64,000 bases of DNA, taken from positions 434,001 to 498,000 of the forward strand of contig NZ_VIAQ01000015.1 of NCBI RefSeq assembly GCF_006546655.1. Reading direction: 5' to 3'. Positions 1 through 64,000 of the stretch are shown piece by piece; within the stretch, counting starts at the first letter, position 1; every line of letters starts with the position of its first letter. Under the pieces are notes generated by a model. That model was not told the origin of the DNA, ran no database searches, and saw only the letters and a program-made list of their open reading frames with translations. Source of the stretch: Methanolobus vulcani. GTDB taxonomy: Archaea; Halobacteriota; Methanosarcinia; Methanosarcinales; Methanosarcinaceae. Position numbers and translations under genes: made by a program.

Positions 1-659
1 TAACCAGTTTTTCCAACAGTTATGGAACTCATCTGTTCTTTCATCTGTTCAAGGAACGGGTCTTCAAGTACTCCTACATAGAGGATTCCTATGGTATTAC
101 CGGAACTGTCCAGTATAGGTTCATAGGCAGTCAGGTACCATGCGTTAACAACCCATGCTCTTCCGTAGAATGTTTCTCCCTGTGTTACAACAGCATCATA
201 AACGGGCTGGGATACTGTGGTTCCAACAGCTCTGGTTCCATCATCTTTAATTACATTGGTAGATATCCTAACTGCCTGTCCATTCTCTACCTGGAAAATT
301 GTGGCAGTTCCTCCAACCATATCTTTTATTTCATCCACAATCTCATAATCATTATTGACGACATAATTATCATTCAGAACCATCTCTCCGTCTATGATGG
401 AAGGGTTCCCTTTAGAGTAAAAGAATGAACTTGCAACTCTAAGATTACTATTGACTTTTTCCTGTGCAAATGTCAGGGTGGATTCTACATAATTTTTCTC
501 GATCTGTACTTGTTCTTCGAGGGTTACTTGTATTTCATCGGTTATGCTTGTTTTAGCTTGTTCATATGCATAACTGCCAACAAGCAGAACAGGTATAATA
601 CTGGCTATCAGTGCAAACGCTATCAATTTCTTTCCGATGGGAATATCTTGATATCTCAT
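1..659 (-). CDS. Cache-domain membrane sensor (N-terminal part, runs off the window)
   Basis: Starting at the ATG at 657-659 the minus-strand frame is open to the window edge, giving the first 219 residues; the C-terminal signalling part lies outside. A GGGAG ribosome site sits 7 bases upstream. Residues about 10-30 form a membrane segment, followed by a charged helix and an extracellular sensor region. The segments AWVVNAWYLTAYEPI and GNTIGILYVGV resemble the core of single Cache_3-type domains, known from methyl-accepting chemotaxis proteins and sensor kinases, which bind small ligands outside the cell. Whether the output is a kinase or a chemotaxis domain cannot be told here. Confidence 0.75.
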   Translation of the reverse strand, partial: MRYQDIPIGKKLIAFALIASIIPVLLVGSYAYEQAKTSITDEIQVTLEEQVQIEKNYVESTLTFAQEKVNSNLRVASSFFYSKGNPSIIDGEMVLNDNYVVNNDYEIVDEIKDMVGGTATIFQVENGQAVRISTNVIKDDGTRAVGTTVSQPVYDAVVTQGETFYGRAWVVNAWYLTAYEPILDSSGNTIGILYVGVLEDPFLEQMKEQMSSITVGKTG

Positions 660-877
660 ATTTATTCTCCCGTGTATTATTTTTGTGTCTACAACACCTG
701 TCAAGTTTCTATAGATATACAAAAGAAGCATTAATATATAAATAAATCTATAAATATCTGTGATTTTGAGTATCAATAGCAGTATTTGCACAGATTATAA
801 TATATTTTCATATTTTGTCATCGCGACTGTTTGCAAAAAGGTTTAAACCCGTAAGTTCCATTCGGGGTGGAGTCATC

Positions 878-1585
878 ATGAAGATACATTGTCTTGTACA
901 TCTGGAATTCGAAACCCTGGGGAACATCAGGGATTGGGTATGTGAAAAAGAGCATTCCATAACTGTTACCATGCCTTCTGAAAACCAACTATATCCTGAG
1001 CCGGATGATATTGATTTACTTATCATCATGGGAGGGCTCATGAGTGTCTATCAGGAAGATGAATACCCATGGATGAAACAGGAAAAAGAGTTCGTAAAGT
1101 CTATTATATCCTGTGGAAAAGCGGTCTATGGAATATGTTTTGGTGCCCAGATGCTATCAGAGATACTGGGCGGGCAGGTAAGTCGCAATCAACATCGGGA
1201 GATTGGATGGCACAAAATCACAAGCCTCGATGAATTTGACAGGGATTCTCAGTTTTTTAATATACCGAATGAGCTTACTGTTTTCCAATGGCATGGCGAT
1301 ACATTCAGCCTTCCTGCGGGATGCAGGAGGCTTTTTGAAAGCGAAGCATGTCCTGAACAGGGTTTTATTTATGAGGACAAAGTGCTGGCTTTACAATTCC
1401 ATCCGGAAGTTGATGCAGGTTGTGTGGAAAGTCTGCTTGAGAATTGTGGCTCTGACCTGACAGAAGAAGGGAAGTATGTATCATCTGAGGACGAAATAAG
1501 GGGTCGTGATGATTTGCTGGAAGCTTCAGCAAATCTAATGTACTCAATACTTGACTGGTTTGAGAAAATGATAGAAAACACTTAA
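878..1585 (+). CDS. class I glutamine amidotransferase-like protein
   Basis: A 235-residue protein of the GMP-synthase-like type 1 glutamine amidotransferase family. The nucleophile motif GICFGAQ is present with Cys at about residue 87, and the matching His and Glu are in FHPEVD (His about 175, Glu about 177). Stand-alone members of this family hydrolyse glutamine or gamma-glutamyl compounds; the acceptor is unknown. The frame opens at 815, but the ATG at 878 follows GGGGTGG by 7 bases and directly begins the family fold (MKIHCLVHLEFE), so I chose it. The unknown gene at 1612 follows 26 bases later and is probably co-transcribed. Confidence 0.8.
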   Translation: MKIHCLVHLEFETLGNIRDWVCEKEHSITVTMPSENQLYPEPDDIDLLIIMGGLMSVYQEDEYPWMKQEKEFVKSIISCGKAVYGICFGAQMLSEILGGQVSRNQHREIGWHKITSLDEFDRDSQFFNIPNELTVFQWHGDTFSLPAGCRRLFESEACPEQGFIYEDKVLALQFHPEVDAGCVESLLENCGSDLTEEGKYVSSEDEIRGRDDLLEASANLMYSILDWFEKMIENT

Positions 1586-1611
1586 CATTAACACTGGTAG
1601 TAGGTTGTATT

Positions 1612-2064
1612 ATGCAGGAAAACATCGAGCATATGAGGCAGTTATGTAAAACACGTCCTCTTCGCTACTCTGACCTTGATTATCTGAAAAAAGGGTCAAC
1701 GGCATTTCTTCATGAAAAAGGATATTCAAATGCCAGTATTGCAGAAGCTCTTGATCTGGATGAAAGAGATGTTGAGAACAATCTGAAAGGAACAGGTTTT
1801 GCACTGGATCTCAAAAAAATAGTTCCTTTTGAAAACAAAATCCCCTCTAATATGGGAGACACTGTTGTAATATGTGTTCCATCATGGGGTAATGAAACTC
1901 AGGATTATACTATAAAGGCAATTGTACTCCATTGCGTACCCAGAGGCAACAGCTGTGGCTTATCGGTGTCTCTTCTTGAGGATGCAGATTTTGAGATACC
2001 ACTTTATGGTAAAGCCAGAAAAGGCAGCGAGATTGTAATTCCTATAGACTGGGTTTCAAAGTGA
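1612..2064 (+). CDS. conserved-looking unknown protein with helix-turn-helix-like N-terminus
   Basis: 150 residues that I do not recognise. Residues about 18-60 (DYLKKGSTAFLHEKGYSNASIAEALDLD) read like a small helix-turn-helix in which successive helices carry GYSNASIAEALDL, so DNA binding is possible but unproven. The C-terminal half is beta-rich (VVICVPSWGNETQDYTIKAI) with no known motif. It follows the amidotransferase gene on the same strand and ends in a hairpin shared with the convergent PHP gene, so the two forward genes probably form one short transcript. No membrane segment or signal peptide is seen. Confidence 0.6.
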   Translation: MQENIEHMRQLCKTRPLRYSDLDYLKKGSTAFLHEKGYSNASIAEALDLDERDVENNLKGTGFALDLKKIVPFENKIPSNMGDTVVICVPSWGNETQDYTIKAIVLHCVPRGNSCGLSVSLLEDADFEIPLYGKARKGSEIVIPIDWVSK

Positions 2065-2085
2065 GACACATTTATTTTTGTCTCA
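2062..2085. terminator. hairpin between convergent genes
   Basis: TGAGAC and GTCTCA face each other across a T-rich 12-base loop, starting at the TGA stop of the 1612 gene and ending just before the stop of the PHP gene. It could end transcription from both sides. No long T-run follows, so the assignment rests on position and symmetry. Confidence 0.45.
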
Positions 2086-2088
2086 GGG

Positions 2089-2952
2089 TTATGCAATGGC
2101 ATTTTCTACAGGATAATTATTGTAGCTCTTACAAAGGATACCCGAAATATCCCTGAATAAGGTTGAAGTATAACTATTATATTCTCCCAACTGACAGCGT
2201 CCGGTTCTGTTTGTCCCGTGGAAATCAGATCCTCCGGTCATTATCAGTCTCTGAGCAGAGCACAACTCATACATTTTCTGCACCTGTTCTTTACTGCTGT
2301 TTGCATAGAATACTTCGAATCCATCCAATCCACATCTTATAAGTGATTCTGTCATATAAGGAAATAATGGCTGCCTGTTGCTTTGCTCAAGAGTTCTGAG
2401 TATGTGGGCACACACTGCCTTTCCACCTGTTTCATGGATTGTTCTTATAACTTTTTTGGCAGGGAATATTTCCATTGTAATATTCAGGGGTGAATCTTCT
2501 GACAACCATATATTGTGAAAATCATAATTGCTCATTTCTTTATTCATCACAGATAACGTGATGTCATGTTTTGTGATTATCCCTTTTACATTATCCAGAA
2601 GTGAATAATCAATTTCCATGTCATGTGATTCCAGTTCAGAACAAACTTTCATGCAATAATCTTTTGCATTCTGTTTTGCATGGTCAGTCATTCTGAGAAG
2701 CCTGCTATCTTCAGGATCAAAATTGTATCCAAGTATGTGTACTTCTATACCTGAATACTCCGTTTCCGTTGTGAATTCGATTCCCGGGATAAGAGTTATG
2801 TTTTGCTTTCCACATTCCCATCTGGCTTCGCAGAGTCCATCAACGGTATCATGGTCTGTGATACTCAGGATTTTCATTCCTTTATTCTTTGCCAGTTTTA
2901 CTAACTCTGCCGGGTTAAGGTCACCATCAGAGTAGCATGTATGGGTGTGCAA
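2089..2952 (-). CDS. PHP-domain phosphoesterase
   Basis: A 287-residue protein starting, as written, at a TTG. The PHP metal-binding motifs are clear: DLHTHTCYSDG at the N-terminus, SITDHDTV near residue 32, a Glu in PGIEF, KAVCAH, and GGSDFHG near residue 240. Members of this family (TrpH/YciV type) are metal-dependent phosphoesterases acting on nucleotides or RNA ends. The family normally has several residues before DLHTH, and here the frame remains open upstream for about 17 codons (VNFADLHTH is encoded), yet it contains no ATG, GTG or TTG other than the one used; a non-standard start near 2970 after GGTGA is possible. Confidence 0.8.
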   Translation of the reverse strand: MHTHTCYSDGDLNPAELVKLAKNKGMKILSITDHDTVDGLCEARWECGKQNITLIPGIEFTTETEYSGIEVHILGYNFDPEDSRLLRMTDHAKQNAKDYCMKVCSELESHDMEIDYSLLDNVKGIITKHDITLSVMNKEMSNYDFHNIWLSEDSPLNITMEIFPAKKVIRTIHETGGKAVCAHILRTLEQSNRQPLFPYMTESLIRCGLDGFEVFYANSSKEQVQKMYELCSAQRLIMTGGSDFHGTNRTGRCQLGEYNSYTSTLFRDISGILCKSYNNYPVENAIA

Positions 2953-3095
2953 ATCCGCGAAATTAACTATAATTTCACCTTCGTACGTCTCGATGCTTTT
3001 CCATTGAAATGAGCTAATATATAATTAATCTACATAAAATATAGTGTCCATGAAATCTATATATTGGTAGATAAACACCGAAAAATAAAGGTAAA

Positions 3096-3135
3096 AAAGA
3101 TAATTAAAAAAGAGGGATATGAGGAGTTCCTCATA

Positions 3136-3137
<2 letters not shown>
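3096..3137 (-). terminator. terminator of amtB-glnK operon
   Basis: A near-perfect inverted repeat, GATATGAGGA (3116-3125) and TCCTCATATC (3128-3137), overlaps the glnK stop codon and is followed on the minus strand by a T-rich run (3098-3115). This is a good intrinsic terminator for the leftward operon. Confidence 0.6.
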
Positions 3138-3471
<334 letters not shown>

Positions 3472-3481
3472 TCATATCACC

Positions 3482-4678
3482 TCAGGCGGTTGTAGATTCT
3501 CCATGCTGGGAGATATCAAGTCCGACATATTCTTCTTCTTCGGTTACGCGCAGTCCCATTGTCTTGTCAATTATAATGGCAAGTATATAGGTCATAACGA
3601 ATGCGTATATCATTGCTACTGAAGCATCAAAGAGCTGTATAAGGAACTGGTGTGTGTTTCCGTAGATAAGTCCGTTTGTTCCACCAACTGCTGCGCTTGC
3701 AAATATTCCTGTTGCAATCGCACCCCAGAATCCTCCCATTCCGTGGACTGCCCATGCATCAAGACTTTCATCAAGTCCCTTGCGCACACGGAAAAGAAGT
3801 GCACCGTAACAGAGAAGTCCGGCAAAACCACCGATGACAATAGCAGCCATTGGACCCACGAAACCGGAACCTGGTGTGATAGCCACAAGACCTGCAACTG
3901 CTCCACTGATAAGACCCAATGAACTTGGTTTTCCCTTGATCCATGATGCAAGCATCCAGGTAATTGCTCCTGCTGCAGCAGATATGTTAGTGACTACAAG
4001 TGCATTTACTGCAATTCCATCTGCTGCAAGTGCGCTTCCTGCGTTAAATGCAAACCAACCGAACCAGAGCATTGCTCCTCCAAGAAGGGTTGTTGTGATG
4101 TTCTCTGCTTCCATGCTGTATTTTCCAAAACCAACACGGTTGCCGATTACGAGTGCAAGTGCAAGTGCACCGAATCCGGAGCTGATGTGAACAACAGTAC
4201 CACCTGCAAAGTCAAGAGCTCCAAGTTCTCCTGCCCAGCCGCCTCCCCATGCCCAGTGAGCAAGTGGATCGTAGACGATTGTTGTCCAGAGTACGCCAAG
4301 TACCATAAATGAGCTTAATTTGACACGTTCTGCAACACCGGATGTGAGAATTGCCAGTGTAACGCCTGCAAAAACTAGCTGGAAGACCATGAACAGCATG
4401 TCCGGGATGCCGTCACCATCAAGTCCTACTCCTGTTAGACAGAGGTGGTCCAGCCCTCCTATAAATCCGGAAATGTCAGAACCAAAAGAAAGAGTGTATC
4501 CAACTGTAACCCACTGGATACTGACAACAGCAAATGAGATGAAACACATTGCTATCATGGAAATGATATTTTTTCTACGTACCATTCCGCCATAAAAGAG
4601 CCCGACCCCCGGGGTCATGAGCATTACCATAGCGGTACAGATGATTATAAAGGCAGTATCTCCTGTGTCGATTGCCAC
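3482..4678 (-). CDS. amtB: ammonium transporter
   Basis: 398 residues with about 11 membrane helices. It has the family's N-terminal segment [16 protein letters not shown] and the two conserved pore histidines in [12 protein letters not shown] and [11 protein letters not shown]. AmtB conducts ammonium/ammonia across the membrane. The GTG start at 4676-4678 follows AGGTGATC by 5 bases. It is the first gene of a two-gene unit with glnK, whose product would plug the channel. No signal peptide is expected or seen. The cytoplasmic tail ends in [17 protein letters not shown], which resembles the regulatory tail of archaeal Amt proteins. Confidence 0.95.
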
Positions 4679-4789
4679 TTAGATCACCTGTTTTTCGAGA
4701 ATGTATTCTATAATTTCTTCCATAGTTCCACCTATGTTTAAATAATGTAATTCGGATATCTGCAATACCATTCCCACTTCCGATACACA

Positions 4790-4801
4790 TCTATTTATAC
4801 C
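4790..4801 (-). promoter_or_regulatory. TATA box for amtB-glnK
   Basis: On the minus strand the sequence GGTATAAATAG lies here, about 115 bases before the amtB start, a strong archaeal TATA element. A leader of roughly 90 bases is implied. I looked for the GGAA-N6-TTCC type NrpR operator in the leader and found no clear copy. Confidence 0.5.
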
Positions 4802-4909
4802 CATCGATTCAATTTCAATCAGTTTCACTACTCATTGAAAAATTGTACATTCAAATGTATGATTCATTACATGGAGTTTATATGAAATCAAAAGAAGCAA
4901 TTGTGGATG

Positions 4910-5014
4910 TTATGCATTTTTAATTCCTTTTTTCTCTAGTTTATAGTAATATTTTTCCGCAGCTTCTACTGTTAACACAAAAACCAGGATAATAGTATAA
5001 AAGAAAAATAGCAT
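4910..5014 (-). CDS. possible 34-residue single-span membrane peptide
   Basis: A short minus-strand frame encodes MLFFFYTIILVFVLTVEA followed by a charged tail (EKYYYKLEKKGIKNA). One hydrophobic helix then a basic tail is a plausible small membrane protein, or the 3' end of a decayed larger one. The ribosome site is weak and I know no family. The rest of 4802-5139 shows AT-rich sequence with no other gene. Confidence 0.25.
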   Translation of the reverse strand: MLFFFYTIILVFVLTVEAAEKYYYKLEKKGIKNA

Positions 5015-5139
5015 TTTTCCAGTATGTCGTTGGAAATTACAAATGTATTATTCAGAGAATGACATCGTTTTAATAGACTTTCTAATAAAGATCACCTTCG
5101 ACATAATTCTTCAGTATATGAAATCCATTATTAGGGCGT

Positions 5140-5547
5140 TTAGGCTATTTTTGATTGAATCCATTTTAGATAAGTAAACAATACAAAAAGTAGATAAAAT
5201 ATGAAAAGTTCCACAGTTAAGGTTGTTGAATGTCCTGGGAATAGATAGACAAGTGCATAATATATTGCGAACATTACAATTGTTGAATATAGAATTTTGC
5301 GCTTCAATGGAATATACTCATCAGCGGTAAATGGGTTATCATCTATTTTTGTTGTCAGTCCGTTCTCTATTGTTGTCCTCATTTCCTGATTTGCTTCAAT
5401 GACAAAAGTACCGATATATCCACAGCGTTTGCAGTGATAAATTGGACCAAGTTTCATTCCAGTTTCATAATAAAGTCCAGTGTATCCACAATTAGGGCAA
5501 CACAAATACATATCCTCTTCCTGGTTGTTAACTTCTGGTATCGTCAT
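5140..5547 (-). CDS. zinc-ribbon protein with two membrane segments
   Basis: 135 residues of unknown function. Residues about 16-45 form a zinc ribbon: CPNCGY and CKRCGY separated by about 18 residues. Two hydrophobic helices follow (about 88-105 and 112-130: STIVMFAIYYALVYLF and LFIFYLLFVLFTYLKW). The zinc ribbon would face the cytoplasm. Such small ribbon-plus-membrane proteins are common in methanogens without assigned function. It stands alone, with AT-rich flanks, and ends in TAA. Confidence 0.6.
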   Translation of the reverse strand: MTIPEVNNQEEDMYLCCPNCGYTGLYYETGMKLGPIYHCKRCGYIGTFVIEANQEMRTTIENGLTTKIDDNPFTADEYIPLKRKILYSTIVMFAIYYALVYLFPGHSTTLTVELFIFYLLFVLFTYLKWIQSKIA

Positions 5548-5733
5548 GAATATAAAACCTAAATAACTAATTAATGCAAATAGAACAGTATATTACAAAT
5601 ACTTAAAAATTTTTGATCATTTTGTAAATCTTTTATAATAATAACTAATGATTATCCTTTATTTGGCGTAGCATGTTATCGTATTCTATGATTTGGGTAT
5701 TTAGGTAAAAAAGAGTAGATGAGAGTATTAAAT

Positions 5734-6300
5734 TTATTCTCTCTTTCTGAAGATGAATGCTAATCCTATAATTGCAGCTATTGGGAGTGCAATTGTTGGG
5801 AACTCCGGGATATCTGCTTGAGTGTAGCACAGATTATCAAATTTAATCTTATTTACACATGGAGATCCACTTGATATTCCAATGCTTTGTATGAACACAT
5901 CTGCACTTTCGATTTTCAATGTTTTGTCCGTAAGAAATAAACAGTTATATTCGCTGTCTGTCAGCACTTCCCCGTTAACAAGAATCGCATTCATGTTGCC
6001 AATAAATGCATCCTCGAATTCAATCGAAACAGATTTTACTGTTGGCGAGAAGGAAATTGTAGTAATGTGATTATCAGGATTATAAAATCCTAAATCCGTT
6101 CCAAAGAAGCGTGTATCAACAAGGGTTGCTCCATCTGAGAACGTTACTCCCAAATCGGCATAAGTGTCTCCAATTTCATCCCCGGCATTTAATCTGCCTT
6201 CATCGAAGGTTATGTAAATTTCATTTGCACTCGCTGTTCCCACCAAAAGGAATAAAGCAAGTAGCATGTAAACTATTCGCATTTTTTGTACAACCAACAT
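5734..6300 (-). CDS. secreted protein with PEF-CTERM sorting signal
   Basis: 188 residues. A signal peptide spans about residues 7-25 (IVYMLLALFLLVGTASA). The body is beta-rich with many acidic and aromatic residues. The C-terminus is IPEFPTIALPIAAIIGLAF followed by FRKRE: a PEF motif, one membrane helix and a basic end, which matches the PEF-CTERM anchor of Methanosarcinales that is processed by an archaeosortase. The protein is therefore expected on the cell surface. Ligand or role is unknown. The start could be the ATG at 6300 or the one at 6282, which begins nearer to the signal peptide. Confidence 0.75.
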   Translation of the reverse strand: MLVVQKMRIVYMLLALFLLVGTASANEIYITFDEGRLNAGDEIGDTYADLGVTFSDGATLVDTRFFGTDLGFYNPDNHITTISFSPTVKSVSIEFEDAFIGNMNAILVNGEVLTDSEYNCLFLTDKTLKIESADVFIQSIGISSGSPCVNKIKFDNLCYTQADIPEFPTIALPIAAIIGLAFIFRKRE

Positions 6301-6352
6301 TAAATTTATTGATTTCCTTCTATGAATTCATTGTGTATATACCTTTTCACTA

Positions 6353-6376
6353 ATTATTATTATTATTATTATTATC
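6353..6376. repeat. (TTA)n microsatellite
   Basis: About seven tandem TTA units upstream of the PEF-CTERM gene. Such a run could vary in length by slippage and alter promoter spacing, but nothing here proves phase variation. Confidence 0.7.
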
Positions 6377-6408
6377 TATAAACTATATAATTAGCTAAAC
6401 ATGTGGAT

Positions 6409-6589
6409 GTAATTCTTTTGTGAATTACCACTGAGCTAAAGACTGAGCAACTTCCTGCTTTAACATTGGCCCCCATTGTTTCAATTTTCCGTTAATTGGC
6501 GAAACAGGAATACTAATATTGCATTTATTTTCTAGTAAGCAAAAGTATGTCTGGCCTAAAAGAATTAAACACTTTGTGATGGGGCGCAC
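6409..6589 (-). pseudogene. possible 3' relic of an IS605-type orfB/tnpB with its right-end hairpin
   Basis: A minus-strand frame from a GTG at 6589 to TAA at 6425-6427 encodes 54 residues ending GPMLKQEVAQSLAQW. Tails of the form P-x-L/V-KQE-A are common at the C-terminus of archaeal TnpB proteins. Right after the stop comes a perfect 7-bp hairpin, GTAATTC with GAATTAC (6409-6428), as expected of IS200/IS605 right ends. The catalytic region is absent, so if real this is a remnant. The match is from memory of the family's tail and is uncertain. The rest of 6590-6807 holds only the purB promoter region. Confidence 0.35.
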
Positions 6590-6760
6590 ATAAAAATAGG
6601 TTTTAAAGACGCCAAGAACTGATCATTCAACTAATCATGATTGATCAATACGGTATTAATTCTTTCTTTATTTTTCTTTTTAAACTCATACAAAGCCTAT
6701 TTATTGGTAGATTAACTATACCAGAGACATACTGTTAATTTGAATGATATCTATAATATG

Positions 6761-6772
6761 TCTGTATACAGA
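6761..6772. promoter_or_regulatory. palindrome upstream of purB
   Basis: TCTGTATACAGA is a perfect 12-base palindrome about 35 bases before the purB ATG, in the region where transcription should begin. It could be an operator; no second copy was found in the window. Confidence 0.3.
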
Positions 6773-6807
6773 TATGTTAAGACATCAATTTCATGGAGAT
6801 TTAATAA

Positions 6808-8145
6808 ATGGCAATTCATCCTATAGAATACCGCTACGGCACAGACGAGATGAAATTCGTCTGGAGCGAGGCAAATCGTCTGGAAAAAATCATGAAAGCT
6901 GAGGCTGCTCTTGCCAGAGCTGAGGCTGATATCGGACTAATTCCTAAGGAAGCTGCAGATATAATCGAAAGCAGCATTGGTTCTGTGGAACTTGAAAGAG
7001 TAAAAGAGATCGAGGACGAGATTCACCACGATATGATGGCTGTTGTACTTGCCATCTCTGAAAAATGCGAAGAAAACGCTGACAAGTGGGTTCACTTCGG
7101 TGCAACATCCAACGATATGCTTGATACTGCAACAGGTCTTCAGTTAAAGGAAGCTGTGGCTATTCTGGATACTAAGATCCGCCAGCTCCTGGAGGTACTT
7201 CTTACCCAGGCCGAGAACAATAAAAACCTCGTATGTGCCGGAAGGACACACGGTCAGATCGGTGTTCCAACAACATACGGGCTTAGATTTGCCATATGGG
7301 CATCTGAAGTTTCAAGGCATATCGAGCGTCTGGAACAGCTCAAACCACGTCTTATCGTTGGCCAGATGACCGGTGCTGTAGGCACCCAGGCTGCATTCGG
7401 TAAGGATGGAATTGAGATCCAGAAAAAGGTCATGCAGTATCTTGAGATTGGTTCAGTTGATGTTTCAAACCAGATCATTCAGAGAGACCGTCACGCAGAA
7501 TTTGTCATGTGGATGGCAAACACCGTAACAACTCTTGATAAGATAGCTGTTGAAATCCGCTCACTCCAGAGAAGTGAGATTGCTGAAGTTGAGGAAAGTT
7601 TCAGGAAAAAGCAGGTTGGCTCCTCAACGATGCCACACAAGCGCAATCCAATCAAGTCCGAGCAGATATGTGGTCTTGCAAGAATTGTACGTGCAATGAT
7701 TGAGCCAGAACTCCAGAACAACACACTCTGGGACGAAAGGGACCTTACAAACTCATCATGTGAAAGGGTTGTATTCCCTGAAGCATGTGTATTGACAGAT
7801 CATATCATCAAACTTGCAATCGGTGTAATCGAGAACCTCAGGTTCTACCCTGAGAACATCCGTCGCAATCTAGACCTACTAAAAGGTCTTAACATGGGAG
7901 AAGCAGTAATGATCGAGCTTGCAATGCGCGGTGTAGGTCGCCAGGAAGCTCACGAGATTGTGCGTTCAAGTGCAATGGAATCTCATGAAAGCGGAAAGCA
8001 CTTTAAGGATGTACTTCTGGCAAACTCAGAAGTTGCAAATTACCTGAGTGAAGAAGATATCATCAACCTTGTAGACCCTGACAAGTACATCGGCACTGCT
8101 GTGGAACAGGTTGAAGCTGTTGTTGCAAAACTGAGAACTAACTAA
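6808..8145 (+). CDS. purB: adenylosuccinate lyase
   Basis: 445 residues, the usual length. It belongs to the fumarase/aspartase superfamily and shows the signature loop SSTMPHKRNP (about 272-281), the catalytic His in GRTHGQIG (about 148) and TSNDMLDT. PurB cleaves SAICAR to AICAR and adenylosuccinate to AMP, both releasing fumarate, in purine synthesis. The ATG follows GGAG by 9 bases. It is transcribed alone, with a palindrome upstream and a strong terminator downstream. Base composition is richer in GC than in the flanking intergenic DNA, typical of a highly conserved gene. Confidence 0.97.
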   Translation: MAIHPIEYRYGTDEMKFVWSEANRLEKIMKAEAALARAEADIGLIPKEAADIIESSIGSVELERVKEIEDEIHHDMMAVVLAISEKCEENADKWVHFGATSNDMLDTATGLQLKEAVAILDTKIRQLLEVLLTQAENNKNLVCAGRTHGQIGVPTTYGLRFAIWASEVSRHIERLEQLKPRLIVGQMTGAVGTQAAFGKDGIEIQKKVMQYLEIGSVDVSNQIIQRDRHAEFVMWMANTVTTLDKIAVEIRSLQRSEIAEVEESFRKKQVGSSTMPHKRNPIKSEQICGLARIVRAMIEPELQNNTLWDERDLTNSSCERVVFPEACVLTDHIIKLAIGVIENLRFYPENIRRNLDLLKGLNMGEAVMIELAMRGVGRQEAHEIVRSSAMESHESGKHFKDVLLANSEVANYLSEEDIINLVDPDKYIGTAVEQVEAVVAKLRTN

Positions 8146-8149
8146 TAAA

Positions 8150-8180
8150 GAAATAACTAATAAGTTATTTCCTTTTTTTT
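8150..8180 (+). terminator. purB terminator
   Basis: A perfect 9-bp stem, GAAATAACT (8150-8158) and AGTTATTTC (8163-8171), is followed by a run of eight T. It lies directly after the purB stop codon and is a textbook intrinsic terminator. Confidence 0.75.
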
Positions 8181-8189
8181 AAAAACCAG

Positions 8190-10016
8190 TCACTTTTCAA
8201 ATGGAAGGACAAGTGTAAAAAAGAATGTGCTTCCTCCATCATGTTCACTTCTAAGTTCTAATTTAGAATCCATAAGTTCAAGTATCTTACTGGAAATTGC
8301 AAGTCCTAATCCGGTACCACCATATTTTCGTGTTGTAGAGCCATCTACCTGTGAGAATGATTCGAAAATTCTGGATTTGTCTTTTTCTGGAATTCCTATT
8401 CCGGTGTCATTTACTGAAAAAGTAAACATCATTTCCTCGGTTTTGTCGGGGATAACCGTCGTTTTAATCCAGAGATTAATTTCTCCCTTTTCTGTAAACT
8501 TAATGGCATTATCCAACAGGTTTTCCAGTACCTGACTTAGTCTGGCAGAATCTACAATAACAAAATGAGGGAAATTTTCGGATAGTCCTACGCTAAACGC
8601 AACTCCTTTTTCGCTGGCTCTGGATATGAAACTCTTTGCAATTTGGTCAACAAAATGAGCAAGATTAATCATTTCCGGAACGATCGCCATTTTACCGGAT
8701 TCTATTCGTGAATAATCCAGTACATCATTTATTAGTTCCAATAACATATTTCCTGATTTATGCACTGTTTCAACGTAATGTAATTGTGATTTATCCAGTT
8801 CCATCTCCATCAAAATATCAGAAAAGCCAATTATCAGGTTTAGAGGTGTACGTATCTCATGGCTCATATTAGCAAGGAATTCAGTTTTGGCACGGTTGGC
8901 GATTTCAGCACGTGCAGCCATATATTCTGCATTTTCATTTGCTTCTTTTAGATTCCTGTTTGTTTCATGCAGCTCTTTTTCTGCAATTTTGCTTTTAGTG
9001 ATATCTCGAATTATGATCATCCACCCTAGCGTGTTTTCATTTACTGATGTAAGTGGCAGGAAATCGACATTGAACCACATGTCTGAATTTTGAATTTTTC
9101 TCACAATTTCAATACTGGTGACCTTATTTCCATCATTATTTTGTTCATAACCAATAATTTCGGGCCATGAGCTCAATACATCAGCAGCATTTTTTCCAAT
9201 GTCCTGAGGATGAATGTCCAGATATTTCATGGCAGAACTGTTACAGTCACCGATTCTTTTCGTCCCGTCAATTACTATTACCCCGTCAGGTAATTTTTCA
9301 AAAAGAGCACTACGCGCCAGAGGTGTTATATCCAATAACTTATACCGCGTTAATCCAATGTATATCAATAGTGATGTAAACGTAAGTGAATAAGGCAAAA
9401 GGTCCAGTCCTGGAGTGAATCCTCCTAAATCATAAACAATCAGTACTACAAATGGAACAATTGCCCCGATGATAACAACACTGACCTGTTTTCTGAAGGC
9501 AGGAGCTACTTCAAACCACATTTTAAGCAAAAGTACCTGTCCTGTGATCAGGCAGAAGAAGTTGTAGGCTTGCTGGACGGAGTACCATATTCCAGGTTCA
9601 CACGTTAATGCAGGAAATATACCATTGTGCCTCATGGCAATTTCTTTAAAATATAATGTATGCTCCCCGATGGTAAAAACAAGAGCTATAGTAAGAAGGG
9701 GAATTATGGTTAATGCAATGAGCGTTGTTGCGTTTAACCATCTCTTTTTACCGGAATACTTTATTGCAAATATAAGGAAGAAATAAGGAATGAAAGGAAT
9801 TCCCATATATTGCAGCTTATAGAAGATAAGAGCAGTATTAAAGTCCGCAGAGGATATTTCCAATGCATAAAAAAAAGAATAAATTATGCTGCATACCAGC
9901 AACAACGAGAACGATGTAGTACCATCTGCATCTTTATGCTTTTTTATATGGTATAGCATCATACAGAGTATAAATGCCAAAGCCAGTAGTGGAAGTGCAT
10001 AGTAATTCAGGTACAT
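8190..10016 (-). CDS. 7TM-PAS sensor histidine kinase
   Basis: 608 residues. Residues about 1-230 hold seven membrane helices of the His-kinase N-terminal 7TM type. A PAS domain follows (about 238-345), then a coiled linker, the HisKA dimerisation helix with the phospho-accepting His in MSHEIRTPLN (His 386), and a HATPase_c domain with the N box (DNAIKF), G1 (DTGIGIP) and G2 (GGTGLGLAIS). It should sense a signal in or near the membrane and pass phosphate to a response regulator. No regulator gene lies nearby, so it is an orphan kinase. It converges on purB and is transcribed toward it. Confidence 0.9.
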   Translation of the reverse strand: MYLNYYALPLLALAFILCMMLYHIKKHKDADGTTSFSLLLVCSIIYSFFYALEISSADFNTALIFYKLQYMGIPFIPYFFLIFAIKYSGKKRWLNATTLIALTIIPLLTIALVFTIGEHTLYFKEIAMRHNGIFPALTCEPGIWYSVQQAYNFFCLITGQVLLLKMWFEVAPAFRKQVSVVIIGAIVPFVVLIVYDLGGFTPGLDLLPYSLTFTSLLIYIGLTRYKLLDITPLARSALFEKLPDGVIVIDGTKRIGDCNSSAMKYLDIHPQDIGKNAADVLSSWPEIIGYEQNNDGNKVTSIEIVRKIQNSDMWFNVDFLPLTSVNENTLGWMIIIRDITKSKIAEKELHETNRNLKEANENAEYMAARAEIANRAKTEFLANMSHEIRTPLNLIIGFSDILMEMELDKSQLHYVETVHKSGNMLLELINDVLDYSRIESGKMAIVPEMINLAHFVDQIAKSFISRASEKGVAFSVGLSENFPHFVIVDSARLSQVLENLLDNAIKFTEKGEINLWIKTTVIPDKTEEMMFTFSVNDTGIGIPEKDKSRIFESFSQVDGSTTRKYGGTGLGLAISSKILELMDSKLELRSEHDGGSTFFFTLVLPFEK

Positions 10017-10230
10017 GATTTCTTCTTCTATTTAATGGTAGATTTTGCACATAGAATCCTATCTAAAGTAAACGATAATATAGTTCTAATCAGCTTGCTT
10101 CAAACCAGTCCATATTAATATATTTTACACAAATTATATTATGGCATGGTATATATGTTTATTTAGTTCCAGATTATCTTATCTCACCGAAAATCAGGAC
10201 AATTGATAAAAAAGTAAGTTTAAAATCTGT

Positions 10231-13059
10231 TTATTCCAGTATTTTCTTCAGGAACTGTCCGGTGTATGAAATATTGTTCTCTGAAACTTCTTCCGGAGTT
10301 CCCTGTGCAATAATCTCTCCACCACGGTCTCCACCTTCGGGCCCAAGGTCAATGAGCCAGTCTGCGGTTTTGATTACATCAAGGTTATGCTCGATGACAA
10401 TAACAGTGTTTCCGGCTTCTACAAGTCTCTGAAGTACTTCCAGGAGCTTTTTGACATCATCAAAATGAAGGCCAGTTGTAGGCTCATCAAGTATGTAAAC
10501 TGTCTTGCCTGTGGAGCGCTTACTAAGTTCAGTTGCCAGTTTTACTCTCTGGGCTTCTCCTCCTGAAAGTGTGGTGGATGATTGTCCAAGCTTTATGTAG
10601 CCAAGTCCTACATCGTTAAGTGTCTGCAGCTTACGACTGATCTTAGGTACATTCTCAAAGAATTCCAGAGCCTCTTCCACAGTCATGTCAAGGACTTCAG
10701 CAATATTCTTGTCTTTGTACGTAACTTCCAGCGTTTCCCTGTTGTAGCGCTTTCCGTGACATATTTCACATGGAACGTAAACATCAGGGAGGAAATGCAT
10801 TTCTATTGTAATTATTCCGTCACCTGAACATGCTTCACAGCGTCCTCCACGGACATTGAAACTGAAACGTCCGGGTTTGTAACCTCTGGCACGTGCCATC
10901 TTTGTTTGTGCAAAGAGTTCTCTTATCGGAGTAAAAAGATTAGTATAGGTTGCAGGGTTTGACCTGGGTGTACGTCCAATAGGTGACTGGTCTATGGTTA
11001 TGACCTTATCAACGTTTTCCAGTCCTTCAATTGAAGTGTATTTTCCGGGGATGTCCCTTGCTCTGTTGAGTTTCTTTGCAAGAACCTTGTTCAATGTTTC
11101 ATTAATAAGTGTACTTTTTCCGGAACCCGATACGCCGGTAACGCAGACCAATACTCCAAGTGGAAATTCAACATCCACATTTTTGAGATTATTCTGACTT
11201 GCACCGCGTAGTACCATAGTGCCTGTTGGCTCCCTTCTGATTTCCGGAATTTCTATCCTGAGTTTTCCACTCAGGTATTTTCCAGTGGTGGAATCCTTAT
11301 TTTTCATAATCTCCTTTGGAGTTCCTTCGGCAACTATATCACCACCGTGAATACCTGCTCCCGGTCCCATATCAACAACATAGTCTGAATTACATATGGT
11401 CTCCTCGTCGTGTTCGACAACAAGGACAGTATTCCCGATATCCCGGAGATGTTTCAGGGTCGTTATAAGCCTGAGGTTATCTCTCTGGTGCAGGCCGATA
11501 CTCGGTTCATCGAGAATGTAGAGCACACCCATAAGACTGGAACCAATTTGTGTTGCAAGCCTGATACGTTGGGCTTCGCCACCGGAAAGCGTGGCTGCTG
11601 AGCGGCTAAGTGTAAGATAATCAAGCCCTACATCAACAAGGAATCCAAGCCTTGCTTTTATCTCTTTGAGTATAAGTCGGGCAATTGTGTATTCTCTTTC
11701 ATTGAGCTTTGGTTCAAGTTCCCTGAAGAATTCCAGAGCTTCTTCCACAGACATTTCTGTTGTATCGATAATGTTCCTACCATCAATGGTTACTGCAAGT
11801 GTGACCGGTTTGAGTCTTTTTCCGTGACATGTGAGGCAGGGTTTGGTACTGATATACCTGCTCATCCTTTCCTTGCTGTTTTCGGATTCAGTGCCTTCAT
11901 AGATTTTGGAAAGGTTTGCAATAACTCCCTTGAAACGTCCTTTGTGCTTCCACATACCACCGTTTCTTCCGACATGGACGAACGGGATAAGCTCTTCACT
12001 ACCGTAAAATATTATATGCTGAATTTCAGGCTCAAGTTCCTCAAAGGGTACATCCATGGAAAATCCATGATGATTTGCAAGGGATTGCAGTGATTGCATG
12101 TAGTAACCATCTTTTTTCTTGCCGTACCATGGTTCTACAGCTCCCTCATTCAATGTTAGTTTTTTATCTGGTACTATAAGGTCAGGGTCAAATTCCATTG
12201 ATGTTCCAAGACCGTGGCACTGCGGACATGCTCCCTGTGGGCTGTTAAATGAGAATGCTGCAGGTTCCATTTCCTCAAAACCAATGCCGCATTCCGGACA
12301 TGCAAGTTTCTCGCTGAATGTAAGCTCTTCTCCGTCAAGCACCTGGACTGTGATGGTTCCACCGCTTTTTTCCAGTGCGGTTTCCACGGAATCCGATACT
12401 CTTTCCTCAATTCCTTCTTTGATTACAAGCCTGTCAACAACAATGTCAATATTATGCTTGAAATAACGTCCGAGTTCGATATCCTCGGCATCTTCAAGCA
12501 GGTGAATTTCACCGTCCACACGCACTCTTGTGAACCCTTCACTGCGCAGGTCAATGAGGAGTTTCTTGTATTCTCCCTTTCTTTCTCTCACCAGCGGAGC
12601 AAGCACGTGTATCTTTGTACCCTCCCGCAAGTTCATTATACTGTCAACTATCTGGTCAACACTCTGAGTTTCAATGATCCTGCCGCATTCCGGACAGTGT
12701 CTTATGCCAATGCGGGCAAAAAGCAGCCTTAGGTAGTCATAAATTTCAGTAACGGTTCCCACCGTAGAACGGGGATTTTTGCTCGTGGTCTTCTGCTCAA
12801 TGGAAATAGCAGGTGACAGCCCTTCGATATACTCTACATCCGGTTTTTCCATCAGTCCGAGGAACTGCCTTGCATATGCTGAAAGAGATTCAACATACCT
12901 GCGCTGTCCCTCTGCGTAAATGGTATCAAAAGCAAGCGATGATTTACCAGACCCGCTCAGCCCGGTGATAACGATTAACTTATCACGCGGAAGGGTTAGG
13001 TCGATATTCTTAAGATTGTGCTCTTTGGCACCTTTTATCCTGATGCTGCTCAAAGACAT
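10231..13059 (-). CDS. uvrA: excinuclease ABC subunit A
   Basis: 942 residues, the usual UvrA length. Two ABC ATPase modules are visible: Walker A GLSGSGKS (33-40) and GVSGSGKS in the second half, two signature motifs (LSGGEAQR, twice), and two Walker B ([18 protein letters not shown]). Zinc-finger cysteines occur as CPECG, CPQC, CTCHGK-like and [15 protein letters not shown]. UvrA finds bulky DNA damage and loads UvrB. In archaea the uvrABC system is patchy and regarded as acquired from bacteria. uvrB and uvrC are not in this window, so the gene stands alone between two histidine kinases. Confidence 0.97.
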
Positions 13060-13581
13060 TGTCTACTCTGATGCCTGATTAATAAGTATAGTTTGCGGTA
13101 TGACGAACAAATTTCAGGCAAACACCTGTTTGTTACTTTTATTTCTGGTGGCAGCACTCTTTTTTTGAATACTTCTGATCGTGGTGATCAGCTTAACTTT
13201 CCTCTCAAACTCATTCATGTACTGTAATTGCAGAATTTGATATATATTGGAGATGTAAGCAGGGTGAAAGTATTGATGCATAATAAGTGATGATTGGTGA
13301 TGATTGATATTTCCAGTTTTATTTTATAGTAACCGGTGATACTGATTTTGCATACATGTTATTATTTAATATAAGCTGTTTAATATTCTGAGAAAGACAT
13401 TCTTTTTGTTCAACAAAAACGCATTTATACAGGGTTGCACTTCTAAATGTCTGTTGGATCTTGTACAGGGTATATTTCTCATATTCATATCTAAAATATC
13501 ATTGTTGAGCGGAATTTGTGTAGTAAATATGAGTTCATACGGATGTGGTATGCAGTCTAATCAAAAGGAGCGCTGAATCCT
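13060..13581. other. 522-base intergenic region
   Basis: Divergent promoter region between uvrA and the PAS kinase. A small hairpin, CTGATC with GATCAG (13175-13191), lies about 115 bases before uvrA. A TATA-like CATTTATAC lies near 13420, and AAAGGAG (about 13565) is the ribosome site for the kinase. I see no gene or RNA in it. Confidence 0.5.
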
Positions 13582-15867
13582 ATGAAATATGATTATCATG
13601 AGTGTTCTCACCATGAAAATACAAAAACGAAAGGTCCACACCTAAGTGATGATTTTTTCTTACAAACTATTGGTATTTATAATGCATTTTTTGCAGAAAA
13701 TGAAGTAAGCATGCTACTCATTAATTCTGATAATTCTATAGTTGATGCCAACAAAGCAGCTTGCAATTACTATGGATGGACACTTGAAGAGATTACCCAA
13801 AAAAAGATTGAACAAATAAATGTTTTTTCAGCGGAATACATTAAAAAAGAATCACAGAAGGCAGTAAATGAAAACAGGGATTATCTTTTGCTTAAACATT
13901 TTACTGCAACAGGCCAAATAAAGGATGTAAAAGTATATAGTGGCTCCATTCTTGCAGGAGGGTATGATTTTACTTACAACCTTGTTCATGATGCTTCAGT
14001 AGATGAGCATGTAGACGATAAACTAAAAGGAATACAACTTTCTGTCATAAAAAGGCTTAATGATATAGGTAAGTGGAGTTTAGATATTAAATCCGGTAAA
14101 ATGGTTCTTTCTGAAGAAGCAAAAAAAATATACGGGCTTGGAAATACGACTGTTACAATGGATCTGGTTCGTACACTTGCATTATCTCAATATTTACCTA
14201 TGCTTGATAAAGCCAGAGATGACCTGATAGAAAAGAACATTCCTTATGATGTACAATTTAAAATAAGAAGATACAATGATGGGTCTCTACGTATCATACG
14301 TTCCGTGGCTCAATATTATGCAGAAAAGGACATGATCGTTGGTGTTCTCCGTGATATCACTGAGCTTAAAAGGACAAAAAATAAACTCAGGGAACGAAAA
14401 TCTCTTTTGAATCAAGTAGGGAAAATTGCTCATGTTGGGGCATGGGAACTTGATGTTAATACAGGATCAATAACATGGACTAACGAAGTTGCCAGGATTC
14501 ATGAAGTTGATTCTAATAGCAGTATAAATATTGAATCATTACTTGATTTTTATTTACCTGATTCCAGAAAGAATCTGTCAGATGCTATTACTACTATTAT
14601 TAAGAAGGGTAATTCAATGGATCTTGAATTGGAATTACTTACATCAAAAGGAAACCACAAATGGATCCGTATAATTACTCAGCCGAAAATAAACGATGGC
14701 AAAGTTTCAAAAATAATAGGTTCACTTCAGGATATCACAGAACAGAAACAAGCTGCGATCAAGATATCAGAAGAAGCCAGATGGCGCCGTCTTTTAATGG
14801 AACAGTCAAGTGATGGAATAGTTATTCTTGATCAGGATGGAAAAGTAATCGAGGCCAATCCACGCTATGCTATGATGCTTGGTTATTCTCATGCAGAAAT
14901 GCAGCAATCATCTATCTGGGATTGGGACGTTTTCCGTGATCATCAACAAATATATGATATGCTTCAACTTAATGACAAAAAAGAAGTTCTTTATGAAACA
15001 AAACTTCAATGCAAAGATGGTAATGTAATTGAAGTAGAGGTCAATGCCAATTCTGCTATATTTGGTGGAAAATTTATGATCTTTTGTGTGTGTCGTGATA
15101 TTAGTTTGCGTAAGAGTTTTGAAAGAGAACTTTTAGCTGCTAAAATTACTACAGAGAATGCCAACAAAGTAAAGAGCGAATTTTTGGCTACTATGAGCCA
15201 TGAACTAAGGACACCTCTTACCTCCATCATCGGGTTTTCGGATGTATTGCTGGAGGGGATGGCTGGTGACTTAAATCAAAAACAGTCTAATTATATAGGC
15301 CACGTTTCAAATGCTGGCAAGCATCTATTAGAATTAATAAATGATATACTTGATATTTCTAAAATTGAAGCCGGGGAATCAGAACTTAATTATGAATTTT
15401 TTGATTTTTCGACTTTGATCAATGGCACTATCAATGTACTTCGGCCGCTTGCTGAGAAAAATAAAATTAGTCTGGATATAGATTTCGATCCTGAATTGAA
15501 AATGATTGTTGCAGACAGCACTAAATTAAAGCAAATTGTGGCAAATCTAATTAGTAACGCTATAAAATTTACACCCGAAAACGGTAGTGTGTCAGTTAAA
15601 TCATTTTTATCCGGTGATCTTATACACATCAGTATAAAAGATACCGGTATAGGAATTGCAGCAAATAATATGGATAAATTATTCCAACCATTTAAGCAGT
15701 TGAATCAATGTCTTAACAGAAAATATGAAGGTACAGGATTAGGCCTTGCTCTTTCTAAGAAGTTTGTAGAAATGCATGGTGGAACTATCCGGGCTGAAAG
15801 TAAACTTGGTGAAGGTAGTACTTTTACATTCACGATTCCAATGTGTAGTGAAATAGATATTAGTTGA
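13582..15867 (+). CDS. cytoplasmic multi-PAS histidine kinase
   Basis: 761 residues with no membrane segment. Four PAS/PAC-type modules can be followed: about 48-155, 165-270, 285-390 and 400-515, each ending in a PAC-like strand such as VGVLRDITELK, IGSLQDITEQK or FCVCRDISLR. Then come HisKA with MSHELRTPLT (His 540), and HATPase_c with NLISNAIKF, DTGIGIA and GTGLGLALS. This is a soluble sensor kinase, possibly for redox or small ligands, as PAS domains often are. No response regulator is adjacent. It ends 5 bases from the convergent PKD protein gene. Confidence 0.9.
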   Translation: MKYDYHECSHHENTKTKGPHLSDDFFLQTIGIYNAFFAENEVSMLLINSDNSIVDANKAACNYYGWTLEEITQKKIEQINVFSAEYIKKESQKAVNENRDYLLLKHFTATGQIKDVKVYSGSILAGGYDFTYNLVHDASVDEHVDDKLKGIQLSVIKRLNDIGKWSLDIKSGKMVLSEEAKKIYGLGNTTVTMDLVRTLALSQYLPMLDKARDDLIEKNIPYDVQFKIRRYNDGSLRIIRSVAQYYAEKDMIVGVLRDITELKRTKNKLRERKSLLNQVGKIAHVGAWELDVNTGSITWTNEVARIHEVDSNSSINIESLLDFYLPDSRKNLSDAITTIIKKGNSMDLELELLTSKGNHKWIRIITQPKINDGKVSKIIGSLQDITEQKQAAIKISEEARWRRLLMEQSSDGIVILDQDGKVIEANPRYAMMLGYSHAEMQQSSIWDWDVFRDHQQIYDMLQLNDKKEVLYETKLQCKDGNVIEVEVNANSAIFGGKFMIFCVCRDISLRKSFERELLAAKITTENANKVKSEFLATMSHELRTPLTSIIGFSDVLLEGMAGDLNQKQSNYIGHVSNAGKHLLELINDILDISKIEAGESELNYEFFDFSTLINGTINVLRPLAEKNKISLDIDFDPELKMIVADSTKLKQIVANLISNAIKFTPENGSVSVKSFLSGDLIHISIKDTGIGIAANNMDKLFQPFKQLNQCLNRKYEGTGLGLALSKKFVEMHGGTIRAESKLGEGSTFTFTIPMCSEIDIS

Positions 15868-15872
15868 ATATC

Positions 15873-16733
15873 TTACTCTTTTTGTCTTTTGTAAAAAAAC
15901 AAAATAACGATTGATGCCAGAGGGATTGTTACAAGTGGTTTTTTAAGAATACTCTTACTTGAACCAAATATAGAGTTCATCGTTGATACAGTTTCTACGG
16001 TCTTTTGTTCAGTATCCTCTTCCTGTGCAAGTGTAGAGTAAAATGGTCTTTCGGTCTGGTTATTTACAACTATTAAAGTGTGGATGGCAGAATCTATAGT
16101 GCTGAGATTATCTTTCACTGTAAGTGTTACTGTATAAGTTCCCGTTTTCTGATATACATGGGAATTAATTCCAGTACTATCGCTTACATTGTTTCCGTCA
16201 CCGAAATCCCACATGTAACTAATAATTGAACCGTCTTCATCACTTGAGTTTGTTCCATAGAAACTAACGCTGGAATTTACAGGAAGTTTATCAGGAGCTT
16301 CAATAACAGCTTTAGGAGCAGCATTTATTTTTCCATTAATTACACAGTAATTCTTGATGGTTCCATAGTTGTTGATTGTTCCATAATTGTTTATTATTCC
16401 TTTTATTGGTGGATATTCATAATTAACAATAGTTCCATAGTTGTTAATTGTTCCACAATTGTCTATTTTGCCATAATTAATAAGGATCCCGCGAATTTCT
16501 AAAAATGAACCATTAGCAAATTCAATTGATCCGCCTTCCTCTACAGTTAGACTTGCAACCGCTTCAATTACAAGTTTCTCACCACTGTTCAGTATGAGAT
16601 TTTCATCCGATTTTATTATGACATGACTGTTTTTAGCTATAATTTCCGGATTTGTTATTGTTCTTGCATTTGCAATTCCTGTAAATACAACTAAATAGAA
16701 AACAATTATCAGGAGAACTACCTTTTTTATCAT
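15873..16733 (-). CDS. surface protein with NYGTI repeats and a PKD domain
   Basis: 286 residues. Signal peptide at about 1-23. Residues about 95-145 are a low-complexity ladder of NNYGTI/NYGTIKN units, which should fold as a short beta-solenoid. A PKD domain follows (about 150-228) with the core WDFGDGNNVSDS and YTVTLTVKD. The C-terminus has a membrane helix and the basic end YKRQKE. The PKD fold in methanogen S-layer proteins serves adhesion or stalk roles. It converges on the PAS kinase gene. The repeats read the same in DNA and could recombine. Confidence 0.8.
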   Translation of the reverse strand: MIKKVVLLIIVFYLVVFTGIANARTITNPEIIAKNSHVIIKSDENLILNSGEKLVIEAVASLTVEEGGSIEFANGSFLEIRGILINYGKIDNCGTINNYGTIVNYEYPPIKGIINNYGTINNYGTIKNYCVINGKINAAPKAVIEAPDKLPVNSSVSFYGTNSSDEDGSIISYMWDFGDGNNVSDSTGINSHVYQKTGTYTVTLTVKDNLSTIDSAIHTLIVVNNQTERPFYSTLAQEEDTEQKTVETVSTMNSIFGSSKSILKKPLVTIPLASIVILFFYKRQKE

Positions 16734-17016
16734 TTATACCAGATTTGCTGTCGGTTCAAAATATCATCTATAATTCAATTGAATTGCTCTGAGTACCCTC
16801 AATCTCATCTATTCAAGAAATTATCCGGTATATATAGGGTCTTTTTAGATTAACACATATTAGTTTTTGATTTAATGTTGTGTGCCCACTTGAAAACAGA
16901 TTCTTATTTATCAGGTCATTTTTTTGTATCGCAACGAGCAAAGTACAGTTTCCTAACGCTTATCTATATAAATCTATAGCAAATAATCTTAATATCCACG
17001 AAAAGAGGAGTTCATA

Positions 17017-17511
17017 ATGAAGACACTTGTTACATACCTGAGCCAGACCGGAAATACACAGAAGATCGCTGAAGCCATTTATGGTGAACTTGAGGGCGAG
17101 AAAGAAATTAAACCAATCAATGACGTTGCAGACCTTGAAGGCTATGACCTTGCATTTATCGGATTCCCTGTAATGCAGTTCGACATTCCTCCAAAGGTGA
17201 AGTCATTCATAACCGATAAAACCGCAGGCAAGAACATTGCTATTTTCATGACACACGCTGTTCCTGAAGGCTTTGAAGCAATCCACTCATGGACAGGCTC
17301 ATGCAAGGAAGCAGCAGCAGGTGCAAACTTCCTCGGTTCATTTGATTGCCAGGGAGAACTCGCACAGCCTGTAATTGACATGCTTCTTCAGGCAGAAGAC
17401 CCACAGATGAAAGCATTCGGTGAAATGGGCCCATCAACAAAAGGCCAGCCGGATGAGTCCCGCGTCCAGAAGGCAAAGGAATTCGCAAAGGAAATCCAGG
17501 CTAAATTATAA
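17017..17511 (+). CDS. flavodoxin-family protein
   Basis: 164 residues. The N-terminus TYLSQTGNTQKIAEAIY is the FMN phosphate-binding loop of flavodoxins, and GFPVMQFDIPPKVKSF and IFMTHAVPEG match the two flavin-ring loops. Flavodoxins carry one or two electrons between redox enzymes in the cytoplasm. GAGGAG lies 6 bases before the ATG and a TATA-like element near 16965. A small Cys-rich gene starts 68 bases downstream on the same strand with its own ribosome site, suggesting a redox pair. Confidence 0.85.
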   Translation: MKTLVTYLSQTGNTQKIAEAIYGELEGEKEIKPINDVADLEGYDLAFIGFPVMQFDIPPKVKSFITDKTAGKNIAIFMTHAVPEGFEAIHSWTGSCKEAAAGANFLGSFDCQGELAQPVIDMLLQAEDPQMKAFGEMGPSTKGQPDESRVQKAKEFAKEIQAKL

Positions 17512-17579
17512 TAACCTCTCTAACTTATCTTAATCTGTAAAAACGGCAAATAAATTGGAACTAATGGAGGGGATAATTT

Positions 17580-17774
17580 ATGGCAGAAACAAAGAAGGCT
17601 CCAGTATTCTGTGAGAAATACTGCATTGTATGCAAAGGTGCACGCGCTGGAAATGGTCTTTGCAAGGCTATCCAGAACCTTGAACTCAAGATATTCGGTG
17701 AAAAAGGTTGCATATGGGGCAAGGCAAGAACAGAATACTATGGTGTTACACCTGATAAACCAATTCAAAAGTAA
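17580..17774 (+). CDS. small Cys-rich protein following flavodoxin
   Basis: 64 residues that I do not recognise. It contains cysteines in CEKYCIVCKG, GLCKAI and GCIWGK, enough to hold a metal or a small Fe-S cluster, plus a basic surface. GGAGGGG lies about 7 bases before the ATG. With the flavodoxin directly upstream, a role in electron transfer or metal delivery is plausible. A terminator hairpin follows at 17785. No membrane segment is present. Confidence 0.65.
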   Translation: MAETKKAPVFCEKYCIVCKGARAGNGLCKAIQNLELKIFGEKGCIWGKARTEYYGVTPDKPIQK

Positions 17775-17784
17775 GTTTCTTATT

Positions 17785-17806
17785 AAAGGCAGCTAGCCTT
17801 TTTTCT
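17785..17806 (+). terminator. terminator after the flavodoxin/Cys-rich pair
   Basis: AAAGGC (17785-17790) and GCCTTT (17796-17801) form a stem that runs into a T-run, just after the 64-residue gene. Confidence 0.65.
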
Positions 17807-18048
17807 CTTTATTTTTCTGTACGAATTTGATATTTTCTTTTTCTCTAACTCTTGTTGTTGAATGGATAATCAGGAGTTTGAAATCTGCAACTGGAATATG
17901 GATTTTTGATTTCCTGTTTCGCCAAATAAATGAACAGTCATATAGTAATAATTATTAATAAATATTAGATATTAGCTTATACTAGTATGCTCAAATACTA
18001 ACTACTTGCTTATATGTCAGGGACATCTGATGTAATGTACGGAGTATC

Positions 18049-18183
18049 ATGTCTATTGTAACAGCATCGAAAAAGAAAAGTATAAACGAGTTCACCGATG
18101 AGGAACTAATCATAGAACTTTGTTTGCGCGGTTATGATGTTAGGAAGAGTAGTGAGAACAACTCTGCTCATAAGTCTCATTAG
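18049..18183 (+). CDS. possible 44-residue protein
   Basis: A short frame beginning ATG with GGAG 4 bases upstream. It reads MSIVTASKKKSINEFTDEEL and continues with IIELCLRGYDVRK, a basic patch followed by a helix of the form F-T-D-E-E-L-I-x-E-L-x-x-R-G-Y that I have seen in small archaeal and phage proteins. The stop is TAG, rare in this window. A second frame extends after the TAG to a TGA 19 codons on. Its only support is the ribosome site and the helix pattern. Confidence 0.4.
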   Translation: MSIVTASKKKSINEFTDEELIIELCLRGYDVRKSSENNSAHKSH

Positions 18184-18243
18184 TTAGTCACTTACCAGAT
18201 AAATAAATGCAAATCACAGGTATTTTCACATTATTTCAAATGA

Positions 18244-18295
18244 ATAACCTGTTGAGATAAAAACAAGAAATTGACATTGCTCTAAAGCAATGTCA
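18244..18295 (-). terminator. terminator of the lactate-dehydrogenase-like gene
   Basis: A perfect 10-bp stem, TGACATTGCT (18272-18281) and AGCAATGTCA (18286-18295), with a 4-base loop. On the minus strand it is followed by a T-rich tract. It sits just downstream of the gene ending at 18322. Confidence 0.65.
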
Positions 18296-18321
18296 TACAT
18301 ACTAAATACAACTCTAATTCT

Positions 18322-21300
18322 TCAGTTCGCCTTGATATACTCTATCATCTTCGGCGTTAGCAGTGGTGCTATCTGCGGAAGCATGTTAGGCATTAGATTC
18401 TCCATTGCAGCCGGCATGAGGTCAGGCATCTGCTCGAGCATGTAATCCGGCATTGGGACTCTCTTTTCAACAGCCTTGAGCATCTTTGGCATGACCTTTG
18501 GCATAAGTGAAGGCATGAGCAGCGGCATCATCTTTGGCATCATCGGCTTCATGAGTGCATCCATACCGGGTACGTACTTCACGGTCTTCATCATTGCCTG
18601 CATGTAGGATGGCATCGCTCCGATCATATCAGGCAGCAGTTCAACCATCATCTCCGTCATGTTCTCAGGCTCCATTAGGTCTATCATTTTCTCAAAAACT
18701 GCCCATGCAGCAAGTGCATCATTGGTGGTGTCAGGTATGTCATATCCAAGACTGCGGGCAGCAAGTGCACCAAGGTCCTGAATTTCCACGTTAACATTGT
18801 TCTCCCTGGCAGCCACCCTGAACTGGACAACACAGCACGGACACAGGGCAGCCATGATGTCAGCATCCTGGTCCACAGCTTCCTGAAGACGTACATTACC
18901 GATCTTTGATGCGATCTTCGGCTCATCGATAAGTGTCACAACAGAACCACAGCAGAGTGCTTTCTCACGGTTGTGCTCCATTTCCTTGAAATTAACTCCG
19001 GGGATGGCTTTGAGCAGTTCACGTGGCGCATCATATACACCTGCTCCTGCCCTGCCTATGTGACATGAGTCGTGCCATGCAACAGTCTTGTTCAGTGGTA
19101 CCTTGAACTTTGGTTTGAGCACATCCAGCTTATCCATGAGCACTTCAGAATAGTGCTTTGCTTCAATATTGAATTCCAGGCCAAGCTTCTCAGCCCACTG
19201 TGGATAGATCGTCCTCCACATAAGCAGACATGCAGGACATGAGGTTACAACGGTCTTTGCCTCACGCTTCTGCATATTGGCGATGTTCATTTTCAGGATT
19301 CTCTCGAACACATCCCACTTTCCGGCAACAAGCATGGGTATTCCACAGCATGCTTCCTTGTCGCCAAGGGTTGTGAATTCGATTCCTGCCTCGTCAAGCA
19401 ATCTTGCAGTTCCAACGGCAACATCCTTCTCAACAAAAGATGCGGTACATCCGGCAAAGTAGGCAATGTCTGCTTTGTCCTTGATCTTCGGCCTGAGGTC
19501 ATCAGGTATCCATTTGTCCCTGTCAACCCTGTAATTTGCCCAGATATTCCTCTGTTTGTCCAGACTCTGGGCCATGATCTCAAACGGAGGAATAGTCATC
19601 ATGCCTCTCTTCTGGACAAAGTTCTCTCTCAGGGTCATCCATGAGCGCTCGATTGGCAGGTCAAGCTGGCAGTAATAGTCACACATCTCACAGGTGGTAC
19701 ATGCAAGGAAAGTGTCAACCTGTTCCTGGTCAAGTGGCATCTTTCCTGCAAGATATTCCTTAATGAAGAACCACTTTCCACGTGGGGACTGTGATTCCCA
19801 GCCGCGTCCGTAGTACTGGTCACACTCGTTTACACAATAACCGCACTGTGCACACGTATAAGCGTGTGAGATGATGTCTCCGGGCAGTCCCTTCTCATCC
19901 TTGAACTCCTGATGGCCGACACCTGACATATTTCCAACCATACGTGCCATTGGTTCGAATATCTTGGCCATTGAAAGTCCTGTGTTTATAAGTGACTTGC
20001 CTGTAAGGGTTTCAGGGTTCATTATGTCTTCAGGGTCAACCTGCTTTTTGAAATCCTTGACTAGCTTAAAGCGGTCTCGGTAAACATTTTCTGCCTGACT
20101 TGCAAAGTAAAGACCTGAAGCATATATCCTTCCACCATTCTCCTCTGCTATCTTTACAATACTAAGTGCAAGCGGGAAGGCAAGGTTATACTTGAATGAT
20201 CTTTCAGAGTGGGGCATGAAACAGAGCATGATGGCTTCCTCACCCTTAGTAACCATTCCTTCAACAAGTACAGGAAGGCCTATCTTTTTCTCAATTTCAT
20301 TGAAAACTGTGTCAATCCTGTCAACAGGTACAACAACTTCAGCCGGGATGAATGAAGGACCAAGTCTCTTTACCTTCATTGACCTGAACCATTCCTGTGT
20401 TTCATGCTCGGCAATTTCTTCCGGCAGAATTTCTCCACCGGCTTCCTTGATTATTCCTTCAAGAGCACTTACATCCCTTGACACAGGATAGGCAAAATTG
20501 CATATGTAGGAAAGCGGCAGTTCCGGTCTGTGCTCGTCAATAGTCTCACCATAATGAGTCTTGTACGGAGCTTTGTTCTTCATATCAGCCCATTGAGGAT
20601 TTAAGAATGAGATAGCCCATACAGGGACTTTCTTCTCCCCAACCATCCAGATCGCGTTCTTCATTGATGATGCGTCAGGGAATTTTGCAGAAATAGCGCC
20701 AGTTTTTTCGTATTTTCTCAGCTTGAGGGTGACCTGTGTGATAATTCCGGTGGTACCCATGGTTCCGATTATCTTTGCCAGTTCCTCGCCTGAGAAATCT
20801 TTTACTTCGCCGTTTGGCAGGACAATCCTTGCGGATTCCATTGTGTCCTGTGACCAGCCGTATTCGTAGCTACCGTAACCCACACCGTTCTGGGCAAGCC
20901 AGCCGCCAACGGTTGCAGACATAGCACTTGATGGTACGGCCTGTACTGCAAGTCCTTCCTCATTGAGTTTTTCTTCCAGGTTATACCATACGGCACCTGC
21001 ACCAACCGTAACCCTGAGATTGTCCTTGTCGAGATTGATTATTTCTCTCATAGGCGTTACATCAGCAATGATTCCGCCTTTTGTTGGAATGATTCCGCCG
21101 TATCCGGAAGATGCTCCGGCTCTGGGCACAACAGGTATTTTGTATTTATTTGCAAATTTTATAAGTTCTACAGCTTTTTCTTCGTTTCTTACTTTTACAA
21201 TAGCAGCAGGTTTTGTTTTGCCTATCATTGACTTAATTAAAGAAGGCAAAGCTCCTACATCATGTGTATAAAAGTGCCTTTCCTTGTCTTTGAAATTTAC

Positions 21301-21369
21301 ACCTCTGCCGAAAATATCGATGAGTTCTTTTTTCTGTTTCTCGTTTAAATTGTAGACTGAATTTGCCAT
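18322..21369 (-). CDS. FAD-linked oxidase/Fe-S fusion, D-lactate dehydrogenase-like, with Met/Pro-rich tail
   Basis: About 1015 residues. An N-terminal FAD_binding_4 domain (AIVKVRNEEKA, PRAGASSGYGG, ATVGGWLAQNG) and FAD-oxidase C domain fill about 1-480. Two 4Fe-4S motifs follow (CAQCGYCVNEC; CTTCEMCDYYC), then two HdrD-type CCG domains (GCTAS..ACCG; DSCHIG..LCCG). The layout matches GlcD/Dld-type 2-hydroxyacid dehydrogenases fused to their Fe-S partner, so oxidation of D-lactate or glycolate is likely. The last ~110 residues consist mainly of MPxLMP/KMMP units, an extension I do not know from standard members. ATG 21369 is preferred over 21381, using GGGG upstream. Pyruvate kinase is divergent. 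Confidence 0.85.
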   Translation of the reverse strand: MANSVYNLNEKQKKELIDIFGRGVNFKDKERHFYTHDVGALPSLIKSMIGKTKPAAIVKVRNEEKAVELIKFANKYKIPVVPRAGASSGYGGIIPTKGGIIADVTPMREIINLDKDNLRVTVGAGAVWYNLEEKLNEEGLAVQAVPSSAMSATVGGWLAQNGVGYGSYEYGWSQDTMESARIVLPNGEVKDFSGEELAKIIGTMGTTGIITQVTLKLRKYEKTGAISAKFPDASSMKNAIWMVGEKKVPVWAISFLNPQWADMKNKAPYKTHYGETIDEHRPELPLSYICNFAYPVSRDVSALEGIIKEAGGEILPEEIAEHETQEWFRSMKVKRLGPSFIPAEVVVPVDRIDTVFNEIEKKIGLPVLVEGMVTKGEEAIMLCFMPHSERSFKYNLAFPLALSIVKIAEENGGRIYASGLYFASQAENVYRDRFKLVKDFKKQVDPEDIMNPETLTGKSLINTGLSMAKIFEPMARMVGNMSGVGHQEFKDEKGLPGDIISHAYTCAQCGYCVNECDQYYGRGWESQSPRGKWFFIKEYLAGKMPLDQEQVDTFLACTTCEMCDYYCQLDLPIERSWMTLRENFVQKRGMMTIPPFEIMAQSLDKQRNIWANYRVDRDKWIPDDLRPKIKDKADIAYFAGCTASFVEKDVAVGTARLLDEAGIEFTTLGDKEACCGIPMLVAGKWDVFERILKMNIANMQKREAKTVVTSCPACLLMWRTIYPQWAEKLGLEFNIEAKHYSEVLMDKLDVLKPKFKVPLNKTVAWHDSCHIGRAGAGVYDAPRELLKAIPGVNFKEMEHNREKALCCGSVVTLIDEPKIASKIGNVRLQEAVDQDADIMAALCPCCVVQFRVAARENNVNVEIQDLGALAARSLGYDIPDTTNDALAAWAVFEKMIDLMEPENMTEMMVELLPDMIGAMPSYMQAMMKTVKYVPGMDALMKPMMPKMMPLLMPSLMPKVMPKMLKAVEKRVPMPDYMLEQMPDLMPAAMENLMPNMLPQIAPLLTPKMIEYIKAN

Positions 21370-21550
21370 GATAAACCCCATAATATATATTCAATACTTC
21401 TATTTAAAATATTTTTAACAATGTACTAATCTAGTATCTCTATATGTCCCTATATATACTGAATTGAATACTTCCATATAAACCTAAATTTAATCAGTTC
21501 TATACCAATTATTATATTGGTTACTGAATATGTTTAAAGTGGGATAATGT

Positions 21551-22990
21551 ATGGATTTGCCTGATCATAAAACAAAGATTGTATGTACTATTGGTCCTGC
21601 ATCGTCATCCCCTGAGATGATAAGGGAACTTATTATTGCGGGCATGAATGTTGCGCGACTGAATTTTTCTCATGGTGATATGGATGACCACCGTAGGCTT
21701 ATTAAAAGGATCAGAGATGCGGCTGACGAACTAAATCAGGTGGTTGCGGTCATGGCAGATCTTCCGGGTCCAAAGATCAGGGTTGGAGTAATTGAAAACG
21801 AACCTATGATATTGAAAAAAAATGACCGTATAACTTTAACCACAAGAGATATACTTGGAAAGGATTCGTTTGTTCCTGTTCAGTATAAACAGATTGCAGA
21901 TAGTGTTTCACCAGGCAGTCCTATCTATCTAAGTGATGGTTTCATTCAGCTCAATTGTGATAAAATAGAAGATGAGGATATCCATTGTAAAGTCGTTGTA
22001 GGCGGTCCGCTTTACTCTAAAAAAGGTATTAACCTACCCGGTTCTAAGATATATGTAAGTCCGATAACGGGAAAGGATCTTGAAATAATCGATTTTGCCC
22101 TGAAAGAAGGTATTAACATATTCTGTCTTTCTTTTATAGAATCCAAAGAAGACGTTATGCAGGCACGAAGTTATATTGAATCCAAAGGAAAGAAAGCATT
22201 CCTTGTTTCAAAAATAGAACGTGAGCAGGCAGTAAAAAATATCGATTCTATCCTGCAGGAATCCGATGCTATTATGGTAGCACGTGGTGATCTTGGAGTA
22301 GAGGTTCCTATTGAGGATGTCCCTATTATTCAAAAGACGATCATCCACAAAGCAAACCTTCTCAGCAAACCGGTGATCACCGCCACACAAATGCTTGAGT
22401 CTATGATCAGCAACATCCGTCCCACAAGAGCTGAAGCAACAGATGTTGCAAATGCGATTATAGATGGTACTGATGCGGTAATGCTATCCGGAGAAACAGC
22501 GGTGGGAAAATATCCTGCTGAAACTGTGAGGATGATGGCTACAATTGCAAAGTCAACAGAGAAATGGAGGAATACCACTACTCTTGGACTTGATCTGATG
22601 ACAAAAGCCATCCAGAAAATGAATCCCGGTATAGAGGATGTAATTTCCATACAGGTAAATGATGCTCTTCGAAGTTTACCAGTACGTTATGTTATAACTC
22701 CAACTGTATCCGGAAAAACCTCCAGGATGATATCCCGTTTCCGTCCGAATGTCTGGATTCTTGCATTTAGTCGTAATGAACTGACATGTGAGCAGCTAGC
22801 TTTGCAGTATGCGGTGTATCCTGTATTTGTTGTATTAAAAGTTCATGAATGGGAAGCCACTATCATGGATTCTCTTAAAAGGTTAGGAAATATTGATTCA
22901 GGGGATCTTGTTCTTTTAACACAGGGGCAGGCTCCGGGAGATGGCAGATCAGGTGGCACAAATTTCCTGAAGTTTATTGTAGCTGAGTGA
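21551..22990 (+). CDS. pyk: pyruvate kinase
   Basis: 479 residues with the family's start TKIVCTIGPASSSPEM, the substrate motif MNVARLNFSHG, SKIEREQAVKN with the catalytic Lys, MVARGDLGVEVP (metal ligands) and TATQMLESM. It makes pyruvate and ATP from phosphoenolpyruvate. The C-terminal domain is short, as in many archaeal enzymes. The gene is divergent from the lactate-dehydrogenase-like gene, sharing a 180-base AT-rich promoter region, which may link control of the two pyruvate-forming enzymes. It ends 40 bases from the convergent GXGXG gene. Confidence 0.95.
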   Translation: MDLPDHKTKIVCTIGPASSSPEMIRELIIAGMNVARLNFSHGDMDDHRRLIKRIRDAADELNQVVAVMADLPGPKIRVGVIENEPMILKKNDRITLTTRDILGKDSFVPVQYKQIADSVSPGSPIYLSDGFIQLNCDKIEDEDIHCKVVVGGPLYSKKGINLPGSKIYVSPITGKDLEIIDFALKEGINIFCLSFIESKEDVMQARSYIESKGKKAFLVSKIEREQAVKNIDSILQESDAIMVARGDLGVEVPIEDVPIIQKTIIHKANLLSKPVITATQMLESMISNIRPTRAEATDVANAIIDGTDAVMLSGETAVGKYPAETVRMMATIAKSTEKWRNTTTLGLDLMTKAIQKMNPGIEDVISIQVNDALRSLPVRYVITPTVSGKTSRMISRFRPNVWILAFSRNELTCEQLALQYAVYPVFVVLKVHEWEATIMDSLKRLGNIDSGDLVLLTQGQAPGDGRSGGTNFLKFIVAE

Positions 22991-23029
22991 TTATTTTTAT
23001 ACCTCGGCGTGCAACATTTTACACATCAA

Positions 23030-24013
23030 TTATCCGTCTATCTTACGCATAACAATTGAACCATCGCGCATGTGAACTTCAACGTACTTTTCTTTTTCCT
23101 TATCCGGTTCATATTTGTTATAGAGCATTGATTCGACTCTTCCGGCGTCCATGAGTTCTCTTATAAGGCTGCTGTCCTCTCCTTTCATTCTGGATTTTGC
23201 AGCAGGAGGGCTGGTTTTTGCTTTGTTTTTACTGTAGATGGCACCGCCTTCCATTCCCGCACCTATGAACCCTTTAGCATTAAGGAATATGAGTTTTCCA
23301 TCTTTCATGTATGCTCCGGCAAACTCTCCGACTTCACCGTGGACAACCACCACTGCGCCGTTAAGATGGGAACCTGTGTTCATTCCTGCATTTCCGTTTA
23401 CGATAACAGTGGCTTTTCTGGCAAGCATTCCGGTTCCATTGTAGGCATCACCTTCAATGATAACTTTTGCATCACAGGGACATCTTGCAGCCACAGTGCC
23501 TCTGGGAATTCTATCTTTAAGAACTAATATCCTTTCAGTTTCATTGAATTCATTTCCAATGAGTTCTTCACTACCTGTTCCGTTACATAGTATATCTGTA
23601 ATTGAACGGAATTTCCTGTATTCAGGAACATCGCTGGCAATTTCCACTATATTTCCAAGGGGATATTCAATGTCACCTTTGACATATAGTGTGCCGGAAA
23701 CCATTCCCATACCGGCTTCAGGTCCGACATTTCCGTCTATGAATATCCTACCTGCTTTCTCAATTTCCCCACTTCCACCAAGGTGTTTGATATCAGCACC
23801 GAGACTATAGGCGAAATTCGTCCCTACATTTCCGGTGATTCGAACATCACCACCTGCCTTAAGTTCATTGACAATGTTCCGGTATGTGAATGTACTGTCC
23901 TTCTGTTCAGGTATCAGGGAATCAGGATTCAGGCTGTTATTGTGCCAGTAAAAATTGAAAGTATAGTCGCAGACATAATCTGCAGTTCCTTCAAGAACGA
24001 GTTCTTTTACCAT
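23030..24013 (-). CDS. GXGXG-motif protein (FwdC/glutamate synthase C-domain-like)
   Basis: 327 residues. Repeats of the form GDVRITGNVGTNFAY, GNVGPEAGMGMVSG, GDAYNGTGMLA and GNAGMNTGSHLNG build a right-handed beta-helix of the GXGXG family, found at the C-terminus of glutamate synthase and in formylmethanofuran dehydrogenase subunit C (FwdC). The N-terminal 35 residues are not helix-like. It is the third gene of a cluster (CGGC protein, ferredoxin, this one), with 4 bases between it and the ferredoxin stop. It probably serves as a scaffold or interaction subunit for a redox enzyme. It is not FwdC itself, as no fwd genes are near. Confidence 0.75.
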   Translation of the reverse strand: MVKELVLEGTADYVCDYTFNFYWHNNSLNPDSLIPEQKDSTFTYRNIVNELKAGGDVRITGNVGTNFAYSLGADIKHLGGSGEIEKAGRIFIDGNVGPEAGMGMVSGTLYVKGDIEYPLGNIVEIASDVPEYRKFRSITDILCNGTGSEELIGNEFNETERILVLKDRIPRGTVAARCPCDAKVIIEGDAYNGTGMLARKATVIVNGNAGMNTGSHLNGAVVVVHGEVGEFAGAYMKDGKLIFLNAKGFIGAGMEGGAIYSKNKAKTSPPAAKSRMKGEDSSLIRELMDAGRVESMLYNKYEPDKEKEKYVEVHMRDGSIVMRKIDG

Positions 24014-24017
24014 AATT

Positions 24018-24401
24018 TCATCCGTGAATAAGTCGTGGCAGGCATTTTGTGCAGACCCAGAGACTTTCCATGTTATGCCTTACAGGCATGAGGTAGTTAT
24101 CCTGTTCTCCGCAACCGCAACTGAAACACTTGATCGAAACATCAGTTGTCTTTGGTTGTGATTCAGCTTTTCTCAGGTCAAAGGGTATAGCTTCTCTTTC
24201 TTCTATGGTGATAGCACCTTCAGGGCAGACTCCTATGCAGAATCCCATTCCGTCACAGAGTTCTTCAGCAACTACCTTTGCCTTTCCATTAATTATCTGT
24301 ATCGCACCTTCGGCACATGGTGAAACACACTTTCCGCATCCAGTGCACTTTTCTTCGTCAATCTTAACTATAAGTCTCTTTGTCATGTTTCCATCTCCCA
24401 T
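24018..24401 (-). CDS. two-cluster ferredoxin with C-terminal Cys motif
   Basis: 127 residues. Two 4Fe-4S motifs are clear, [11 protein letters not shown] and [11 protein letters not shown], each followed by the usual Pro-poor helix. Unusually, a C-terminal extension of about 50 residues carries CFSCGCG and CTKC, which could hold a zinc ion or a further cluster. It follows the CGGC gene and precedes the GXGXG gene closely, so it is likely the electron carrier of that unit. Both the ATG at 24401 (CTGGAG upstream) and that at 24386 are possible starts. Confidence 0.85.
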
Positions 24402-24415
24402 TCTTTTCTCCAGGT

Positions 24416-24748
24416 TTAATGATGTGTTCCTTCAACAAGCTTAATTCCAGCATCCTGTACTGTTTTTCTAATTTCATCGATGTGGGGACATTTCGGATAA
24501 TTTTCCATCTGCATGCATGAGCTCAGGTGTATCACGTCAACACCTCGCTTCTTCAATGATTTGAGCAAGCGGTAAATTCTTCTGCCGGAACATCCACCGC
24601 AGGTGAAGAATGCAACCATTTCTGCGTTCTCATCGTACTCCTCAAAGTACATGCTCCTTTTATTGAATGCCATGAAACATCCCACACCAGGGCACGCTTC
24701 TGATACTATATCGCATCGGATGACTGCGATCCTTGTTGGTGGTTTAAT
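24416..24748 (-). CDS. CGGC-domain protein, start uncertain
   Basis: Protein of about 110 residues with [20 protein letters not shown] at the N-terminus and the family motif [17 protein letters not shown], then HLSSCMQM, as in CGGC-domain proteins, which probably bind a metal or cluster. A conventional start gives only a GTG at 24685, cutting off the conserved IAVIRCD strand and its Cys. The frame is open upstream to a TGA at 24796 but contains no ATG, GTG or TTG; I set the start near an ATT at 24748. An ATG at 24771 exists one frame off. Either an unusual start or a base error is implied. Confidence 0.65.
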
Positions 24749-24796
24749 ATCTTCGATAATACCAGCTCCATCTTTAAGAATTAAGAAATAGGATCA

Positions 24797-24826
24797 AAAA
24801 TAAGATAAAACAGGGGATATCCCCTG
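24797..24826 (-). terminator. terminator between sirohaem protein and CGGC gene
   Basis: CAGGGGATATCCCCTG (24811-24826) is a perfect 16-base palindrome followed on the minus strand by a T-rich stretch. It lies 22 bases after the sirohaem protein stop codon, and the downstream CGGC frame begins right after it. Confidence 0.55.
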
Positions 24827-24847
24827 AAGAAAATTCACTCAATTTAT

Positions 24848-25507
24848 TTAAAGACCGATCTCTTCCTTGAATTTGTCAAGACCCATATCATCGATGACTC
24901 TTCCAAGGCGGTGTTTTGAACCGTTTGCCTTGGTGAAACTGAGGATCTTATCAACAAGTGCAAGGACTTCGTCTTCACTGAGTTCATCTGCAATGACATC
25001 TGCAAGCCTTGGTTTGATAGCTGCATTACCGCCAACCATGACAGTGTATCCCTTTGGTGTTCCCATGATGCCTATGTCTTTGATTGCAGGTTCTGAGCAT
25101 GAGTTCATACATCCGGAAACAGCCATCTTGAATTTGCAAGGGAGTTCCATTCCGTGATATTTCTCATCGAGCTTAAGCCCAAGACCAACAGCATCCTGCT
25201 GTCCGCGCTTACAGAATGTTGTACCCGGACAGATCTTTACACTTCTGACACAAAGTCCAATAGCAGCTCCTGGCTTGATTCCAAGGTCTTTCCAGGCCCC
25301 ATCGATATCCTCTTCTTTTAATCCTACAATAGCAACTCTTTGTGATGAAGTTACTTTTAATGTTGCAGCCCCGTACTTTTCTGCTACATCAGCGATCTTG
25401 CGAAGCTGTTCTGCAGATGCTACACCGCCTGGCAGGTGTGGTGCAATTGCATATGTTTCCTGGTCTCTCTGCAGGATTGCTCCTTTCTCAAGTAGATCTT
25501 TTGCCAT
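24848..25507 (-). CDS. small sirohaem/4Fe-4S sulfite-reductase-like protein
   Basis: 219 residues from the ATG at 25507, which follows AAGGAGTGA by 6 bases. It has one ferredoxin-like half-domain (about 25-90) and the sirohaem-Fe-S module: CVRSVKICPGTTFC and SGCMNSCSEP, the C-x5-C...C-x3-C pattern binding coupled sirohaem and 4Fe-4S. Its size matches the small dissimilatory-sulfite-reductase-like proteins of methanogens, whose substrate is not certain (sulfite, nitrite or another oxyanion). It is divergent from an HxlR regulator and upstream of the CGGC/ferredoxin genes, which suggests a shared redox function. Confidence 0.85.
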   Translation of the reverse strand: MAKDLLEKGAILQRDQETYAIAPHLPGGVASAEQLRKIADVAEKYGAATLKVTSSQRVAIVGLKEEDIDGAWKDLGIKPGAAIGLCVRSVKICPGTTFCKRGQQDAVGLGLKLDEKYHGMELPCKFKMAVSGCMNSCSEPAIKDIGIMGTPKGYTVMVGGNAAIKPRLADVIADELSEDEVLALVDKILSFTKANGSKHRLGRVIDDMGLDKFKEEIGL

Positions 25508-25598
25508 ATTGGTCACTCCTTCTTCCAAAATTATCTTCTGGATTACTGGTATATTATGGATACTCACTTATATATTGGGTGGTTTCTAATAGGATACT

Positions 25599-25955
25599 AT
25601 GAAAGATTGCACAATTTACAAAACGGTCGATATCGTCGGCAAAAAATGGTCGTTATGCATCTTGCATGAGCTTTATAAGGGTGAAAACAAGTGCAAAAGG
25701 TTCAACGAACTTAAAAACAAATTGCAGGATGTAACGCCCAAGACACTGTCCACAAGGCTGAAGGAGCTGGAAGAACATGGACTTGTTGATAAGCTCGTTG
25801 ATGATACGGTGTTTCCTATAAAGTCGGAATACAGTCTTACAGAAAGCGGAGAAGAGTTCCTTCAGGTGTTACAGAACATCAAACAATGGGGTCTTAAATG
25901 GCAGTTTGAGAACCCTGAATGTGGTGGAACTAACTGTAAGACATGTGAACTGTGA
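25599..25955 (+). CDS. HxlR-family transcriptional regulator with Cys-rich tail
   Basis: 118 residues. Winged helix of the HxlR type: TVDIVGKKWSLCILHELY, TPKTLSTRLKELEEHGLV and the wing ending in SEYSLTESGEEF. The C-terminus CGGTNCKTCEL holds three cysteines in a row, an addition that could sense redox or metal. It is divergent from the sirohaem protein gene, with 91 bases between them. GGATACT occurs twice in that gap (near 25558 and 25592), and it probably regulates its neighbour. Confidence 0.85.
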   Translation: MKDCTIYKTVDIVGKKWSLCILHELYKGENKCKRFNELKNKLQDVTPKTLSTRLKELEEHGLVDKLVDDTVFPIKSEYSLTESGEEFLQVLQNIKQWGLKWQFENPECGGTNCKTCEL

Positions 25956-26061
25956 TAGTTTTAACAGAATATACTTGCAATAAATTAATTTGCATTGCTA
26001 TGCTATAATACATGGATTTATAGATGCAGATTTTTCTCTGTGTTTTTATCAGGAGTGAATT

Positions 26062-26244
26062 ATGCCTAAAAGATTAACACGTTCAAGAACCGATAGAATG
26101 ATAGCAGGTGTTTGTGGAGGTCTCGGTAAATATTTTGATATTGACCCGGTAATCATCAGGCTTCTGTGGGCTATAGCTATATTTGCTTATGGAACAGGTC
26201 TTTTGCTGTATATTCTTGCATGGATCATCATTCCAGAGGAATAA
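26062..26244 (+). CDS. PspC-domain membrane protein
   Basis: 60 residues, the length of stand-alone PspC proteins. The motif RMIAGVCGGLGKYFDIDPVI is followed by two closely spaced hydrophobic helices (LLWAIAIFAYGTGLLLYILAW). PspC proteins act in envelope stress responses in bacteria; the archaeal role is unknown. GGAG lies upstream of the ATG. A short hairpin (26248-26262) follows. Confidence 0.85.
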   Translation: MPKRLTRSRTDRMIAGVCGGLGKYFDIDPVIIRLLWAIAIFAYGTGLLLYILAWIIIPEE

Positions 26245-26378
26245 TCTCACCTTACCGGTGAAGCATACCAGATATTTTTATTTTTGAGATCGTGCAGTTC
26301 ATATTTTAGCAGTTCCACAAACAATAAATATTCTGCAGCAAGTGTATTACTTATATCAAAGTAATTGGGGGTTAGCAG

Positions 26379-27026
26379 ATGGGATCAAATCCTTTAGGTG
26401 TTACCATGTGTTTCCAGCGATTGAAGTCAATTGTAGTGCTGGTATTGATCGTGATTTTCTTCCTTTCGCTGTCCGGGTGTCTGGAATCAGATGATGTTCA
26501 GAAGGAAAATACAGATATGTTAAATGGAAGCGCTGAAGATATTGAGGATGACTTAACTGCTAGTCTGGAATATGATGCCATGCTTTCTGAAACGCTAACA
26601 GTAACAAGTCCGGCTTTTGAAGATGGTGGGGCGATTCCCGCAAAATACACATGTGACGGTGAAAACATCAATCCCGGTCTGGAAATATCAGGTGTTCCAG
26701 AAGAAGCTGAATCTATTTTATTGATCATGGATGACCCTGATGCGCCTATGGGTACGTTTACTCATTGGGTGGTCTGGAATATTCCCGTTGATCCCCAAAT
26801 AGACGAAAATAGTATTCCGGGAGTTGAAGGCAAAAACAGTGTAAATCAAGCATCATACACAGGACCGTGTCCTCCTTCCGGAACACATCGATACTTCTTC
26901 AAGGTATATGCACTTGACATTGAATTGGATTTGGAAAGTGGTTCAGACCGTGATCTTGTGGAAGATGCAATGAGTGGACATGTACTGGCATATGGTGAGT
27001 TAATGGGAACTTACAGTCACTTATAA
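26379..27026 (+). CDS. PEBP-family lipoprotein (YbhB/YbcL type)
   Basis: 215 residues. The N-terminus carries a signal sequence with a lipobox-like LSGC (about 30-33), then a linker and a phosphatidylethanolamine-binding-protein domain: IPAKYTCDGENINPGLEISG, MDDPDAPMGTFTHWVVW and GPCPPSGTHRYFFKVYAL. The family folds as a small beta-sandwich with an anion-binding pocket; the physiological ligand is not known. Two ATGs (26379, 26406) each have a G-rich ribosome site. A glycerate kinase gene follows after 31 bases and may share the transcript. Confidence 0.8.
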   Translation: MGSNPLGVTMCFQRLKSIVVLVLIVIFFLSLSGCLESDDVQKENTDMLNGSAEDIEDDLTASLEYDAMLSETLTVTSPAFEDGGAIPAKYTCDGENINPGLEISGVPEEAESILLIMDDPDAPMGTFTHWVVWNIPVDPQIDENSIPGVEGKNSVNQASYTGPCPPSGTHRYFFKVYALDIELDLESGSDRDLVEDAMSGHVLAYGELMGTYSHL

Positions 27027-27057
27027 GCAGGAAATCAGAAAGTTCGGATGGGATAAT

Positions 27058-28383
27058 ATGAATGAAAAGATGAGAATCGATGCATATTCCATAATGTCAG
27101 ATGCAATTGCAGCAGTTGATCCGGAAGCCTGTATTTATCGATCGGTGGAGAAAAGTGGTAATGAATTGCTTATACACGGCCGCTCTTACGATCTTTCCCA
27201 TTATGCGAATATCTACGTTATCGCTTTTGGAAAGGCATCCATACCAATGTCAAAGGCTATGGAAGAGATTCTTGGTGACTCGCTTACAAGTGGCATTGCT
27301 GTTACAAAAAATGGATTTGCAGGCCCTCTTTCCAGAATGAATGTTTTTGAATCAGCTCATCCGACTCCAGACAATAACAGTATTGAAGCTGGAAGGATGA
27401 TCCATGATTTTCTAGATACTACCGACGCCAATGACCTGATATTTTTCCTTATATCAGGTGGAGGATCGGCACTTGTTACATATCCGCGCAAGGGTATTTC
27501 ACTCACAGATATGGCAAAACTCACTGAGACTCTGATACGTTCAGGTGCCACAATTGACGAGCTTAACGTTGTTAGAAAACACCTGTGCGCCATAAAAGGT
27601 GGCGGACTTGCAAAAATGGCCTTCCCTTCAGAATCTGTCAGCCTGATACTTTCTGATGTTGTTGATGATCCACTGGATGTGATCGCTTCAGGACCTACTG
27701 TTCCTGATACCTCTTCTTTTGTAGATTTCCATGATATCATCGAACGCTATAATATTATATTATCACCTGCGGTTGCCGGTGTGCTTGATGATGGACTCGA
27801 GGGTGTGATCGAGGAAACTCCAAATTCAGGAGCGACGGTTTTTGAAAAAGCCAGTCATTATCTTGTGGGAAACAATTCCCTTGCACTTCTGGAAGCTGAG
27901 AAAAAGGCTTCTGAGTTGGGTTATAATACCATGGTGCTTACATCGTCTGTTGTGGGTGAGGCCAGGGAAGTTGCCAAGGTGTTTGCTGCAATTGCCAGGG
28001 AAGAACGCCGCAGAGGTGCTCCGCTTCCTCTTCCTGCCTGCATACTTGTCGGTGGCGAAACCACTGTTACAATGAAGGGAAGAGGCCTGGGTGGCAGGTG
28101 TCAGGAAATGGCCCTGTCATTTGCAATTGAAGTTGCAGAGCTGAATAATGTTCTTTTGCTGGCAGCAGGAACAGATGGTAATGATGGAACCACAGACTGT
28201 GCCGGTGCATTTGCTGATGGCGAAACTGTTCAGAGTGGAAGGAATTTGCAACTTGATGCCAGAATGTATCTTTCCAACAATAATTCCTATGGCTTCTTTA
28301 AGGAAACAGGCGACCTGATAAAAACGGGACCTACAGGAACAAATGTAATGGATATCTACATTATTCTGGTGGATATGTTCTGA
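27058..28383 (+). CDS. glycerate 2-kinase (MOFRL family)
   Basis: 441 residues. It shows GKASIPMSKAMEEIL, LISGGGSALVTYPRKG and, in the C-terminal MOFRL domain, LVGGETTVTMKGRGLGGRCQEMAL and LLAAGTDGNDGTTDCAGAFAD. These are standard for glycerate 2-kinases (COG2379), which phosphorylate D-glycerate to 2-phosphoglycerate, feeding lower glycolysis. The ATG follows GGATGGGA. With the lactate dehydrogenase-like and pyruvate kinase genes in the same window, three-carbon acid metabolism is a recurring theme. Confidence 0.9.
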   Translation: MNEKMRIDAYSIMSDAIAAVDPEACIYRSVEKSGNELLIHGRSYDLSHYANIYVIAFGKASIPMSKAMEEILGDSLTSGIAVTKNGFAGPLSRMNVFESAHPTPDNNSIEAGRMIHDFLDTTDANDLIFFLISGGGSALVTYPRKGISLTDMAKLTETLIRSGATIDELNVVRKHLCAIKGGGLAKMAFPSESVSLILSDVVDDPLDVIASGPTVPDTSSFVDFHDIIERYNIILSPAVAGVLDDGLEGVIEETPNSGATVFEKASHYLVGNNSLALLEAEKKASELGYNTMVLTSSVVGEAREVAKVFAAIAREERRRGAPLPLPACILVGGETTVTMKGRGLGGRCQEMALSFAIEVAELNNVLLLAAGTDGNDGTTDCAGAFADGETVQSGRNLQLDARMYLSNNNSYGFFKETGDLIKTGPTGTNVMDIYIILVDMF

Positions 28384-28495
28384 ATAAAACAATATTTTTA
28401 GTTCTTAACTCCTTTTCATTCCTTATTTTTACCAATAATTGAGACATTAAGAAATTAACTCTTAACTCGCCAATAAAAGGAAGCATTAGACTGAG

Positions 28496-28706
28496 ATTTA
28501 AACTATTTCAAAACACGTTTTTTCCCGGTCATGTTCAGCACTACATAGAACACGGTAAACATGGAATTGGAATAGAGCACCGGGTAAAGAAGGATTTGCC
28601 ATGCGATGTAAAATATAAATTGAGCTTTGATTTCTGGTGTTGGTAATTCCTAAACTCCAATTTGATGGGTACCATATTCGGTAAACTCTTTGGCGAAATT
28701 ATTCAC
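28496..28706 (-). pseudogene. degenerate C-terminus of a membrane protein
   Basis: A minus-strand reading frame encodes WLFLVNNFAKEFTEYGTHQI then GV, a TAG, then PTPEIKAQFIFYIAWQILL and YPVLYSNSMFTVFYVV before a basic end and another TAG. The two hydrophobic stretches look like the last helices of a polytopic protein. No start codon or N-terminal part is present, and the lipoprotein gene at 28719 occupies the place where it should be. I take it as a relic; the family is not recognised. Nothing else is seen in 28384-28718. Confidence 0.35.
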
Positions 28707-28718
28707 AAGAAAGAGCCA

Positions 28719-29159
28719 TTAATTTGTTACTTCAAAATTAGCATAGTAGATATTTTTATCATAATTTCCTGCACTTCTGAAATCCATAATCTCTTTACCT
28801 ATTCTGTAATTACCATCAGGAAGCTCACCATATAACCATTCCCAATCAACTTCCCATTCTACAGTGTCATTCATTGGAATAATCCAAGCCTCATCTGTCC
28901 AAGCTCTTTCATATTCTGATGGTGTCATTTCTACAGGTAACCATTGTCCATTTATTGATTCTTCTAATAGAAAATAGCTACCAGTAAGTAATTCTCCAGT
29001 TGGTTCCCCACCGAACTGTTTACATACCAACGTCATTCCAGTAGGAGTAATTTCAGTTGCTTTTAATTGGATACCCCAACTATCATCTATTTCTTCTTCA
29101 ACGCATCCTGCAACTGCAAGAACGGTTAGTAATATTAGTAAAATTAATAGTTTCTTCAT
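28719..29159 (-). CDS. lipoprotein with immunoglobulin-like domain
   Basis: 146 residues. The first 19 form a signal peptide with lipobox VAGC, so the mature protein is lipid-anchored outside the cell. The rest resembles the bacterial Ig-like domain family whose members read YFLLEESINGQWLPVE and then WEVDWEWLYGELPDGNYRIG. In bacteria such domains occur in secreted or regulatory proteins, without a firm role. It is a single gene with AT-rich flanks; the family is more common in Firmicutes, so transfer is possible. Confidence 0.7.
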   Translation of the reverse strand: MKKLLILLILLTVLAVAGCVEEEIDDSWGIQLKATEITPTGMTLVCKQFGGEPTGELLTGSYFLLEESINGQWLPVEMTPSEYERAWTDEAWIIPMNDTVEWEVDWEWLYGELPDGNYRIGKEIMDFRSAGNYDKNIYYANFEVTN

Positions 29160-29524
29160 TTACACCATCAACAACACAAACTAGATGCACATATTTTAAT
29201 AAATTATATTTGAGTTATGTTTTCTTGTGGAGTATATGCCATACAAAGTATATTTAACTTTTCTGATTTTAAATTGAACTAGATATAACTGTGCAAAAAA
29301 GGTGCGGTAAAGATGTTTTTGTTGTTCCATTATACCCTCGTAAAGGTAAATAGTTTCACTTAGCAGCCTTTTGATTTATACGTTATTGGAAACTCTTCTC
29401 CTCGATGGCCAACAAATCGGAAAAAAGAATGATATTGTATTTCTTCTTCTATCAAACAAATATATCCATTTCTCTTTCTAAATTCAAGAAATTATTCTGA
29501 ATAGAACAAATAGAACTGGCATAT

Positions 29525-30367
29525 TCAGAGTTCGATATCGACCTCATAGACCTTTTCCGGATTTTCCTTGTGGATCTTCCAGAATGGTTCTTCTCCGAAT
29601 TCTTCTGCAAGTTTAAGTGTTCTTCTGGGTATTGTTTTAGGACCAAGCACGGCTCCGGGTCTGTCAGGGTCGTCAATGTAGTCGGTTTCCATCATAAAAC
29701 GGGTTCCCTGTTCTAATGCTTCCTCAATGGCTCCTTTGCCTGCAAGCACACCGGGGAAGATCCCCAGTCTTTCACAGACATTGACCAGCGGTGGTGCGTA
29801 GTGTTTTACAACCTTATGCATTTTGATTCCGGTTTTTCTGGCACGCTGTGCAATATCTATTAGTTCAGGCTCTCCAACGTCTTCTGTATGTAGTTGTACG
29901 GCACAATCAAGGTCTTTGGCAAGTGTGAAGGCATATTCCATTACCTCGTTGGATGCATCCCATATTTCCGGGCTGACAGGATAGTGCGGTCTTCCGCTTT
30001 TTAGTCCAACTGCAAGTCCCCGATTTACATAGTCTGCCGCAATGTCAAGTCCACCTTTCATGGTCTCTACAGCTTTTGACAGCTCCATGTATTCGGCGAG
30101 TTTTGTTATTTCTGCGGGGTGAACTCCCAGAACAGGGAACGAAGTTACTCCAGTTTCGTTTATCTGTTTGGAGATGTTCACTGTTTTCTCAAAGACTGCA
30201 ATCTGGTCTTCTGGTTTTGTTACTTTGATACCAAGTGTCCAGCTTGGTTTCATGACAAGGAAAATGTGTGTTCCACCTGTGTTCTGGAACTCTTTGACAG
30301 CTTTCAGTCCTTTTGCCCTGAGGTCAATGTGCATATGCTCGTCTGTGATTGGGAAACTTAGTGTCAT
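29525..30367 (-). CDS. TatD-related metal-dependent hydrolase
   Basis: 280 residues. It has the amidohydrolase-fold signals ITDEHMHID (HxH metal ligands), HPAEITK, a central GRPHYPVS, LHTEDVG, HKVVKHYAPP and METDYIDDP. These place it in the archaeal branch of TatD-related hydrolases, which includes predicted deoxyribonucleases; the true substrate of the archaeal group is unproven. It is divergent from the small membrane protein at 30443. No ribosome site is obvious, which is common for leaderless archaeal genes. Confidence 0.8.
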   Translation of the reverse strand: MTLSFPITDEHMHIDLRAKGLKAVKEFQNTGGTHIFLVMKPSWTLGIKVTKPEDQIAVFEKTVNISKQINETGVTSFPVLGVHPAEITKLAEYMELSKAVETMKGGLDIAADYVNRGLAVGLKSGRPHYPVSPEIWDASNEVMEYAFTLAKDLDCAVQLHTEDVGEPELIDIAQRARKTGIKMHKVVKHYAPPLVNVCERLGIFPGVLAGKGAIEEALEQGTRFMMETDYIDDPDRPGAVLGPKTIPRRTLKLAEEFGEEPFWKIHKENPEKVYEVDIEL

Positions 30368-30442
30368 AATATTCTATATGAGTTTTTAATCTAAAAATAT
30401 AGGCGGTCAGGTATATATGCAAATTGTGGATTATATATCCGT

Positions 30443-30667
30443 ATGAACCTGAAATTGTTTTTAAAGCACAGGGATGTACAGTCAAGTTTATTGTCCCTGC
30501 TGTGTCAGTTGATAATCATGGTACTTGCATCTCTGGTAATTGTTTCAGGGACAGTTACAGGTTTGAAGGCTGTACTGATTTTCATAATTATATTAGGTTT
30601 TGTTTATATTTTTGCAACGACACTTATAAGGCTGAAAAACCTGGCAAAGGCAACGGATTCACCTTAA
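30443..30667 (+). CDS. small two-span membrane protein
   Basis: 74 residues. Two hydrophobic helices (about 15-35 SLLCQLIIMVLASLVIVSG and 42-62 AVLIFIIILGFVYIFATTL) are flanked by basic residues. I do not recognise a family. It is likely leaderless: a TATA-like tract lies about 20-30 bases upstream and no ribosome site is evident. Confidence 0.5.
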   Translation: MNLKLFLKHRDVQSSLLSLLCQLIIMVLASLVIVSGTVTGLKAVLIFIIILGFVYIFATTLIRLKNLAKATDSP

Positions 30668-30835
30668 GTTTGATATATTTTACATTTTTAGGCTCTGTGG
30701 AATACCTCTTGAAATTTCCACCTATGGCCAAAATCTTGCAATAATAATCACCATCCAATGTAAATATTGAGTTTTTATTGACGTGCATAGTAGCTAGAAT
30801 TCAGAGGATTTCTACCAAGGTCGAAAATCTCTATA

Positions 30836-30869
30836 TTAATTATGTAAAAGCATCCTTTGAAAGGATGCT
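30836..30869 (-). terminator. terminator of the CrtC/AttH-like gene
   Basis: AGCATCCTT (30849-30857) and AAGGATGCT (30861-30869) pair perfectly over a 3-base loop, 11 bases after the stop codon of the gene at 30880 and followed by a short T-run on the minus strand. Confidence 0.6.
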
Positions 30870-30879
30870 CATATCTCAT

Positions 30880-32130
30880 TTATTGTTTCTTCAGGAAAAG
30901 GATCGTGAACAGACCCAATACACATGCGGTAAGCGCAGGTGTGGCTGTTGGTACCGGTTCTGGTTGTTCCAGAGCTCCCCTATCGCTGACCAGATACTCC
31001 CAGTAAGTATTTCCTTCTTCAGTTGTACCATTATAGCTGATGGATGCACCTTCCTGCTGGAAGGACATGAAGTCTACAAAACCACCATTCTCAATAGGAG
31101 TCGTGTAATTGAAAACAGCTACATTATCGGAATTTATGCTAACCTTAAGGTCAGATGTTGATAATGTGGTGCTTAATGGGCGTCTCCTATTGTATTGTTT
31201 TTCACTTATCCAGTCCTTTTCAATAACATCGACCTCATCTCCGAAATACTCTGAGATAACTTTTCCAGTGCATTTTTCCATAAATATCAGGTGTTTGTAT
31301 GAGTATTCATCATATCCGTCACCAACTATGTCCCTTACACCGTAGAAGACCGTCTGATAATTATCCGTGCTCACTTCGGACCAGCTCCAGCCATGCATCT
31401 CCATTGGCCATGTTATCTCTGTGCTTGTCATTGATATCATATGGTCCATGTACCCTTCTCCCTGAGCTACTGTGTATTTCTTACCATCAATGACTATTGA
31501 CCCACTGAGGTTTCCACAGGCATTTTCATATGTAATGAATTTCAGGGGCTCTTCAGCCTAGTCAACAGTTTTGCTGGCGTTTGTCTGAAACAGCAAATTC
31601 ATTTCCACATCTTCATGTGTATAGTTCAATTCATATCCCTGAGATTGTGAGCCATTGTAACTCTTCATTCCATCAGGGAACGTATAGTCCACATAAGGTG
31701 TGTGTATCCCTACATAATTGCTAAGAAGAGCATTTGGAATATAAGTATCAACTTTGTTGAAAAATGATGTATCGTTGTCATAATAGAGGCCATAGAAAGT
31801 AAGCATATAGGAGAGTTGCGTTCCATCTGAAGTTACCATGATGGGCGATTCCTGATGTGCCAGTACGACAAAGAACCCGAAACTTCTTTCTTCTCCGTCA
31901 TCGGCCACAAGTTTTGTATCACCATTCAAATACCACCATTCTGCCATCATATTCGTAGCAAAGTCAGTATCAAGATATCCTCCTTCTGTATAGTCTTTTT
32001 CTATTCCCTGCACTAAGACTGTTTCATCTGATGTGGCCATTGCAGAAGCTGCCACGCTAAGGTGTATAAGTATATAGAGTATCCCTAAAAATATTCCTAA
32101 GCCAATTTTCGTATCCTTTCCTATTCTCAT
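30880..32130 (-). CDS. CrtC/AttH-like secreted lipocalin-type protein with one in-frame UAG (candidate pyrrolysine)
   Basis: One reading frame of 417 codons is interrupted only by TAG at 31558-31560 (codon 191). Before it: a signal/anchor segment and the AttH/CrtC hallmark AEWWYLNGDTK with FGFFVVLAHQ. After it: VAQGEGYMDHMIS, matching the family's G-x-x-W-x-DH motif, HGWSWSEVSTDNYQTVFYGV, and a C-terminal threonine/proline linker with a membrane helix and KKQ. The halves join in frame with no missing segment, so the gene is intact if UAG is read. In Methanosarcinaceae UAG can encode pyrrolysine; a nonsense mutation is the alternative. ATG 32130 follows GGGGG; GTG 32145 is possible. Confidence 0.7.
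31558..31560 (-). other. in-frame UAG codon, possible pyrrolysine
   Basis: The codon lies between TNASKTVD and AEEPLKFITYE. Sequence on both sides keeps family motifs and normal codon use, and no hairpin, ribosome site or plausible restart follows closely; the next in-frame ATG is 36 codons on and beyond the start of the conserved GEGYMDH motif. Confidence 0.5.
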
Positions 32131-34678
<2,548 letters not shown>

Positions 34679-34693
34679 TTTTATTGTGAAAAC

Positions 34694-34726
34694 AAAAGGA
34701 AAGCCCCGGTTTCGGCCGGGCCCCCG
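34694..34726 (+). terminator. GC-rich hairpin after icd
   Basis: CCCGG and CCGGG flank the loop TTTCGG within a GC-rich block followed by runs of C. It lacks a T-tail, and its composition stands apart from the AT-rich DNA around it. I read it as a carried-over bacterial terminator, tentatively. Confidence 0.45.
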
Positions 34727-34879
34727 CAACCCCCCAGATTTACATATTAGGACTGTTTTTGACGGGATTGCCGTCTGATGGGTTGCTACTTGATGGACTA
34801 CGTTCTGATGCAGAAAAAGAGCATTTTGCAAATGCTAAATTAAAAAAGTATTTATATGACACTATCTTTATAAATTTCC

Positions 34880-35668
34880 ATGGAAGATACGATATTATTA
34901 AATACAGTATTACCTATCATTTTCAGCTTATCTTTTATTGGAGTCATAGTATATTGGTTTGGATCTTTTTATTACACATACTCCCCTCAAAAAATAACTA
35001 AAGAAGATATCTATATCAATGGTGGTATTTATTTTGCATTTGAAATATGTCTCTCATTATTACTAGCCATATTCGCAAATGCAGTATATTCAGAAATCAT
35101 GATTCCAATTTTATTCGAGAAATTATTATTCATATTTTTAATATTTACATCCCTAATAGTTGTACTTTTAACATTCCACATAATTAGTAAAATAATAGAT
35201 GAAGAAGAAAACAATAAATCAGCATTCATACTTCAAAATACAATTAAAAAGTATTTAAATAAAATAAATCCATGTGCAGCAATTTTAGTATTTGTGGCAT
35301 ACACCTTTATTAATGAATTATATTTGTTAATACAAGAAGATCCCGATATAAAAATAGCCTATTATGTAATCATTGCTTTACTAATTTTATCAACATCCGT
35401 AATTGTAACTATTATTTGCGCTTTAAATGGATATGGAAATAGTCGTTACTTTAAAGTCATAATCACTATGAAGGATATTAATATAGAGCCTGAAGAAGGG
35501 ATTATATTGAAGCATAAAGATTATTTAACACTGTATAAAACAGAAACAGAAAAAACAATTAAAATAAATAATGGGGATATATTTAAAATTGAATACAAAG
35601 AAAGAGCAACTGAAGAATCATTTTCAAACAATTCCTTTTTTTACAGTCCTTATTTCTTAGGAGCATAA
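34880..35668 (+). CDS. AT-rich multi-span membrane protein of unknown function
   Basis: 262 residues. Five or so hydrophobic helices fill about 1-175 (for example PIIFSLSFIGVIVYWFGSFY and LLFIFLIFTSLIVVLLTFHI); the last ~75 residues are soluble and charged, with beta-strand character (IILKHKDYLTLYKTETEKTI). No known motif. Its codons are strikingly A/T-ended and Ile/Asn/Lys-rich compared with neighbours, as in recently acquired or poorly expressed genes. It sits behind the transferred icd. Confidence 0.55.
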   Translation: MEDTILLNTVLPIIFSLSFIGVIVYWFGSFYYTYSPQKITKEDIYINGGIYFAFEICLSLLLAIFANAVYSEIMIPILFEKLLFIFLIFTSLIVVLLTFHIISKIIDEEENNKSAFILQNTIKKYLNKINPCAAILVFVAYTFINELYLLIQEDPDIKIAYYVIIALLILSTSVIVTIICALNGYGNSRYFKVIITMKDINIEPEEGIILKHKDYLTLYKTETEKTIKINNGDIFKIEYKERATEESFSNNSFFYSPYFLGA

Positions 35669-36041
35669 ACTTTTCTTCTAATCTCACCATTCATAAAATG
35701 GAACAGAGTTAACTCATTATCAGGCCTTCTTTTATCTGACGGTTTCTATCTTTTGAATAGAATGTATTCAGTGTTTTTATTGAACTCATGCGCCAATCCT
35801 CATCAACCGAGTTCGATGCTTTCAAAATTATCAGGTGGATCTCTTAAATCCTTCAGGAAAAGACACCGCCGTTTTTGTGGTATTGTTTTCTCTTTCAAAT
35901 TTTCTCTTTCATTGATCTTGTTTTTTTAGAACTTTGTCTGTAGCTTACATGGCATGTATGCTACATGTGATGTATGTTATATTGAAAGTTTTTATTTCAC
36001 TTGTGAATATTTAGTTTTTAATTTGTGTTATCCACACAAAA
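35669..36041. other. 373-base intergenic region
   Basis: No convincing gene. A minus-strand stretch of 31 codons (35803-35898) reads KEKTIPQKRRCLFLKDLRD and on to a TGA; it could be a fragment of something lost but has no family match. The part near 35940-35985 has imperfect ACATG/ATGTA repeats. Confidence 0.4.
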
Positions 36042-36797
36042 TCAAATCAATCCGTAAACAATTTTGATAGCCATTATCCATAAAACCACACCAAACATCT
36101 GTTTGATCGTTTCTGATTTCATTTTGCTGTGCATCAGATGTGAGCCTACCTGTCCTCCTATGAATGCAGCCAGAGCTGTATAGATCATGAGAGTCATATC
36201 CAGATGTCCTGTGCTCAGATGACCAAAGAACCCTGAGAATGAAGAGAACAATACAATGAAAGCTGATGTGGCTGAAGCACGTTTTGTCTCAAACCCAAGT
36301 GCGATCAAGATAGGTACAATAAACACACCGCCACCAAGTCCGAGAAGTCCGGCAAAAAAACCTATTCCAAATCCAAGAACGATACCAATGATGGATTTGT
36401 TTTTCTTATCCGTGACATTAGTTGATGCATTTTCTGCTCCTTTTTTTCCAAAAAATAACATTCGTGCTCCGGCAAAGACCAACACTATGCTAAGTATCCA
36501 TAGCAGTATCTCAGTTGAAACAAACTTGGTAAAGTAGGCACCGAGTGGAGCTCCTATGATGGAAGTAACTACAAAAGGAGCTGCCACTTGCAAGTCTATC
36601 ATTTTTTTCCTGTAATAGGTGATTGCTGCTGAGCTGGCAGTTATACCATTGAGAAGCAATGCTGTAGGTATTGCAATTAGCATATCAATGCCGAGCCAGT
36701 AGAATAATGGTACATATACCAGAGAGCCACCCAGGCCAAGCATTGAAAATATAACGGCTAGAAAAAAGATAATAACAGCAATTAGAATAACATCCAT
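36042..36797 (-). CDS. TauE/SafE-family membrane exporter
   Basis: 251 residues with about eight helices arranged as two halves. The repeated glycine motifs LGLGGSLVYVPLFYWLGI and GLLGLGGGVFIVPILIALG are the family signature. Members export sulfite, sulfoacetate or other organic anions across the membrane. It lies downstream of the FmdE-family gene on the same strand, separated by 85 bases with a palindrome (GGTGCAATTGCACC, 36844-36857), so the two may be co-transcribed. The substrate is not evident. Confidence 0.85.
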   Translation of the reverse strand: MDVILIAVIIFFLAVIFSMLGLGGSLVYVPLFYWLGIDMLIAIPTALLLNGITASSAAITYYRKKMIDLQVAAPFVVTSIIGAPLGAYFTKFVSTEILLWILSIVLVFAGARMLFFGKKGAENASTNVTDKKNKSIIGIVLGFGIGFFAGLLGLGGGVFIVPILIALGFETKRASATSAFIVLFSSFSGFFGHLSTGHLDMTLMIYTALAAFIGGQVGSHLMHSKMKSETIKQMFGVVLWIMAIKIVYGLI

Positions 36798-36843
36798 ATG
36801 ACCAATTCCAGATTTTGTAGCAGTATATTATGTAAAAATGGTT

Positions 36844-36857
36844 GGTGCAATTGCACC
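36844..36857. repeat. palindrome between fmdE-like and tauE-like genes
   Basis: GGTGCAATTGCACC is a perfect 14-base palindrome in the gap. It may be a processing or attenuation hairpin, or an operator for the exporter gene. Confidence 0.35.
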
Positions 36858-36882
36858 CATTGCCAATGTTCTAGTCTATCGA

Positions 36883-37485
36883 CTACTTATTGTTAGCACA
36901 GGGTTTGCAAAGCATTTTTCCATCTACATCCTGCAATTTATGAGCAAATGTACGTTCACCGCACTTATCACACAATCCTGTATCAAAAACACCCTTTTTC
37001 TTTTCAAAGGTATAATCAAAAACCGGACTGATAACGAGGAAGTTTTCTTCAGGTATGCTTAGTATTTTGTTAATAAGGGGTTCTGCAATCTCAGAAGAAA
37101 TGTCCTGTGGCAGTACTCCTGATTTCCTCTGTTCAACAAACGGAGATTGTAACATGTTTCCAAAAAATTCAGGCTTTATGTATGCTCTGACTGCTTTTTG
37201 ATTTATTGTATCAATGAGTGTAAAGGCCATTTTGCCATAGTAGGTCTTCTCAATATTGCTTTTTCCATAAGTACATCCTGTAATAGCCATAAGACCATCA
37301 ACAAAACACCCGGCTGCATGATCATTTCCTGTCTCTGCTATCATATAGAGCTCTTTATCTTTCGATCTGTCAACACCAAGTGCATTCATAGCAGCAGCTC
37401 CTATTCTCATTCCAAGTGGCATAGCAGGGCATCTGTGACCGTGAAAAATAAATCCAGTTTCAAGATAATCATTTACATTAATCAT
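36883..37485 (-). CDS. FmdE-family protein with C-terminal zinc finger
   Basis: 200 residues. The N-terminal FmdE domain has [16 protein letters not shown], with the conserved Cys/His pair that binds metal, and a second conserved [12 protein letters not shown]. The C-terminus is a four-Cys zinc finger (CDKCGERTF...CKPC) as in other FmdE proteins. FmdE was first seen alongside molybdenum formylmethanofuran dehydrogenase, but its role is unknown and it often stands alone. The ATG follows GGAGAT. A clear inverted repeat lies at the likely transcription start, so expression is probably controlled. Confidence 0.8.
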
Positions 37486-37514
37486 TTTAATATCTCCATA
37501 AGCTCTTTGTACGA

Positions 37515-37571
37515 TTTTGTGATTTAATCACAAAACCGGTGATCCACAATTAGTTTTTTCTCTATTTAAAG
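37515..37571 (-). promoter_or_regulatory. TATA box and operator of the FmdE-family gene
   Basis: On the minus strand CTTTAAATAG (37562-37571) is a TATA box. About 30 bases on, TTTTGTGAT and ATCACAAAA (37515-37535) form a 9-bp inverted repeat with a 3-base spacer at the expected transcription start. A bound repressor here would block initiation. Confidence 0.5.
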
Positions 37572-37788
37572 ATGATGGTTTCAAAAAGATTTGAAATACA
37601 GTGATGTTTTAAACACAATTCTATTATAAGTGAGTCAACTCTTGATCTCAATTAAGGTTCTTGAATGTAAAAACATATAATTATGGAGATTACTGATGTT
37701 TCTTTACCGTTTGTACATTGAAGGAACAAACACAGAAAAAAAGATAAAAACCCGAATCAACGATCCGGGATTGTACAAAAAGGTCTGG

Positions 37789-40700
37789 TTACAATTTCTT
37801 CCTATCTTCATCATTTCTCTTTTTCAGTAATAAGATGAAGAATCCTGCTACAATAAGCAATGCAAGAAGTCCTGTAACCTTTAATGTGTTACTCTCTCCC
37901 TGCTCTTCTGTGTCATATTTGTTCTCTGATGTATCTGTATCTCCAGAAGAACTTGCTGAAATCACCCCTATCGAATCGCCCAGAGATTCTGTATTCACAA
38001 TGTCGGCATTTTCAGCTTCTAATACATCATCAGCTATTTCATCTGTCGTTTCCTCGTCACTCCAGAACAGGAGTTTCTTGAGGTAATATGGTAGTCCTCC
38101 ATCTCTGGAAGTTGAAGGAGAACTGTACTGATAGCTACAGGTGACAGCAAATGGAGAATATCCTGAAACATTCCTCACAATGAAGTATGAGTACGTTCCA
38201 TCGTTTCCTGTAAGTTCAGGAGTATATGCTTCCCACTCAGGATTTGCCCAGTGTCTCAGGTATACAGTATTTACTATCAAAGTGCCTCCGCCCTTTTCAT
38301 TAAGCACCCTGAACTCTATGCTGCGGTTGCTGCTTTGATTGTTGACCAGTGTATCGTTATTGAAGCTAATATCGAGGTACTGGTATATTGACGAGGTTGA
38401 GAAATCAATACTTGATTCATTTATAGCAGAAACATTCAGCACTTCCACCCTGACCTGTATGCCGTCGGTGTTGTTACCAGTATTGAAAGATGTTGAAACA
38501 ATACTGCATGCAAGGTCGTTATCATCGGTTTCATTGTCGTTGGTGGTGTTGAAGCGCAGATACTTATCACTGCCATTTATTGTGATTGTCGGAGTGGTAT
38601 TGATTACCATCGTGATGTTATTTCCGCTTTCTGATGAACCAGTAACTGTCCATTGCCATGAGCGTGTGTCAGTTCTTCCAATGCTTTCATTACTGGTCTG
38701 CACAGATACATTGTAAATGTCCATGAAGAAATCACTCTGGTTGATATACTGACTGGTGTTAATCAGGCAGTAGGAAATCATGGATGAATCATTTGTATTG
38801 TTGTACATTATTGATCCTGTTTCATTCACAGGATTTCCATCGATAAGCCACACAAAGCTGGAGTAAAGGGTGCTATTGATGCTGAAGTTGAGTTCTTCCC
38901 CATACGCTGATATTGCTGATGAGTTCTCCGGTGTGTACGTGTAGACCGGTTCCTCTGCACATCTTACATTCAACAGGCTGGAAGATGTACCGTTGCTGTT
39001 CTGTACCGTGAGGTTTACCGTGTAGTTACCGGACACAAAAGTGTGTGTAGTGTTGATGTCAGTTGAATTTGTTTCATCCCCAAAGTCCCAGTTCCAGTTT
39101 TCCACAAGTCCAGATGAGTTGTCAGTGAAATTGACTGTAAGGGGACTTATTCCTCTGGTCACGTTTGCACTAAAATCTGCAATTGGCAGGATAGATACGT
39201 TCATCAGGATATCACCCGTTGTGTTCATATTTCCTGCAGTATCTATGAATGTACAGTTGTAGGTCATCTGGCTTACAAGTGTTCCTGAATTGCTGGCAGG
39301 AATATCGATGGTCCATGAGTAGTTTCCTGAACTTGCATTCATCTGGTATTCGTTGTCATCAACGGTTACATTGTAAGTTACGATTGTTGAATAGTCAGTG
39401 ACGTTCAGTTCAAGTAGGACACTATCTCCGGTGTTTGCACTGACAGGCATATTTGTCCATGAATACATAGGATTTGATCTGTCAACTAAAAACACGTTAG
39501 ATGTGGAGTATTTAATATTGCTGGCATTGTCAACTGCTTTTATGTGAAGATACCAGTCACCATCATTCTGATCTGCTGTAAATGTGTCGCCACTGTTAAA
39601 AGGAGTCCACGTTGACACATTAGATACATTAGAGTCCAGTAACCAGGAATAAGACAGTTCATTGATACCCGAAACCGTATCAGCTACAGTTACGATCGTA
39701 CTGTGGCTCTGGTTGAATGTGTTGTTACCATTTTCACTGAAAGATATTACAGGCAGACTGTTGTCTAACCTGAAGACATCTGACACAGAGTAATTGATAT
39801 TTCCAGCATTGTCGGTTCCACGTATATGGAGGTACCAGTCGCCATCAACTGAGTCTTTGGTCAGTGTTCCGGCGTTTGAAAAAGAAGTCCATAATGATAC
39901 GGACTCGACATTCTGATCCTGTGTCCATGCACAGGCCATCTGAGATATGCCGGCAGGCGTATCTGTTCCTGTAACCGTAGAGCTGTGACTGTTAGCATAC
40001 GTGCTGTTGCCATTTGTTCCATAAGCAATTACCGGTGCAAGTGAGTCTATGGTGAATGTAACGTCACGAGCTGAGGAATTGTCCTGCGTGTCGGTAGCAT
40101 ATACACGGAACATTGCACTACCGGTATTGTCTTCCGGAAGAGCGAATGCCATACTGTTGGTGCTAAGCAGGTTCCCTATAAGGGACCATGTTCCATTAAA
40201 AAGCCAGAGGTTATATCGCACACTGTCGCCTTCCACATCCGAGGATGATCCCCATGACACAGTCATTGCGCTTCCTCCCTTCTTAATCTGTCCGCTTGTT
40301 GGCGATGTAAATGTTCCTGGGGTTGTTGGTGCATCATTTACAGACGTCACGCTTACGGTAACTGTGGTTGATAGTTGTGGTGAAGCATCGCCCATGCCTC
40401 CGTATTCTACAAAATAACCTGTTATTGGATCGGTATAGTATGAATAGTAGTCATTCCATTCTCCATTTTCAAGTAAGTGAGCACAGTCTTCTCCATATGT
40501 GGAATATGCATCATTTGGTTCGTTATTAGCCCAGTTTTCATATGCTAATGCAGAACCAGCATAGTTTCCACTCCAAAATTGAGTTCCGGCTTCAGGTCCT
40601 GTTACCCATTTCCACACACCTTCCGTATTGGCATCACTTGCTCCTATCCATGCCTGGCCTTGTATTTTTGTGCTGATGAAGGTGTTTTCTGGTTCGGATG

Positions 40701-41238
40701 TAATTGTGGCAAGATATCCCTGCATGCCTTCAAGCCATCGGCCTTCAGCAGCAGTTTTTGCGGCATCCCATGAAATATGAGAACTTGTCACGTATTCATA
40801 ATAATGTCCTGTAACTTCAGAATACAATGTGTTTCCCCCCAGAACAAATGTAATCTTTCGGTCTGCAGTGTTTGGTTCTTGATTGATGTTCTCATACCTT
40901 ACGTTTCTGAAAGCTGCCTGGTATGCGGCTGCATCCCCGCTTCCTGTAAGAGTTAGGATTCCGGTAGAATCATCAAAGCTTCCGTAAATACTGCCTGTAG
41001 TTGAATACCTAAGATAGTCCTGATAGCGGACATAACCATCTCCTATGTAGACCTTAGCTGATGTGTAAGTAGACTCACTACCGGTGATTGTCAGCCCGGG
41101 GTCTATATACATGTCATCATTTTCAGTATAAGTTACAGTACTGTCCGAAGTGGCTACTGTCGTTGCTGCCTGTGCAACAGATGTTAAAACAACACAGGAT
41201 ATTAATAAAAAACATATAGTAACAACCAATCTGCGCAT
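37789..41238 (-). CDS. large surface protein: C-type lectin, Ig-like repeats, PKD domain
   Basis: 1149 residues. Signal peptide at 1-24. A C-type lectin-like domain spans about 143-280 (YLATITSEPENTFISTKIQG, AWIGASDANTEGVWKWVTGP, YENWANNEPND, GEWNDYYSYY). Then come Ig-like modules, two of which are near repeats (DGDWYLHIRGTDNAGNI, DGDWYLHIKAVDNASNI), a PKD domain near 695-775 (WNWDFGDETNSTDI), and a PGF-pre-PGF-like module (VRNVSGYSPFAVTCSY). The C-terminus has a linker, one membrane helix and a basic tail. It should be anchored outward, binding sugar or another cell. Confidence 0.85.
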   Translation of the reverse strand: MRRLVVTICFLLISCVVLTSVAQAATTVATSDSTVTYTENDDMYIDPGLTITGSESTYTSAKVYIGDGYVRYQDYLRYSTTGSIYGSFDDSTGILTLTGSGDAAAYQAAFRNVRYENINQEPNTADRKITFVLGGNTLYSEVTGHYYEYVTSSHISWDAAKTAAEGRWLEGMQGYLATITSEPENTFISTKIQGQAWIGASDANTEGVWKWVTGPEAGTQFWSGNYAGSALAYENWANNEPNDAYSTYGEDCAHLLENGEWNDYYSYYTDPITGYFVEYGGMGDASPQLSTTVTVSVTSVNDAPTTPGTFTSPTSGQIKKGGSAMTVSWGSSSDVEGDSVRYNLWLFNGTWSLIGNLLSTNSMAFALPEDNTGSAMFRVYATDTQDNSSARDVTFTIDSLAPVIAYGTNGNSTYANSHSSTVTGTDTPAGISQMACAWTQDQNVESVSLWTSFSNAGTLTKDSVDGDWYLHIRGTDNAGNINYSVSDVFRLDNSLPVISFSENGNNTFNQSHSTIVTVADTVSGINELSYSWLLDSNVSNVSTWTPFNSGDTFTADQNDGDWYLHIKAVDNASNIKYSTSNVFLVDRSNPMYSWTNMPVSANTGDSVLLELNVTDYSTIVTYNVTVDDNEYQMNASSGNYSWTIDIPASNSGTLVSQMTYNCTFIDTAGNMNTTGDILMNVSILPIADFSANVTRGISPLTVNFTDNSSGLVENWNWDFGDETNSTDINTTHTFVSGNYTVNLTVQNSNGTSSSLLNVRCAEEPVYTYTPENSSAISAYGEELNFSINSTLYSSFVWLIDGNPVNETGSIMYNNTNDSSMISYCLINTSQYINQSDFFMDIYNVSVQTSNESIGRTDTRSWQWTVTGSSESGNNITMVINTTPTITINGSDKYLRFNTTNDNETDDNDLACSIVSTSFNTGNNTDGIQVRVEVLNVSAINESSIDFSTSSIYQYLDISFNNDTLVNNQSSNRSIEFRVLNEKGGGTLIVNTVYLRHWANPEWEAYTPELTGNDGTYSYFIVRNVSGYSPFAVTCSYQYSSPSTSRDGGLPYYLKKLLFWSDEETTDEIADDVLEAENADIVNTESLGDSIGVISASSSGDTDTSENKYDTEEQGESNTLKVTGLLALLIVAGFFILLLKKRNDEDRKKL

Positions 41239-41611
41239 GATAATTTCTCCAACCTAAGTTATGTATTTGTTATGTTAATGCAAAATGAATGAGTTCTTCA
41301 ATTTAACATATATCCAAATATATAATATTTAATTAATCAATAATCTTTAATATATTCTAATGTATTTTAATGTTTTTGAGAGGTGTATAATGTGTCTTCT
41401 CTCATTATTTTTGCAAGTAACGATTCGCAAATTCTAGTAATGTATTGAGTTGTCTATTAGAAAGTGAAATTAAGACAACAATTAAAATCACCAAAAAAAG
41501 TCTCATAGGCAAATAAAAAAATAACAACTAATAAATACACTAAATTTCATATGTATTTTTATAAAAAAGAATAATCGCTGCCACCCTCAGACGGCAGCTT
41601 CAAAAAAAGAA
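41239..41611. other. 373-base intergenic region
   Basis: AT-rich. It contains the promoter of the large surface protein gene and the terminator of the gene at 41612. No other feature is seen. Confidence 0.5.
41558..41598 (-). terminator. terminator of the HMGL-family gene
   Basis: GCTGCC (41577-41582) and GGCAGC (41593-41598) form a stem, followed on the minus strand by ATTATTCTTTTTT. It lies 13 bases after the stop codon at 41612. Confidence 0.65.
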
Positions 41612-42958
<1,347 letters not shown>

Positions 42959-43194
42959 TTGATACCTCCTTCTTAAAATTTTAAAACTCCAGAGCTCGAA
43001 TTAGTGGTCTGTCTAGAAACGAATTAGTATACATCTAATTTAGCGTATCACTCTGGATTATTATCTTCATGAGTTGAATTGCAACATATTATGGATGAAC
43101 TCCTACTTAAAATATCGTTTCTATATATATGAGTAGGATGTCTTTTTCTCCATACTGAACTAAACCTTTAAATCTTTATATTTTAAAAGATTAA

Positions 43195-43707
43195 ATGGTT
43201 CTTATGTGGAGTATATTACTTAGAAAATTTGAGAAATACCCGGCCCAACAAAAGGTCCTGAAGCTTCTTTTCGAACGCGGCTTCCAGGTAAACAATGAAG
43301 GGAAGGTTACATCAGGTGCCATCGAAATCGCACACACACAACTTGCCAGAGAAGCCGGAGTTGACAGGCGCGTTGTAGATTCCACTACAGAGGTCATACT
43401 TTCAGATGATCAGCTAAAGAAGATTTTCCAGAACGTAAAATCACTCCCTTTCCTTCGTGATGTAGCTCCTCTTATGGGGCAGGGTGTTATTATTATAACT
43501 CCTGATGATGCCTCCAGCAAGGGAATAATTTCCGATGTCTCCACAGTTATCGCAAAGCACAATATAAGCATCAGGCAGGCTGTATCAGATGATCCCGTAT
43601 TTACGGATGAACCTAAACTTACTATAATCACAGATACAAAAGTTCCAGGTAGCATTATCGAGGAATTGCTCAAACTGGATTCTGTAAAAAGCGTAAATAT
43701 AGCCTGA
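43195..43707 (+). CDS. ACT-domain regulator of amino acid metabolism
   Basis: 170 residues. The N-terminal half is a winged-helix-like region (VLKLLFERGFQVNNEGKVTS, AREAGVDRRVVDSTTEVIL), and the C-terminal half an ACT domain (GIISDVSTVIAKHNISIRQA, KVPGSIIEELLKLDSVKSV). Proteins of this archaeal family (COG2150) are predicted to regulate amino-acid genes in response to an amino acid. It is divergent from the citrate-synthase-like gene, 236 bases away, so control of that gene is plausible. The ATG at 43204 is an alternative start. Confidence 0.8.
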   Translation: MVLMWSILLRKFEKYPAQQKVLKLLFERGFQVNNEGKVTSGAIEIAHTQLAREAGVDRRVVDSTTEVILSDDQLKKIFQNVKSLPFLRDVAPLMGQGVIIITPDDASSKGIISDVSTVIAKHNISIRQAVSDDPVFTDEPKLTIITDTKVPGSIIEELLKLDSVKSVNIA

Positions 43708-43769
43708 GCCCGAAGAATTGGGTTTAAAGGCTTACAGGCAAATGATTGTGATTATTACATAATTTACTA

Positions 43770-44972
43770 TCAGAGTACAGCTTTTGCAAAAGCCCTGAAT
43801 ATCCTTAACATATGCACCGATTTAGATGGGTGCAGTAACTTTTTTATCAGTATTGAAGGATGGTCCATATCTCCGTAACGTGTTATGGTGTCAAGGATCG
43901 CAGGATTATTCATAGAACCTATCAGTTCGTCCATTTCTTTATCTCTAAGTCCTGATGCAAACTTATGGATTCGCATTCCCATTGCAAGCTCTTTCCCAAG
44001 TTTCGCTCTCCACTGCAGGTCGTATTCAGAAAGGAATGATGCAGAACTGTTTTCCTGTTCTGCCGCCTTTGCAGCAATTTCGCCCGCTATTTTTGCACAC
44101 ACTGCTCCGGTATATATGCCTCCACCTGACGTGGGTTTAACCTGTCCTGCCGCATCACCTACTATCATTACACCGTCAGCATAGGTCTTTTCAAGAGGTC
44201 CGAGGGGAATTCCACCCATTACAAGGTCAAGCTTCCCACCGCCATATCTTGAAGCTACATGCTGATTTTTGGTAAGAAGATTTTCAAGGATTTGATGTGC
44301 TGACATCCCATACTTTGGATCAACTGCCATACCAACACGGGATATGCTTTCGTTTACAGGAACAGTCCATCCGAAAAACCCGGGAACCTGTGAGCCGACA
44401 AACAACTCTACAAAATCGGTGTCCTCACTTTGATATGGCACTTCAGCCTGAATTCCCGGGAGCACTTCGCTTACATTTCCAAGTCCTGACCATTTTGCAA
44501 CCTGGCTGCGAATACCGTCAGCACCGATTATGACTTTTGATTTAAGATCATGTTTTTCACCGCTCTTTACAACGGAAACCTTCTGCTCTTTCTGTGATCT
44601 CTCAATACCCGTAACCCTTGAGTTCAGCCATAGGTCAACATCCTCTTCAAGTGCCATTGCAGCAAGTTTCCTGTCGAATATCTTTCGGGAAACAACGTAA
44701 GCTTTGGTTTTCTTCCCGTCAATAGGCAGGCAATCTCCATGCATCGGATGAACAAATGCACCTCTTACAGAGTTTAGGATTGAACTATCTGATGGGTCAA
44801 TCTCACACTCACTGATAGCTCTTGTACTTAGCAGTCCGGTGCATCCTACCGGACTACCAATAAATGCATGATCTTCCAGAATCAGTGTTTTTGCGCCATT
44901 CATCGCAGCATATCTTGCTGCCACAGAACCGACAGGTCCTCCGCCTACGACAATAACATCATATTCTGTCAT
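43770..44972 (-). CDS. geranylgeranyl reductase-family flavoprotein
   Basis: About 400 residues from the ATG at 44972 (a TTG at 44987 is also in frame). The N-terminal FAD-binding motif is YDVIVVGGGPVGSVAARYAA. Other family parts are GCTGLLSTRAI, VIGADGIRSQVAKWSG and IVGDAAGQVKPTSGGGIYTG. Archaeal members reduce the double bonds of geranylgeranyl chains in membrane ether lipids or similar isoprenoids. The start overlaps the end of the HAD gene by 14 bases, so the two are translationally coupled. Confidence 0.85.
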   Translation of the reverse strand: MTEYDVIVVGGGPVGSVAARYAAMNGAKTLILEDHAFIGSPVGCTGLLSTRAISECEIDPSDSSILNSVRGAFVHPMHGDCLPIDGKKTKAYVVSRKIFDRKLAAMALEEDVDLWLNSRVTGIERSQKEQKVSVVKSGEKHDLKSKVIIGADGIRSQVAKWSGLGNVSEVLPGIQAEVPYQSEDTDFVELFVGSQVPGFFGWTVPVNESISRVGMAVDPKYGMSAHQILENLLTKNQHVASRYGGGKLDLVMGGIPLGPLEKTYADGVMIVGDAAGQVKPTSGGGIYTGAVCAKIAGEIAAKAAEQENSSASFLSEYDLQWRAKLGKELAMGMRIHKFASGLRDKEMDELIGSMNNPAILDTITRYGDMDHPSILIKKLLHPSKSVHMLRIFRAFAKAVL

Positions 44973-45654
44973 GTTCGCTGAATTCAAGTACTATTTCCAG
45001 AACCTCATGGAAATTGTTGAGTGTTCTGTCAGGTTCGTATTCGCCTGATGTCCTGTCCTTTGCACTGTTGCGGTCTCCATAAGCTGCATAGGCAGCCATC
45101 ATACCCAGTTCTTTTGAAGGAGCGATATCCCTTCTCAGACTGTCACCGACAAAAAGTGTTTCTGAAGCAATAAGCCCCATAGTGTCAAGAGCATATTTGA
45201 AAGGCGCAAGGTCCGGCTTTTTCGCACCGGTCATGTCATGGGCGGTAAGTGAATGCACCAAATCTTCCAGACCTATTTTTACAAGTCGTTTCCTTGCATT
45301 ATCGCTGTTGGCATCGGTCACAATGCCAAGTAATAATCCGATTTCGTTAAGTTCCTCCAGAGTTTCTCTTACATCCGGGTAGAGTTTTATATGGCTGATT
45401 TTCTGGGTTTCATATATTCTAACGCATGTCTGGTAATTTTCAAGCAGGTCAATTCCGTTATCTAGCAAGTAATCCCTGATATTCTCCGGATTTTCAAAAC
45501 CATGAATTTCCCTGCGGAAATACTCGAACAGCTCTTCAGGGTCACCTGCGCCAAGGAAACTGACAACTTCTGTGCAGGCAATCATCTTTGCTTCTACAAA
45601 GTCAAAGAGCGTGTTATCCATGTCAAAAATAATGCCCCTTAAAATCTTTCCCAT
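44959..45654 (-). CDS. HAD-superfamily phosphatase
   Basis: 231 residues. DxDx(T) motif I is FDMDNTLFDF (nucleophile Asp 11, acid Asp 13), motif II GIVTDANSDNARKR, motif III Lys in GAKKPDLAPF, and motif IV FVGDSLRRDIAPSKELGM. It belongs to the Cof/phosphoglycolate-like branch with a four-helix cap between motifs I and II (about 20-90). Possible substrates are phosphoglycolate or other small phosphate esters. The gene overlaps the reductase gene and is transcribed with it. Confidence 0.85.
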   Translation of the reverse strand: MGKILRGIIFDMDNTLFDFVEAKMIACTEVVSFLGAGDPEELFEYFRREIHGFENPENIRDYLLDNGIDLLENYQTCVRIYETQKISHIKLYPDVRETLEELNEIGLLLGIVTDANSDNARKRLVKIGLEDLVHSLTAHDMTGAKKPDLAPFKYALDTMGLIASETLFVGDSLRRDIAPSKELGMMAAYAAYGDRNSAKDRTSGEYEPDRTLNNFHEVLEIVLEFSEHDRI

Positions 45655-45813
45655 ATTTTCATTATTCCTTTTTATGCTCCTGCTATGGTTTTAATGTTGG
45701 TTTTCTATTTATATATTCGGGGCACGAATGCGCATATGTAATGTTTATATATCTAACGATTTTATATTATTATATAACAAGCTTTGCTGAGTCTGGATAA
45801 GGAGGTACTGAGT

Positions 45814-45969
45814 TTGGCTGAGTTGAAGAAAAAAGGTGTCATTGAAAACGCATCAACACAAAAAACGGATAGTAGCACAGGATCAGAATACGAACATATT
45901 GCCCGACCCGAAGAAGAAGGATTTTATTCTTCATGTGGGCAGGCATTCATACGTATACAAAGAAACTAA
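45814..45969 (+). CDS. possible small protein with strong ribosome site
   Basis: A TTG at 45814 follows AAGGAGGT (near-perfect anti-SD match) by about 7 bases and opens a 51-residue frame: LAELKKKGVIENASTQKTDS, a polar middle, and EEEGFYSSCGQAFIRIQRN. The N-terminus is helical and basic, with no membrane segment or motif. TATA-like tracts lie upstream near 45745-45780. I accept it mainly because of the ribosome site; the family is not known. The 3' end lies 57 bases from the convergent hydrolase gene. Confidence 0.45.
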   Translation: MAELKKKGVIENASTQKTDSSTGSEYEHIARPEEEGFYSSCGQAFIRIQRN

Positions 45970-46025
45970 TGTTGCATCTTTTTATTTTATTGGGATTGCA
46001 CTTTTTGATTTTCTCTTTACTTTTA

Positions 46026-46976
46026 TTACTGAAATATCATCGCAAGCTCTTTTTCAATATCTTCAGCCATCAATTGTGTATATCCATGCGTGCTTCCGTT
46101 GATCGGATAAATTGCCTTAGGCTCTTCAGCCTTATCAAAAGTGCGAAGCGCAAGCTCATAAGGAATAATGCTGTCATTTACGGAATGCAGCATAACAAAC
46201 CTTCGTGAGCTTATTAGTTCCAGATAGTTATCAGGATCAATTGACCTGTAAAATTGATATGCAGTCATATTAATTGTTTCATCAACTTCAATTGAATCAG
46301 TATCATATCCGCTTGTGCTGATTCCAATTACTCCTTTTATTTCAGGTTTGATTGCAGTTGCTATTATGGCAAACCTTCCACCATTACTAAGACCAAGCAT
46401 TGCAATGTTATCACCATCTACTGCTGATTGTTCAGCAAGAACATTTGCAGCAGCAAGTGCATCATACACCATCATGTATTCCACCGGCTCTGTCCCATTC
46501 ATGTAAAGTGCCAGGTCACCTTGCGGATTGATTCCTCCAAGATTTCTCTGGTCGATGGTTATGGATGCGTATCCCAGAGATGAAAGTAATTGAGGTACTG
46601 CTGTCTGTTGTTCTTTTGAAACGCCTGCACCAGGAAGAATTACAACACCGGGTATGGGTGTATCCATATCAGGGAATTGTATCAGGGCTTCAATGTCAGA
46701 ATCCCTGCTCTTGAAAGTCACTGTTTTTAATCTTGTATTGTCGTCAGCAACTGTGACGCTGGTGACACTATATTCAGTTTCATCCATTTGTGAATAGGAA
46801 AGTATCCCATCATCCGAAACAGACCACTGTTCACTATCATCCGAGCTATGCATGATTCCAAAAGCACCGGCTGCCATGAGCAATATCCCCAGTGCAAGCG
46901 GGAGAAGTTTTACATTCATCTTCTGCTGTTCAGTTTCTGTTTTTCTTTTTCCTTTAGCAGTGTTTTTCTGACTCAT
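46026..46976 (-). CDS. membrane-anchored alpha/beta hydrolase
   Basis: 316 residues. Residues about 22-42 are a membrane anchor preceded by a very basic cytoplasmic end. The hydrolase core shows GVVILPGAGVSKEQQ, a nucleophile elbow GLSNGGR (Ser about 197), NDSIIPYE with the acidic residue and GSTHGY with the His. The family (dienelactone hydrolase-like) cleaves esters; the substrate is unknown and the catalytic domain should be outside the cell. It lies next to tRNA-Arg, transcribed the same way. Confidence 0.75.
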   Translation of the reverse strand: MSQKNTAKGKRKTETEQQKMNVKLLPLALGILLMAAGAFGIMHSSDDSEQWSVSDDGILSYSQMDETEYSVTSVTVADDNTRLKTVTFKSRDSDIEALIQFPDMDTPIPGVVILPGAGVSKEQQTAVPQLLSSLGYASITIDQRNLGGINPQGDLALYMNGTEPVEYMMVYDALAAANVLAEQSAVDGDNIAMLGLSNGGRFAIIATAIKPEIKGVIGISTSGYDTDSIEVDETINMTAYQFYRSIDPDNYLELISSRRFVMLHSVNDSIIPYELALRTFDKAEEPKAIYPINGSTHGYTQLMAEDIEKELAMIFQ

Positions 46977-47026
46977 GGGATCGCCAAAATGATTTTGATA
47001 GAATAGAAATTATGGAACTAATAGGA

Positions 47027-47098
47027 CGAACCTGCCGGGAGTCGAACCCGGGTTCTAAGCTCCGGAGGCTTAAGTGATATCCGCTACACTACAGGTCC
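47027..47098 (-). tRNA. tRNA-Arg (CCG)
   Basis: A 72-base cloverleaf can be folded: acceptor GGACCTG with CAGGTTC, anticodon stem TAAGC/GCTTA with loop CTCCGGA (anticodon CCG at 47063-47065), T-arm CCGGG-TTCGACT-CCCGG and discriminator G. No CCA is encoded, as usual in methanogens, and no intron is seen. It decodes CGG. Confidence 0.97.
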
Positions 47099-47239
47099 GC
47101 ATTTGCTTTTAGTTTTGAACTTAAACTCATTTTGCATGTTTCTCATTGGAGATAAATATGGTGTTATAGTGTTGTTTAAGTGCTTACTAAAAATATTGCA
47201 TCTGGCATTTTGTAATGCATTTGTTTTTCAGGTCAGCCA

Positions 47240-47896
47240 TTATGTTCTTTTCATTCCCGGTATCAGCATCAGTAATATTCCTATAATTGAAGCGGCAATA
47301 AATCCTTCTAAGGTTCTGGGAATATTCCCGTCGGTTTGGTTTGCGGTTTCAGACAGGTAATAATAAAACTCCCCGTTTTCCGTATCTATAAAATATGTTG
47401 TTGCAGTCGGACCATCCATATATGCTACTGCCCAGAAAGGTTCAGATCCACTGAATACTATTCTCACATCCTGTGGGGGAATTGAGGAATTTAGTCGACT
47501 TCCGGCAATTTCTATTGCTTCTGTCATGTTTACTGAGAAATTTGAATCATCAAATGTTGTAATATTCCCGTCTGATTCAAAATTAGCTTCTAAGCTGAAA
47601 CTTCCTTTAGGTATGCTATTTAGTTTCTCTTTCTCAGATTCGTTCAAAGCAATTATGAAGGGATCTGTTTTTTCAAGTTCTTCGGCGGATAGCGCTTCCT
47701 TTTTAACCTGGGTTTTATTTCCGTTATATTCTGAAAGGTCCATGGGTTTGACCCAATTATCTATTTCTGGCATGTCAGAAATATTATTTTCTATTTTGCT
47801 TTCGTTATCTGCGGCTGATACAGATATCAGCATCACGTTTGCCAGTAACAGTGTAATGCATATTATTGGTATTCCATTTCTTAGATATATTTTCAT
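47240..47896 (-). CDS. secreted membrane-anchored protein, unknown
   Basis: 218 residues. Signal peptide at about 1-28 (IPIICITLLLANVMLISVSA). The mature part is polar, with MTEAIEIAGSRLNSSIPPQD and VRIVFSGSEPFWAVAYMDGP followed by TTYFIDTENGEFYYYLS, a pattern resembling PepSY-type domains of secreted proteins, though weakly. The C-terminus is a membrane helix (LEGFIAASIIGILLMLIPG) and a basic end. Function unknown. Confidence 0.6.
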   Translation of the reverse strand: MKIYLRNGIPIICITLLLANVMLISVSAADNESKIENNISDMPEIDNWVKPMDLSEYNGNKTQVKKEALSAEELEKTDPFIIALNESEKEKLNSIPKGSFSLEANFESDGNITTFDDSNFSVNMTEAIEIAGSRLNSSIPPQDVRIVFSGSEPFWAVAYMDGPTATTYFIDTENGEFYYYLSETANQTDGNIPRTLEGFIAASIIGILLMLIPGMKRT

Positions 47897-48190
47897 TTAT
47901 TCCCTTCTTGTAGTGTTCAGGAGACAAATCAGTCAAGTTCAGATTATGTTGAAAGCAATTCCATTTGCCTTTTGGTATAATGTGATTCAACTTGACTTTA
48001 TATGGTTATTTTGAATATTATTGAATATTCTTATGTTCAATGCATTTGTTCATTTTTTATAAATCACTTATGGCCATATGTCACACTATAAACAACTCTA
48101 TATATTTGTGTTATTGAATCGTTCATCTTACTTTTTCCTGAATATGGGTACGGGTTTTATTAGCCATGATACGAACGTTATTTTTAAATA

Positions 48191-48225
48191 TCACAATTGT
48201 GTATTAGGGTCTATCACAATTGTGA
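48191..48225. promoter_or_regulatory. paired operator palindromes before the MoaD-like gene
   Basis: TCACAATTGTG (48191-48201) and TCACAATTGTGA (48214-48225) lie with centres 23 bases apart, just after a TATA element. A third copy lies at 49011-49022. Repetition of a rare palindrome around one regulator gene suggests it is that regulator's binding site. Confidence 0.65.
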
Positions 48226-48227
48226 CT

Positions 48228-48360
48228 TGGTATTATTACCAATAACCAGGTATTGGCCCGGCTAACATTCTCATGTAAAGTTATGTCGTCCCGGTTCGAA
48301 TCCGGGTCCTGGCTTGAGGGTTAACCTCAATTCCCCGCAGGAGTCTTCAGGCTCCTGCAG
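48228..48360 (+). ncRNA. structured leader RNA with a tRNA-like T-arm
   Basis: A series of stems: 48228-48243 TTGGTA/TACCAA; 48238-48255 CCAATA/TATTGG, which excludes the former; a tRNA-type T-arm CCCGG-TTCGAAT-CCGGG at 48290-48306 followed by TCCTGGC-T, the shape of a tRNA 3' end; TTGAGG/CCTCAA around 48314-48330; GCAGGAG/CTCCTGC at 48338-48359. No full cloverleaf can be built. It may be a riboswitch-like leader, a regulatory RNA or a tRNA fragment from an old integration. Confidence 0.4.
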
Positions 48361-48426
48361 AAAAACGTCTACTCCAAACTACCTCCACAAAAACCACCAT
48401 TTTTTATTTTTTCAAAAGGTAAAATC

Positions 48427-48621
48427 ATGAAAGTAATACTTCCAAACGGTGATACTCAGGAACTGGTTATGGGCTCGTTGACAGTAGAGGAATTACTGCA
48501 ACATTTTGATATAAGTCCGGGTGAGGTTCTGGTATCTAAGAACAAGCGCATTATCCCGGAAGATACAATTCTTGAAAACGATGATGATGTGCGAATAATG
48601 CAGGTTGTTTTCGGAGGCTGA
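48427..48621 (+). CDS. ThiS/MoaD-like ubiquitin-fold sulfur carrier
   Basis: 64 residues in the ThiS/MoaD/SAMP family. It has the small beta-grasp pattern (MKVILPNGDTQEL, VEELLQHFDIS, PEDTILENDDDVRIM) and ends in the diglycine VVFGG that is adenylated and loaded with sulfur by an E1-like enzyme. In archaea such proteins donate sulfur for molybdopterin, thiamine or tRNA thiolation, or tag proteins. A moaE relic 430 bases on suggests a molybdopterin origin; the small size also fits ThiS. No E1 gene is in the window. Confidence 0.8.
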   Translation: MKVILPNGDTQELVMGSLTVEELLQHFDISPGEVLVSKNKRIIPEDTILENDDDVRIMQVVFGG

Positions 48622-48656
48622 AAGCCTCGCAAAATGAATTTTATTCTTAACTGGTG

Positions 48657-48971
48657 TTAGTGGTCATTAACACACTGCTGATCTTCTTCTCTAAGTTGTC
48701 TGCATATTCCGCATATCCTTGAAGCAAGGTCATCTACTTTGTTTTCTTTCATATCTGCTGCAAGCTTCCGGATGGATTCTTTGACATCATCCTCAAGCAC
48801 AATCCTGTAGCCTCTTTTTTTAGACAGGTATTGTGAAACTGCTGAGGGTGCCATATCAAGTTCTTTCGCTATTTCCTGCTGTGACAGTCCGCAATTGATA
48901 AGTTCTTCTGCAATGGCTGCTCTTATGGCAGGTAATACGTCCCAGACTATCATTTGACATGGTAATTTCAT
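48657..48971 (-). CDS. XRE-like HTH regulator with Cys motif
   Basis: 104 residues. A helix-turn-helix is clear at about 25-52 (AIAEELINCGLSQQEIAKEL then DMAPSAVSQYLSKKRG). The rest is helical, with a C-terminal CGIC plus one more Cys, which could sense metal or redox. The family is that of archaeal COG2522-type regulators. Its start lies 40 bases from a TCACAATTGTGA palindrome (49011-49022), and two more copies control the convergent MoaD-like gene, so I infer that it binds them and autoregulates. AAGGA precedes the ATG. Confidence 0.8.
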   Translation of the reverse strand: MKLPCQMIVWDVLPAIRAAIAEELINCGLSQQEIAKELDMAPSAVSQYLSKKRGYRIVLEDDVKESIRKLAADMKENKVDDLASRICGICRQLREEDQQCVNDH

Positions 48972-49010
48972 GATTATTCCTTTTCATTGTTAGTTTTTAA
49001 AGTAAAAATC

Positions 49011-49022
49011 TCACAATTGTGA
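49011..49022. promoter_or_regulatory. third operator palindrome, upstream of the HTH regulator
   Basis: TCACAATTGTGA, identical to the copy at 48214-48225. It lies just upstream of the regulator's TATA-like element (minus strand, near 48995) and also before the moaE relic on the plus strand. Confidence 0.65.
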
Positions 49023-49050
49023 ATGTATCTTTTATACTTAATACCTTTTA

Positions 49051-49215
49051 TTGGTAGTTCCTGGTAACCTGTCTGTGGATGTGAATATCCCTCTTATAGT
49101 TGTAGGTGCAGGACATCACAAACATGCATTCGATGCATGTAAATACATCCCTGAATGCATGAAGGAAAGTGTTTCCATCTGGAAATATGTAGTTGGGGAA
49201 TCAGAAGAATGGTAG
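49051..49215 (+). pseudogene. moaE: truncated molybdopterin synthase catalytic subunit
   Basis: A 54-codon plus-strand frame ends in TAG at 49213-49215. It reads PGNLSVDVNIPLIVVGAGHH, KHAFDACKYIPECMKESVSI and WKYVVGESEEW, which follows the C-terminal third of MoaE (IHRIGEL..GD..V.V...HR..AFEA...I...K...P.WK.E....W). The N-terminal two thirds are missing. The usual HR pair reads HH here, also a loss. GTG 49081 or TTG 49051 could in theory start it, but with most of the fold gone it is a relic. The rest of 48972-49376 holds only promoter sequence. Confidence 0.6.
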
Positions 49216-49376
49216 ATGGTCCTGTTGTGAGTCACCCCGATGAATTGGGTGTGGTTTTTAATATCACTCTTACAAATGTATGCAGCCAAATGTAAAATTA
49301 TAAAACAAACTATATATACTTTTAATAATTATAACTGTTCCCCATAATAGGGTTGGCTATATCTATAGGATAGGGA

Positions 49377-50846
49377 TTGAATTTGAACTCACGATATTCA
49401 TTAACAGGGTATTTTGAAGTTTTATTTATAACTCTTATTCTAATCGGCCTCTACCTTGTAGGTCATGAAACTTTTCTCTTTCTTCACAGTATCGTTGAAA
49501 TTACAGGCATTATAATCATTGGTGCTGTTTTTTTAATCACCTGGAATTCCAGGAACTATCTGAAAAATTCCTATCTTCTATTCCTTGGGACAGGTTTTCT
49601 TTTCGTTGCGCTCCTAGACTTTGTTCATGTGATTGGTTACAAAGGGATGGATGTATTCCTGGCTGATGAGGTAAACGTACCTGCACAGTTATGGATAGCT
49701 GCGAGATATTTACAGGCAGTATCCTTCTTTATAGCTCCTTTCATGTTGAGAAGAGAAGTGGATATGCGTAAAGTGTTCTCAGCCTACTCTGTAGTAACTG
49801 CATTGATATTCGCTTCTATATACATGGGTTATTTCCCGGATGCCATTATCGAAGGGAGTGTGTTCACATCGTTTAAGACCTCAAGTGAATATGTGATATC
49901 ACTGGTCCTTTTGTCTTCGTTTTTACTACTTCGCAGACACAAGGAAGAGTTTGATGATGCGGTATATAAATCGCTTTCGGGTGCTATCATCCTGGCCATA
50001 TTTGCAGAACTGGCATCAACTTTCAATACAGGTGTTTATGGTTTTACCAATCTTGCCGGACATTACTTCAAATTGCTTTCATCTTATCTGATATACAGGG
50101 CGATTGTCGTGATAAGTCTTTCAAGACCATATGACCTTCTTTACAGGGAGCTCAAGATAAGGGAATATGACCTTGTAAAGAACAAAGAGGCACAAGAGCA
50201 CCTTCTGGAAACACTGGGTCTGGTCAACCAGATACTCCGTCATGATATTCTTAATGACCTGAACGTAATTTCTCTTTCAATAGGAAATCTCAGGGAGGAT
50301 ATGGATGACAGAATGCTTGATCATTCCTATAAGGCAGTTCAGCATAGTCTCAAACTGATAAATGATATGAAGGATTTTGAATCGCTTATGCATGTCAGGG
50401 GACTTAAGACAATTGATCTTCGTAGTCTTGCTGAGGAAGTGGCACAGGAATTCCCCATAACTGTAAATGCTCATGGTGAGTGTTCTGTAAAAGCAGACAG
50501 TGGTCTTCATTCGGTTGTCGGGAATATTATCCAGAATGCGATGGTACATGGTAAAGCGAACAAAGTGGATATTTCAATAAGCTCAAAAAAGGACTTTTGT
50601 GAGATGCGGATATCAGATAATGGTACCGGTATTCCTGACAGTATAAAAGAACATGTTTTTGAGGAAGGTTTTAAGCATGGTCCTTCCGGACATACTGGTA
50701 TTGGTCTGTATATAGCAAAACGTATAATTGACAGGTACGGGGAGATATCAGTGGATGATAATATCCCTACAGGTACTACTTTTATCCTGAAGTTATATCA
50801 TAGGTATGTTACCTGTGACGAAAAAGGAAATGAAAGTGAGATTTAA
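49377..50846 (+). CDS. MASE3 sensor histidine kinase
   Basis: 489 residues. Residues about 1-235 carry seven or eight membrane helices of the MASE3 sensor type (LVGHETFLFLHSIVEITGII, LYLFLGTGFLFVALLDFVHV-like). The kinase core has LRHDILNDLNVISLSIGNL (His about 289) and HATPase_c with NIIQNAMVHG, ISDNGTGIPDSI and GHTGIGLYIAKR. It lacks PAS domains. The start is a TTG; no response regulator is close. It is one of three orphan kinases in the window. Confidence 0.85.
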   Translation: MNLNSRYSLTGYFEVLFITLILIGLYLVGHETFLFLHSIVEITGIIIIGAVFLITWNSRNYLKNSYLLFLGTGFLFVALLDFVHVIGYKGMDVFLADEVNVPAQLWIAARYLQAVSFFIAPFMLRREVDMRKVFSAYSVVTALIFASIYMGYFPDAIIEGSVFTSFKTSSEYVISLVLLSSFLLLRRHKEEFDDAVYKSLSGAIILAIFAELASTFNTGVYGFTNLAGHYFKLLSSYLIYRAIVVISLSRPYDLLYRELKIREYDLVKNKEAQEHLLETLGLVNQILRHDILNDLNVISLSIGNLREDMDDRMLDHSYKAVQHSLKLINDMKDFESLMHVRGLKTIDLRSLAEEVAQEFPITVNAHGECSVKADSGLHSVVGNIIQNAMVHGKANKVDISISSKKDFCEMRISDNGTGIPDSIKEHVFEEGFKHGPSGHTGIGLYIAKRIIDRYGEISVDDNIPTGTTFILKLYHRYVTCDEKGNESEI

Positions 50847-50859
50847 AGAAAAGTAAAGA

Positions 50860-50873
50860 CCCACATGAGTGGG
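50860..50873. terminator. hairpin between convergent genes
   Basis: CCCAC and GTGGG face each other over ATGA between the MASE3 kinase and the DUF1641 gene. It follows both stop codons closely. Confidence 0.45.
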
Positions 50874-50886
50874 AATTTATCGGATT

Positions 50887-51252
50887 CTATTCTTCAGCAG
50901 CTCTTCCAATTGCTTTTACAAGTGTCAGCATAACTCCCATACCTTTCTGGAAGTCTTCATCACCCATTTGTTTGATAACTCCTGCAAGACCTATTTTTGG
51001 AGGGTTGAGGATTGCTTTGTCAAGCTCAGGGTCCTGAACTGCTCTTTCCATCACTTCTATTAAATCAGTGCACATGATGGCATTTGTGAGCTTTAATACA
51101 GTTGAAGTTAGATCTGCAATCCCGTGGGCAGTCTGGTCATTGATGTAATCCTGCAGTATTCTTGCTGTTCGGATAAGGTCTAAGACAGCCTCAACATCAC
51201 CGGGTCTTATTTCGATGCCTGATATCTGGTTCATAAGATTTTCATCGCTCAT
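50887..51252 (-). CDS. DUF1641 protein
   Basis: 121 residues. It matches DUF1641, a helical family: LIRTARILQDYINDQTAHGI, ALMCTDLIEVMERAVQDPEL-like and PKIGLAGVIKQMGDEDFQKG. DUF1641 genes accompany sulfide:quinone-reductase-like flavoproteins, as here with the gene at 51265, 12 bases upstream. The stop is TAG; a hairpin follows, so I read it as a true stop. Its function is unknown but it is likely a partner of the flavoprotein. Confidence 0.85.
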   Translation of the reverse strand: MSDENLMNQISGIEIRPGDVEAVLDLIRTARILQDYINDQTAHGIADLTSTVLKLTNAIMCTDLIEVMERAVQDPELDKAILNPPKIGLAGVIKQMGDEDFQKGMGVMLTLVKAIGRAAEE

Positions 51253-51264
51253 TTTCTCATCTCC

Positions 51265-52455
51265 TCAGAACAGTCCTTTCACACTGATGTCCCAGTGTAT
51301 GTGGTAATACATACGGTAAAGGAACCAGCCCATTTTTGTTGTTGAGAAAGCTTCAGGTGGCTTGGCATATTTCCATGTTGCAATGTATCCTTTTCCAGGA
51401 GTAGCCGGAGTTTCCAGTTCTGTTACCAGTGGGCATCCAGTTTCTCCTTCATAAGGTGTCTGGATGCCGTTTCCATAGATGTCATTCTTAAGACTCTGGC
51501 TGACTGCAATAGCTTGGTAGTGCGCTCCAATTCCTGTTTTGAGAATATCTGCCGGTCCGAGGTCACCAAGGACATAAACATTATCGTAGTTGCCTGCAGG
51601 ACCTCTATATTGCAATGTTGATTTGTCTGCACCAATCCATCCCTTCTCGTCCGTAAGACCGGAATCGATCAAAATTTGTGGTGCTTTGTGAGGTGGGACT
51701 GTGATCAATGTATCATAGTTGATCTTATCTCCATTCTTTGATGTCAGCTCTTTGTTGGCCGCGTCAACGTTAGCCAGTGGGAAGTTCCTAATAACTTCAA
51801 CACCTTTTTCTTCGAACTGGGATGTCACAAATTTATTGAATTCAGGTGGTCCAATCGGTTCCATTGGCCACACAAGGGTAAGCTGCACGTCATCTCTGAT
51901 TTTCTTAACATTGCGTAGGTAGCTGTCCAGCATAAAAGTGAATTTTACCGGTGCACCGGGACATGGGACAGGCATTGAAGCAACAGATACCACAACTTTT
52001 CCATTATTAAGGTTCTTTACCAGGTCTCTTACCTTGAATGCATCTTCCATGGATGTATAGAAGGTGTTCAGGTCATCTGTAAGTCCGGGAACCGCATTGA
52101 CATCAGCTCTACATCCCATTGCAATAACTAGGTAGTCATAGCTGTATTTCTTATTGCTTTTGACAGCTACTTCTTTGTTCTGAAGGTTAACTGCTGTTAC
52201 TTCCCCGTCTGCTCCGAAAAATGCCTTTACTCTGGGGCTAATAAGTTTCTTACGAGGTCTTGTGATGTCTTCCGGGGTATAGAGTTCAAAAGGAATAAAA
52301 GTGAACCCGCCCTGATTTATATTTATGTCATTTTTGTCAAGAATTGTTACTTCTAGTTCGTCTTTGGCAATCTTGTTTCTGAATTCTCTGGCCAGTATAT
52401 TGGCTACCACCGATCCGGCATAGCCTGCTCCTAATATCAGTACCTTTTCTTTCAT
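51265..52455 (-). CDS. sulfide:quinone-reductase-like flavoprotein (NDH-2 superfamily)
   Basis: About 396 residues from the ATG at 52455, which follows GGGG. FAD-binding motifs: VLILGAGYAGSVVANILA, YDYLVIAMGCRAD and NVYVLGDLG. A Cys in MPVPCPGAPVK is in the place of the catalytic Cys of SQR and flavocytochrome c sulfide dehydrogenase. The C-terminal end (MGWFLYRMYYHIHWDISVKG) is an amphipathic membrane-docking helix. In methanogens the acceptor would be methanophenazine rather than quinone. DUF1641 follows in the same unit. Confidence 0.8.
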   Translation of the reverse strand: MKEKVLILGAGYAGSVVANILAREFRNKIAKDELEVTILDKNDININQGGFTFIPFELYTPEDITRPRKKLISPRVKAFFGADGEVTAVNLQNKEVAVKSNKKYSYDYLVIAMGCRADVNAVPGLTDDLNTFYTSMEDAFKVRDLVKNLNNGKVVVSVASMPVPCPGAPVKFTFMLDSYLRNVKKIRDDVQLTLVWPMEPIGPPEFNKFVTSQFEEKGVEVIRNFPLANVDAANKELTSKNGDKINYDTLITVPPHKAPQILIDSGLTDEKGWIGADKSTLQYRGPAGNYDNVYVLGDLGPADILKTGIGAHYQAIAVSQSLKNDIYGNGIQTPYEGETGCPLVTELETPATPGKGYIATWKYAKPPEAFSTTKMGWFLYRMYYHIHWDISVKGLF

Positions 52456-52588
52456 AATCAAACCCCATATTTTTAATCAGTTGGTAGTTTAGATATATTT
52501 TACGGTACTGATACTTTTCTTCAGTAGTATATAAGTAAATGGAAGAACCTATCAAAAAAGATATTTTTCAGCAGTTCTGTCTGTGAAT

Positions 52589-52694
52589 CTTTCATAGCCA
52601 GCACTGGCTGGCTATATGAAAGTTAAGAAGTAGAGTAGGTTACAGATGTAACCTGTAACTTAAAGGTTATAGTTATTGATAAGCAATAACTATA
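52589..52694 (-). terminator. three hairpins between rps10 and the SQR gene
   Basis: In order along the plus strand: CTTTCATAGCCAG with CTGGCTATATGAAAG (52589-52622, one bulge); AGGTTAC/GTAACCT (52637-52654); TATAGTTATTG/CAATAACTATA (52668-52694, perfect 11 bp). The last lies 5 bases after the rps10 stop, so it probably ends the long translation operon; the others may back it up. Confidence 0.5.
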
Positions 52695-52698
52695 GTTT

Positions 52699-53022
<324 letters not shown>

Positions 53023-53046
53023 CTAAAAAAGGAAAATTGGAGTGTC

Positions 53047-54315
53047 TTACTTCTGTTTGACACTCATGCACATGCCAGCAGCAATGGTCATACCCATATC
53101 ACGGATAGCGAATCTACCGAGCTGTGGGATTTCCTTTACAGGTTCAATTACCATTGGTCTGGTTGGCTTGATGGTTACGATTGCTGCGTCACCGGCCTTG
53201 ATGAATGCTGCATTCTCTTCCTTGACCTGGCCTGTCTTTGGATCAAGCTTCTTGTCAATGGACATGAGAGTACATGCGGTCTGGGTGGTGTGGCAGTGGA
53301 ATACTGGGGTGTATCCTGCTGTGATTGCGGATGGGTGCTGAAGGACTACAATCTGTCCTGTGAACTCGTCTGCTACGGATGGTGGGTTTGATGTTGGACC
53401 ACAGACATCTCCTCTGCGTACGTCGTTCTTACCTACACCTCTTACGTTCCATCCGATGTTGTCTCCAGGGACAGCCTGTGGAACTTCTTCGTGGTGCATC
53501 TCGATTGACTTTACTTCACCAGCTACACCACTTGGGTTGAATATTACATTGTCACCCTTCTTCATGATTCCGGTCTCTACCCTACCTACTGGTACGGTTC
53601 CGATACCGGAGATCGTGTATGCATCCTGTACAGGGATACGGAGTGGAAGTGTGTCTGGTTTCTCTGGCAACTTAAGCTCGTTGAGGCAGTCAAGAAGTGA
53701 TGGGCCAGTGTACCATGGTGTGTTCTCACTTGACTTTGTGATGTTGTCACCCTCGAATGCGGATGTTGGCACGAATGGAATATCGTCTGCCTTGAATCCT
53801 ACCATACCGAGAAGCTGGCTTACATCTTTCTTTACCTGGTTGTATCTGTCTTCGCTGTAGTCAGCTGCATCCATCTTGTTTACAGCGACGATAAGCTGGT
53901 TGATACCAAGTGTTCTTGAAAGGAAAACGTGTTCCTTTGTCTGTGCCATTACACCATCAGGTGCTGCTACGACAAGAACTGCTGCATCTGCCTGGGATGC
54001 ACCGGTGATCATGTTCTTTACGAAGTCACGGTGACCTGGACAGTCTACTACTGTGAAGTAGTACTTGTCTGTATCGAATCTCTTGTGGGAGATGTCGATG
54101 GTTACTCCTCTCTCACGCTCTTCCTTGAGTGAGTCCATAACCCATGCGAAAGCAAATGATTCTTTACCTTTCTCTTTTGCTTCAGCTCTGTATTTTTCGA
54201 TAAGGTGAGCAGGTACTGCTCCTGTCTCGAACATCAATCTTCCGACAAATGTTGATTTGCCGTGGTCAACGTGACCGATAACTGCTAAGTTCATGTGTGG
54301 TTTCTCAGCTGCCAT
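53047..54315 (-). CDS. tuf: translation elongation factor 1-alpha
   Basis: 422 residues from ATG 54315, the third codon of the open frame; GGAG lies 8 bases upstream. GTPase motifs: GHVDHGKST (G1), DCPGH (G3) and NKMD (G4); domains II and III follow. It carries aminoacyl-tRNA to the ribosome. Between fusA and rps10, the usual archaeal order. Confidence 0.98.
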
Positions 54316-54440
54316 TTTCATATCTCCTTTAGTTTAATATCAATATATCAGTTTGATTTGCCATAATAGGTCTTTTTACGTTTAAACCTTTCTGACGAAA
54401 TAGGATTTTGCAGTACAAATCCTGCAAATTCCTGTGATGA

Positions 54441-56639
54441 TTACATGCTAAGGTAGTCAGATGCCTGTGGAAGTTCCTTCTTAAGTCCTTTCCTTTCTCT
54501 GATGCCGCATACAATCTCTGCTGTCATGTTTGCTGGAAGTGTGTCAAATCCTGCAAATTCTGTGCTCCACATTGCACGTCCTTCTGTTGCGGATCTGATG
54601 TCTCCTGCAAATCCGAAGAGTTCGGATACTGGTGCCCTGGACTCGATGATGGTCATGTCACCTTCAGAGGTCATATTGATAATGATTCCACGGCGACCCT
54701 GGATTTCCTTGGTTGCACCGCCCATCTGATCCTGTGGTACCTGAATGAATACCTTCTGGTATGGTTCAAGAAGTGTGTCATCTGCCATGAGCATTGCTGC
54801 CTGGATACCCTGTCTTGATGCAGGTATTACCTGTGCTGGTCCTCTGTGTACAGCATCTTCGTGCAGCTTTGCGTCAACGAGTCTGACCTTTACACCCATA
54901 CATGGTTCCTTTGAAAGAGGTCCGCCCTTCATTACTTCGTGGAATCCCTCAAGGATAAGTTCCATGGTTTCATTGAGGTGCTGGATACCCTTTGTCATGT
55001 CAAGGTAAATATTGCTCTCGAAGATATCTACGATACCCTTTGCTTCATCTTTGTCCATACCTGCTTCCATGAGCTTTTCTCTGCGCTCGACTTCAGGCAT
55101 ACGCATGGAAATCTCACCAGCTTTGATAAGGTCTCTGACTCCTTCCTCGAGTGGCTCGATCTCAACATAGAACCTGTTGTGTCTGTTTGGTGACTTACCT
55201 TCTACAGGTCCTGCACCGCCACGGATGGTTTCACGGTATACTACGATAGGTGGTGTGGTTGTGATCTCTACACCCTTATCACGCTCTATTCTGTGTGCAA
55301 TGACTTCAAGGTGGAGTTCACCCATACCGGCCATCAAGTGCTCACCGGTTTCTTCGTCAAGTGTGATCTTGAGTGTTGGGTCTTCCTTTGCAACCTGTCT
55401 CAATACTTCAACAAGCTTTGGAAGGTCCTTCATGTGCTTTGCTTCTACTGCAACAGTAACTACAGGCTCACTTGCATGGGTAATACTCTCGAAAGGTTCC
55501 ATGCCTTCAAGGGTTGTTACAGTTGAACCTACAATAGCATCTCTAAGTCCGGTTACAGCTGCAATGTTTCCAGCAGGGATGTTCTCCACTTCGAGTCTCT
55601 TTGGACCCATGAAAACACCAACTTGCTGAATTCTGTTCTTTCTGGATGTACCGGATACGAAAACTTCCATTCCACGCTCAAGTGATCCACTGAATAACCT
55701 TCCGGTTGCAACTTCACCTGCATGTGGGTCCATGGTAATGTCAGTTACCATGAAAGCAAGGTCTGCTTTAGGATCTGCATTGATCATTGATTTGTAGATT
55801 GGAGAAGTCTTGTCTCCGTGCCAGATAGCGCCAATCCTTCCTTCCTGTGCTTGAAGTGGTGATGGAAGGAACCTGATTACCATGTCGTTCAAAACTTCAT
55901 GAAGTGGGCACTTGTCTGCAAGTTCCCTTATGCTATTTGGATCATCTGATTTATTGTAATCATAAATCTGCTGGAAACTGACTCCGGTCTTCTGCATCAT
56001 TGGTACACTGATAGCCCAGTTGTACAGAGCTGAACCGAAAGCAACAGTACCCTCTGCTGCATCAACTCTCCATCCTGCCTTGTAACGCTCTTCGTTCATA
56101 CCTTTGATGAGCTTGTTTACGTGGTCGATGAGTTTTCCGAGTCTGATCTGCATTTCCTGTCCGTCGACCTGAAGCTCGTTGATGAGACGGTCAACTTTGT
56201 TAATGAAAAGAACTGGCTTGACATGTTCCTTGAGTGCCTGCCTGAGAACGGTCTCTGTCTGTGGCATTGTACCTTCTACAGCATCAATTACCACTACTGC
56301 ACCGTCTACTGCACGCATTGCACGTGTAACGTCACCACCAAAGTCTACGTGACCTGGTGTGTCGATAAGGTTGATGAGATATTCCTTGCCATCGTATTCG
56401 TGGACCATTGAAACGTTTGCAGAATCAATTGTAATACCTCTTTCCTGTTCTTCTTCATCAGAGTCTGTCCAGCATGCGTTACCTGCAAGCTCTTTAGAGA
56501 GCATGCCGGCACCTGCAAGAAGGTTGTCTGATAATGTTGTTTTACCGTGGTCGATGTGCGCAACAATACCAATGTTACGGATCATCTCTGGTGTTCCCAT
56601 GATGCCTGCCACACGGTCGACCATTTTATCTTTTGCCAT
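54441..56639 (-). CDS. fusA: translation elongation factor 2
   Basis: 732 residues, the length of archaeal aEF-2. Motifs: [25 protein letters not shown], then domain III-V. The diphthamide loop with the modified His reads [13 protein letters not shown]. It translocates the ribosome after each peptide bond. The AUG is followed by [10 protein letters not shown]. It lies between rps7 and tuf with about 30-120 bases either side. Confidence 0.98.
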
Positions 56640-56671
56640 ATTAATTACCCTTACTTAATAATTGTACAGCG

Positions 56672-57232
56672 TTAACGTGCTGCCTTTGCGACTCTTTCCT
56701 TTGCATCTTTCCTGTTGATTGAGAAGCATTTTGCATCGCGGTTTGATGCTGCAATAAGTTCTGCTGCAAGACAATCTGCTGCACTTCTCTTGGACTTGAA
56801 AGCTGCCTGGTTTGCACCCTTTGTGATATATCTGAGTGCGGTGTCAACACGTCTCTGTGGAGCTGTGTCGACTGCCTTTGGTACGGATATTCCGCCGTAC
56901 TTAAGTCTGACAACTTCTTCCCTTGGGCCTGCATTTGCAATAGCTTCTACAAGTACCTGTACAGGGTTCTTCTGTGTTCTCTTGTTAATGACATCGAAAG
57001 CTTCAGAGACAATCATCATTGCTCTCTGCTTCTTTCCTGTGTTCTGCTCGTTGCGCATGACGTTGTTGACAAGCCTTTCAACAATGCAGATGTCTGATTT
57101 GTTGAACTGCTGTCTTGCATGCTTACCATTTGTATGTGGGATAATTACTGGGTCGAGATTAACGTACCTTCTGATTCCCTGGTCAGCAACCTCTACCTCA
57201 CTGAGATCCCATTTTCCGAATAATTTATACAT
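56672..57232 (-). CDS. rps7: ribosomal protein S7
   Basis: 186 residues, archaeal uS7 length. Starts [10 protein letters not shown] and contains [16 protein letters not shown], the strongly conserved 16S-binding segment, and a C-terminal helical tail. Adjacent to rps12 upstream and fusA downstream. Confidence 0.97.
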
Positions 57233-57237
57233 ATGGA

Positions 57238-57666
57238 TTATCTCCTTGGTTTCTCTTTACGGCCAATGACCATCTCGTTTAATGATACGTTGTTCACAGC
57301 GGTAACCTTAAAGCGTACTCCGGGAATATCTCCCATTGCACCACCCATGCGGCCACCAATTCTTTCTACTGTAACTTCGTCGTGCTCGTCAATAAAGTTG
57401 ATAGCTCCGTCTCCAGGGCAGAAAGCTGACACCTGGCGACCATTCTTGATCAACTGAATTCTTACACATTTCCTTATTGCTGAGTTTGGCTGCTTAGCCT
57501 CTACACCTACTTTCTCCAGTACGATACCTCTGCCTTGAGGTGCACCACTGAGTGGGTCTGCTTTTATGTCAAGACCAAGTGCACGCCTGTTATAGCGAGA
57601 GTCCTTCCATCTTGCGTCTTTTCGCATACGCTTGATAGTGTGAGCTGCAAATTTTCCATTTGGCAT
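57238..57666 (-). CDS. rps12: ribosomal protein S12
   Basis: 142 residues, archaeal uS12 length. The conserved decoding-centre loop [19 protein letters not shown] is present, and the end is KEKPRR. The gene ends 5 bases before the rps7 start. Confidence 0.97.
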
Positions 57667-57717
57667 ATATTATGTCCTCCAATTATGTCTTTGATGAGTA
57701 TGATATTATTCGAACGA

Positions 57718-58143
57718 TCACTGCAGTATTACGTCGTCTATGTCGTGATGTCTCTTTGCGACAAGTTTGACCTTTTCAATGTTTTTCCCATTACGTCCTA
57801 TGGCAAGACCCTTGTCTTTATTAGACACTTCTACATAAGCTAATCGTTTATTGTTTCTGCTAGTGATGTTCACTGATTTGACAGTTACCGGACTAAATGC
57901 ATTTTTGATGAATACATCGGGTTCGTCCGAATATTCGACAAGATCAATCTGTTTATCCACTGTATTTTTCATACGGTTGATGTGCTCTCCCTTTCTTCCG
58001 ATAGCAGCACCCATGTCGCCTGCTTTTATCACATATATTATCCTACAGTCATCGATTATACAATCTTTGACCGTCGCGCCGGTTAATTTTTCAAATAATG
58101 CGATGTATCGGATACCTTCAGTGGATAACTTGATCTCGCCCAA
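57718..58143 (-). CDS. nusA: transcription factor NusA (archaeal KH-domain form)
   Basis: About 141 residues. Two KH-type RNA-binding segments are seen (IYVIKAGDMGAAIGRKGEHI and LAYVEVSNKDKGLAIGRNGK), without the N-terminal domain of bacterial NusA. It binds RNA and affects elongation. The frame can start at TTG 58152 (directly after GGAG) or TTG 58143; the latter gives spacing 8 and the usual start GEIKLSTEGIRY, and is preferred. Between rpl30e and rps12. Confidence 0.9.
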   Translation of the reverse strand: MGEIKLSTEGIRYIALFEKLTGATVKDCIIDDCRIIYVIKAGDMGAAIGRKGEHINRMKNTVDKQIDLVEYSDEPDVFIKNAFSPVTVKSVNITSRNNKRLAYVEVSNKDKGLAIGRNGKNIEKVKLVAKRHHDIDDVILQ

Positions 58144-58157
58144 ATATCGCAACTCCT

Positions 58158-58445
58158 TTAAGCGGCAGCCAGAATATCAGACTCTCCGCTGTCAATGATT
58201 GCCATTGCAGCGATGATATATGGTTTTCCGCAAGCAGGACCAAGTTCTGTTCCTGTGCCTGGGTAGTTGAGTATCGGTACGTTTGTGCTTTCAATCTTGG
58301 CTCTTACATCGGCAGGACAGTTTGCAGCGATTACTACCATTTTAGCGTCATTGCTAACAGCAGCATCAATGGTCCTGTTTGACCCAATGATCACCTTTCC
58401 GGTTCTGATCACTTTGATAAGTGCTTTGTCAATGTTAATATCCAT
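58158..58445 (-). CDS. rpl30e: ribosomal protein L30e
   Basis: 95 residues, archaeal eL30 (L7Ae superfamily): [50 protein letters not shown]. Its place between rpoA'' and nusA is the usual archaeal one. Confidence 0.95.
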
Positions 58446-58549
58446 TTTATATCAACTCATTTATAACGTCAGTTTGAGATTTGTATTAATAAGTGATTCC
58501 GTATATTTACTTTCTGGTTGTTCTTTATATACTTCTATATAATGAAGCA

Positions 58550-59692
58550 TTATTTTGTAATGAGATGTACATCTCCTGTTCCAAGTTTTATAGGCTGTCC
58601 TACAATGATGTTCTCAGTAACACCGTTTAGCTCGTCACGATCTCCGCGCATTCCTGCATCAAGCAAGTGGTTAACGGTAACTTCAAAAGCTGCACGAGCG
58701 AATACACTGGCTTTCTCTCCAGAAATACCATGTCTTCCGATCTGCTTTACTTCTCCATCACAGCACATGATGTCAGATACAAGCATTATGTGTCTGATAT
58801 CAACAGTAAGACCCTGTTCTGACAGGGTATTGGTAGCTTCAGTGATGATTGAGTTCCTTGCAGCTTCGATTCCAAATACATCATAGATTTCACCAATGTT
58901 GTTGGTGGATGTTCTTGTAACATCGACACCTTCGATCTGGAGAACATTCTTAAGCTGTGACCCTTCAGTATAAAGGGTGTATTCTTCACCATCTTTTCTG
59001 ATAACTACTCTCTTGATACCTTCAATTCCTTTCAGGGTAATTGAGTGTATGTTCTTTGCAAGCTGGAGCAGTTCACGGTATGATGGTGCGTTAGGTGTAA
59101 CAATAATCTGGTTTGCAACACTATCTGAAATATTCACCATTACGTCCAGTTCCTCGCGAAGTTTGTCAGCAATCTCATCAGGAGTCAGTACTCTGTAGTT
59201 AAGTGTTTTCTCATGCAAATCGATAATTAGCTGCATGTTCGCAAGGTCAGTTGTGATATCTGCAAGGTGTTCGATATGAGTAGCCTCAATCTCCCATGCA
59301 AGTCTGCGTGCTTTATCTCTGTCATGTGCGTACTCTTCTTCCAGTGCGATTGTCATCATTGGTGTACTTGGTGTTTTCCTTGCATCCACAATCTCAATAA
59401 GACGTGGCAGACCAAGGGTAACGTTAATTTCAGCGACACCCGCATAGTGGAAAGTACGCATGGTCATCTGGGTACCCGGTTCACCAATGGATTGTGCTGA
59501 AACAACACCCACTGCTTCACAGGGCTCCACGCATGCATAATCATAGCTTTTCATAACCTGTTCAATAATATCTTCGAGCTCTTTCTTTGTGACTCCGACT
59601 TTCATCACGTCACTCTTTAAGGTCTTCATGATGTTCTTTGGCAGATCGAGCCCTGAGATCATTGCATCAATAGTAGCTTCACTTATCGTCAT
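58550..59692 (-). CDS. rpoA2: RNA polymerase subunit A''
   Basis: 380 residues; the C-terminal part of the largest subunit, split from A' as in archaea. Contains [20 protein letters not shown] (trigger/bridge region), [11 protein letters not shown] and [19 protein letters not shown]. It begins one base after the rpoA1 stop, so translation is coupled. Confidence 0.97.
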
Positions 59693-59693
59693 T

Positions 59694-62339
59694 TTAGTTC
59701 ACCTCCTTACCGGTGACTCTCCTGACGATACGATGGATCGCTTCAGGTTTACTATAGTCACTCTTTGTGGAATCAATTCCATCTTCGCCGTACTTGAACT
59801 GGACAATAACTCCACGTGTTTCCCTTACGGAGCCATCGTACTGGACCTCAAGATCCTGCAATGCGTTAACAAGTCTCCTCTGCAGGTAACCTGACTGGGA
59901 TGTACGAACTGCAGTATCTACAAGACCTTCACGACCACCAATTGCGTGGAAGAAGTATTCGGTTGGGTTCAGTCCGCTCTTATAACTTGCCTTCACGAAC
60001 CCGTGAGCATCTGCACCAAGGTCACCCTTGTCAAAGTGTGGGAGTGTCCTTCCTGCATAACCTCTTCTGATCCTTTCACCACGAACTGCCTGTTGTCCGA
60101 CACAAGCAGCCATCTGAGTAAGGTTAAGCATTGAACCTCTTGCTCCAGACTTTGCCATGAGCACCGCAGAGTTCTCAAGACCAAGCTGTTTACCAGCAAT
60201 GTTACCGGTCTGGTCCCTGGCCTTACCGAGTTCCTGCATGATCTTCATTTCAATGGTTTCATCAAGTGTACGTCCTGGCAATGGTTCAAGTTCCTTTGCC
60301 TCGTAAGCTTCAATGAGCTTCTGTACTCTGGCTTCAGCTTCATTCAGGAGATTACCGATCTGCACCTTTGCGGTGACTGGTATATCTTCATCACTAATAC
60401 CGAAACTAAGGCCGGTCTTCATCACACCACGAATTGCAAGTCTTGTAAAGTCATCTACGAACTTGGCACCAGCCTCTGATCCGTATTCCTTCATTACCTT
60501 ATCGAGAACCTTACCTTTGAAAGCACCAATTGCCTGTTCGTCAATGGTACCCTGGAGCATTTCTCCATCTTCTATGACTACATAAGCATCATATTCACAG
60601 TCTTTCTTCTTACATGTATCACACTTGAAACAAGCCTGTGCAGGGAATTCTAGGTATAGTCCTTTTGGAAGGATCTGACTGAAGATCTGCTTTCCATTCC
60701 ACAGTGGCTCTCCCTCTTCGGAGTAGCTTGCAGGCTCTGGCAGATCCCTTATATCTGATTTCCTGAGAAGTTCAAGAGCTGCGTTCTTTGTGATCCTGTT
60801 CTCATTTCTTGTAAGAAGGAAAAGACCTGAAATGTGGTCGTGTATACCACCAATAATTGGTCCTCCGAAACGTGGAGACAGGATGTTTTCCTGTACCTGC
60901 ATGAGGATACTGGCTTCTGCCCTTGACTCTTCGGTCTGAAGAACGTGCATGTTCATTTCGTCACCGTCAAAGTCAGCGTTGTATGGTGGGCATACTGCCG
61001 GGTTGAGTCTGAATGTCTTGAATGGGAGTACCTTTACCCTGTGGGCCATAATACTCATTTTGTGAAGTGAAGGCTGCCTGTTAAAGAGAACAATGTCTCC
61101 GTCCATGAGTTGCCTTTCAACGGTCCATCCGACTTCTATCTTCTCTGCAAGTTCTTCCTTGTTAGTTTCGGAAATCCTGATACGTCTTCCATCATCACGA
61201 ATTGCGTAATTTGCACCGGGGTGAACTCCATTTCCACGCTGTACGTACATACGGAGAAGTTCCAGATTCCTTGTGGTGACCTTTTCAGGAATTGTCATAT
61301 GCATGGCAATTGCGAAAGGTACGCCCACCTCGTTAATACTAAGGTTTGGATCCGGGGAAACGACGGTACGTGCTGAGAAATTGACACGCTTACCGGAAAG
61401 ACTTCCTCTGAAACGTCCTTCTTTACCCTTAAGACGTTGTGTGAGGGTTTTGAGTGGTCTTCCTGATCTGTGTCTTGCAGGAGGTACGCCTGATACTTCG
61501 TTGTCGAAGAATGTTGTGACATGGTATTGGAGCAATTCCCACAGGTCCTCAATAATGAGCTGTGGTGCACCTGCGTCCCTGTTCTCCTGGAATCTCTGGT
61601 TAATTCTAATAATATCTACAAGCTTGTGGGTCAGGTCATCTTCACTGCGCTGACCGGATTCAAGTGTAATTGAAGGTCTGACAGTTACCGGTGGAACCGG
61701 AAGTACTGTAAGGATCATCCATTCCGGCCTTGCACTTGCAGGATCCATGCCAAGAACCTTTACATCCTCATCAGGGATGTTCTCGAAACGGTCACGGATC
61801 TCGGTTGGAGTGAGCTTGTGGCCGTCCTCGATGTAGTCACTTGGTTTTTCGAACTTGATCTCAAGTTGTTCGGTTGAGCAGTATGGGCATGTCTTTGACT
61901 TACGCGCTTCCTTGAATACTTCGTTGATGATATTGTCAGGAAGGTGTCCCATTTCCTTGCAGGTGTTCAACTGGTCAAGGAACTCTTGTTTCTTACTTGC
62001 GTCAAGGAGAAGTCTGCTACAGTTGCGGCAGACTGAACGCAGTGTCTTGCGTATCGTCTTGTTAAAACCAACGTGAATTACGGGTGCTACAAGATCAATG
62101 TGTCCAAAGTGTCCCGGACATTCTCCTGCACGGCTGCCACAGGTCTTACACTTAAGACCAGGGTCGATAACTCCGAGACGAAGGTCCATTAGACCCATGT
62201 CAATAGGATAACCGTCATCGTCATAGGTGTCTGCGGTAATGATGGCGGTGACACTCATTTTCCTTACTTCACGTGGCGAGATAAGGCCGAATTTGATTGC
62301 ACCTACTCTTTTTGGAATTGATGGAATATCATTGTTCAT
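59694..62339 (-). CDS. rpoA1: RNA polymerase subunit A'
   Basis: 881 residues. Zinc ligands [18 protein letters not shown] at the N-terminus, the catalytic Mg motif [12 protein letters not shown], and the bridge helix segment. Forms the active centre together with B and A''. The next gene upstream is rpoB', 13 bases away. Confidence 0.98.
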
Positions 62340-62352
62340 TTTAAGTCACCCC

Positions 62353-64000
62353 TTATACGGCATCCTCTAGTTGCAGTCTTGGAGCTACACCAAGGGATTT
62401 GATTTCATCAAGCAGAAGTTTGAATGCGTAACTCATCTCAACAGGGTGGATATCGGTTTCAGCTCCACAGTTGGAGCAGTATCTGACGTTCCTCTTCCTG
62501 TCGAAAGTGGCTACCATTCCGCAGTGTCCGCACACAAGTTCTACTACTTTGTCAGACTCATCGAGCAGTCTTTCCTTCAGTGTCATTGCAGCACCGTGGC
62601 CGATAAGCACATCACGCTCCATTTCTCCGAAACGCAGACCTCCTTCACGGGCACGACCTTCTGTTGGCTGCCTTGTAAGCACCTGTACAGGTCCACGAGA
62701 CCTTGCATGCATCTTTGATGCTACCATGTGGTGCAGTTTCTGGTAAAGGATAACTCCTACAAACACATCAGCCTGGATCTTCTTTCCGGTAACACCATCA
62801 AAGAAGACTTCCTTTCCTGTATGTGCAAATCCATGGGTCTTGAGAGCTGCACGGAGATCATCTTCATTTTCTCCGGAGAATGCAGTTGCGTTAACTCTCC
62901 TTCCTTCCATTGATCCAACTTTTCCACCAATCATCTCAAGCACGTGACCGACAGTCATACGTGAAGGAATTGCGTGTGGGTTGATTACAAGGTCAGGTAC
63001 CATTCCTTTCTCTGTAAATGGCATGTCAGCAAATGGTACGATAAGTCCGATAACTCCTTTCTGTCCGTGTCTGGAAGCGAACTTGTCACCAATTTCAGGA
63101 ATCCTCTGGTCTCTTATCTTGACCTTTGCAAGACGTGTTCCGTTAATGGATTCTGTAAGAATGACTGTGTCAACGACTCCCTTCTCGTTGGAACGCATTG
63201 TTATTGCACTTTCTCTGCGCTGCTCAACGGTGATACCGAAGTCGGACTGTTCTTCAAGGAAACGTGGTGGACTGGTCTTTCCTATAAGTACGTCGTTTGG
63301 ACCTACTCTTGTTTCAGGGTTTACAAGACCGTCAATGTCAAGGTTTGCATATGCCTCAGGGCTACGTGCACCTCTGAATTCGGAGTCAGGAATCTCGAAT
63401 TTGTCTTCCTGTCCACCAGGGTAGCGTCTTTCTTCACCCTCGAATGTCCTGAGGAAGTGGCTTCTTCCAAGTCCTCTCTCGATTGAACCCTTGTTGAAAA
63501 CCAGTGCATCTTCAATATTGTGTCCTTCGTAGGACATGACCGCTACAACGAAGTTTTGGCCTGCTGGTCTGTCATCGAAATGAATTGATTCACAGGTTTG
63601 TGTCCTCACCATTGCACGCTGTGGATAATGCAAAAGGTGTGCACGTGTGTCTGGTCTGAGTTTGGTATTTGATGTTGAAACACCGATACACTGCTTGACC
63701 ATTGCCGCACCCATTGTGTTACGTGGGGATGCATTGTGTTCAGGATATGGTACCATTCCGGTACATATTCCGAGCATAAGTCCCGGGTTGATCTCAAGGT
63801 GAGTGTGGTTCTCTGTGATATCGTCCTTGTAAAGAGCAATGAATGCATTCTCTTCTTCTTCAGAGTCAAGGTACTCTATTTTTCCTGCCTTCGTAAGTTC
63901 GGAATATCCCATTTTGCCTTCTGCAAGGAGTTCAATCTCCTCATCACTGACAAGTGATTCTCCGTTCTTTACAATAATCAGTGGTCTCCTTGCACGACCC
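62353..64000 (-). CDS. rpoB1: RNA polymerase subunit B' (5' end beyond the window)
   Basis: The frame is open to the window edge; the visible part ends with a zinc motif [19 protein letters not shown] and contains [17 protein letters not shown]-like [21 protein letters not shown]-type [14 protein letters not shown] and the ATP-binding [12 protein letters not shown]. At the edge it reads [13 protein letters not shown], near the N-terminus of B' in methanogens where RpoB is split, but the start is not seen. Core RNA polymerase; first gene visible of the operon. Confidence 0.96.

Follow-up and report, generated by a model that had tools for sequence, protein, structure and literature searches.

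A private amber codon in the gene for an exported CrtC/AttH-like protein of Methanolobus vulcani, probably rescued in part by pyrrolysyl-tRNA

Does an in-frame UAG in a methanogen that carries the pyl genes reveal a new sort of pyrrolysine (Pyl) protein, or an ordinary gene struck by a nonsense mutation? The question is raised by a minus-strand gene of M. vulcani, located in a 64,000-nucleotide stretch of contig NZ_VIAQ01000015.1 (positions 434,001 to 498,000, hereafter the window). Here we examine the gene and its protein, the codon found at the same site in relatives, and the use of UAG in the rest of the genome, before weighing the possible fates of the codon.

A single gene for an exported protein, broken by one TAG

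When the TAG is counted as a residue, the window gene forms a single frame of 416 codons, with codon 191 as its sole break and TAA as its terminal codon (Table 1). No frameshift or second stop was found in the 416 codons. In the reading frame, the coding scores reach 40 bits for the first half and 58 bits for the second, the two alternative frames of which score below -160. In a translated search, 20 of 112 genomes of the family gave matches (own genome included). Nearly all homologues carry both halves in one protein without a TAG, and the best ones span them uninterrupted, which argues for one gene and not two neighbouring ones. The preliminary description, which had joined two adjacent frames into one gene, is thus borne out by the frame, by the coding scores and by the homologues. 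Coding frame and homology continue on either side of the UAG, as they do in genes for Pyl proteins. The ATG at the head of the frame appears to be the better start, being preceded about 7 nt upstream by GGGGGA.

Table 1. Features of the interrupted gene, in window coordinates
Feature	Position	Strand	Remarks
CrtC/AttH-like exported protein gene (putative)	30880..32130	-	416 codons with TAG as a residue; TAA end
In-frame TAG, codon 191	31558..31560	-	CAG (Gln) in 3/3 same-genus orthologues
First half, 190 aa	31561..32130	-	N-terminal hydrophobic signal sequence, AEWWYLNGD motif; product if UAG terminates
Second half, 225 aa	30883..31557	-	GEGYMDH and GWSWSEV motifs, C-terminal tail; open, constrained
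C-terminal tail, VPTATP + hydrophobic segment + KKQ	30883..30960	-	Resembles VPXXXP-CTERM signal, below curated cut-off
GGGGGA, probable ribosome-binding site	32138..32143	-	For the start ATG 32128-32130

The predicted protein has a hydrophobic N-terminal stretch and two blocks of conserved motifs, together with a C-terminal tail limited to the genus. This tail, in which VPTATP is followed by a hydrophobic segment and a basic end, is kept in the three orthologues of the genus, and a similar one is found on another protein of one of these congeners (G042). It looks like a membrane-anchoring sorting tail, and its score against VPXXXP-CTERM (TIGR04143) is 15.6 bits, below the cut-off of 30. The protein had been called secreted; the term needs refining, as the product is probably anchored in the membrane by its C-terminus. 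In G042, the terminal codon of the orthologue is itself a TAG (L004 2731-2733), read-through of which would append a few residues beyond the tail.

The assignment to the CrtC/AttH-like (lipocalin-fold) family draws mainly on the predicted fold. The window protein gave no match in a Pfam search and no real match in a sequence search of solved structures, and the Pfam CrtC match of one homologue is weak (E=0.016, below cut-off). A fold search was run with a poor, low-confidence model built from a two-sequence alignment (pLDDT 44): its first match was AttH (NE1406, PDB 2ICH; E=6e-7, probability 1.00), and AttH, Phm7 and kievitone hydratase all had E < 2e-6, with TM-scores of 0.3-0.4. Within the limits of such a model, these matches support the family proposed in the preliminary description, which we retain as a putative assignment.

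Both halves of the gene are under strong constraint. Compared with the closest orthologue, dN/dS is about 0.09 before the TAG (dN 0.090, dS 0.99) and 0.10 after it (dN 0.059, dS 0.62). Nonsynonymous changes are slightly commoner in this lineage than in its sister lineage (23:31 versus 12:24), a difference that is not significant (p=0.51). As both halves are otherwise intact, with dN/dS at about 0.1, the TAG is recent, tolerated, or both.

Codon 191 in the relatives

The three same-genus orthologues, which are 74-84% identical to the window protein, all have CAG (Gln) at the aligned site. In more remote homologues the residue is E, S, K, D, H or Q, encoded by GAG, GAA, AGT, AAA, GAT, CAT, CAA or CAG, and a TAG was absent from every homologue aligned. 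Conservation of the UAG across relatives is thus rejected, all aligned homologues having sense codons, which is the outcome that had been named beforehand as speaking against a Pyl protein. As judged from this alignment, the TAG arose privately by a single C-to-T change, and the residue at this position varies and is mostly polar. The Gln of the congeners is not due to missing machinery, because pylS is present in all 27 genomes of the genus that were searched. Other strains were sought by searching named genomes, and the sole match was a Methanophagales relative.

The genome contains no paralogue, and within the genus the gene is limited to 4 of 27 genomes. In the window it adjoins genes for a monomeric isocitrate dehydrogenase and a TatD-type hydrolase; in three congeners (L003, L004, L005) its neighbours are others. 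Single copy, patchy distribution and differing neighbourhoods point to an accessory gene, whose loss the cell could afford.

Pyrrolysine machinery and the use of UAG in the genome

The genome (G000 in our coordinates) encodes PylS (G000:C1:268093, locus L026). Downstream of pylS lie PylB-, PylC- and PylD-like frames, named from gene order and sequence, and a RamA-like frame. A tRNA-Pyl gene with a CTA anticodon, 90% identical to an M. acetivorans-like tRNA-Pyl query, was found at L028 1501-1572 (G000:C1:240463). This pylT lies about 27.5 kb from pylS, whereas in the pylTSBCD cluster of other Methanosarcinales it stands directly upstream. Each of the three mtmB genes contains exactly one in-frame TAG, and a genome scan detected TAG-split methyltransferase genes with split positions fitting MtmB, MtbB and MttB, the last two being named from the Pyl positions of these proteins. 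The host thus possesses pylT, pylS and pylBCD, as expected for a Pyl protein, and the cell is very probably able to decode UAG as pyrrolysine. On this point the preliminary description, which had suspected a pyl-encoding methanogen and proposed to look for the pyl genes, was correct, and the objection that their absence would have raised falls away.

UAG is nevertheless used as a stop, and is a dual-use codon in this genome. It ends 3 of the 44 genes called in the window (the interrupted gene counted) and 6-10% of genes, depending on stringency, in an 872-kb sample (about 30% of the genome, taken as stretches); these stop-usage figures, like the next-stop distances below, come from a home-made gene caller and are approximate. 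The earlier remark that UAG is rare as a stop holds in so far as it is rarer than the other stops, but it is not absent. Genome-wide reassignment would imply a UAG near-absent as a stop and frequent inside ordinary genes, and we observed neither in the 872 kb. A 2025 study reportedly describes archaea whose UAG codons all stand for Pyl; this genome does not resemble them. The share of UAG among stops is 4-5% in Methanosarcina, 1.6% in Ca. Methanomethylophilus alvus and 20-30% in Pyl-decoding bacteria (PMC4153887); the value found here is higher than in the former two and lower than in the bacteria.

Two observations, both weak, fit some read-through of UAG. First, in 872 kb of this genome 26 of 421 confident genes end with TAG, versus 25 of 208 in 500 kb of the congener G058 (6% versus 12%, p=0.02; the counts omit methyltransferases, the omitted numbers being judged from the genome scan). 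Second, in the 872 kb the next stop is closer after genes ending with TAG than after others (median 5 versus 8-9 codons, p=0.003). This second signal, seen in a 30% genome sample, is weak: it shrank with more data, from medians of 3 versus 9 in a smaller first sample, and it is not seen in G058. Taken together, the two observations hint weakly that congeneric species differ in their read-through of UAG.

We also searched the 872 kb for other interrupted genes. A homology approach found one TGA interruption besides the TAG of the window gene; a coding-potential scan returned the same TAG, the methyltransferases and one TGA in a histidine-kinase ATPase domain, the remaining candidates looking like adjacent genes. 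The interrupted ordinary genes of the sample thus comprise one with TAG and two with TGA. No in-frame TAG was found in any ordinary gene other than that of the window, and neither the homology nor the coding-potential scan revealed an enrichment of TAG in ordinary genes. Random nonsense changes would be expected to yield such a proportion, one TAG in three. By Pfam, the genes with TGA encode an EamA transporter (G000:C15:51811, L069), whose in-frame TGA is replaced by Trp in one relative, and a HATPase domain (G000:C15:628232, L086); they are either young pseudogenes or sequence errors, evidence that ordinary nonsense mutations (or such errors) arise at a similar rate without rescue. A second TAG candidate, at C15:617376, was rejected, as it appears to close one gene, with a second gene beginning after it, and not to interrupt a gene: we take the sequence downstream of this TAG, MTIIDAEGLILG, to resemble the start of ribosomal protein L13.

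Probable fate of the UAG at codon 191

The explanation that we favour, with a probability of about 0.6, is an amber mutation in the gene of an exported CrtC/AttH-like protein, probably partly rescued by tRNA-Pyl and neutral or mildly harmful. A private C-to-T change would have turned the Gln codon CAG of this single-copy gene into UAG, and the pyrrolysyl-tRNA made for the methylamine methyltransferases would be available at the new codon. Ribosomes would then either terminate, releasing a 190-residue fragment devoid of second half, tail and anchor, or insert Pyl, giving a full-length protein of 416 residues with Pyl191. As relatives have various polar residues at the site, the Pyl side chain is probably tolerated there, and the mutation would be of neutral or mildly harmful effect, not selected. 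We infer decoding at codon 191, its efficiency and the tolerance of Pyl; partial rescue is suggested by the presence of a Pyl suppressor tRNA in the cell and by the reading of ordinary UAGs in relatives. UAG, still a stop in this genome, may mostly terminate at this codon, and some full-length protein is probably made.

Pyl outside the methylamine methyltransferases is already described. A reporter in M. acetivorans gave an apparent 20-30% of Pyl read-through at its UAG; in the same species, the gene for the tRNA-His guanylyltransferase Thg1 has a private in-frame UAG at which Pyl can be inserted, though the activity does not need it (PMC2933860). Like Thg1, the window gene belongs to a pyl-bearing methanogen and is constrained, and its UAG, missing in relatives, is limited to one species and one step away from a sense codon. 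The two protein families are unrelated, and Pyl was physically observed in Thg1 whereas decoding is inferred here. The Pyl of Thg1, not needed for activity, has been explained by neutral evolution (PMC2933860, PMC3639795), and other genes, too, have been considered as bearing neutral in-frame UAGs (PMC3639795). In Ca. M. alvus, 16 Pyl proteins are predicted, Cas1 and MtxX among them (PMC4153887). There too, in-frame UAGs occur in ordinary genes whose homologues have none, but in 16 genes and with 1.6% of UAG stops, versus one case in 30% of the genome and 6-10% here. MtmB, MtbB and MttB share with the window gene a single in-frame UAG and the pyl machinery in the same genome; however, their UAG lies at a conserved position and their Pyl is catalytic, while the UAG of the window gene is private and its site variable.

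The serious rival is a plain pseudogene, in which translation stops at the UAG, the 190-residue fragment serves no purpose, and any insertion of Pyl is negligible or of no consequence. The preliminary description was right to name nonsense mutation as the competing explanation. The private single-step change, the UAG stops of 6-10% of genes, the dispensability of the gene in most of the genus, and the chance proportion of one TAG to two TGA all agree with it. Against it stand the full pyl system of the cell, the read-through of an ordinary UAG documented in a relative (PMC2933860), and 416 codons without other lesion, both halves being strongly constrained; the pseudogene would have to be very young. 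We regard this outcome as possible, but rather unlikely. A sequencing or assembly error, the true codon being CAG, is a smaller rival and an improbable one. The rest of the gene is intact, and the draft assembly, in 20 contigs, contains two further isolated interruptions; on the other hand, it is rated 99.99% complete, and three isolated interruptions in 872 kb are a rate compatible with real mutations.

Selection for Pyl, such that the function of residue 191 requires it in this species, is very improbable. The 101 nt from the UAG on fold somewhat better than shuffled sequences (z of -2.6 and -1.9 in two runs), but the orthologues do not share this RNA structure, and other parts of the gene give comparable z-scores. 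Moreover, the site accepts Q, E, S, K, D or H, and is Gln in pyl-bearing congeners. Little credence can likewise be given to an efficient insertion of Pyl that is now useful, with anchoring or activity depending on a supply of Pyl linked to methylamines. Complete reassignment of UAG, making codon 191 an ordinary sense codon, would fit the nearer next stop after TAG-ended genes, but is very improbable, as no further in-frame TAG was found in ordinary genes of the 872 kb and UAG stops are far commoner than in Ca. M. alvus, where they make up 1.6% (PMC4153887).

The idea of Pyl as a feature of this protein class, raised in the preliminary description, finds no support: the UAG is private, its site variable, and interrupted ordinary genes are not enriched in TAG. 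A new class of pyrrolysine protein defined by UAG 191 is not supported by these comparisons, and the mutation looks like a tolerated accident, not a new use of pyrrolysine. If decoding is confirmed, the window gene would provide a further natural UAG mutation tolerated thanks to the Pyl suppressor tRNA, and an exported protein whose C-terminal tail arises only on read-through. It would then help to gauge the leakiness of UAG in dual-use genomes, and would warn annotators against labelling such genes as pseudogenes.

Follow-up and report, generated by a model that had tools for sequence, protein, structure and literature searches.

The leader of a small sulfur-carrier gene in Methanolobus vulcani derives from a tRNA-Cys gene and belongs to a cysteine/sulfur regulon; its decoding half has been lost and its processing half kept. 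We consider it fairly probable, judging from sequence comparison, that this degenerate tRNA-Cys leader stands in a repressor-controlled sulfur operon and has been kept as a tRNA-processing signal. The locus lies in a 64,000-nt stretch of the genome (hereafter the window), to which all coordinates refer; features are on the forward strand unless stated otherwise.

The 140-nt leader (48226–48365) has a tRNA-Arg(CCG) gene and a 218-aa ORF, for which no Pfam match was obtained, on one side, and thiS followed by a convergent HTH gene on the other. Profile searches identified the product of thiS (48427–48621) as a ThiS/SAMP2-type sulfur carrier of 64 aa with GG at its C-terminal end; it scored 36 bits against Pfam ThiS, above the cut-off, and matched the NCBIfam models SAMP2 and thiS below cut-off. 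This gene had been called MoaD-like in an earlier note on the same DNA. Upstream of the leader, reading of the sequence revealed a TATA-box-like element, TTTTTAAATA (48181–48190), which is kept in the aligned clade leaders and would act as the leader promoter. Two operator-like palindromes were located by a genome-wide pattern search, TCACAATTGTGT at 48191–48202 and TCACAATTGTGA at 48214–48225, the latter near the expected transcription start; both are kept in six clade leaders. At the other end, a T-rich tract (48400–48413, 12/14 T) precedes the ribosome-binding region of thiS, ends 13 nt upstream of the start codon and is a candidate termination site. No repeats were found in a tandem-repeat scan.

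As a whole, the leader folds at −49.4 kcal/mol (z −4.2) and is more stable than 200/200 dinucleotide shuffles. The motifs picked out in the earlier note are present: TTGGTA/TACCAA (hairpin 1, 48227–48242), CCAATA/TATTGG around the acceptor 5' strand, with which mutually exclusive stems exist, a perfect T-arm CCCGG-TTCGAAT-CCGGG (48290–48306), TCCTGGC-T as at a tRNA 3' end (48307–48314), and the strong stem GCAGGAG/CTCCTGC (hairpin 3, 48337–48358). Two further features are conserved in the clade: hairpin 2, TTGAGG/CCTCAA, immediately 3' of the tRNA-like end (48314–48330), and a tail, GAAAAACGT, 3' of hairpin 3 (48360–48368). The tRNA-like element itself, a degenerate tRNA-Cys, spans 48245–48314, with acceptor strands ACCAGGT/TCCTGGC and the discriminator T at 48314. 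A D-arm and an anticodon arm with a readable anticodon are absent, and in their place the window copy folds as a single central hairpin with a CGGC/GTCG core (48258–48289). With 5/7 acceptor pairs and 5/5 T pairs formed, the copy has the acceptor stem and T-arm of a canonical tRNA (RF00005); it does not score above the family cut-off and is not called by ARAGORN, in agreement with the claim that no complete tRNA can be folded at the leader. Among tRNA-Cys determinants, U73 is retained and GCA and G37 are lost. An Rfam scan up to E 10 returned chance matches only, the sole weak cis-regulatory one being opuB on the minus strand (18 bits, cut-off 75); a classical riboswitch, proposed before, finds no regulatory family near cut-off to back it, and no covariance model of a known riboswitch or T-box matched above its cut-off. 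Taken alone, the tRNA-like part has an ordinary folding energy (z −0.4 to −1.6 in seven genomes, not significant), and in genomes G063 and G046 single-sequence folding favours other pairing over the tRNA-like fold. Because its thermodynamics alone are unremarkable, the support for the tRNA-like part is comparative.

A BLAST search of the leader over 111 genomes of the family, 27 of them Methanolobus, found it upstream of thiS orthologs within Methanolobus, where the syntenic order is tRNA-Arg, operator, leader, thiS. The thiS gene is present in 24/27 Methanolobus genomes; a 25th locus, in G061, keeps the complete leader and both palindromes in a genome with no thiS match (L006, L202), and its HTH gene lies about 14 kb from the leader after rearrangement. 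A tRNA-Arg gene adjoins most of the 25 loci. The place of the leader is occupied by an intact tRNA-Cys(GCA) in seven of them (G042, G044, G045, G051, G054, G055, G057), by a degenerate tRNA-Cys in 12 (the window genome G000, G046, G060, G061, G062, G063, G039, G043, G058, G059, G049 and, weakly, G041) and by no visible tRNA-like element in six (G040, G047, G050, G053, G056, G064), these calls resting on ARAGORN and manual reading. The tRNA-like 3' half recognized in the earlier note stands, and the 5' part is related too: it aligns with the 5' half of the relatives' tRNA-Cys. The element has a common origin with the tRNA-Cys genes at the same locus and, as judged from synteny, is a tRNA-Cys gene decayed in place. 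A structured, conserved leader of tRNA origin is supported.

On an rpoA1 tree of 26/27 genomes (G054 was left out, its rpoA1 being truncated), the intact, degenerate and absent states need at least six changes. Two genomes, G043 and G058 (L041, L044), fall within the window clade on this tree, yet carry leaders similar to the G042/G051 type and may have acquired the locus by horizontal transfer. Other tRNA-Cys copies were matched in 24/27 Methanolobus genomes. The assembly of G000 contains one further intact tRNA-Cys, whose acceptor and T stems differ from those of the leader; the difference rules out recent gene conversion from another tRNA-Cys as the source of T-arm conservation. A search of G000 with model R1 gave no further complete leader; apart from the leader itself, it matched just the ordinary tRNA-Cys, with a weak E-value.

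To follow selection along the element, we counted columns in the window clade, which comprises six genomes (G000, G046, G060, G061, G062, G063); G039 was aligned and not counted, and G061 was omitted from the T-tract and T-tract-to-ATG segments. In acceptor plus T-arm, 26/28 columns are invariant (13/15 inner columns for the T-arm), part of this invariance being shared ancestry in an alignment of n = 6 related sequences. The corresponding figures are 16/40 for the D/anticodon middle (Fisher p 9e-6) and 9/33 for the 3' spacer before the T-tract (p 1e-7). As a neutral yardstick, 151/377 rpoA1 four-fold sites are invariant in the same six genomes, with a mean pairwise difference of 0.291; the tRNA middle, at 0.40 invariant and a mean pairwise difference of 0.291, evolves at this rate. 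Under the neutral rate, about 11 of the 28 arm columns would be expected to be invariant, and 26 or more has a binomial P of 7e-9. Changes in the T-loop are confined to 2/7 positions. On this comparative evidence, selection maintains U73 and both the acceptor stem and the T-arm in the window clade. An A–C mismatch at 1:72 is found in 6/6 clade members, and pair 7:66 is often broken. Pairing could be scored in 11/12 degenerate copies (G041 was not alignable): the acceptor stem pairs in every one, and all five scored outside the clade retain 5–6 of 7 acceptor pairs. The T-stem pairs poorly in G058 (2/5) and G059 (3/5). Since these two T-stems are poor and no tRNA-like element is visible at 6/25 loci, the tRNA-like fold is not needed everywhere.

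Being nearly invariable, the acceptor stem and T-arm give no covariation signal. The six clade helices, counted on alignment A4, together have 94.2% of cells paired, a value reached by 1/500 shuffles, and four pairs with double changes, reached by 9/500. Among them, the central helix CGGC/GCCG has two double changes, three pairs changed one-sidedly and 91% of cells paired (six genomes). Hairpin 1 has two pairs with double changes and 78% of cells paired; it is broken in G061 and holds in 5/6 clade members. A wider alignment, A3, covered 16/19 loci with a tRNA or tRNA-like element, leaving out G041, G044 and G057, which are without the hairpins. Hairpin 3 (GCAGGAGTC/GGCTCCTGC; 16 species) has 95.1% of cells paired and four pairs with double changes, and 0/500 shuffles reach either value. 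Hairpin 2 is invariant at 16/18 columns in the clade, with 84% of cells paired in 16 genomes and no double change. Conservation of the stems in relatives, on which the earlier note had made its proposal depend, thus holds for the acceptor, the T-arm and the strong hairpin, and for the TTGGTA-type hairpin in five of the six clade members. Downstream, the number of T residues in the 14-nt tract is 9–12 in 15 thiS loci with hairpin 3 and 4–9 in the other 12. The motif AAAAACGT has 21 matches in the 27 thiS loci; it was rejected as a regulon-wide element, there being no enrichment near operators outside Methanolobus.

The convergent gene downstream of thiS encodes an HTH regulator of 104 aa (48657–48971, minus strand; profile search and ortholog alignment), with orthologs (E up to 1e-20) in 78/111 family genomes. 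Its cysteines at alignment columns Cys7, Cys89, Cys92 and Cys104 are invariant in 46/46 aligned orthologs, which suggests a metal, Fe-S or thiol sensor; from these four cysteines and the position of the gene, we infer that the protein binds the palindrome described below and senses cysteine or sulfide. Two palindromes of the form TCACAATTGTG(A) flank the expected leader start, and the same palindrome, TCACAATTGTGA, lies upstream of the HTH gene (49011–49022, minus strand). In the 2.9-Mb genome, matches to TCACAATTGTG are limited to the pair at the leader, the site upstream of the HTH gene and a single one within a coding frame of no related function; the exact full palindrome is confined to the leader and the region upstream of the HTH gene. 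With up to one mismatch allowed, there are 11 matches, compared with two for the control. Three belong to the thiS/HTH locus; of the other eight, one (G000:C19:47974-47985, L258) lies 60 nt upstream of a TusA-type gene, and several fall inside open frames and look like chance. The HTH protein probably represses through the TCACAATTGTGA sites, an operator role and an autoregulation to which position and conservation point.

The same association extends to other genera, from which a subset of 20 HTH ortholog loci was examined. The pattern TCACNNNNGTGA has 37 matches in 17/20 of these loci, against 0–5 for nine control patterns, and the palindrome is therefore common to the regulator and to sulfur genes across genera. 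Adjoining genes include, by NCBIfam, the cysteine desulfurase NifS, O-acetylhomoserine sulfhydrylase (MetY) and Thi4, and, by manual sequence reading, cysteine synthase (CysK), SepCysS and ThiF-like, MoaD-like and LarE-like genes. In one locus (L240:2381-2692, G079), the NifS frame adjoining the HTH gene seems truncated, at 103 aa. Genes for tRNA-Cys, eight in total, are found in 7/20 loci, and the order operator, tRNA-Cys, gene recurs with SepCysS or a SepCysS-like gene (L231, L232), Thi4 (L233, L234) and the sulfhydrylase (L240, L241). In G083 (L242:5134-5350), two operators are followed by a tRNA-Cys-like stretch without an ARAGORN call and then by O-acetylhomoserine sulfhydrylase; as far as its sequence goes, a leader tRNA-Cys has here decayed independently, outside Methanolobus. 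Within Methanolobus, locus L198 of G040 (G040:C6:283500-293000) has four same-strand units of tRNA-Cys plus ORF, one with SepCysS and three with B12-binding_2 (~124 aa); a palindrome lies upstream of three of the four, and a second HTH copy is found among them. A tRNA-Cys also lies directly upstream of a TusA-type gene at L200:2044-2467 and L120:1500-1930, intact in G040 and with a damaged T-stem in G056.

Several other readings of the leader were weighed against these data. That a tRNA 3' half was copied by an integrating element, as the earlier note had offered, is hardly conceivable. T-arm plus acceptor 3' strand is a usual attachment segment of such elements, and this is in its favour; the leader is however a single copy in genus-wide synteny, no identical intact tRNA was found elsewhere in the genome, the neighbouring ORFs that we checked include no integrase, the stems of the other tRNA-Cys differ, and the element is not an att relic because intact tRNA-Cys genes stand at exactly the same place in relatives. 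We likewise regard as very improbable a tRNA that still works, if unusually, with a different anticodon and a reduced D-arm. In its favour, most clade members have, by homology, a CTGTAAA-like anticodon loop that retains T33. Against it, the pairing of the central stem is different, the anticodon position is not constant (GTA, with GTG in G063), 1:72 is A–C, and neither ARAGORN nor Rfam gives a match. A plain decaying pseudogene, in which a redundant tRNA-Cys drifts and the remnant reflects shared ancestry only, appears quite unlikely. The other tRNA-Cys copies, common across the genus, the repeated decay or loss on the rpoA1 tree and the neutral rate of the middle part would all agree with it. 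Neutrality over the whole element is nevertheless not what we observe, the arms being far slower than the middle, and the near-invariant arm columns, the restricted T-loop changes, a new central helix with double changes and acceptor stems that pair in every scored degenerate copy speak against mere drift.

Another reading, somewhat unlikely in our estimate, is a regulatory tRNA mimic. The leader would either bind one of the tRNA-Cys pathway proteins (SepRS, SepCysS, CysRS or a thiolation enzyme) or alternate between two structures, hairpin 1 together with the acceptor stem and the CCAAT/ATTGG hairpin that excludes them; in this way, T-tract termination or thiS translation would follow the cysteine or sulfur state. 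The exclusive stems do exist, with CCAAT and ATTGG retained in 5/6 clade genomes, and hairpin 1 has double changes. The T-rich tract, which in the window lies 13 nt from the thiS start codon, is stronger in leaders with hairpin 3, G061 has kept the whole leader and both operators without thiS, and most of the operator-linked genes identified are sulfur or cysteine genes. On the other side, no covariation is seen in the CCAAT/ATTGG pairing, G061 has lost this pairing, and no Rfam regulatory family matches. Moreover, GCA and G37 are lost, and the accessible sections of PMC8762117 give GCA, U73 and m1G37 as determinants common to SepRS and CysRS; they also mention A73 tRNA-Cys in Methanolobus. 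The T-tract and the solitary leader of G061 keep the mimic alive, and an attenuator, which had been suggested before, is possible, with the T-rich tract lying upstream of thiS. The kept acceptor and T-arm alone do not tell processing from protein binding. Extended to the Methanosarcinaceae, a tentative and rather doubtful proposal is that a regulon-specific tRNA-Cys, switched by the cysteine-rich repressor, heads sulfur operons and repeatedly becomes a non-decoding regulatory leader or, as in G061, a stand-alone small RNA.

Our preferred reading remains a leader retained for tRNA processing. The tRNA-Cys element would head a transcript shared with the ThiS/SAMP2-type carrier, and the neighbouring cysteine-rich HTH protein probably represses this leader–thiS transcript via TCACAATTGTGA. 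From the arrangement of the locus, the ancestral unit would have supplied an extra tRNA-Cys together with a sulfur carrier, within the family-wide cysteine/sulfur regulon. As the comparison of genomes shows, the D-arm, the anticodon arm and the GCA anticodon have been lost in the window clade, and a new central hairpin fills the gap left by the two arms. Decoding of Cys codons by the element is not to be expected. The kept minihelix makes it most likely that the tRNA-like fold is still a cutting signal for RNase P and tRNase Z, whose cuts would trim the transcript and set the 5' end of the thiS mRNA. The T-rich tract could act as a terminator, in which case expression of thiS would require readthrough; the leader standing alone in G061 fits a unit that ends at the T-tract.

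The locus presents a tRNA gene caught moving to another job, its decoding half in neutral drift and its processing-enzyme half frozen; sister species, in which the tRNA gene is still intact at this position, provide a natural control. Through the HTH regulator and its putative operator, tRNA-Cys genes of methanogens are linked with those for cysteine desulfurase, sulfhydrylases, SepCysS and sulfur carriers. Candidate sulfur donors for tRNA-dependent cysteine synthesis are TusA and the ThiS/SAMP2-type protein. If tRNA-Cys has indeed been converted repeatedly to a regulatory leader, these genomes would hold a tRNA-to-riboregulator transition at several stages.

Association of a tRNA-Cys gene with SepCysS and sulfur genes was reported in the accessible sections of Mukai et al. 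2017 (PMC5424206). Our loci resemble that arrangement of tRNA-Cys with tRNA-dependent cysteine synthesis and sulfur genes, through SepCysS in G040 and the SepCysS-like ORF in L231/L232, and differ from the description in those sections in having an operator, an HTH regulator, a thiS partner and a degenerate tRNA. Our searches of open-licence papers turned up no description of the regulon or of its operator and HTH regulator, nor of the degenerate leader. In the bacterial metY-nusA and tRNA-tufB operons, a tRNA gene likewise heads a protein-coding transcript and is excised by tRNA processing; the tRNAs are functional there and degenerate here, and we know of no dedicated operator with a neighbouring regulator in those operons. 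The tRNA-like domain of tmRNA also has an acceptor stem and a T-arm but lacks a normal anticodon arm; the present element differs in being an archaeal leader, with no tag frame seen and no Rfam family match. A tRNA-like structure in a 5' leader is likewise known from the E. coli thrS operator, where the leader imitates the anticodon arm and regulation is exerted by the synthetase; in the Methanolobus leader, in contrast, the anticodon arm has been lost and the acceptor stem and T-arm have been kept.
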